From a virus: a stretch of DNA of 29,080 bases. Location of the stretch: IMG/VR virus record IMGVR_UViG_3300047551_001300, positions 1 to 29,080 of that record, one strand, 5' to 3'. Of this stretch, positions 1-29,080 are shown in pieces (position 1 is the stretch's first letter; each line of letters starts with the position of its first letter). A program made the translations under genes and the position numbers. The notes under the pieces were generated by a model, which worked only from the letters and a program-made list of their open reading frames with translations, was not told the origin of the DNA and ran no database searches.

Positions 1-27
1 ACGTGCAGCAGACCAAAACAAGGAACT

Positions 28-492
28 ATGAAAGGAGGACACAATAAAAAAAAGGCAGACCTACATAAAGAAAACGGAACATACCGTAAGAGTAGGCACG
101 CAGACGCACCGGTAATTTCAACCACCGAGGATCTGCAACCACCGGAGCATTTTACGCCTGAACAGGTGGCCAAATGGAATGAGGTGGTGAATCACCTAAA
201 GTCGTTTGATATACTGGCTGAACAGGACGCAGACAGCATTGCAACCTATGTGCAGTCTGTGATTCTACAAAAAGCCATGTTTATCGAAATGCAAAGAACC
301 GGCATCCATGATGGCGAAAAAGCATCTGCTGCGTTCAGGGTGTATCGTGACCTGGAAAACGTGATAAAGCCACTGCGTGAACAGTTCGGGTTTACACCGC
401 GTGCCAGGCAGTCAATACACGTGAAACCGAAGGACACTAAAAAGGTGGATCCGATACTGGCCATCCTGTCAAAGAATAAAAAAGCGGTCTGA
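28..492 (+). CDS. Phage terminase small subunit, P27-like
   Basis: This 154-residue protein probably recognises phage DNA and recruits the large terminase for packaging. It has the composition of the P27 small-terminase family (Terminase_4): a basic, disordered N-terminus (residues 1-30), then helices around 40-90 and a second helical part around 95-125, with a basic C-terminus. The stretch PPEHFTPEQVAKWNEVV is the usual start of the helical core. Its stop codon overlaps the next gene's start, as expected for a terS-terL pair. The ATG at 28 follows an A-rich leader typical of Bacteroidetes. Only 27 bases lie upstream, so its promoter is outside the window. The family call rests on recognition and position; the DNA site it binds cannot be read from the sequence. 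Confidence 0.85.
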   Translation: MKGGHNKKKADLHKENGTYRKSRHADAPVISTTEDLQPPEHFTPEQVAKWNEVVNHLKSFDILAEQDADSIATYVQSVILQKAMFIEMQRTGIHDGEKASAAFRVYRDLENVIKPLREQFGFTPRARQSIHVKPKDTKKVDPILAILSKNKKAV

Positions 493-2177
493 TGCTGGAA
501 CTATACCATGGGTATATAAAAAAAGTGCAATCCGGTATCGTGCCTGTATGCGATTATGTACGCATGGCTGTTGACCGGCAACTGAATGACCTGAAACGCC
601 AGCGCAAAAAAGATTTCCCGTTTTACTTTGACGAGGAAGAGGCCGACAGGTGGATCAGCTTTATATCCTGTCTGCGCCACACATCAGGCGAATGGAAGGG
701 CCAGCATTTTAATATTCAGGATTTTCAGGCGTTCAGGTGGGCCTGCCTGTTTGGTTGGCAGCGCACTGACGGCAAAGGGCGCAGGTTTAGGCGTGCATTT
801 GTAGAGGTGGCCAGAAAGCAGGGCAAAACAGAAGAGGCTGCAGCCATCATGTTAGGAGGGATGATTATTGATGACGAACAGACGGCGCAGATTTACAGCG
901 CAGCCACTACGCGACATCAGGCAAAAATCGTGTACAATGCAGCAAAGATGATGGGCCGTTCACTACGCAGTGATAGTGACCTAATGTCCGATGGGCTGAA
1001 AATCATGCAGCACCGTGTGATCTGGAACCCGAACGATTCCTACATGGAGGCGCTATCGGCAGAGGCCGGCACACTGGATGGCCTGTCGCCACATGTGGCA
1101 GTGATTGATGAGTTTCACGCGCATCCATCGAATGAGGTGCTAAAGGTTATTGAAACTGGCATGGGTGCGCGTGCGCAGCCGCTGACATACATCATCACCA
1201 CTGCCGGATTCAACTTTGAATCACCCTGGTATCACCTGCGTCAGAATTGCATTGACATCCTGCGCGGTTTAAAAACAGATGAAACCTTCTTTGGTGTGAT
1301 TTACACACTGGATGACAAGGACGACTGGAACGACAGAAGTACATGGGTGAAGGCGAATCCACAAATAGGGATCACACCTACATGGGAGTTCATGGAATCC
1401 GAATACACCAAAGCGATAAATGAGGGCGGCAGGTCTGAGGTGGAGTTCAAGACAAAGAACCTGAATATGCCGGTGGGTGTTTCTGAAGTATGGATACCTG
1501 ATGAAATCTGGCAGGCGTGCCCTGTAGATATTTACATCAATAGCCTGTTAGGTCAGGAGTGTTACGCAGGTATAGACTTTGCATCTGTTTCTGATTTTAC
1601 GGCCCTGACCTTGCTATTCCCGCCAAAGGATGCCGGTCAGCCCTATGTAATACTGCCGTTTTTTTGGATACCAGAGGACGTGCTAAAACTGCGTTCACGC
1701 GACCTGCCGGACATACTGCGCTGGCAGCAACAGGGGTTAGTCAATGTCACACCTGGAAATGTCACCGATTACGACTATCTGACCGCTGAGGTATCACGTC
1801 TGCGTACCCTGTACGATATTCGGGCAATGGGTTATGATCCGCACAACGCGTGGCAGACGATAGCTAAGCTGGAGGCTGACGGCCTGCCGATGGACAAATT
1901 TAGCCAGGGAATCATGAATATGTCACCACCATCAAAAGAATTTGAACGATTGGTGCGCAATGGCATGATAAATCACGGTGCGAATCCGGTACTGCGCTGG
2001 ATGCTGCAAAATTGCGTACCCTATTATGATGCAAACGAAAATCTGAAAATAAGGAAGATGAAAGAAACCAGAGGGGCAAAGATTGACGGCATAGTTGCCA
2101 CTATTATTGCCCTGGGCGAATACCTGAAGAATCCAGTTGATGATGTGTATTCACAAACTGATGTGTACTATATCTGA
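492..2177 (+). CDS. terL: Phage terminase large subunit (ATPase-nuclease)
   Basis: This is the packaging motor that pumps DNA into the prohead and cuts concatemers. The 561-residue length is normal for the P27-associated (HK97-type) family. The ATPase half shows a Walker A-like ARKQGKTE (residues 107-114) and a Walker B VAVIDEFHAH with the catalytic Asp-Glu at 206-207. The nuclease half shows the RNase H-like acidic residues: Asp362 in GIDFAS, Asp449 in MGYDP and Asp532 in KIDG near the C-terminus. All expected motifs are present, so the enzyme should be active. The start overlaps the last base of the small-terminase stop, which suggests translational coupling. Confidence 0.96.
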   Translation: MLELYHGYIKKVQSGIVPVCDYVRMAVDRQLNDLKRQRKKDFPFYFDEEEADRWISFISCLRHTSGEWKGQHFNIQDFQAFRWACLFGWQRTDGKGRRFRRAFVEVARKQGKTEEAAAIMLGGMIIDDEQTAQIYSAATTRHQAKIVYNAAKMMGRSLRSDSDLMSDGLKIMQHRVIWNPNDSYMEALSAEAGTLDGLSPHVAVIDEFHAHPSNEVLKVIETGMGARAQPLTYIITTAGFNFESPWYHLRQNCIDILRGLKTDETFFGVIYTLDDKDDWNDRSTWVKANPQIGITPTWEFMESEYTKAINEGGRSEVEFKTKNLNMPVGVSEVWIPDEIWQACPVDIYINSLLGQECYAGIDFASVSDFTALTLLFPPKDAGQPYVILPFFWIPEDVLKLRSRDLPDILRWQQQGLVNVTPGNVTDYDYLTAEVSRLRTLYDIRAMGYDPHNAWQTIAKLEADGLPMDKFSQGIMNMSPPSKEFERLVRNGMINHGANPVLRWMLQNCVPYYDANENLKIRKMKETRGAKIDGIVATIIALGEYLKNPVDDVYSQTDVYYI

Positions 2178-2380
2178 TGGCACGACCTTTCAAAAAATTG
2201 GATGAATTTAAGGTGTTCCTGCGCCTGTATTACGACCTGCGCGAAACGCATGAAACGTACACGCAGACGTATGAACGCACTGAGGCGTTTTATCAGGAAC
2301 TGTACGGGCACAGACTGTTCACACGGTTTAGCACGTTTCACGCGTATAAACGCAGATACGCTAAACTGATAAAAATATGA
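2177..2380 (+). CDS. Small hypothetical protein after the terminase
   Basis: This is a 67-residue basic protein of unknown function, rich in Tyr, Arg and Lys (pattern FKKLDEFKVFLRLYYDL). It is predicted to be almost all helical and has no signal peptide or membrane segment. Its ATG overlaps the terL stop (TGATG), the tight coupling seen between real genes here, and a strong terminator follows 75 bases after its stop, so it is probably the last gene of the packaging unit. By position it could be a packaging accessory or an HNH-like remnant, but no HNH motif is visible, so no function is assigned. Confidence 0.6.
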   Translation: MARPFKKLDEFKVFLRLYYDLRETHETYTQTYERTEAFYQELYGHRLFTRFSTFHAYKRRYAKLIKI

Positions 2381-2401
2381 ATTAATGCCATACGCACTGC
2401 G

Positions 2402-2409
2402 TACCTTTG
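2402..2409 (+). promoter_or_regulatory. Possible -7 promoter element TACCTTTG
   Basis: TACCTTTG matches the Bacteroidetes -7 consensus TAnnTTTG and lies just after the stop of the 67-residue ORF. No TTG is seen at the right distance for a -33 element, so the match may be chance. Any transcript would reach the terminator about 75 bases downstream without crossing a gene. The element also lies in an imperfect inverted repeat (CACTGCGTA / TGCGTAGTG). Confidence 0.25.
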
Positions 2410-2454
2410 TGCGTAGTGTTTGAATGTGTGTATTGATAATGATTCCTTCCTGAT

Positions 2455-2487
2455 ACGGCCTGCAGTAATGTGGGCCGTTTTCATTTT
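2455..2487 (+). terminator. Rho-independent terminator after the packaging genes
   Basis: ACGGCCTGCA (2455-2464) and TGTGGGCCGT (2469-2478) form a 10-bp stem with two G-U pairs, closed by the GNRA-type tetraloop GTAA. TTTTCATTTT follows directly. It separates the packaging genes from the portal gene. Confidence 0.8.
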
Positions 2488-2493
2488 CTACGT

Positions 2494-2530
2494 AATTGCG
2501 CAAAGTGCGCATCAATTGCGCGTAATTTTG
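2494..2530 (+). promoter_or_regulatory. Candidate promoter with repeated GCGC sites before the portal gene
   Basis: TAATTTTG (2523-2530) fits the Bacteroidetes -7 element and ends 7 bases before the portal ATG, so the message would have almost no leader. AATTGCGC occurs twice, 20 bases apart (2494-2501 and 2514-2521), with the palindrome TGCGCA (2506-2511) between them, like spaced operator half-sites. The nearest TTG (2496-2498) is about 24 bases from the -7 box, longer than usual, so the promoter call is tentative. Confidence 0.4.
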
Positions 2531-2537
2531 TAACGCA

Positions 2538-3836
2538 ATGAGCATCGTAGGAAACATACTGCGCGTATTCACGCAAAACAAATCAGGTGAACAGCGGTCA
2601 TCCCTGACGCATCCGGCAGAATGGATGTACACATGGTTCGGCGGTAAACCTACGCGGTCTGGCGTAAATGTAAACGCAGACACGGCCCTGACGCATGCAG
2701 GTGTTTACGCGTGCGCAAAAATACTGGCTGAATCAGTCGCATCCCTTCCAATATCCCTCTACATCACTGAATCAGACATAACACGCGAATTACGCAATGA
2801 TACGCGCACGCGTCTGATTGGTAGTGAACCATCTGAATTATACACATCGTTTGATTTCCGGTCAACTGCTATGCTGCATTTGGCACTGCATGGCAATTTC
2901 TACGCGGAAATAAAACGTGACGGCAATATGCGGCCAAAGGAACTACGCATCATTGAGAATCCTAACTGGGTGCGCCCTGAACTGGATTCTACAGGAATGC
3001 TGTGGTATCGCATCTTTGATGTGCAAACGTCTGCCGGTGGCTATATGGAGCGCACTGAACCACTCAGGCCGCGTGACATCATTCACGTGAAGGGATTGTC
3101 GGCAAATGGCCTGGAGGGCAAATCACCCATCACTGTATTCCGTGAGAATATCGGTCTTGGAATAGCCACCACTCAAACGCAGGGCAGCCTGTGGAAAAAC
3201 GGCACACTGATTTCAGGCTACCTGAAACACCCTGGTAAACTTGCACCGGATCAGGTGCAGAACCTGCGCGATACATGGCAGTCACGCTATACAGGCCGCG
3301 ACAATGCCGGTAAAACACCGGTGTTGGAAAACGGTATGGAATTTATACCGCTATCGTTGAAACCGGCAGATGCGATGTTTTTAGAAACGGCAAAACTATC
3401 ACTGCATGATGTTTGCCGGATTTACCGCATTCCTCCGCACATGGTAGGCGATTTGGAGCGCAGCACAAACAACAACATTGAACATCAGTCACTTGAATTT
3501 GTGCGTGACACCCTGCGCCCGTGGTTGAAAAACTGGGAACAGGAACTAAACAGAAAGCTGCTGTTTGATTCTGAAAAATCGCGGATGTTCTTCCGGTTCA
3601 ATGTAGATGCCCTGCTGAGGGGTGACACGAAATCACGCGCAGAATACTTCACCCGTGCGCTTGGCAGTGTATCGAATCCAGGCTGGATGACACCTAATGA
3701 GGTCAGGGCGCTGGAAAAGATGAACCCGATTGACAACGGTGACACTATCTACAACCCAACACTAAACAATGAACAGCCGGACAATGTACAGGCTGATAAT
3801 TTGAACGACAATGCAGAAGCAAGTCAGCCATCATAA
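2538..3836 (+). CDS. Phage portal protein, HK97 gp3-like
   Basis: This 432-residue protein should form the dodecameric portal ring through which DNA enters and leaves the head. It matches the HK97 gp3 family (Phage_portal) in length and pattern: TALTHAGVYACAKILAESVA near residues 50-70, the helical crown region, and the family signature IYRIPPHMVGDLERS around 296-310 followed by NNNIEHQSLEFV. The acidic, Asn-rich C-terminal tail (residues 400-432) is probably disordered. Its 3' end overlaps the protease gene by 26 bases in another frame. The ATG at 2538 lies right behind a candidate -7 element. Confidence 0.95.
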   Translation: MSIVGNILRVFTQNKSGEQRSSLTHPAEWMYTWFGGKPTRSGVNVNADTALTHAGVYACAKILAESVASLPISLYITESDITRELRNDTRTRLIGSEPSELYTSFDFRSTAMLHLALHGNFYAEIKRDGNMRPKELRIIENPNWVRPELDSTGMLWYRIFDVQTSAGGYMERTEPLRPRDIIHVKGLSANGLEGKSPITVFRENIGLGIATTQTQGSLWKNGTLISGYLKHPGKLAPDQVQNLRDTWQSRYTGRDNAGKTPVLENGMEFIPLSLKPADAMFLETAKLSLHDVCRIYRIPPHMVGDLERSTNNNIEHQSLEFVRDTLRPWLKNWEQELNRKLLFDSEKSRMFFRFNVDALLRGDTKSRAEYFTRALGSVSNPGWMTPNEVRALEKMNPIDNGDTIYNPTLNNEQPDNVQADNLNDNAEASQPS

Positions 3837-4725
3837 AAAACAGGTGGAAACACGCGAATCACGGCCCTGCGTACAGGGTGCTGAACTGCGCATGACTGAT
3901 AGCGGTCAGCCTGAACTATTCGGCTATGCCCTGAAATGGGATACTGAATACCGTGTAGGCTGGTTTACAGAAAAGATTGCACGCGGTGCGCTGTCTGATG
4001 CAGATATGTCTGACGTGCGCATTCTGTTCAATCACGATCCTAATATGGTCATTGCGCGCACGGCATCCGGCACTGCGTCTGTTGGTATGGACGACACAGG
4101 TATGTACTATCGTGCATCAATCCCTAACAGCCCATTTGGCCAGAACTTGCTGGAATCCCTGAAACGCGGTGACATCACGCAGTCGTCATGGGCATTCACT
4201 ATCAGAGAGAAGGGCGATAAATGGGAATATAGGGAAGGTGTTGGCGATGTTCGCACTATCACGGCAGTTGATACTGTGTTTGATGCGTCACCTGTCACAT
4301 ACCCTGCAAATCCTGATACATCAGTTGCAGCACGCAGCTACAAACGCAATGGCGGCGAATACGAATCTGAGGGGTCGCCAAAAGCGCAGATGGTTGAATC
4401 AATCACTGAACTGCTGAACGATTCAATTGAATACACTGAATGTCTGAACGACAAGGCAGACGCGATGACAATGATTGCATCTGTGAATCCTGATATGAAG
4501 GCGCTGGCAGATGTGCTGTCTGAAAAGGCACGCATGAAGGCAGAAGAACTGACAGTGTTTATCGGTGAACTGTCCGCTGCCATTCCAGTAGTGATGTCAG
4601 GCGCTGCGCCGGATGCTGAACGCAGCGAACAGCATGATGCAAACAACCCACACAACGAAACATTAAACAGCCTAAGTCGCGCACTTTCGAGGCTTGAGGC
4701 TATACGCAAACCAAAACAACAATAA
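3811..4725 (+). CDS. Prohead protease (S78 family) with long C-terminal extension
   Basis: This serine protease should mature the capsid by removing the scaffold part of the major capsid protein. Residues about 20-175 match the HK97 gp4/S78 family: LFGYALKWDTEY at the start of the domain, catalytic His75 in ILFNHDPN, the active-site Ser in ITQSSWAF (Ser125 or Ser126), and the late strand with ASPVTYPAN (159-167). Residues about 180-304 form an additional acidic, helix-rich tail that HK97 gp4, of about 225 residues, does not have to this extent; it may act as internal scaffold. The gene starts inside the portal gene and ends just before the capsid gene, a normal head-gene order. Confidence 0.92.
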   Translation: MQKQVSHHKKQVETRESRPCVQGAELRMTDSGQPELFGYALKWDTEYRVGWFTEKIARGALSDADMSDVRILFNHDPNMVIARTASGTASVGMDDTGMYYRASIPNSPFGQNLLESLKRGDITQSSWAFTIREKGDKWEYREGVGDVRTITAVDTVFDASPVTYPANPDTSVAARSYKRNGGEYESEGSPKAQMVESITELLNDSIEYTECLNDKADAMTMIASVNPDMKALADVLSEKARMKAEELTVFIGELSAAIPVVMSGAAPDAERSEQHDANNPHNETLNSLSRALSRLEAIRKPKQQ

Positions 4726-4729
4726 CGAC

Positions 4730-5959
4730 ATGACAACTGGTATCCAGGGTCTGTACGACCAAAGGGCGCGACTGATTGAACAGATGGTTGCCCTACCTAA
4801 AGCCGCTGCTGCTGAAGGCAGGGCGATGTCAACTGAGGAATCAGAAAAGTTCGCCAAAATCGAAAAGGATGAGGCGCAACTGACAAAGACCATCGAAGCA
4901 CACGAGGCTGCAGAGCGCATGGAGGCACGCATGGCAGGTAAGCACTTTGAGGCTGTTGACAAGGCAGCGCCGAAGGCAGACCGCGACAAGAGCGCCGACT
5001 ATCGCAGCGCATACCTGAATTTCCTGCGCAAAGGCAATGCTGGCCTGACGATGGAAGAGCGTTCACTGCTGGCAGAAAAACGCGGAACATCAAATCAGGT
5101 GGCAGGCACTGACAGCCTTGGTGGTTATCTGGTTCCTGATCTGTGGCAGCCTGAAATCGAACGCGCTATGCTTGACTATTCCGGCATCATGCAGGCATGC
5201 CGCGTACTGCGCAGCGCCACAGGCAGCACGCTGTACTGGCCTACAGAGGACGACACAACAACGAAGGCTGTGAAAGTCGGTGAAGCATCTGCATTCACAG
5301 TGCAGGATCTGACATTCGGCCAGAAACAGCTGGATGCCTACAAATACGGCACGATTGCCAAAGTATCCTGGGAGCTGCTGCAGGACAACACCTACAACAT
5401 CGAACAGGAACTGCGCACAGTGTTTGCGCCGCGATTCGGACGCGTGCTGAACGAACAGTGTACCATCGGTGACGGCTCTGGCGATCCTAACGGCGTAGTG
5501 ACCGCATCAACACTGGGTAAAACTGCCGCATCTGCCACTGCCTTCACATACCTGGAAATCCTTGACCTGAAACACTCCATTGATCCGGCATACCGCAACA
5601 GCCCATCATTCGGATTCATGATGAATGACGCTGTACTGTTGGCTATCAAAAAACTGGTTGACAGTCAGAATCGCCCACTGTGGATGCCTTCCTATGTTGC
5701 CGGTCAGCCTGACCGCATTGACGGAACGCAGTACTGGATCAACCAGGACATGGATTCATCCATCAACGCCAGTTCAAAGCTGATCCTCGCGGGCGATTTC
5801 AGCAAGTACATCGTTCGTATCGTGCAGGATATGATTTTTGCACGCCGTGACGAACTGTACAGTGAAAACGGACTGGTCGGATTCCAGGCGTGGATGCGCT
5901 TTGATGGCGAGTGCATCAACACTGCCGCTATCAAACACCTTATCACTGCTGCATCCTAA
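4730..5959 (+). CDS. Major capsid protein, HK97 fold
   Basis: This is the main shell protein, 409 residues from the ATG at 4730, which lies 4 bases after the protease stop. The frame is also open to a TTG at 4694, but that start would overlap the protease gene. Residues 1-75 are a charged coiled-coil region equivalent to the HK97 delta (scaffold) domain. The mature shell domain begins near TDSLGGYLVPD (127-137), a hallmark of this family, followed by the E-loop and spine region, and near the C-terminus by the typical DFSKYIVRIVQD. Cleavage by the upstream protease somewhere between residues 75 and 130 is inferred from the family, not seen. Confidence 0.95.
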   Translation: MTTGIQGLYDQRARLIEQMVALPKAAAAEGRAMSTEESEKFAKIEKDEAQLTKTIEAHEAAERMEARMAGKHFEAVDKAAPKADRDKSADYRSAYLNFLRKGNAGLTMEERSLLAEKRGTSNQVAGTDSLGGYLVPDLWQPEIERAMLDYSGIMQACRVLRSATGSTLYWPTEDDTTTKAVKVGEASAFTVQDLTFGQKQLDAYKYGTIAKVSWELLQDNTYNIEQELRTVFAPRFGRVLNEQCTIGDGSGDPNGVVTASTLGKTAASATAFTYLEILDLKHSIDPAYRNSPSFGFMMNDAVLLAIKKLVDSQNRPLWMPSYVAGQPDRIDGTQYWINQDMDSSINASSKLILAGDFSKYIVRIVQDMIFARRDELYSENGLVGFQAWMRFDGECINTAAIKHLITAAS

Positions 5960-6159
5960 TGATTAAGGTACGCATATTGCAATCGTGTGCGGCTGGCGAT
6001 CCAGACACCGGCGAACAGATCAGCCTGGCTAAAAATCAGGTTGTATCGCTGCGTGCTAATTTGGCAAACAGCCTGATTAAAGGCAAATTAGCTGAGGAGG
6101 TACGCGAACGGGAAACAGCAGCCGCACCGATGCAGGCAGTTGAAAAGCGCAAGAAATAA
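5959..6159 (+). CDS. Small hypothetical protein after the capsid gene
   Basis: This 66-residue protein starts at an ATG overlapping the capsid stop (TAATG), so it is probably translated by coupling. It begins MIKVRILQSCAAGDPDTGEQ, a short beta-like segment, continues with a helix (residues 25-55) and ends with a Lys/Arg-rich tail. No known family was recognised. Small proteins of this kind directly after capsid genes are often minor head proteins, but that role is inferred from position only. Confidence 0.6.
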   Translation: MIKVRILQSCAAGDPDTGEQISLAKNQVVSLRANLANSLIKGKLAEEVRERETAAAPMQAVEKRKK

Positions 6160-6164
6160 ACACA

Positions 6165-6548
6165 ATGGCAACGACAGACGCACAATTACTCTCGCTCAGG
6201 CCGCCATACGTAGCGTTAGAATGGTACAGGAGCCGCACGACTGCATTTACCGTAACGGTGGAGGACAGCGCAGGCAATCCTGTCAATCTGACCGGCGCAT
6301 CCGCGACCATGCAGATTAAGAGTGCGTCTGGTTCGGTGCTGTTGACGCTGACCACTACAGGAAATGCAGGCATTGCGCTAACGAATCCGACACAGGGGCA
6401 GATGACCATTAGCCCTGAAGCGGTGGGCACAGGTAGCCTGCCTATTTCAAACGTGCTGAATACCGACCTGAAGCTAACACTTTCATCCGGTGTGGTATAT
6501 GTCCTGTTCAGGGCTACCATCACACTGATTGACAAAATAACTGCATAG
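6165..6548 (+). CDS. Beta-sandwich virion protein, BppU-N-like domain
   Basis: This 127-residue protein shows the repeating pattern of small Ig-like phage domains: TAFTVTVEDSAGNPVNLTG, then ASATMQIKSASGSVLLTL, a strand pair ending in QGQMTISPEAV, and LKLTLSSGVVYVLFRATITL. This resembles the N-terminal domain of baseplate upper proteins (BppU_N), which is also common in head decoration and fibre-attachment proteins. Its place between capsid and connector genes favours a head decoration or fibre-anchor role. The fold is fairly confident, the exact role is not. Confidence 0.6.
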   Translation: MATTDAQLLSLRPPYVALEWYRSRTTAFTVTVEDSAGNPVNLTGASATMQIKSASGSVLLTLTTTGNAGIALTNPTQGQMTISPEAVGTGSLPISNVLNTDLKLTLSSGVVYVLFRATITLIDKITA

Positions 6549-6550
6549 TC

Positions 6551-6835
6551 ATGTCGGATATTCAGGTAACACTAAACAGCAGCAACATCACGGTTCAGTT
6601 CCCTGTTTCACAGGTTGGCCCTGGCGTTCCATCTGGCGGCACTGCCGGTCAGTTGATAGTAAAGGACACATCAACAGACTATGATACATCCTGGACAACC
6701 ATTGCGGCAATATTAGGCGCACTACCTGAATACAACAGCAATGACGCTGCTATTGCTGCCGGTGTAACGGCATATCGTGCAGGCGCAGCCCATGACGCGG
6801 CATTAAAGGGAACAATCATATACATCACATCATGA
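6551..6835 (+). CDS. Putative head fibre protein
   Basis: This 94-residue protein carries GPGVPSGGTAGQLIVKDTS followed by TDYDTSW, the linker motif found in phage head fibres and tail fibres (GGTxGQxLxKxSxxDYDTxW). The C-terminal part (residues 60-94, with AAIAAGVTAYRAG) resembles the short end domain of phi29-type head fibre proteins. It is encoded beside the beta-sandwich protein, and the two could form a fibre on the capsid. It lies in the head block, which argues against a tail-fibre fragment. Its stop overlaps the next start. Confidence 0.55.
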   Translation: MSDIQVTLNSSNITVQFPVSQVGPGVPSGGTAGQLIVKDTSTDYDTSWTTIAAILGALPEYNSNDAAIAAGVTAYRAGAAHDAALKGTIIYITS

Positions 6836-7455
6836 TCTGGAACGACTATTCAACAACGCACAGCCCATACTATACAGGCTACACGGTCAGCAGTGAAACC
6901 ATCAGCGAGGAGCTGCCGGTGGCCATTGAGGATGCGCGTGCGCAGTTGCGTATGGATGACCTGCGTCATGATGATGAGTACCTGATGATGCTGATTCGTG
7001 CGCAGTGTGACATTGTAGAGCGTTCATATCAGTGTTCGCTGTTGAACAAGACAGTGACTGAGAATCACAGGCAGTTCCCGCTATCGTCTATTACACCGAT
7101 GGTTATTGCGGGCCTGTGGCCGATTGGCAGCATCACATCTGTTCAGTATTACGACAGCGCAGGCACACTGCAAACATGGGCATCATCCGAATACACCACT
7201 AACATCAGTTCAGGGTGTGTTACGATTATACCTAAATCAAACTACACCTATCCGTCAGATTTGGCGGTCAGGCCTGATGCTGTTCAAATAACCTATGTGG
7301 CAGGATATGGCACATCATCCGCGTCACTGCCTGATAGCATCCGTTTGGGGCTGCTGTCACGCATTGGCCGTGCCTACACGAATAGGGAGGACAGCCCTGA
7401 ACAGGTGTTCAGTATGTCTGATGTGTTATTGCAGCCATTGCGGCGCTGGTCATAA
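6832..7455 (+). CDS. Head-tail connector protein (HK97 gp6 / phiE125 gp8-like)
   Basis: This 207-residue adaptor is expected to dock under the portal ring and begin the neck. Residues 25-75 form the family's helical pattern: EELPVAIEDARAQLRMDD, then HDDEYLMMLIRAQCDIVERS. A beta-rich middle (80-150, with the PIGSITSVQYYDSAG segment) follows, then AVQITYVAGYG and a C-terminal helix (PDSIRLGLLSRIGRAYTNRE). This layout matches gp6-like and phiE125 gp8-family connectors. It overlaps the previous gene by 4 bases (ATGA). Confidence 0.87.
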   Translation: MIWNDYSTTHSPYYTGYTVSSETISEELPVAIEDARAQLRMDDLRHDDEYLMMLIRAQCDIVERSYQCSLLNKTVTENHRQFPLSSITPMVIAGLWPIGSITSVQYYDSAGTLQTWASSEYTTNISSGCVTIIPKSNYTYPSDLAVRPDAVQITYVAGYGTSSASLPDSIRLGLLSRIGRAYTNREDSPEQVFSMSDVLLQPLRRWS

Positions 7456-7477
7456 ACCGCTTTAAACTGACGCAGGC

Positions 7478-7810
7478 ATGGCAAAGGCTACACAAATAGG
7501 CGACAGGCGACACCGGATCACGATTGAAAAACCGGTCACATCACGCGGTACATCCGGCCAGGAACTGATAACATGGGAAACGCATTGCAATCTGTGGTCT
7601 AAGGTCACATGGCGCAGTTCAGGGAATAAGGATGATATGATGGCAGACAGGTTAACGGTTCAGACTGCAGTCACGTTTGACATCATGTACAGGGATGGAT
7701 TAAATGAGAAAATGCGCATAAATTTTGAGGGCGACCTTTATGACATCCTGTACTTTCAAAAACCGGATTTCAGGCAGTCATTAATCATCTACGCACAGAA
7801 ACAGGACTAA
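7478..7810 (+). CDS. Head closure protein (Phage_H_T_join)
   Basis: This 110-residue protein matches the SPP1 gp16-like head-tail joining family. It starts with IGDRRHRITIEKPVTSRGTSGQ, the typical GxLxxRIxIqxxxxxxdxxGq pattern, continues with ELITWETHCNLWSKVTW, and ends with strands containing MRINFEGDLYDIL. Such proteins form the ring that closes the connector after packaging. Its position between connector and tail completion genes agrees with this. Confidence 0.87.
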   Translation: MAKATQIGDRRHRITIEKPVTSRGTSGQELITWETHCNLWSKVTWRSSGNKDDMMADRLTVQTAVTFDIMYRDGLNEKMRINFEGDLYDILYFQKPDFRQSLIIYAQKQD

Positions 7811-7825
7811 ACAACAGCAAACGGC

Positions 7826-8233
7826 ATGAAATTAGGCCAGTACATATATGCTAAATTGTCAGCAACTACTGCCGTCACGGCACTGGTTGGCACACGCATA
7901 TATCCGGTATTTGTGCCTGAGGATTCCACATATCCTGCTGTTGTTTTCAGTGTGACAAATCAGCCGACAGATAATCAGAAGGACAGGAAATCCGACCATG
8001 ATACAGCGCAGGTGACGTTCACATACTGGGCAGAGGTCAAACAGGGCGCCGATGCGTATGCTGCGCTGGATAATGTTGACCTGGCCATCAGGAATGCACT
8101 TGATTTTGTCACAGGTGCTGCCGGTGGCGTAACTGTTGAGGGGTGTAAATATATCAGCAGCGCAGACGGCATTGATGAAAACGCTATGTTTTTATCCCGC
8201 ACAGCAGTGTATCAATTCATAACAGCTAACTGA
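7826..8233 (+). CDS. Tail completion protein, DUF3168 (gp17-like)
   Basis: This 135-residue protein matches the DUF3168 family related to SPP1 gp17, which links the neck to the tail tube. Diagnostic parts are the start LGQYIYAKLSATTAVTALVG, then TRIYPVFVPEDSTYPAVVFS, a central region VTFTYWAEVKQGADAYAALD and a final strand FLSRTAVYQFIT. In many phages the gp10-like gene comes before this one; here the order is reversed. Confidence 0.87.
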   Translation: MKLGQYIYAKLSATTAVTALVGTRIYPVFVPEDSTYPAVVFSVTNQPTDNQKDRKSDHDTAQVTFTYWAEVKQGADAYAALDNVDLAIRNALDFVTGAAGGVTVEGCKYISSADGIDENAMFLSRTAVYQFITAN

Positions 8234-8240
8234 TAGGGCG

Positions 8241-8747
8241 ATGGCAATTGATGCAACACAGCGGGAAATAAACGCACTGATACTGCAAATCAGGGGCATG
8301 AGTAGAGAAGTGCAGCGGGCCGCAATTAGCGATTTAAAGGATAGCGCAGAGATGATGACAATTGCCATCAAATCGCGCACGCCGGTCAGCAGTAAGCCGC
8401 ACAGCAGATATAAACGCATGGCAAATTCAGGCAGGCGAATGCCTAAGGGATACGGGGTAAAGGTGGCTACATACAGGCCTGGTAATCTGCGTAAATCTAT
8501 CAGGCGGCTGAATCTGCGCAAAATGAAAACTGCCGTGATGGTAGGGCCGCTGTTAGGCGGTAAGGCAATAGATGGCTATTATGCGCATTTTGTCAACAAT
8601 GATGTCAAAATGACTAACGGCAAAATACGCATCGGTGCAAAGTTCGTTGATAATGCCATTAGTTCAGTAGGGCCGTCAGTACTGCAAAATATGGTATCAC
8701 GACTGCGCGACAGGGTGCAGGCAGAAGCAAAAAAGCAAGGACTATGA
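8241..8747 (+). CDS. HK97 gp10-like neck/tail completion protein
   Basis: This 168-residue basic protein fits the HK97-gp10 family: an N-terminal helix (residues 5-50, REVQRAAISDLKDSAEMM), then the AIKSRTPVSSKPHSRYKRMA segment that corresponds to the family's ApvdTGxLrxS region, a set of basic strands (LRKSIRRLNLRKMKTAVMVG), and YYAHFVNND, equivalent to the conserved YaxxvEfGt motif. The family takes part in joining heads to tails. Its stop overlaps the next start. Confidence 0.8.
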   Translation: MAIDATQREINALILQIRGMSREVQRAAISDLKDSAEMMTIAIKSRTPVSSKPHSRYKRMANSGRRMPKGYGVKVATYRPGNLRKSIRRLNLRKMKTAVMVGPLLGGKAIDGYYAHFVNNDVKMTNGKIRIGAKFVDNAISSVGPSVLQNMVSRLRDRVQAEAKKQGL

Positions 8748-9040
8748 AAATACAACTGACAAAAAACCACCTGCACTTTGGCGCTAATAGCGTGATAGAT
8801 GTAGATGAACCGACAGGCAACAGCCTGATAAATGACGGAATCGGCATTCGTGTGCCAGATGACACACGTTCACGCAAATACAGGCCGGATCAGCAACTGG
8901 AATCCCTGTGCGTTCCATTGAACGAAACAAACACGACCATTACAACACCACCGACATTTATTGCATCCATTGATGCAGAGATGCAGGACAACGATAAAAC
9001 GCCAACAACGCGGCGGCAATTTTTCACCAACAAAAAGTAA
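8744..9040 (+). CDS. Hypothetical structural-region protein
   Basis: This 98-residue protein of unknown function starts with MKIQLTKNHLHFGANSVIDV followed by DEPTGNSLINDGIG. This pattern recurs in short phage proteins (a basic strand, then a turn and a helix ending in Gly), and such proteins usually lie in head or neck gene blocks. The last 50 residues are Thr-rich and probably flexible. It overlaps the gp10-like gene by 4 bases and ends 6 bases before the tail tube gene, so it is expressed with the virion genes. Confidence 0.55.
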   Translation: MKIQLTKNHLHFGANSVIDVDEPTGNSLINDGIGIRVPDDTRSRKYRPDQQLESLCVPLNETNTTITTPPTFIASIDAEMQDNDKTPTTRRQFFTNKK

Positions 9041-9046
9041 AAAACA

Positions 9047-9457
9047 ATGGCTACCGTTTTAGCAAAAAACATGAAGCTGTACACAGGTTCAACGCCGACC
9101 GCTGTGACCTGTCAGGTGGACGCATCTATATCAATGTCCACTAACACATTTGAAACCACCTGCAAAGATTCATCCGCTGTGGCTGAGTTCCTGCCTGGGG
9201 CGAAGTCATGGACTGCGTCTGTGACTGGTAATGTGGACTGGTCTGCTACCAATGGCGCAGAAGAGCTGTTCACTGCATGGTCAGGTCAGACATCTGTGGC
9301 GATAGTGTTCCAGACGGGCGTGACCGGTGAAATCAAATATTCCGGCAGCGCATACATCACCAGTCTGCAGATTAATTCATCAGGCAATGATGAGGCTGTG
9401 ACGTTCTCTGCCGAATTTCAGGGAACCGGCGCACTGACGCAGGCGACAATTTCATAG
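9047..9457 (+). CDS. Major tail tube protein, TP901-1-like
   Basis: This 136-residue protein should form the stacked rings of the tail tube. It matches the TP901-1-type tail protein family: an N-terminal VLAKNMKLYTGSTPTAVTC, then a strand pair STNTFETTCKDSSAVAEFLP, the conserved WTASVTGNVDW turn (residues 55-66), and a C-terminal strand set VTFSAEFQGTGALTQ. Length and position before the tail chaperone pair fit. The gene ends in TAG followed directly by TGA, within a four-copy decamer repeat. Confidence 0.9.
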   Translation: MATVLAKNMKLYTGSTPTAVTCQVDASISMSTNTFETTCKDSSAVAEFLPGAKSWTASVTGNVDWSATNGAEELFTAWSGQTSVAIVFQTGVTGEIKYSGSAYITSLQINSSGNDEAVTFSAEFQGTGALTQATIS

Positions 9458-9490
9458 TGATTCGTAGTGATTCATTGTGATTCGTAGTGA
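9451..9490. repeat. Four tandem decamers at the end of the tail tube gene
   Basis: TTCATAGTGA, TTCGTAGTGA, TTCATTGTGA and TTCGTAGTGA follow one another without a gap. The first copy carries the TAG stop of the tail tube gene, and the array fills most of the 63-base gap to the tail chaperone gene. No promoter or terminator is visible in it. Confidence 0.85.
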
Positions 9491-9520
9491 ATTGAACCGA
9501 TAACTAAACAAGCAAGCAAA

Positions 9521-9877
9521 ATGACGATTCAATTAAACGGCAAACAGCATCCTGTTAAATTTGGCATGGGTGCGCTGTATCAATATGAGCGCAAAACAGG
9601 GCGATCCGCTATCACCGACTTTCAACAAGTCGCTGGCGGGTCGCCTTCTATTACGATGGTGGTTGATCTGATTTATTCAGGCATCGTGTGCGGCTATCGC
9701 GACATGATGAAAAAAACGCCACCATTCACACCTGATGACCTGGCCGACTGGCTGGACAATGACACCATCACGCAGATGATGACACTGTTTGCTGAATCCT
9801 TCGCACCTGCCGACACTGTAAACGAATCGGGGGAGGGAAACGCGGTCAGGCTGACGGAACAGACACCGGAGGCCTGA
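9521..9877 (+). CDS. Tail assembly chaperone (lambda gpG-like)
   Basis: This 118-residue protein lies between the tail tube and tape measure genes, the position of lambda G. It begins MTIQLNGKQHPVKFGMGALY, a start common to siphophage tail chaperones, and continues with a helical body (residues 15-90). It should bind the tape measure protein and keep it soluble until tube assembly. Near its 3' end the codons GAG GGA AAC contain the slippery heptamer GGGAAAC (9835-9841) in the correct phase, so a share of ribosomes should shift to the -1 frame and make a longer G-T fusion. Confidence 0.82.
   Translation: MTIQLNGKQHPVKFGMGALYQYERKTGRSAITDFQQVAGGSPSITMVVDLIYSGIVCGYRDMMKKTPPFTPDDLADWLDNDTITQMMTLFAESFAPADTVNESGEGNAVRLTEQTPEA
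9835..9877 (+). promoter_or_regulatory. Programmed -1 frameshift site with downstream hairpin
   Basis: The heptamer G GGA AAC fits the X XXY YYZ rule exactly in the G frame. After slipping, reading continues at CGC (9841) and stays open through the gap to the T domain ending at 10293. Four bases downstream, TCAGGC (9846-9851) pairs with GCCTGA (9872-9877), with a U-G pair, a tandem G-A step and CGG/CCG inside and an eight-base loop. The stop codon of G lies in the 3' arm. Confidence 0.8.
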
Positions 9878-9933
9878 AAAACAGGGGTCAATCCTTTTGG
9901 CATGGCCTATTAAAACAGGCCGCTGCCATCGGG

Positions 9934-10293
9934 ATGACTGAAGAGGAATTTTGGTGCGCAACACCTGCCTATTTCAAATACCGACAGGATGCCTACGCTG
10001 AACAGTTCAGGAACCAATGGGAACAGACGCGGTACATTGCATTCATTGTAGCCAAAACAGTTGACCATAAAAAACAGATACGCAGACCATCAGACCTGCT
10101 GCCGTTTGAATGGGATGCGCCGGTAAAATCGCACCTGAAAACACGTTCACAGATGACCGATGATGAAAGGGCAGATTTTGACCGGTTTGATGATGAGGCA
10201 GATTTAATCCTGAAAAAAACGAACCCCGACATGTACGAACGCTATATGAGGGCAAAAGCAGAACGCGAACAAACAAAGCGCAATGGCCAGTAA
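9934..10293 (+). CDS. Tail chaperone T domain, made by -1 frameshift from the G gene
   Basis: This frame carries the T part of a lambda GT-like tail chaperone, which recruits tail tube subunits to the tape measure. It can be counted as a 119-residue ORF from the ATG at 9934. However, the frame is open back to 9841, and the family-like sequence (SFWHGLLKQAAAIGMTEEEFW) begins before that ATG. The likely product is therefore a 257-residue fusion: 107 residues of G, then 150 residues read from 9841. The C-terminal half is very charged (MTDDERADFDRFDDEAD). It overlaps the tape measure start by 11 bases. Confidence 0.8.
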   Translation: MTEEEFWCATPAYFKYRQDAYAEQFRNQWEQTRYIAFIVAKTVDHKKQIRRPSDLLPFEWDAPVKSHLKTRSQMTDDERADFDRFDDEADLILKKTNPDMYERYMRAKAEREQTKRNGQ

Positions 10294-12961
10294 TGCAACA
10301 TCACTAAATGTCAGACTGGGTCTTATCTTTGATGAAAAGACGCTGTCACAGGTTGAACGCCAGTTGCGCCGTTCGGGTGAAAAACTGCAACGTGTGGGGC
10401 AGGATTTAACCCTGTCACTATCTGCACCGCTGGCCCTGTTTGGTGGCGCTGCTATTAAGGCTGCCGGCGATTTGGAATCATTGACACTGGCACTACAGTC
10501 ACAGACCGGCAGCGCAGACAAGGCGGCTGCTGAACTAGAGAAACTGACAAAGGTGGCTGAAGCGCCTGGCTTGGGACTGGAACAGGTTGTGCGTGCATCA
10601 GTATCACTGCAGGCTGTAGGCATTGAGGCAGACAGGGCGCGTACCATCATTGAGGGGCTGGGTAAGGCCAACGCACAAACAGCAGGCACAGCAGAGCAGT
10701 TCGGGGCTGTTACGCGACAGTTCACACAGATGATTGCGAAGGGAAAGGTATATCAGGAGGATTTGATGGTTATTCAGGAGAACCTGCCTAATATCAGCAC
10801 CCTGATGAAAAAAGCATTCGGCGCTGCTACTGCTGATGATTTGCAGCGCTTGAATATAGACGCAAACGAATTTGTTGATGGTATTACGCGGGTAGCAAAT
10901 GAATTGCCACAGGTAAAATCCGGCATTAAAAACAACATTGAAAACGCACTGGATGCCACACGGATTGCCCTGGGTAAAGTGGGTACGGCAATCATCACAT
11001 CATTTGATGTATCCGGCAAATTGGAGGCATTTGCAAAGTTCGTCACAGATGCTGCAAAGGCATTTGACCAGCTGTCAGCGACAACCAAAACGGCAATTGT
11101 GTCATTTGGCGCATTCCTGATAGCACTGGGGCCGATAGCCACTACCATCGGAAACGTGCGCATAGTTTCATCGTTCCTGATTGACAACTGGAAGGGTTTA
11201 GTTGGCGCATCAAAGGATGTGATAAAATGGGTGCAGTTGCAACGTGCTGCGTTTTTATCGCTAAATGCTGCCACACAGGCATTCATCGGTGTTGGTATAG
11301 TGGTTGCCATCGCAACACTGGCCTACAACATGGGCCTGTTCAATCGCGAACTGTCAGCATCTGAGAAGGCACTGGCAAAGGTCAACGAACTAACGCAGCA
11401 GGCCACATCAGAAACAGCCGGTGAACGTGCGCAGGTAGAGGCGCTGATAAAGATTATCCAAAATGAAACAAAGTCACGGGAAGAGAAAATAACAGCCATC
11501 AACAGGCTAAAAGAAATCAACCCTGAGTATTTCAGTCAGCTGGACATTGAAAACATATCAGTTGACAAATTATCAAAGGCATATCAGTCATATTCTGACG
11601 GGATTATCAGGGCCGCACGCGCAAAGAAGGCAGAGGCTGAACTGGCGAAACTGGATGAAGAGCGCACGGAACTATTAAAAAGGCAGGCAGAGGCGCAGGC
11701 GCGTGTGGCACGCGCAAATGAAAGAAGTAATGAAACTGCCGCTGCCGGTTTAGGGGTTTATACACAACTTTCAGAGGCATCTGCGTCTGAAGGTGCGTTA
11801 AATGCCATTAACAGCGAAGTCGCAGCGATTGACGAACAGATTAAGCGCGTCAGTGAACTGATTGACAAAAACAAAGAACAGGAAGTGCAGACACAGACTG
11901 CACTGAATCAATCAAAGGCACTGGAGGAGCAGCGCAGGAAGGCTGCCGAGGCTGCGAAGGCTGCAGCGGATGCGGCTATTGAACAACAGAAGAAACTGAG
12001 GGGCATTTATACGGAGGTTTTATCTGACATCAATAAAATCAGGGAAACGCAGTCGGTTTTGGGCGCACGCGATATTGTGGAAGAGGCACAGGCGATTGAG
12101 CGCGGTATGACACGTCTGATTGATGCCGGTTTTAAACCCACATCAAACGAAGTTCAGGGGCTGCGCAATCAATTAAAGGGATTTATTGACAATGAACTAA
12201 AACAGGTAAATGCTTTGTTTAGTGGTGACTTTCAGCCGCTGCCGACACTGACACCTGCAGAGGTGCAATCACAGGAAATTGAAACACCTGATTTTTCCGG
12301 TGTGCTATCTGCTACAAAGGCATTCAATGACCAACAACAGAAGGATTTAGAGGATTTGATTGAGGCGCGCAAAAAGGCATTCCAGGACTTAGCCTGGGAG
12401 GCTGCGTATTCGTTAGATAGCCTGTTTACAGCATTTGACCAACGGCAACTGCAGTCACTGGAGGAAACATACGCGCAGCGAATAAAGGCAGCCGGTGAGG
12501 ACACGACTAAACGGGCGCAACTGGAGGCAGAACTGGAGGCAAAGAGCGCAGAGATTCAAAAGAAGGGATTGAGGCGCAAAAAAGCACTGGCGATGGCAGA
12601 GGCGGCAATGAATACCGCTGTGGCCATCACTAAAACATACGCGCAATTTGGATTCCCTTTCGGTTTAGGTTTGGCTATCGCTCAGGCTGCTGTAGGCGCT
12701 GTTCAGATAGCCGCCATCGCTGCAACACCATTCGCGAAGGGTACGCAGTACGCACCTGGCGGCCTGGCATTGGTAGGCGAACAGGGGCCGGAATTGATAA
12801 ACCTGCCGCGAGGATCCACTGTCACATCAAACAACAGAACAAATCAGTTACTGGATAGCATGGGCGGCGGCGGTATGCTGCAGGGTGAATTCACCGTGCG
12901 CGGTACTGATTTAGTACTGGTATTAGACAGGGCAACACAGAAGTCAAACAGGGCGTTTTGA
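10283..12961 (+). CDS. Tape measure protein
   Basis: This 892-residue protein sets tail length and is probably ejected ahead of the DNA. The N-terminal 200 residues match the tape_meas_nterm domain (LSAPLALFGGAAIKAAGD, then LEQVVRASVSLQAVG and YQEDLMVIQENLPN). Two hydrophobic segments follow, at about 270-292 and 332-352, which could insert into the host membrane. Long Ala/Glu/Lys/Gln-rich coiled coils run from about 355 to 590 and from 680 to 780. The end has the common Gly/Ala membrane-like stretch (about 790-820) and the signature GLALVGEQGPELINLPRGS. At about 0.15 nm per residue the tail would be near 130 nm; this is an estimate from a general rule. Confidence 0.95.
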   Translation: MASNATSLNVRLGLIFDEKTLSQVERQLRRSGEKLQRVGQDLTLSLSAPLALFGGAAIKAAGDLESLTLALQSQTGSADKAAAELEKLTKVAEAPGLGLEQVVRASVSLQAVGIEADRARTIIEGLGKANAQTAGTAEQFGAVTRQFTQMIAKGKVYQEDLMVIQENLPNISTLMKKAFGAATADDLQRLNIDANEFVDGITRVANELPQVKSGIKNNIENALDATRIALGKVGTAIITSFDVSGKLEAFAKFVTDAAKAFDQLSATTKTAIVSFGAFLIALGPIATTIGNVRIVSSFLIDNWKGLVGASKDVIKWVQLQRAAFLSLNAATQAFIGVGIVVAIATLAYNMGLFNRELSASEKALAKVNELTQQATSETAGERAQVEALIKIIQNETKSREEKITAINRLKEINPEYFSQLDIENISVDKLSKAYQSYSDGIIRAARAKKAEAELAKLDEERTELLKRQAEAQARVARANERSNETAAAGLGVYTQLSEASASEGALNAINSEVAAIDEQIKRVSELIDKNKEQEVQTQTALNQSKALEEQRRKAAEAAKAAADAAIEQQKKLRGIYTEVLSDINKIRETQSVLGARDIVEEAQAIERGMTRLIDAGFKPTSNEVQGLRNQLKGFIDNELKQVNALFSGDFQPLPTLTPAEVQSQEIETPDFSGVLSATKAFNDQQQKDLEDLIEARKKAFQDLAWEAAYSLDSLFTAFDQRQLQSLEETYAQRIKAAGEDTTKRAQLEAELEAKSAEIQKKGLRRKKALAMAEAAMNTAVAITKTYAQFGFPFGLGLAIAQAAVGAVQIAAIAATPFAKGTQYAPGGLALVGEQGPELINLPRGSTVTSNNRTNQLLDSMGGGGMLQGEFTVRGTDLVLVLDRATQKSNRAF

Positions 12962-13005
12962 TGAAATTAAAGCACGTTTAATCAAACAGTAAAACCAACA
13001 AGCAA

Positions 13006-16000
13006 ATGGCGTTAAGATGTTACGGAATAGGCAAAGCGCCGGACGGCACGCAATACAATGCGGCTGTGTATGATACTGACTGGTCATCATCAGATAGTGC
13101 ATTTCAAATAGCCAAAGACGGAATCAGAATTGAATGGCGGGGCGACATTAATGATGACATCCATAGCCCTGTCATGGGTTCCATTGCGACTGTAGAAATA
13201 CTGGTAAATGTCGCCGAAACAACTGTATTGACATTTCTGTCAGACCTGCGAACATCGAAAGAAGGCCGGTTTGCGCTTGAAATAGAAACACAGGCAGGCG
13301 CTAAAATATGGCGGGGTATTATAACTGCTGATGCCCTGGGTGATGAAACCGATCAGGGGCCGATATTCAGTTACACGATGACTGCTGTGTGTGGTTTGGC
13401 GCTGCTGAAAAAAATACCCTACTACGACAATGGTGCACTGTATTACGGGCGTGAGCGACTGACAAAGCACGCAGTGACGGCGCTGGGCAAACTGTCGCAC
13501 GTTTCTACGTTCTGGGCCACTGATGATGCGTTTTTGGAAACGTCTGTTGATTGGTGGGAGGCATCCATGACGGCCAGCGATCCTAACGATCCGCTGTACC
13601 TGTCCTATGTTGATCACAGTGCGTTTTATGATTTCAAAACAAAGGGCGGGCCTGATAAGGATGTACTATCATGTTATGACGTGCTGAAATACATCTGCCT
13701 GGCGTTTGGCTGTCGCATCAGGATGCGTGATGCAAAGTATGTCATTGAACAGATTGACTACAGGTTGAACAGCACCTACAACTGGCGCACTTACAAAAAA
13801 GACGGAACACAGAAAACATACGGCGCATATTCAGGTGTGTTGACTGTTAACCAGACTGAGGCCAGCGCCGCAAAACTGACATACGTCACGTATGATTTCC
13901 TGTCGCAATACAGTAAAACACAGTTGACGTATGAGGCTAAAATGCGCCGCAATTTTTGGCAGAACATACTGGTTAACGGCACATCTACATTCAATTTCAA
14001 CCAGTCCATCAGTAGCAATTCAGGCGCTGCCACTATGCGCATGCGCGGCACTTTTTTTGTGACTATCCGTAATGATAGCTATACCGGTAACGCCACTGAC
14101 ATAGTAATACCACAGATAAACATCAAACTGAAAATCAGTGATAGGTATCTGAAACGCACTGTATCTGTCAGTAATTTCAGTTTTTATTACGACACGGCAT
14201 CATGGACAACTGCAAACACTGATGTATTCGTATTGATGGCATCCGGTCAGACGGTTCCTGCATCCGGTCAGACAGCTAACTACATTCAGGGTTTTGATTT
14301 CATCACACCTGCACTGGTTGCCGATGGCGCACTAAACAGTATTGCTGTCAGTTCAGTTGAACTGCGTGCTGCTGATGGTACAGGCATAGATGAATCAGAG
14401 TTCACAATATCATGGTCTGCCGGTGGTATGTGGCTGGAACTGTACGACCTGGGCACGCCTGACGTACAGGAGGATGAGGTATTGTATGAATCTGAAAACC
14501 TTGACGGTGGTACTGATACATGGGAACGCACAGGCAGGTTAGGTTCAGGGTCGCTGAATTATTCAGGATCGCTGACTAACGCAGCAGGAACGACAGCACT
14601 AACGCAGTGGGGCCAGGGTTCAGGCAGCCGCGTGCTGGAATTAGGCACACTGACCGCTAAACGGGTGTTGGATGCCAGACTACGCGTGAAAAAACGATTA
14701 AACGGCAGACTGTACGGCGACCAGTGCAATCAGGTGCGCAAATTAATTAGCACATCTGACAGTTTGAACTGGCTGGATATGCGCGTACTGTGGCACGTGA
14801 CTGAAAACATACTGGAGGGCACATGGGTAAACCTGACATTCGGAAACAGTAACACCAAAACACCTGTAAAGGTCAAAATACTGACCGGTGGCACGAATAA
14901 CCCGGCAGTCATCGATCCGACATCAACCAGTCCGACAACAGGCGGGAATAGTCCGATGGTGGCCAATCCGCCAGGTGCGATATTGAATCCGCTGTCGTTC
15001 AATTCACTGGCTACGCAGATAACAAAGGGCGCAACGGTTACATCCATCGCAGTCGGTACGGCACTGGCTGGCAATGAATTTGCAGCGGGTGACAAGGTTA
15101 AACTGGTCAACCCGATTACCGGCCAGGTACAGACATTCACAGTTGCATCAGCGCCATCGGTAGGCGCAACATCCATATCAGTTAACAGCGCGACTGCTAA
15201 TTTTGATATACCTGTCAATGCTGGCATGTTCGTTCAGTTAACGCCACAGGCGGGCGGCGGCGGTGTTGCAGATGGTGATAAGGGAGATATTACTGTTAGT
15301 TCATCGGGTACAGTTTGGACGATTGATAATAACGTCATATCAAACGCAAAGATTAGGCAAAGCGCTGCATTATCGGTTATTGGTAGGTCGGCAAACAGCA
15401 CAGGAGATGTAGCCGATATTGCAGCAGGTACTGATGGTCATGTGTTGCGGAGGTCGGGTACTACGTTAGGATTTGGACTTATTCAGGCCGCCAACATTGA
15501 TGCCGATGCGGTGACTACGGCAAAGATTCTGAATAGCAATGTTACGCTTGCTAAGATTCAGAATATTCCATCAGATACCATTCTTGGAAGAGTGAATACT
15601 AATGGATCGGTTCAAACATTGGGCGCGTCAAATGTTTTTGGGATACTAAAACAATCCTCATATTTTTTGACAACGCCAATACGAAGCGGAACGATTGCTG
15701 GATTTGATTCAGCTGATTTAACATTTTTATCCGGGGCCGGAACATCGCCAACCGTAAACGCATTTAGCGGAAATTCAAATTTTCTAAAATTATCCATAAC
15801 CACCGGAACGGCAATACCTACAGGGTCGAGTAGTCTGTTTAAAATTACACTACCATTTGCTGTAGGAACTTCCGCTACAGATTGGGTGGCTATTGTTCAG
15901 AAATACAGCGATTTTACAAACAATATATTTGTAAATAATGATTCAAGTATTGCATTCACAGTTAAGACAAGTACCGAATTAACCGCATCAACCACATACG

Positions 16001-16026
16001 AGTTTGGGTTCATCATGCTCGGATAA
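13006..16026 (+). CDS. Large tail-tip / receptor-binding protein
   Basis: This 1006-residue protein follows the tape measure gene, where distal tail and hub proteins lie. Residues 1-330 look like a Dit/hub-type domain (AKDGIRIEWRGDINDDIHSP, then FALEIETQAGAKIWRGIIT). The middle is beta-rich. Around 665-745 there is a small phage-tail beta domain (TSIAVGTALAGNEFAAGDKV). After a Gly-rich hinge (748-753) come fibre-type repeats with GDKGDITVSSSGTVWTIDN, ALSVIGRSANSTGDV and DTILGRVNTNGSVQTLG. It may combine hub and fibre in one chain. From about base 15280 codon use looks more AT-rich, which suggests a swapped-in fibre module. It has no signal peptide. Confidence 0.75.
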   Translation: MALRCYGIGKAPDGTQYNAAVYDTDWSSSDSAFQIAKDGIRIEWRGDINDDIHSPVMGSIATVEILVNVAETTVLTFLSDLRTSKEGRFALEIETQAGAKIWRGIITADALGDETDQGPIFSYTMTAVCGLALLKKIPYYDNGALYYGRERLTKHAVTALGKLSHVSTFWATDDAFLETSVDWWEASMTASDPNDPLYLSYVDHSAFYDFKTKGGPDKDVLSCYDVLKYICLAFGCRIRMRDAKYVIEQIDYRLNSTYNWRTYKKDGTQKTYGAYSGVLTVNQTEASAAKLTYVTYDFLSQYSKTQLTYEAKMRRNFWQNILVNGTSTFNFNQSISSNSGAATMRMRGTFFVTIRNDSYTGNATDIVIPQINIKLKISDRYLKRTVSVSNFSFYYDTASWTTANTDVFVLMASGQTVPASGQTANYIQGFDFITPALVADGALNSIAVSSVELRAADGTGIDESEFTISWSAGGMWLELYDLGTPDVQEDEVLYESENLDGGTDTWERTGRLGSGSLNYSGSLTNAAGTTALTQWGQGSGSRVLELGTLTAKRVLDARLRVKKRLNGRLYGDQCNQVRKLISTSDSLNWLDMRVLWHVTENILEGTWVNLTFGNSNTKTPVKVKILTGGTNNPAVIDPTSTSPTTGGNSPMVANPPGAILNPLSFNSLATQITKGATVTSIAVGTALAGNEFAAGDKVKLVNPITGQVQTFTVASAPSVGATSISVNSATANFDIPVNAGMFVQLTPQAGGGGVADGDKGDITVSSSGTVWTIDNNVISNAKIRQSAALSVIGRSANSTGDVADIAAGTDGHVLRRSGTTLGFGLIQAANIDADAVTTAKILNSNVTLAKIQNIPSDTILGRVNTNGSVQTLGASNVFGILKQSSYFLTTPIRSGTIAGFDSADLTFLSGAGTSPTVNAFSGNSNFLKLSITTGTAIPTGSSSLFKITLPFAVGTSATDWVAIVQKYSDFTNNIFVNNDSSIAFTVKTSTELTASTTYEFGFIMLG

Positions 16027-16039
16027 CAATATTGCAAAC

Positions 16040-18598
16040 ATGAAAAAACTACTCATCTTAACCTTGCTATTTGCAACGCTCCACACAAGCGCGCAAATAC
16101 AATTCACAGCCGGAATCAACTATGAATCCGGCGTGCCATCCGGCGCGCCATCATCAACAGGCTCACGCCTGCGTGTTGACCTTGCATCAGGCCGAATTTA
16201 CCAATGGAGCGCCGCAAACACCACATGGCGCACACTCGCACAGGGCATTGATATTGTAGCCGGATGCGCTGCACCTGCCTACACACCTGGCTACGCTCAA
16301 TCTGTGTTTGCTGTGAATGGCTGCAATACGCCCGAACTGTACTATTACAACGGTACCGAGTGGAAGCAGGTAGCCGGAGGTGGCGGTGGTGGAACTACAT
16401 ACTACGCAGGCACAGGCATTGATATTGACGCAAACGACACTATCAGTATTGACACAGTACCTCGTCTGATATTCTTCTCGGATCAAACCTATTCAGGTGG
16501 CATCGGCGCTTTGAGATGGAACAATACAGACGGCACACTTGATTTGGGCCTGAAAGGCGGTAATGTGACGCTGCAAATTGGGCAGGAGCTCAATCAGCCT
16601 GTAAAACACGCCACAAACGGCGGGCTTACCGAGGGCAAGGTTGTGTATATCACGGGTTCCTCCGGTGACAATAAGACGGTTTTATACGCACGTGCTGATG
16701 ATGAAGCAACAAGCGCCAACACACTCGGCGTGATGACAGAAACCGTCACAGGTGGTAACAAGGGGTTTTGTACGACCTTTGGACTTGTACGCGACATTAA
16801 CACATCCAATCTGACAGAGGGCGGCGCTGTATGGCTATCCAAAGACACAGCCGGAGCAATGACAGCAGTTAGGCCAACAGCGCCTAACCATGCTGTGTTT
16901 ATCGGTTTTTGTGTCAGAAAACACGCATCAGTCGGTTCTATTTTTGTGAACGTACAGAACGGTTACGAGATAAACGAACTGCATAACGTGTACGCACCAT
17001 CACCGACCAACGGTCAGGTACTTACCTATGTATCCGGCAGTTCAAGGTGGGAGGCTGCAACGGTAGCGGATCAGAGCGCAACCAACGAACTGCAAACGCT
17101 GTCTGTAGCATCCAACACCGCTACACTATCCAATAGCGGCGGCTCTGTAACAATTGCGGGAGCAGGGATAAACAGCGCTTCAACATTGGGTAGTACAATT
17201 ACCATCACGGGTACGGAGGTTGACGGTTCTGTGACCAACGAGATACAACAAATTGATACATTCAGCCTGACAGGTCAAACCTTACGCGCATCTTTATCCA
17301 GCGATGGAGTTGCAGCAAAGACGGTGACGCTGCCTGTGGTGGGTATTACGGCGGGTACGAATGTGACGGTGAGTAGCACGGGGGGCAATTACACGATTAA
17401 CTCAACGGGAGGGAGTTCACTATCGGGCGTTACCGGATATGTGCCGCACTTTAACAGCGCTACCACAATAGACACCACAGGCCTGTTTTGGGGCAATGGC
17501 TCGCGTCTTGGTATAGGTACGGCAGCGCCTGGTGCTTCATTGCAAATTAATGGAGAAGGCATAACATCGGGAACTTCTGCATTCCTTCTTAATAATGCAA
17601 CGCCATCTGAATTATTCCGCGTGGCCAATAATGGCCTTATTTCAGTCGGTAAAAACGTATCAGTATCTACTCAAAGTTCATCGCAAATTCAGGCTGTTTC
17701 AGGAGATGCAAGCACAAATGTAGTTATTACGCCAAGGGGTAACGGGGCTTTTGTCATCGGAGCAGCGCCCGATGGCACTGCATCGGGTGGTAATGCACGG
17801 GGCGTACTTGCGATTGATATGCAACTTTCCAGAACCGCAAGCACGCAGGTTCCAACGGGAAGTAGAACTGCAATTATTGGAGGGCAAAGAAATACGGTAG
17901 GCGGTAATGACGCAGGGGCATTTGTTGGAATCGCAAATACAGTAAACGGCGCTAACGCTGTTGTGTTAGGTGGTCAGATAAACTCAGCAGGAGGCAGCAG
18001 GTCGGCAGTATTGGGTGGAGATTCAAATAATTCATCTGGGATACTTTCTGTTGTTTGTGGAGGAGAGGGAAATACGGCTTCTGCTCAATATGGTTTGGCC
18101 GCTGGACGCTCCGCGCTTGCTAATTTATACGCATCTCAGGCGTTTGCGTCTCAGCAATTTGCAGCACAGGGTGACGCAATGACGCTAAGTTGGCGTTATA
18201 TGAGAGCAATAACAGGCACGGGTATAACAGAGTTATTTATAGATAATTCGGCGGCTCGTGCAACGCTCGTTGCAAACCGTCTTTGGAATGTCAAATTGCA
18301 AGTATCCGCAATTTGTAGCACGGTCGGAAACGGAACATTAACGCTCGGCGATTCGTATGTTGCCACTTATCAAGTAGGTATCAAACGACTTTCAAATACC
18401 ACTACATTAGTCGGATCGCCACAATTAATATCAACACAATCCGATAGTTCAATGTCTACATCTGCTGTTACAATATCAGCAGACGATACAAACGAATGCC
18501 TGAAGGTTGAATTTACCCCCCCGACAGGAGGCGCAGCAGGAAGTACGACTGTGATTCGCGTTGTAGTTACCGCTACTGCGACTGTGGTCGGATATTAA
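16040..18598 (+). CDS. Tail-fibre-like protein with Sec signal peptide
   Basis: From the ATG at 16040 the protein has 852 residues and starts with a clear Sec signal: MKKLLILTLLFATLHTSA, cleaved before QIQF. The frame is open to 16004, but only the ATG at 16040 puts the signal at the N-terminus. Behind it lie a poly-Gly linker (about residue 114), the phage-fibre module LTEGKVVYITG ... FGLVRDINTSNLTEGGAVWL ... IFVNVQNGYEI, a beta-helical region with YadA-head-like repeats (SRTAIIGGQRNTVGG, AVVLGGQINSAGG, SAVLGGDSNN) and a C-terminal fibre domain (ITELFIDNSAARATL). It sits next to the tail-tip gene. A signal peptide is unexpected on a fibre, because virion proteins normally stay in the cytoplasm for assembly. 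Confidence 0.8.
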   Translation: MKKLLILTLLFATLHTSAQIQFTAGINYESGVPSGAPSSTGSRLRVDLASGRIYQWSAANTTWRTLAQGIDIVAGCAAPAYTPGYAQSVFAVNGCNTPELYYYNGTEWKQVAGGGGGGTTYYAGTGIDIDANDTISIDTVPRLIFFSDQTYSGGIGALRWNNTDGTLDLGLKGGNVTLQIGQELNQPVKHATNGGLTEGKVVYITGSSGDNKTVLYARADDEATSANTLGVMTETVTGGNKGFCTTFGLVRDINTSNLTEGGAVWLSKDTAGAMTAVRPTAPNHAVFIGFCVRKHASVGSIFVNVQNGYEINELHNVYAPSPTNGQVLTYVSGSSRWEAATVADQSATNELQTLSVASNTATLSNSGGSVTIAGAGINSASTLGSTITITGTEVDGSVTNEIQQIDTFSLTGQTLRASLSSDGVAAKTVTLPVVGITAGTNVTVSSTGGNYTINSTGGSSLSGVTGYVPHFNSATTIDTTGLFWGNGSRLGIGTAAPGASLQINGEGITSGTSAFLLNNATPSELFRVANNGLISVGKNVSVSTQSSSQIQAVSGDASTNVVITPRGNGAFVIGAAPDGTASGGNARGVLAIDMQLSRTASTQVPTGSRTAIIGGQRNTVGGNDAGAFVGIANTVNGANAVVLGGQINSAGGSRSAVLGGDSNNSSGILSVVCGGEGNTASAQYGLAAGRSALANLYASQAFASQQFAAQGDAMTLSWRYMRAITGTGITELFIDNSAARATLVANRLWNVKLQVSAICSTVGNGTLTLGDSYVATYQVGIKRLSNTTTLVGSPQLISTQSDSSMSTSAVTISADDTNECLKVEFTPPTGGAAGSTTVIRVVVTATATVVGY

Positions 18599-18620
18599 TT
18601 CACAAATAAAACACTCAATC

Positions 18621-19265
18621 ATGAAAAATATCATTGCAAAACTCATTTTCTTTCTATTCGCGTTCATCACGACCGCAAACGCGCAAACCATCGTGCAAGA
18701 TTCATCCTGGCTGACTCAGTCATCCGGTGTGTTCTTTGCCAATCGTTTGCAAACCTACGATAACGGCAATAGCATCCTGACTACTACAAAGGTAGGTGAC
18801 ACAACAGCAGTCGTACAGGGCGCAATCAACGTGTACAGGAGTCAGGCATCAACGATGGCATCAGACGCAATTTTGCTATCCAGCAACGGCGCGAAAATCC
18901 GCGAAATTATCAGGCAGGACAATCTACTTCAAACGCAGGTAGGTAAGTCGGCACTTAACCAGATTGCACTACAGGTGGATACGTCAACAGTGGATGGCAA
19001 ATACTTTACCGCTTCCGGTTGGACTTTGCGTGATGGCAGCACGACAACAGCCATAGTATTTTCATTTGCGTCCGCAACAGGCAACTTTCGTTACAAGCTG
19101 GGAGCAGAAACAATCAAGTTATCTTATTGCCTCGGTAATACTTTGCGCCTGGTCAACTACCTTGGTACAGGCCGCGCGCTTGACTTTTACCGCACACCAT
19201 CCGGAGTATGGGTAACGATTGACCTGCAACAGCGATTGATACCACCTGCAACGGCACTTCGATAA
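18621..19265 (+). CDS. Exported protein of unknown function next to the tail fibre
   Basis: This 214-residue protein has a signal peptide (MKNIIAKLIFFLFAFITTANA, positively charged start, hydrophobic core, likely cleavage after ANA before QT). The mature part is rich in Thr, Ser, Asn and Gln and looks all-beta, with repeated short strands (GDTTAVVQGAINVYRS, SALNQIALQVDTSTVDG). It ends with a strand set containing ALDFYRTPSGVWVTIDLQ. No family was recognised. It lies 22 bases after the signal-bearing fibre gene, so the two are probably co-expressed and may act together in the periplasm or at the cell surface. Confidence 0.65.
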   Translation: MKNIIAKLIFFLFAFITTANAQTIVQDSSWLTQSSGVFFANRLQTYDNGNSILTTTKVGDTTAVVQGAINVYRSQASTMASDAILLSSNGAKIREIIRQDNLLQTQVGKSALNQIALQVDTSTVDGKYFTASGWTLRDGSTTTAIVFSFASATGNFRYKLGAETIKLSYCLGNTLRLVNYLGTGRALDFYRTPSGVWVTIDLQQRLIPPATALR

Positions 19266-19295
19266 CATTAACCATAACGCCAAAATTCGCCCTGT

Positions 19296-19559
19296 ATGGC
19301 CCTTGAATTACCAAACCGGACAACACTACCCTACTGGGTTATTTTCACGCTGTGCGCCGCAATAGGGGTGCTGTATGGCCGCATCATTGAGCTGGAGCGC
19401 GACTGTGACGCAGCCATTAAGGAGGAACGGCAATACTGGGAGCAAAGATTTGCAGATGAGCAGCGAAAGAACGAAGAGTTAAGGCGGGAGATGATTGACT
19501 TTGTGACCGAACAGCGCGCAAAATATGATGAACTATTATTGCGCGTAAGAACGCAATAA
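19296..19559 (+). CDS. Membrane-anchored coiled-coil protein, possible i-spanin
   Basis: This 87-residue protein has one N-terminal membrane segment (about residues 12-28, LPYWVIFTLCAAIGVLYG) followed by a charged coiled coil to the end (residues 29-87, rich in Glu, Arg and Lys). This is the layout of inner-membrane spanins of the lambda Rz type, which fuse inner and outer membranes at lysis, and the gene lies just ahead of holin and endolysin genes. No motif is specific for Rz, so the role is inferred from topology and neighbourhood. Confidence 0.55.
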   Translation: MALELPNRTTLPYWVIFTLCAAIGVLYGRIIELERDCDAAIKEERQYWEQRFADEQRKNEELRREMIDFVTEQRAKYDELLLRVRTQ

Positions 19560-19591
19560 GCGCAACAGGAGAAACGCAAAAACGCAACATC

Positions 19592-19978
19592 ATGAAATAC
19601 ATTTTATTTGCAACTATGCTGTCATTTGCATTGACATTCATGCTGATTAATTGCGCACGCGCAAAGTACAGGCATCCTACTGATCCGCACGTCAGCGCAA
19701 CTGTAGTGCGCAATTCTGATGCTGACTACGCGCATTATTCAGATTTCGCAGAGCGTGCGTATGTTGCGCAAATAATGCAATACGCAGACAGCATAGCAGA
19801 CGCAAAACATGAGGCAGTCGTTTGCGCATTGCGCAATGTAGGCGCGAAACAATACGCGCAACACGATGCGCAGCAATATGCGCAGCATGCTACGCAAACA
19901 GACACCATGTGCGCAATGGCTGCACCTGCTGCGCATGATGCTGCGCACTTAGAACCTGATACATCTTTTCACCACTAA
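19592..19978 (+). CDS. Exported Ala/Gln/His-rich protein, possible o-spanin
   Basis: This 128-residue protein starts with a hydrophobic leader (MKYILFATMLSFALTFMLINC). Cys21 sits where a lipoprotein Cys would be, but Asn at -1 is not the usual Gly/Ala/Ser; cleavage after ARA (22-24) is the alternative. The remainder is low-complexity, with YAQHDAQQYAQHATQ around 92-106 and many His and Ala residues. At DNA level the gene is crowded with GCGCA-type words. Following a possible inner-membrane spanin, an outer-membrane partner would be expected here, so an o-spanin role is possible but weakly supported. Confidence 0.5.
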   Translation: MKYILFATMLSFALTFMLINCARAKYRHPTDPHVSATVVRNSDADYAHYSDFAERAYVAQIMQYADSIADAKHEAVVCALRNVGAKQYAQHDAQQYAQHATQTDTMCAMAAPAAHDAAHLEPDTSFHH

Positions 19979-19990
19979 CAACAACGCAAA

Positions 19991-20467
19991 ATGTCAAAGA
20001 CAAAAGCAAAATTCGACGCAAAATCACCCGGATTCATTGCGTCTATCACATCAGTCATTTTGACTGCACTGGCTACTACAGGCGTAGAGTTCCCACAGGA
20101 CGCGCAGACATTGGCCGGTGATTTTGAAACCACACTGAACACCGGCGGCATACTGGCGGTGACGGGCCTGCTGGTTTCATCCATCGTTTTCCCTGTCTGG
20201 AATTTCAAAAAGAAAGGCGGGAAGATTAACGGGAAGGCAATCATTTCAAACACTACGTTCTGGGTATCTGCCGTGACTGCACTGCTGGGTACTGCGCTAC
20301 TGTTCGGGTTCACCGTGCCTGATGGCACTGCTGACCAGATAGTTGCTGCCGTGTATGCGAAGGATTGGGGTGTACTTATCAGCATCCTGGGCCTGCATAT
20401 TGTCAACCCGCTTATCAGATACCTGAAGGATCAGAAGGCAGCCGAACTGGCCGCAAATGAAGGTTAA
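19991..20467 (+). CDS. Putative holin
   Basis: This 158-residue membrane protein has four hydrophobic segments, at about residues 14-30, 52-70, 89-107 and 127-142, separated by short charged loops (FKKKGGKING between the second and third) and a charged C-terminal tail (RYLKDQKAAELAANEG). Size and topology fit a phage holin, which would permeabilise the inner membrane so that the endolysin can reach the cell wall. The endolysin gene lies 0.75 kb downstream. No named holin family was recognised. A terminator follows 45 bases after its stop. Confidence 0.65.
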   Translation: MSKTKAKFDAKSPGFIASITSVILTALATTGVEFPQDAQTLAGDFETTLNTGGILAVTGLLVSSIVFPVWNFKKKGGKINGKAIISNTTFWVSAVTALLGTALLFGFTVPDGTADQIVAAVYAKDWGVLISILGLHIVNPLIRYLKDQKAAELAANEG

Positions 20468-20512
20468 TAATTAGCCTTCGCTTGTTGGTTAGTCTATCGG
20501 GGCATCCACATA

Positions 20513-20543
20513 GCCTGCGCATTAATTTGCGCAGGCTTTTTTA
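20513..20543 (+). terminator. Rho-independent terminator after the holin gene
   Basis: GCCTGCGCA (20513-20521) pairs perfectly with TGCGCAGGC (20528-20536) around the loop TTAATT, followed by TTTTTTA. It ends the late transcript just before thyX, and its 3' half overlaps the thyX promoter. Confidence 0.88.
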
Positions 20544-20554
20544 TTGTACCTTTG
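20526..20554 (+). promoter_or_regulatory. thyX promoter overlapping the terminator
   Basis: TACCTTTG (20547-20554) is a perfect Bacteroidetes -7 element. TTTG at 20526-20529, inside the terminator hairpin, is a possible -33 element with 17 bases between. The thyX ATG begins only 4 bases after the -7 box, so transcription should start at or next to the start codon. Confidence 0.7.
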
Positions 20555-20558
20555 CATC

Positions 20559-21227
20559 ATGGAAACAACGCAAAACAGCGCACTGATGACAGCCGAACTG
20601 ATTAGTGTGTTCGGTGATGACCTGATGGTAGTAAACGCTGCACGTTCATCATTTGACAAGCATTCAGATGAACTAACTGAACGTGATATTAAACTAATCA
20701 ACTACCTGGCAAGTCACAAACACACAACACCGTTTAGGCATCCGCAACTACAGTTCAGGGTATCTGTACCCATCTACATAGAACGTCAACTGTTTAAGCA
20801 TCAGGTTGGCATGGTGGCCAGCAGCATATCAGGCAGGTATGTTGATTTCAGTGATCAGTATTACTACATACAGCAATTCAGGTATCAATCAGAATCATCT
20901 AAACAGGGAAGTGCAGGCGAACTACCGGACGTGAAAAACGATGAAGCGCTGATGTGGCAACAGACTGCTATTGAGGTCTGTATGCGGGCATATCGTAAAA
21001 TGATTGACCTGGGTGTTGCTAAAGAACAGGCACGCACAGTGCTGCCACTATCCCTGATGACGCAGTTTATATGGACAGGGTCGCTGCTGGCATTTATCAA
21101 CCTGTTCAATCAGCGCACTGCACCTGATGCACAGGCAGAAACGCAGGACGTAGCGCGCCTGATGCTGCAGGCTGTCATTGATTCAGGTAAATTCACACAT
21201 TCACTAAAAGCACACGGATATGAGTAA
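20559..21227 (+). CDS. thyX: Flavin-dependent thymidylate synthase
   Basis: This enzyme makes dTMP from dUMP using methylene-tetrahydrofolate, FAD and NADPH, supplying thymidine for phage DNA. The 222-residue protein has the family's HTTPFRH region (55-61), the signature region in a variant form (FKHQVGMVASSISGRY, 79-94, in place of the RHRxxSxNxxSxRY type) and the substrate-binding end ARTVLPLSLMTQFIW followed by NQRTAPDAQAE. The Asn-Glu pair often seen in the signature is Ser-Ser here. The frame is open to a TTG at 20544, but that would place the start inside the promoter, so the ATG at 20559 is chosen. It lies between holin and endolysin, an unusual place for a nucleotide-synthesis gene. 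Confidence 0.93.
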   Translation: METTQNSALMTAELISVFGDDLMVVNAARSSFDKHSDELTERDIKLINYLASHKHTTPFRHPQLQFRVSVPIYIERQLFKHQVGMVASSISGRYVDFSDQYYYIQQFRYQSESSKQGSAGELPDVKNDEALMWQQTAIEVCMRAYRKMIDLGVAKEQARTVLPLSLMTQFIWTGSLLAFINLFNQRTAPDAQAETQDVARLMLQAVIDSGKFTHSLKAHGYE

Positions 21228-21813
21228 CACAACGGGCATCACCGCCAGGTTAATACCTGCAGTCATGCAGCAAATAGCAACAGCACTGCGCACAGGGCCA
21301 TCGGGGCTGACAGCCGAACAACAGACTGCAGTCAGACTGATTACGCAGAACTATGAACGCGAACAGATGACCGATTACCGGCATTTGGTTTATATGCTGG
21401 CGACCTGTTATCACGAATCACGATTCAGGCCTATCAGGGAGATAAAGGCAAAGGAGGACAGCGCAGTATGGCTGATGCAACAAAAGTACTGGTCAACGGG
21501 ATACTATGGCAGGGGTTATGTGCAGTTGACATGGCGTAAAAATTACGAAGTCTGGGCGCGTATTACCGGCGCTGATTTGGTGAATAACCCTGATTTGGCG
21601 CTACAGCCTGACATTGCTGCGTTCATCCTGGTCAGAGGTATGCGCACAGGCCTGTTTACCGGCAGGGCGCTTGACAGATATATCAATCAGACAGGATGCG
21701 ACTACCTGAACGCCAGAAAGGTTGTAAATGGCACGTTTCATGCCGACATCATCAAACGTCATGCTGACAGACTGGATCCGGTGATTAAATCAATAGCATT
21801 GCAGGGTGTATAA
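21220..21813 (+). CDS. Endolysin, GH19-like lysozyme fold
   Basis: This 197-residue enzyme should cut peptidoglycan at lysis. It resembles GH19/chitinase-like phage lysins: catalytic Glu66 in YMLATCYHESRFRP, the YYGRGYVQLTWRKNY core (95-109), GADLVNNPDLALQPDIAA (117-135) and DYLNARKVVNG near the end. It has no signal peptide, so release would depend on the holin. Its start overlaps the thyX end by 8 bases, so it probably shares the thyX transcript. Confidence 0.88.
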   Translation: MSNTTGITARLIPAVMQQIATALRTGPSGLTAEQQTAVRLITQNYEREQMTDYRHLVYMLATCYHESRFRPIREIKAKEDSAVWLMQQKYWSTGYYGRGYVQLTWRKNYEVWARITGADLVNNPDLALQPDIAAFILVRGMRTGLFTGRALDRYINQTGCDYLNARKVVNGTFHADIIKRHADRLDPVIKSIALQGV

Positions 21814-21829
21814 CATTCCTTTATATTTG
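21799..21829 (+). promoter_or_regulatory. Bacteroidetes-type promoter inside the endolysin 3' end
   Basis: TTG (21799-21801) and TATATTTG (21822-21829) are separated by 20 bases, very close to the consensus. Transcription should start near 21834. No gene lies before the terminator at 21933, so the product would be a short RNA. Confidence 0.65.
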
Positions 21830-21833
21830 CAGT

Positions 21834-21965
21834 GCGAAAATTGAAAAGAAAAGGGGTAAATCACTGATTGTTTAGGTTTTCATCGTTTGTTATCCAATTA
21901 CACAGTTACATCAGGTTTTTGTTTTTTTCCGGTGGGCTGCCGTTTACACGGTGGCCCATTTTATT
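21834..21965 (+). ncRNA. Candidate short non-coding transcript
   Basis: This is the stretch between the promoter at 21799-21829 and the terminator at 21933-21966, about 130 bases. It holds no ATG-started ORF of useful size. The first part is purine-rich (GAAAAGAAAAGGGG) and the second is U-rich. It may be a regulatory RNA or simply the decayed leader of a lost gene. Confidence 0.35.
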
Positions 21966-21966
21966 T
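21933..21966 (+). terminator. Rho-independent terminator
   Basis: TGGGCTGCCGT (21933-21943) pairs with ACGGTGGCCCA (21948-21958) around the loop TTAC, with two G-U pairs, followed by a T-rich tail TTTTATTT. It ends transcription from thyX-endolysin and from the promoter at 21799. Confidence 0.82.
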
Positions 21967-21993
21967 ATTACTGCATACTGAATTGTTAATTAA

Positions 21994-22024
21994 TTTTGAT
22001 TAATTACCAATAGGTGTATTTTTG
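21994..22024 (+). promoter_or_regulatory. Promoter for the early/recombination genes
   Basis: TTTTG (21994-21998) and TATTTTTG (22017-22024) are 18 bases apart, fitting the -33/-7 pattern. Transcription from about 22029 leaves a CA-rich leader of about 50 bases before the ATG at 22078. With the terminator just upstream, this clearly opens a new transcription unit. Confidence 0.75.
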
Positions 22025-22077
22025 CAGGCAATTATCATCGTTTTAAACACATTTTCAACACACAAACATTCAAAACT

Positions 22078-22392
22078 ATGGATGACAAACAAAGACCTGA
22101 AAAACCCGTAAAGCCTGCTGTTGTAGTTCGGTTTCAGGGTATCAGTAACTGCGAATGGAGGGCACAGGCAAGTGAATATGGATTGATTGATGTCGTTAAC
22201 AATAATGGCGATGTCATTGCATCTGTTATGCCTGTTCCTGGCGATACGCCCGACAAAAAGTTCCACCGGATTCATGCTTTAATTATCGCAGCATCTGCCA
22301 AAATCCTGCAATCTACAACTTACTGCCCTGATGGAACTGTACAGGAATTGATAGAGCGCATTGACAAGATTCTAAACGAATCCAACGATTAA
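22078..22392 (+). CDS. Hypothetical protein, first gene of the early unit
   Basis: This 104-residue protein of unknown function has a Lys/Pro-rich start (residues 1-16), a beta-rich middle (VVVRFQGISNCEWRAQ, IDVVNNNGDVIASVMP) and a helical end (FHRIHALIIAASAKILQS, then a helix ending in NESND). No signal or membrane segment is seen. It follows a good promoter and precedes the exonuclease gene by 35 bases, so it is probably an early protein. Confidence 0.65.
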   Translation: MDDKQRPEKPVKPAVVVRFQGISNCEWRAQASEYGLIDVVNNNGDVIASVMPVPGDTPDKKFHRIHALIIAASAKILQSTTYCPDGTVQELIERIDKILNESND

Positions 22393-22427
22393 AACACTAA
22401 CAACTTGTAAAAACAAATCACCTGATT

Positions 22428-23204
22428 ATGTCAGAAACAAAATTCACAGCTAAGAGCATCACGCACCTGTCATTCAGCAGGCTAAAGGCATTCCAGCATT
22501 CACCGCGCAAACTGATGCAGTACATCACAGAACCAAAGGAACAGACGGCAGCAATGACCGAGGGCCGACTGGTTGACTGCATACTGTTTACACCTGAGCG
22601 TTTCAGTAACGAATTCATCGAAATGCCGGACGTTGATCGGCGCACAAAGGCAGGAAAGGCCACATGGGAGGAATACAGCAGTGCGGCGCTAAACACAGGC
22701 CTGACACTGGTTGAATCATCGCAGGTGAAGGATGCACATGACCTGGCTGATGCTGTCAGGCGTTCGCCATTTGTCCGCAAACATGGCCTGCTGTCTGATG
22801 TGTTTGAATTTCAGAAACGGTATGATTTTGAGGCGTTCCAATTTGATCATGTGGCCATCACTGATGCTGTCTGTGAAAATGCTGCAACGCCGGTCATCTG
22901 GGATTTAAAGCGGTTCGGGGCGAAGTCAGGCACGGAGGTAGGATATGAGATAAAACGGGGTGGTTACGATATGCAGGCGGCTATTTACGCCCACATGTTT
23001 GACAGTGAGGGTGTGGAATGCAAATACTACCTGATTGCCGTTGACAATGACGGCAACGTGACACCGTATGAAATCACGCAGGAGGCACGCGCACGGGCAC
23101 GCAATCAATGGGAATACCTTTGTGCCAGAATTGCAGCCTGCAGCGACTTCAGTGCTGGGCCTGAATTTCACGCTCCTGATGGCGAATGCTACCTGTATGT
23201 GTAG
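22428..23204 (+). CDS. PD-(D/E)XK nuclease, RecE/RecB-like (DUF3799 type)
   Basis: This is probably a 5'-3' or related DNA exonuclease used in phage recombination or replication. The 258-residue protein starts with HLSFSRLKAFQHSPRKLMQY and MTEGRLVDCILFTPERF, typical for the PDDEXK-like DUF3799 family. The catalytic core is visible as Asp146 (HVAITDAV), Asp159-x-Lys161 (VIWDLKRFG) and the RecB-type QxxxY motif at 183-187 (MQAAIYAHM). It lies four genes upstream of the SSB-like protein, and exonuclease plus ssDNA-binding partner is the usual makeup of phage recombination modules. A terminator follows about 50 bases after its stop. Confidence 0.87.
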   Translation: MSETKFTAKSITHLSFSRLKAFQHSPRKLMQYITEPKEQTAAMTEGRLVDCILFTPERFSNEFIEMPDVDRRTKAGKATWEEYSSAALNTGLTLVESSQVKDAHDLADAVRRSPFVRKHGLLSDVFEFQKRYDFEAFQFDHVAITDAVCENAATPVIWDLKRFGAKSGTEVGYEIKRGGYDMQAAIYAHMFDSEGVECKYYLIAVDNDGNVTPYEITQEARARARNQWEYLCARIAACSDFSAGPEFHAPDGECYLYV

Positions 23205-23255
23205 CGAACTGAAAATGTAGTTTAGGTCATTCATTCATTTGGTTGGTAACAGTTG

Positions 23256-23286
23256 CCCGATTGTAGCAATACAGTCGGGTTTTTTA
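23256..23286 (+). terminator. Rho-independent terminator after the nuclease gene
   Basis: CCCGATTGTA (23256-23265) pairs with TACAGTCGGG (23270-23279) around the GNRA-type tetraloop GCAA, followed by TTTTTT. It has only one U-G pair, so it is a strong stem. Confidence 0.9.
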
Positions 23287-23337
23287 TTACCTGAACGTAC
23301 CGCATGAAAATATTTTAAAAATAAATTTACAAAAGTA

Positions 23338-23367
23338 TTGACAATTTGTAAAACGTGCGTATCTTTG
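23338..23367 (+). promoter_or_regulatory. Strong Bacteroidetes-type promoter
   Basis: TTG (23338-23340) and TATCTTTG (23360-23367) are exactly 19 bases apart, in an AT-rich setting. Transcription from about 23372 leaves a CA-rich leader of about 27 bases before the ATG at 23399. It is the best consensus match seen in the window. Confidence 0.85.
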
Positions 23368-23398
23368 TCATATCAATCACACAATAACACACAACGTC

Positions 23399-23671
23399 AT
23401 GAATATTTCAATCAAGTCACTCGAGCAAAAAGTAACTGCACTTGCCAACGAACTTAAATCAAAAGGATTTCAAGTAATTGAAATTGACGCGGTAAGGCTT
23501 GGCAATTATATGCCTTCATATGTTACGCTTATCATTGAAAATCAGAGCGGCATTCCATTTTATTTTAAGATTTTGGCAAATGGATATGACGCAACCGGAA
23601 GCGAGATAGAAACCGTTAACGGATGGAAAGTTGCAAAGTCTGAAATTATGAATCAAATCGAAGCGGCTTAA
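23399..23671 (+). CDS. Hypothetical protein, AT-rich small gene
   Basis: This 90-residue protein of unknown function has a coiled helix (ISIKSLEQKVTALANELKSK, residues 3-22), then beta strands (GFQVIEIDAV, YVTLIIENQSGIPFYFKI) and a short C-terminal helix. The DNA is clearly more AT-rich than the flanking nuclease and SSB-like genes and uses different codons (TTA, AAA, ATT), which suggests separate ancestry. It follows the strongest promoter in the window with the leader ACACAACGTC before ATG, the same leader as the methyltransferase gene. Confidence 0.65.
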   Translation: MNISIKSLEQKVTALANELKSKGFQVIEIDAVRLGNYMPSYVTLIIENQSGIPFYFKILANGYDATGSEIETVNGWKVAKSEIMNQIEAA

Positions 23672-23712
23672 TCGTTATATCCATCCGCACAATCACACAC
23701 AAATTTTGCATC

Positions 23713-23979
23713 ATGAAAAATTCAGTAACAACAACAAAGGCAATAAAAGTAATCGAATACACTAATAAAAGACTTGAAACATGGTATGTAAACGCAAAAG
23801 AAGAGTATGGCATTAATGGTTTTGGGGTTTGCAAATATGATGAATCATCAAACTCTATTGTAATAGAGTATTGTGAAAATGGACGCGCATCCGAATGTTC
23901 TATTCAGGATTGGCACGATGAGTCAATTGAGTATTCTTTTGATGTATGGATGGAATTTGGCGAATGCGCTGAATGCTAA
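23713..23979 (+). CDS. Hypothetical protein, AT-rich small gene
   Basis: This 88-residue acidic protein of unknown function has the pattern KAIKVIEYTNKRLETWYV, then NGFGVCKYDESSNSIVIEY and CSIQDWHDESIEYSFDVW. It looks like a small alpha-beta protein with four Cys residues and a high Glu/Asp content at the C-terminus, which could suit a DNA-mimic or inhibitor role, but this is only a thought. It shares the AT-rich composition of the preceding gene. Its start context TTTGCATCATG is the same as at thyX. Confidence 0.6.
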   Translation: MKNSVTTTKAIKVIEYTNKRLETWYVNAKEEYGINGFGVCKYDESSNSIVIEYCENGRASECSIQDWHDESIEYSFDVWMEFGECAEC

Positions 23980-23996
23980 TTTTTAAAACAAAAACC

Positions 23997-24383
23997 ATGA
24001 ACATCTACCAACAATTTGACAGACTGGCCAGTGCAATGTTAGGCACTGGCCAGAAATACACGGAGGTTGCGCAACTGATTGCGCAACTGGAACTAACCGA
24101 CAATCACGCGCAGTCTGTTGAACGCAACACTGAACGCGCTAAAATCGCTGAACAGATAATGCGTGCAATACTGCCGGAAGCGCCGAAAGGGTATCAGATT
24201 GATCCTGCGTGCGGATGGGGCCTGCTGTGGCATAAACAGTACTGGCGCGACCTGTACAGAGGTAAAGACAAAAAACAGGCGGTACTGCTGGCTGAATGGG
24301 TTGCTAAATTCGTCACATCAGGCCGTTATCAAAAATGCCTGTTCATTAAGGACAGGGCAAATACTTCACTCTTTAAAAAGTAA
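23997..24383 (+). CDS. Hypothetical helical protein
   Basis: This 128-residue protein, mostly helical, starts at the ATG at 23997 after an A-rich leader (TTTTTAAAACAAAAACC). An upstream ATG at 23973 would overlap the preceding gene and is less likely. Visible parts are an N-terminal helix pair (IYQQFDRLASAML, YTEVAQLIAQLEL) and a C-terminal half with DPACGWGLLWHKQYWRDLY and KQAVLLAEWVAKFVTS. No catalytic motif was recognised. It sits 7 bases before the SSB-like gene and is probably co-translated with it. Confidence 0.6.
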   Translation: MNIYQQFDRLASAMLGTGQKYTEVAQLIAQLELTDNHAQSVERNTERAKIAEQIMRAILPEAPKGYQIDPACGWGLLWHKQYWRDLYRGKDKKQAVLLAEWVAKFVTSGRYQKCLFIKDRANTSLFKK

Positions 24384-24390
24384 CAACACA

Positions 24391-25365
24391 ATGGATTTCA
24401 GAGAAACTGACGCAATCGAATTACCCGAAAACAACAGCCGACCCTATAGCGGGTTCCTTGAATACAAATCAGGGAAAACACCTGCTACATTCGCGGCATC
24501 TGCAACACCTGAACAGGTGGGCTGTGGTTTCAGCTATTACGACAAGGACAGCAACACACGCCACAGCCTGACATCGTTCAGGGCCATCATCATCGGCCAG
24601 GCGTTCGGTGTAGCAGGTGTGACTAAACTGGGCGACCGGTTCACAAATTACTACAGTAACCTGGTCAGCGACACGCGCACAGATCCGATGCGCGTATTCA
24701 TCAGGGGCATCAATTTCCCGCAGTATTCGGGCCTGTATAAGGACATCAAACCGGCACTGCCGCAGGGTGTAGGATTCCAGCACTATCTGTGCGTGTACAT
24801 CCCTGAGTTAGACGACATGAAACTGATCAGCCTGACAATGGCCCTGTCTGAACACATCAGGTCATCCATCGCAGACAGCGCATCTAAGGCACTGGGCAAA
24901 AACGTGCCACCGTCACGCGTAAATATGTTTGGTCTGTGCGACCTGTCATCCGCGTACTACATGCTGAAATTCACAGGTGGGTATGTCAAAAAGAACAAAG
25001 AAAACGCCATCTGGAACAACGCAGGTGAAATGTACTTCCTGCCTGAACTGCAGGTTAAAACAGTCAACGGTGAGGAACAACTGAAATACCTGGATGCGCA
25101 GGCTGACCGGTTCGGCAACTGGCTGTTCAACGACATCGCACGGAATGTAGATGCGTTCAATTCTGACCGGAAAAACGGCACAGGGCAGCACAATACATCG
25201 GCAGGGCCATCAGCTGGACTATCAGAGGTAGCGCCAGCAACACCTGCAGCGCCTACAGTATCCAACGCAAAGCAGGTCATGATGCAGGCCGGATGGACTG
25301 AACCGAGCATCGAGGATAAATTTCCGATAACAGAACCAATACAGGAATCTGATCTGCCGTTCTAA
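24391..25365 (+). CDS. Putative ssDNA-binding protein with SSB-type acidic tip
   Basis: This 324-residue protein has three parts: a globular region of unknown fold (about residues 1-260), a low-complexity Ala/Pro/Ser/Thr linker (about 262-292, SAGPSAGLSEVAPATPAAPT) and an acidic end finishing in IQESDLPF. A flexible linker plus a terminal D-[IL]-P-F tip is the hallmark of bacterial and phage SSB proteins, which use the tip to recruit repair and replication enzymes. The N-terminal region shows no OB-fold pattern I can recognise. It has basic and aromatic stretches (FTGGYVKKNKENAIWNN). A single-strand annealing role next to the nuclease is an alternative. The ATG at 24391 follows an ACAACACA leader; the frame is open further upstream, but that would overlap another gene. 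Confidence 0.6.
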   Translation: MDFRETDAIELPENNSRPYSGFLEYKSGKTPATFAASATPEQVGCGFSYYDKDSNTRHSLTSFRAIIIGQAFGVAGVTKLGDRFTNYYSNLVSDTRTDPMRVFIRGINFPQYSGLYKDIKPALPQGVGFQHYLCVYIPELDDMKLISLTMALSEHIRSSIADSASKALGKNVPPSRVNMFGLCDLSSAYYMLKFTGGYVKKNKENAIWNNAGEMYFLPELQVKTVNGEEQLKYLDAQADRFGNWLFNDIARNVDAFNSDRKNGTGQHNTSAGPSAGLSEVAPATPAAPTVSNAKQVMMQAGWTEPSIEDKFPITEPIQESDLPF

Positions 25366-25403
25366 TGTCGGGCAAAAAATAACTTTTTCATGAGGCAGAG
25401 CGT

Positions 25404-25931
25404 ATGGCGGTCAGTAAAGTCTGGCCGCTATACATGCCTAAAAACATCGCAATGAGGAAACTGAAAACGATAAACCAATACAGCGAAGGCGCAAAGGGTG
25501 TGCACAGGGGCATGCTAACATTCCTGAAACAAATGATGAAAAAACACCGGATCAAAGTTGATGACATCGCAACTGAAATACGGTCATCAGGCCCGAACAC
25601 ATACTACCTGCTATCAGACAGGGCAAATATTAGCGCACAGAAACTGTTTGAACTTTTCACTGTAGTTGCTAATATTGCAGGCAGAAACATCACAATAGAA
25701 TTAAAGGAACAGCAGAATATGCGTTTTTTTACAACAGAACTACAGGCAATTGACCCGACTGACGGCAAACTGAAAACATGGCAGGGGCCACACGTTCAGG
25801 CCATATCGTTTGCCGATGCTGAGGCGTACTGTAACAGTGAAGGCATGGGATACCTGAAAGTTACCGGCATCCTGCTAAAAGAGGTTGATGATGAAACCGG
25901 TGAAACGATTGACTATTCAAACGACAATTAA
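25404..25931 (+). CDS. Two-part hypothetical protein: helical domain plus small phage domain
   Basis: This 175-residue protein looks like two joined units. Residues about 17-103 are helical and basic (GMLTFLKQMMKKHRIKVDDI, then a Ser-rich turn and AQKLFELFTVVANIAG), similar in outline to helix-turn-helix or antitoxin-like domains. Residues 106-175 start with Met and match a type of short stand-alone phage protein (LQAIDPTDGKLKTWQGPHVQ, ISFADAEAYCNSEGMGYLKV). They might be two genes fused in this phage. The ATG at 25452, with the leader CTAAAAACATCGCA, is a plausible alternative start. Confidence 0.6.
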   Translation: MAVSKVWPLYMPKNIAMRKLKTINQYSEGAKGVHRGMLTFLKQMMKKHRIKVDDIATEIRSSGPNTYYLLSDRANISAQKLFELFTVVANIAGRNITIELKEQQNMRFFTTELQAIDPTDGKLKTWQGPHVQAISFADAEAYCNSEGMGYLKVTGILLKEVDDETGETIDYSNDN

Positions 25932-25970
25932 TCTTTCATACACACACATCACACACTAAACACCAACACA

Positions 25971-26351
25971 ATGATTAAATTAACATCACTGCTGTCATTT
26001 CTGGAAACAAAGGATGAACGCAAATCACACACGCAGCTACTGGCCGAATGGATTGTAGCTGAATCAAACGCAGGTAGGCCTGTGTGGATCCGGCGCATTG
26101 CGAATGTGGCAGCCAGAAGGCACGGCATGCACAGCCTGATGCAGATAAGCACGGCCAGCGCACGACTGAACACACTGAAAAAAGAACCATTCACTGTAGA
26201 TGGTATTGAATACCATTTAGTGCGCATGCCTTCGCAGAAGTGCATCTACAGCGGAAAGCTGGCAGAGATGTACAGGGCGATGACACGCGCAGAGATGGAG
26301 CAATACCACAACAGCATTCCATTTGAACTGAAAAACGATACCAACGCATGA
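25971..26351 (+). CDS. Hypothetical protein, possible DNA-binding
   Basis: This 126-residue basic protein has an N-terminal helical half (LLSFLETKDERKSHTQLLAEW) and a possible winged-helix-like middle: RPVWIRRIANVAARRHGMHS, then ASARLNTLKKEPFTVDGIEYHLVR, which reads like a recognition helix followed by a beta wing. No exact family was recognised. It follows a long CA-rich leader (ACACACATCACACAC) and overlaps the next gene by 4 bases, so it is part of a co-translated early unit. Confidence 0.6.
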   Translation: MIKLTSLLSFLETKDERKSHTQLLAEWIVAESNAGRPVWIRRIANVAARRHGMHSLMQISTASARLNTLKKEPFTVDGIEYHLVRMPSQKCIYSGKLAEMYRAMTRAEMEQYHNSIPFELKNDTNA

Positions 26352-26629
26352 ACGACATGAATGAACCTGTCAATGACATGGATCCGGTTGATTACAAAGA
26401 TTTTGCTGACCGGTCAACATCGCTATTATCATACTACGCAGTCAGTCTGGTTAATGCTGTTGTAAATGGCAAAGAATTGACGCAAAAGGCGCAGAAATTT
26501 GATGAGGACGCTGTGAATATTTTTGACAAAACAGGGCAGCTATTTTTTGCTAAACTAAGGAGCCAGAACCTGCCGGATGCGTTTATTGACGAAACGCATA
26601 TTGCGATTTGGGCTATCCAGAGTATTTGA
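26348..26629 (+). CDS. Hypothetical acidic helical protein
   Basis: This 93-residue acidic protein is predicted to be helical (STSLLSYYAVSLVNAVVNG, KELTQKAQKFDEDAVNIFDK), with no signal peptide, membrane segment or known motif. The start codon overlaps the preceding stop (ATGA). An imperfect repeat of NDMNEPVNDMDPVD lies at its N-terminus. It ends just before an AT-rich ORF in another frame. The function is unknown; the tight overlap supports it being a real gene. Confidence 0.55.
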   Translation: MNDMNEPVNDMDPVDYKDFADRSTSLLSYYAVSLVNAVVNGKELTQKAQKFDEDAVNIFDKTGQLFFAKLRSQNLPDAFIDETHIAIWAIQSI

Positions 26630-26643
26630 AGTTCAGGGAGTTT

Positions 26644-27066
26644 ATGATGAAATTTCCCGATTTTGGAATGGCGAGTGCAGAGGCAATCCTTTTGAATAGT
26701 CTTCACAAAGGGCAATTTACATCAAAATCAAACGAACTGAAGAGCGACACCAACAAAGACGGAAGTTACATGGTAAAGTATTTCCAGGAGGGCGACCTTG
26801 TAATACCTAACTATGAAATGTCTATCGAAAATGCTGAAAAGATAATGATGATAAAGCCATATTATGAAGGCTTTGGCAGGGCAATATTTGTCATCGCAAT
26901 GCTCGGTATTTTCAGAATCGAGTACTACTCGCATTCAAGGCTGATAGAAAGATTGGCCGCAAATCCGACAGCATTGCAGCACTGTGCAAATATAACTCAG
27001 TACAAATTCCTGATTGAGGACATCTACAATTTCAGGAGCCGGGAAAAAGTTTCACTAAGGTTTTGA
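26644..27066 (+). CDS. Hypothetical protein
   Basis: This 140-residue protein of unknown function starts at the ATG at 26644, 14 bases after the preceding stop. The frame is also open to a TTG at 26608, which would overlap that gene. Visible parts are a helical start (MMKFPDFGMASAEAILLNSL), a central beta part (YMVKYFQEGDLVIPNYEMS), a hydrophobic stretch RAIFVIAMLGIFRIEYYSHS (about 80-99), possibly a buried strand or helix rather than a membrane span, and a basic end. Base composition is more AT-rich than upstream. Confidence 0.6.
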   Translation: MMKFPDFGMASAEAILLNSLHKGQFTSKSNELKSDTNKDGSYMVKYFQEGDLVIPNYEMSIENAEKIMMIKPYYEGFGRAIFVIAMLGIFRIEYYSHSRLIERLAANPTALQHCANITQYKFLIEDIYNFRSREKVSLRF

Positions 27067-27086
27067 CCTGTTGCGTTAAATGTGCT

Positions 27087-27272
27087 ATGAAACAACAACG
27101 CAAATTTGCCCTACACGACATTTTTATGTCGGAGCGCAACACACGCACAGGTAAACGTGCAAAAGTTCAACCTAAGCCAAATTTAGCCTATCAGCTGGCA
27201 TATCACACCGCTGTCAGGTTATGCGAATTACAGAAACTGCAGGAACTGTCAGGTGATACTGATGCGTTCTGA
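27087..27272 (+). CDS. Small basic hypothetical protein
   Basis: This 61-residue basic protein starts at the ATG at 27087. A TTG at 27063 overlapping the preceding stop is an alternative that would add eight residues, including three Cys. It contains HDIFMSERNTRTGKRAKVQP followed by a helix (AYQLAYHTAVRLCELQKLQE). No family was recognised; it could be a small nucleic-acid-binding protein. It is the last gene before the terminator at 27313. Confidence 0.5.
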   Translation: MKQQRKFALHDIFMSERNTRTGKRAKVQPKPNLAYQLAYHTAVRLCELQKLQELSGDTDAF

Positions 27273-27312
27273 TGGTTTCAGAAAAAACAATGTGAATTCG
27301 GTTTTGTAGCGG

Positions 27313-27346
27313 GCCGTCATAGATGTAAAATCTGGGCGGTTTATTT
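27313..27346 (+). terminator. Probable terminator before the methyltransferase gene
   Basis: GCCGTCATAGAT (27313-27324) pairs with ATCTGGGCGGT (27330-27340) around GTAAA, with one bulged A and several G-U pairs, followed by TTATTT. It is weaker than the other terminators in the window. No clear promoter is seen between it and the methyltransferase ATG. Confidence 0.6.
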
Positions 27347-27367
27347 AAAAAAATCAAACACAACGTC

Positions 27368-28075
27368 ATGCCACTATCAGAAATTTACAACACCGACTGC
27401 CTGGCCGCCATGCGCGAAATGCCCGACAATGCCTTTGATTTGGCGATTGTTGATCCACCGTATGGGATTAATGCGGCAAATTTATTTTCAGGCGAAAAAC
27501 GAAAATCCGGAAATGGGGCCGCCATGAAATCATCGTTTGCAAAAAAAGACTGGGACGAATCAGTTCCTAATGATGAATATTTTTTTCAACTATTCAGAGT
27601 ATCAAAAAATCAAATAATATGGGGTGCAAATTATTTTAAAAATATGCCTCCATCTATGGGGTATATTGTCTGGGATAAAAATAATGGAACTACTAAATTT
27701 TCAGACTGTGAATTAGCATATACATCATTTAGTGTGGCAATCAGGAAATATACATATACATGGAATGGCATGATACAGGGCGACATGAAAAATAAAGAAA
27801 ACAGAATCCACCCCACCCAAAAACCAATTGCCCTATACAAGTGGCTCCTGCAGAATTACGCGAAGCCGGGAGATACTATACTCGACACACACCTGGGCAG
27901 CGGCTCCTCCCGGATAGCCGCGTATGACATGGGTTTTGACTTTGTGGGGTACGAACTTGACACCGAATATTTTGAAGCATCAGACAGGCGCTTTAAAAAC
28001 CACATCAGCAATTTGCAACTGTTTCAACCTGCTGAAATGTACCAAAACGAACAAAAAAAACTGTTTGAAACGTGA
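27368..28075 (+). CDS. Site-specific DNA methyltransferase (N6-adenine, beta class)
   Basis: This 235-residue enzyme should transfer a methyl group from S-adenosylmethionine to adenine in DNA. Motif IV DPPY is at residues 29-32 (LAIVDPPYGIN) and motif I, the SAM-binding loop, comes later at 171-180 (ILDTHLGSGS), the order of the beta class. HPTQKP (148-153) is a family hallmark of N6_N4_Mtase. DPPY favours adenine over cytosine. No restriction enzyme gene is nearby, so it is an orphan enzyme, perhaps protecting phage DNA from host restriction. The target sequence cannot be read from the protein. Its start has the leader ACACAACGTC, identical to the gene at 23399. Confidence 0.93.
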   Translation: MPLSEIYNTDCLAAMREMPDNAFDLAIVDPPYGINAANLFSGEKRKSGNGAAMKSSFAKKDWDESVPNDEYFFQLFRVSKNQIIWGANYFKNMPPSMGYIVWDKNNGTTKFSDCELAYTSFSVAIRKYTYTWNGMIQGDMKNKENRIHPTQKPIALYKWLLQNYAKPGDTILDTHLGSGSSRIAAYDMGFDFVGYELDTEYFEASDRRFKNHISNLQLFQPAEMYQNEQKKLFET

Positions 28076-28091
28076 AAATCCCTTATCTTTG
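28064..28091 (+). promoter_or_regulatory. Promoter ahead of the structured RNA and replication genes
   Basis: TATCTTTG (28084-28091) is a consensus -7 element. TTTG (28064-28067) lies 16 bases upstream, shorter than the usual 19 or so, inside the end of the methyltransferase gene. Transcription would start near 28096 and enter the structured region. Confidence 0.6.
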
Positions 28092-28237
28092 CACTGCCTA
28101 ACAGGCCGCTGAATTGGTAACTCAGTGTAAGTTAACTAATCATAATTACAAAAACGCCTGTGACGGGCGGGTACTGCGTTTTAGTTAACGGCGCAGATGG
28201 CATACCAAAGCCGCCCACCGTCACAGGCGTTTTTTTA
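28092..28237 (+). ncRNA. Candidate structured RNA / attenuator with complementary loops
   Basis: Several pairings are visible. CTGA/TCAG (28109-28112 and 28122-28125) form a small hairpin. TGTAA/TTACA (28126-28130 and 28146-28150) enclose a 15-base loop. A long stem has ACGCCTGTGACGG (28154-28166) against its exact complement (28218-28230), continued inside by GCGG/CCGC, GTA/TAC and CTGCG/CGCAG up to a 13-base loop. GTTAACTAA in the first loop (28131-28139) is exactly complementary to TTAGTTAAC in the second (28181-28189), allowing a 9-bp kissing interaction. A run of seven T follows the long stem. It lies between a promoter and the replication genes. Confidence 0.55.
28151..28237 (+). terminator. 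Long terminator-like stem ahead of the replication genes
   Basis: The outer stem has 13 perfect pairs (28154-28166 with 28218-28230), extended by A-T pairs, and ends in TTTTTTT (28231-28236 and the last stem base). It is the terminator half of the structured RNA. The next ATG lies about 10 bases after the T run, so read-through here would control expression of the downstream genes. Confidence 0.65.
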
Positions 28238-28246
28238 TTTGCAAAA

Positions 28247-28498
28247 ATGATGAAAACAATTTACAGGCAATCGCCTCCATTCTTCACGATGGATAACGAC
28301 ATTTTTGACGGATGGGATAGTCCCGGTGGAGCCTTTCACCCGCTTGTAATTGCGGTTTACGCTTTTGTCTGTTACAAAGACGGAAATGTTAACGAATCTG
28401 ACATAAAGAAGGCTTTTAAATTTGAAGAGTCAGAAGTAATTGACACCGCAATTAGTATTCTTCAGTCACTTGAACTTATTGTCATTGTAAACCAATAA
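28247..28498 (+). CDS. Small protein with possible winged-helix fold
   Basis: This 83-residue protein starts at the double ATG at 28247/28250. The frame is open back through the RNA hairpin to a GTG at 28160, but that part is an unlikely coding region. Residues 28-78 look like a winged-helix domain: FHPLVIAVYAFVCYKDG, then NVNESDIKKAFKFEESE as the turn and recognition helix, and AISILQSLELIVIV as the wing. This resembles the N-terminal half of the next protein, and the two genes are 3 bases apart. It probably binds DNA or regulates replication. Confidence 0.6.
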   Translation: MMKTIYRQSPPFFTMDNDIFDGWDSPGGAFHPLVIAVYAFVCYKDGNVNESDIKKAFKFEESEVIDTAISILQSLELIVIVNQ

Positions 28499-28501
28499 AC
28501 C

Positions 28502-29080
28502 ATGAGCACAGTAGTCAATAAATCACCGCGCAAAGGCTTTACAGCCATAGATAACAACGCAGTCAGGGATAACCGATTGAGGCTTAAAACACGTGGGCTT
28601 TTGGCCTACATTATGTCGCTTCCACCGGGATGGACATTGAACCTGCAATGGCTGCAAAAGCAGACAGGCGAAGGCCGTGAATCAATACAGGGCTGTTTCA
28701 AAGAGCTGTCAACTTATGGCTATGCAAAGCTGCTGAAGCCACAAAACGAAAGCGGGCAATTTAACGGCTCAAGGTGGACGGTTACGGATGTTCCTGGAAA
28801 CTTCGGGGAAGATCAGGATGCAGCCGAAAGCGCTGTTTTTGGGCAAAATATCGAATCCGACCAACTTTCAAAGCGACAACCGGAAAACCCGATGGCCGGA
28901 AAACCCGTCTGTGTAATTAATAAGAAAGAATATAAGAAGAAAGAATATAAAGAAGAAAGAGAGAGAGAAGCACTCTCTGAAAAACCGCAACCGATACAGG
29001 AAATTCCTTCACAGCTCAAAGAAGAAAAAAGCGCCGCAGGCAGAGGGCAGGCGGCGGCCACATATTACGAAAAAGCGCAA
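28502..29080 (+). CDS. Phage replisome-organiser-like protein, cut by the window edge
   Basis: The reading frame starts at the ATG at 28502 and is open for 193 codons to the right edge, so the C-terminus is missing. Residues about 18-78 form a helix-turn-helix/winged-helix domain typical of phage replication proteins: NAVRDNRLRLKTRGLLAYIM, PPGWTLNLQWLQKQTGEGRE, then a helix with CFKELSTYGYAKLLK. Such proteins bind the phage origin and load helicase. A flexible middle includes a repeated Lys/Glu/Tyr segment (KKEYKKKEYKEERERE) encoded by a 15-base direct repeat. Position after a regulated leader fits a replication initiator. Confidence 0.75.
   Translation, partial: MSTVVNKSPRKGFTAIDNNAVRDNRLRLKTRGLLAYIMSLPPGWTLNLQWLQKQTGEGRESIQGCFKELSTYGYAKLLKPQNESGQFNGSRWTVTDVPGNFGEDQDAAESAVFGQNIESDQLSKRQPENPMAGKPVCVINKKEYKKKEYKEEREREALSEKPQPIQEIPSQLKEEKSAAGRGQAAATYYEKAQ
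28922..28982. repeat. Purine tract with 14-bp direct repeat inside the replication gene
   Basis: AAGAAAGAATATAA occurs at 28922-28935 and 28937-28950, followed by a GA-repeat (to about 28970) that can pair with the CTCTCT at 28973-28978. Phage replisome organisers often have their origin inside their own gene, as in lambda O, so this could be part of an origin. It could equally be codon repetition for a charged linker. Confidence 0.5.

Follow-up and report, generated by a model that had tools for sequence, protein, structure and literature searches.

The window analyzed here is the whole 29,080-bp IMG/VR record of a tailed phage, which encodes a terminase, an endolysin, ThyX, and an exonuclease. 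A gap runs from the stop codon of a DNA methyltransferase gene (28075; N6_N4_Mtase) to the start of an 83-amino-acid (aa) open reading frame (ORF) at 28247, behind which lies a replication initiation gene, and in this gap we found a promoter, a structured leader RNA, and an intrinsic terminator. Farther upstream, a conserved 324-aa protein is encoded at about 24240-25365, downstream of an exonuclease VIII-like gene and in the position of a recombination partner; it has no Pfam match and only a weak match to phrog_6706 (unknown function), and it was used as a synteny marker in the search for relatives. The window ORF at 26608-27066 corresponds to no more than the C-terminal ~150 aa of a ParB-like protein (257 aa) in a related phage (L019) and is without the N-terminal half, possibly being a truncated or replaced gene. 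The features of the locus are as follows, where members are the window and its relatives that carry the RNA, and L375 is a divergent one.

28064-28091, plus strand: Bacteroidota-type promoter, TTTG at 28064-28067 and −7 box TATCTTTG at 28084-28091, called from sequence and present in nine of nine members
28092-28236, plus strand: whole leader RNA, a predicted transcript of ~140 nt, matched by covariance models R1/R2
28096-28106, plus strand: P0 hairpin, GCCT 28096-28099 with AGGC 28103-28106, pairs nearly invariant and kept in L375
28107-28127, plus strand: P1 hairpin, CGCTGA 28107-28112 with TCAGTG 28122-28127, loop ATTGGTAAC, three of six pairs changing on both sides
28114-28119, plus strand: 5′ strand of the pseudoknot PK2, TTGGTA in the P1 loop, TGGT/ACCA in eight members and TGGGAA/TTCCCA in L375
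28131-28139, plus strand: 5′ strand of the pseudoknot PK1 (strand A), GTTAACTAA, hypervariable, covarying with the apical loop in nine members
28150-28166, plus strand: 5′ arm of the terminator stem P2, replaced by CCCGAAGAG/CTCTTCGGG in L375
28169-28172, plus strand: 5′ strand of the middle helix, GGGT, pairing with 28213-28216, GUAGG/CCUAC in L375
28174-28196, plus strand: P3 apical hairpin, CTGCGTT 28174-28180 with GGCGCAG 28190-28196, six of seven pairs changing on both sides
28181-28189, plus strand: 3′ strand of PK1 (loop B), apical loop TTAGTTAAC, hypervariable, covarying with strand A
28199-28212, plus strand: P4 hairpin, GGC/GCC, loop ATACCAAA including the PK2 3′ strand TACCAA at 28203-28208
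28218-28236, plus strand: P2 3′ arm and T7 run of the intrinsic terminator, T-run in nine of nine members
28247-28498, plus strand: 83-aa ORF of unknown function, the first gene past the terminator, ATG 10 nt after the T-run
28502-29080, plus strand: replication initiation protein, cut by the record end (phrog_4707, E 4e-19)

Exact-pattern scans of IMG/VR returned at least seven relatives besides the window (L015, L019, L023, L024, L046, L062, and L248); the choice of patterns skews how conserved the 3′ half of the RNA appears. The ninth member, L375, lies on a 96-kb contig that was fetched by synteny, through a distant relative of the protein encoded upstream of the RNA and not by RNA sequence, and the covariance model R1 then detects the RNA in it (E 2e-7). 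A model-guided alignment was used for L375 because MAFFT misaligns it. More members probably exist beyond these nine, all of which are metagenomic and from uncultured Bacteroidota phages; together with four sequences of a second leader type described below, they form the basis of the analysis. The weak R1 match in the gut phage MT835658 (L377 7290-7340; E 9e-5) proved to be an ordinary GCCTGC/GCAGGC terminator, and a CGCCTG/CAGGCG stem may be a common Bacteroidota terminator core. In Cellulophaga phage phi39:1, R1 matched nothing, and visual inspection of one intergenic gap showed no leader of this kind. No relatives were found by blastn of the window leader against INPHARED and PLSDB or of the L248, L062, and L375 leaders against INPHARED, and no member occurs in the 86 GTDB stretches that contain the conserved 17-mer. 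Likewise, 398 Bacteroidota genomes contained neither an R2 match nor the upstream marker protein, the RNA search being run under strict filters and without a positive control.

An earlier note, made from the letters of this DNA alone, had described a promoter element and, ahead of the replication genes, a folded RNA about 140 nt long, and both parts of that description hold. Using the Bacteroidota consensus for the box calls (PMC7366714), we found a TAnnTTTG box immediately 5′ of the RNA in every one of the nine members. A T-run of at least five is kept in every member, and a start codon follows it within about 15 nt. No box of this promoter type, the only one sought, was found between the terminator and the start codon in the nine members, nor on the antisense strand (0/9) from the leader through the 300 nt that follow the T-run. 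In each case, the terminator separates the sole promoter box found from the first start codon. This arrangement makes a choice between termination and read-through, as the note had suggested, plausible. In the window, the long stem comprises 17 pairs (28150-28166 with 28218-28234) and ends in U7 at 28230-28236, which bears out the long stem with a T run that had been noticed before. Read on the minus strand, 28150-28236 has an A-run before the stem and a T-run after it and could terminate from both directions.

The genes that follow the leader differ among phages. The first may be the 83-aa ORF, whose homologue also opens the downstream genes in L370, an HTH_36 protein, or a DUF4326 protein, and in some members the initiator itself comes first. 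The upstream genes vary as well. Since a kinase-like protein and a DnaB-type helicase come after this varying first gene (L369, L019, L370, L024, and L368), the leader belongs to an operon rather than to a single gene.

The hairpins P0 and P1 come first in the predicted architecture, followed by the terminator stem P2, which encloses a short middle helix and a three-way branch that gives rise to P3 and P4. The fold of the window sequence was far more stable than that of its shuffles (z −5.7, 0 of 200 shuffles), in line with the hairpins reported earlier. Across eight sequences, pairing holds in 95.5% of the helix cells, with both sides altered in ten pairs; 0 of 500 shuffles matched these values, and slid versions were only 35 to 51% paired. 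The P2 and P3 helices of L375, with AAAGCG/CGCTTT in P3, are very unlike those of the window, yet again complementary. Conservation thus reaches beyond the hairpin and T-run that a plain terminator would keep, as P1, P3, PK1, and PK2 are all retained with compensatory changes. Searches with the Rfam 15 covariance models gave chance-level matches only, far below the gathering scores, and we likewise see no known riboswitch or ribozyme here, as the note had judged. On sequence comparison, then, the leader is an undescribed RNA family with a covariation-backed double-pseudoknot fold. An open frame, MA[Y/N]QSRPP[S/L]QAFF, occurs in the 3′ half of the RNA (window 28197-28250, and in L015, L024, and L046) and is in frame with the downstream gene in some of these only; we judged it incidental. 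A leader peptide starting MA[Y/N]QSRPP was accordingly rejected, its ATG being absent in L062 and its frame relative to the downstream gene not being kept.

In PK1, the 9 nt of strand A are exactly complementary to the apical loop in the window, as had been noted. By dinucleotide shuffling of the upstream stretch, a 9-nt complement arises by chance in 0.2% of cases. Complements of at least 7 nt arise in 6%, so the single window sequence is only suggestive, and because a single-sequence scan found terminators with 7- to 10-nt upstream complements elsewhere in these phages too, complementarity in one genome proves little. The case is made by the relatives. The pairing is kept in all nine members with nine different sequences, being perfect over 7 to 9 bp in eight and interrupted by one C-C mismatch in L019. 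In the core, 62 of 63 pairs over the nine members are Watson-Crick, with two to four pair types per core position, and among the 362,880 assignments of a permutation test the true one alone reaches the observed count. Compensatory changes among relatives, in the stem and in both loop segments, were what the earlier note had proposed to look for, and they are present.

The note had called this contact a pair of kissing loops. For the pair it reported, the term does not apply: the predicted fold leaves 28131-28139 as a single-stranded linker, and PK1 is a loop-to-linker pseudoknot on this model. A true loop-loop pair, which it had missed, exists elsewhere in the RNA as PK2, where the P1 loop (28114-28119) pairs with the P4 loop (28203-28208). 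In L375, PK2 shows a compensated change, with a U-A to G-C replacement and an added A-U. As judged from the alignment, PK1 is strongly and PK2 moderately supported, the latter being the weaker as it rests on one divergent member. In the window, PK1 pairing extends up to the P3 stem and no farther, which fits a loop contact rather than strand displacement.

Strand A and loop B are also hypervariable. Among the close relatives L015, L019, L023, and L024, PK1 differs at 4 to 10 of 16 positions with complementarity kept, the RNA outside the linker and apical loop differs at 0 to 1 of 113 positions, the other 78 paired columns change at 0 to 1 positions, and the downstream coding DNA is about 93 to 98% identical. 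No member's strand A pairs perfectly with the loop B of another. Predicted duplex energies average −6.1 kcal/mol for cognate A/B pairs and −0.1 kcal/mol for non-cognate ones, of which single pairs reach −5 kcal/mol. By analogy with the loops that set plasmid incompatibility, a pairing sequence that shifts on a fixed scaffold is the pattern one expects of intermolecular recognition; recombination at a module boundary or a relaxed sequence constraint could also produce it. In the sequence examined, the only other intraphage target of A or B was one 8-mer (L370), which is about the chance level, and the natural partner is therefore the RNA itself.

The reading that we favor, while granting it slightly less than an even chance, is that this new family of ~140-nt leader RNAs serves as a conditional terminator (attenuator) of the replication operon, with the A/B pairing as a self-recognition code. 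The promoter, the fold (P0 to P4 and two pseudoknots), and the T-run would act as one unit, and we infer that termination is conditional, so that the replication genes would be expressed only upon read-through. Strand A and loop B would pair in the nascent RNA before the last terminator arm and thereby influence terminator closure; as the A:B helix would put the 5′ arm of P2 in a closed loop, it could delay this closure. Moreover, the short terminated RNA of one genome may contact the nascent leader of another that carries the same allele, tipping the balance of termination. The outcome would be a dosage feedback or the exclusion of identical phage, and both lowered and raised expression of the replication genes are conceivable. 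Any such action in trans would require pairing between strand A and loop B of two different copies. The self-complementary GTTAAC, to which the note had tied a possible action in trans, does not fit this role, since the palindrome is peculiar to the window and the strands of the other members are not palindromic. Self-recognition is the most likely use of the A/B pairing as read from the alignments, because the two segments are hypervariable, always matched, and without a perfect cross-match between members.

Prefix folding is partly in line with such a course. The A:B helix is in the best predicted nascent structure before the last terminator arm in L046, L062, L375, all four leaders of the second type, and, with the register displaced by 3 nt, L248; once the RNA is complete, the terminator is favored. 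At the same nascent stage, the window and its four near kin instead pair their 5′ end with the 5′ arm of P2, so no single antiterminator is conserved; an antiterminator competing for P2 was predicted in only five of the nine members and not in L046, L062, L248, or L375. The predicted energy of PK1 is about −6 kcal/mol versus −47 kcal/mol for the terminator hairpin, and PK1, being so weak beside the terminator, could act only kinetically or with help.

The second leader type was met in L039, which was reached via its initiator protein, has no R1 match, and yet carries a different folded leader before its initiator. This leader is 74% identical to one in cultured Flavobacterium "elemo" phages, where it lies between a recombination operon (ERF protein and exonuclease) and the genes for a replication protein and a primase/helicase. 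In each variant of this type, the loop of a 5′ hairpin pairs over 7 to 8 nt, as read by eye, with a loop that is part of the terminator hairpin (TGAGAGC/GCTCTCA, GTGAGATG/CATCTCAC, GTGGAGG/CCTCCAC, and GTGAGAGA/TCTCTCAC), and non-cognate loops still pair fairly well in prediction. Since the same theme recurs in a different fold, we argue that variable self-pairing is functional. Two elemoA isolates of one host strain are 93 to 100% identical in the 600 bp on either side of the leader and, elsewhere across 7 kb, at least 91% identical in every 100-bp bin; in the two leader bins, their identity is 70 to 72%. At least three leader alleles occur among the Elemovirus isolates of one host strain (L384 = MT497097 and L385 = MT497074; also L380 to L383).

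A broader version of the favored reading, which we consider rather unlikely, is an RNA-only self/non-self code in Bacteroidota phages without signs of lysogeny. The terminated leader would set the replication-gene expression of a co-infecting genome of the same allele, diversifying selection would produce numerous alleles without cross-matches, and the principle would have arisen in at least two RNA folds. If A/B pairing does act between genomes, it would give apparently non-lysogenic phages an RNA-based means of incompatibility or of superinfection control; to our knowledge, such control is known only from P4/P1-type elements and plasmids. A self-code could be tested directly in the cultured elemo phages, whose natural leader alleles occur on one host strain, and the A/B segments found in nature also provide RNA pairs with mutual specificity.

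Among the competing explanations, an attenuator acting in cis only fares best, and we rate it as possible, at clearly less than the favored reading. Here a phage or host protein or another signal would read the leader, and PK1 would be a strut free to drift, with no RNA acting in trans. The evidence of placement and fold serves this explanation equally, and a strut needs pairing alone, so its sequence may vary. However, change at 4 to 10 of 16 PK1 positions against 0 to 1 in the 78 other paired columns goes beyond what drift of a single free helix would readily explain, and the elemo phages swap their leader alleles whole. It is improbable that the leader is instead a stand-alone phage small RNA with host or phage targets, for which the terminator would be the 3′ end and the downstream genes would depend on leaky read-through. 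It is indeed compact and structured, with its own promoter and terminator and a first downstream gene that varies; on the other hand, the start codon close behind the T-run in all nine members, the lack of a promoter box of the type sought in between, and the chance-level recurrence of A and B in the sequence examined speak for a link to the operon and against other targets.

Processive antitermination, in which the nascent RNA would modify the polymerase to pass this terminator and later ones, was considered by analogy with HK022 put and the Bacillus EAR RNAs, which are structured, sometimes pseudoknotted RNAs at the head of or within an operon. A pseudoknotted RNA heading a long co-directional operon would suit this type. 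However, we know of no put or EAR RNA with a strong conserved terminator of its own or a hypervariable self-complementary pair, and hypervariable pairing is unexpected for a polymerase contact, which makes this explanation highly improbable. An ordinary terminator with a chance complement between loop and linker, tempting as the good hairpin and T-run and the frequency of similar complements in shuffles and at other terminator-like sites may make it, is already refuted by covariation, given nine different complementary pairs at corresponding positions and the covariation of other variable helices, and retains next to no likelihood.

Several known systems resemble the conditional terminator that we propose. 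In the pT181 and pIP501 attenuators, an intrinsic terminator lies just before the rep start codon and is controlled by a separate antisense RNA (PMC5703833). The leader shares with them a terminator hairpin directly upstream of a replication gene start, RNA-RNA specificity, and, by our reading, a fold that would decide between termination and read-through. In contrast to these attenuators, in which the antisense RNA comes from an opposing promoter and a pre-emptor sequence takes part, the leader has no antisense TAnnTTTG box and no conserved pre-emptor, and both complementary segments lie in one transcript. CopA/CopT and RNAI/RNAII loops set plasmid incompatibility, and their hypervariable loop pairs stay complementary on a fixed scaffold; the partners there are the sense and antisense RNAs of one locus, whereas the leader partners are segments of one RNA.

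The CI RNA of P4 derives from the untranslated leader of the replication genes and pairs with complementary leader sites, which leads to premature termination and immunity (PMC4825925). As in P4, a leader segment is complementary to another site of the same leader (PK1, in all nine members), and by this analogy the CI RNA is the nearest functional analogue of the leader. No sequence relation between the two emerged from the Rfam search, in which the leader matched no family at the gathering score, and while P4 depends on a processed antisense RNA and a lysogenic state, the leader has an intrinsic terminator within the RNA and occurs in phages with no sign of lysogeny in the 398 Bacteroidota genomes searched. 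The C4 RNA of P1/P7 is grouped with the P4 CI immunity RNA as a related system. From these comparisons, we infer that the leader, belonging to neither the pT181 type nor the P4 type, represents a new RNA family built on a known principle, the RNA-controlled attenuation of replication genes.
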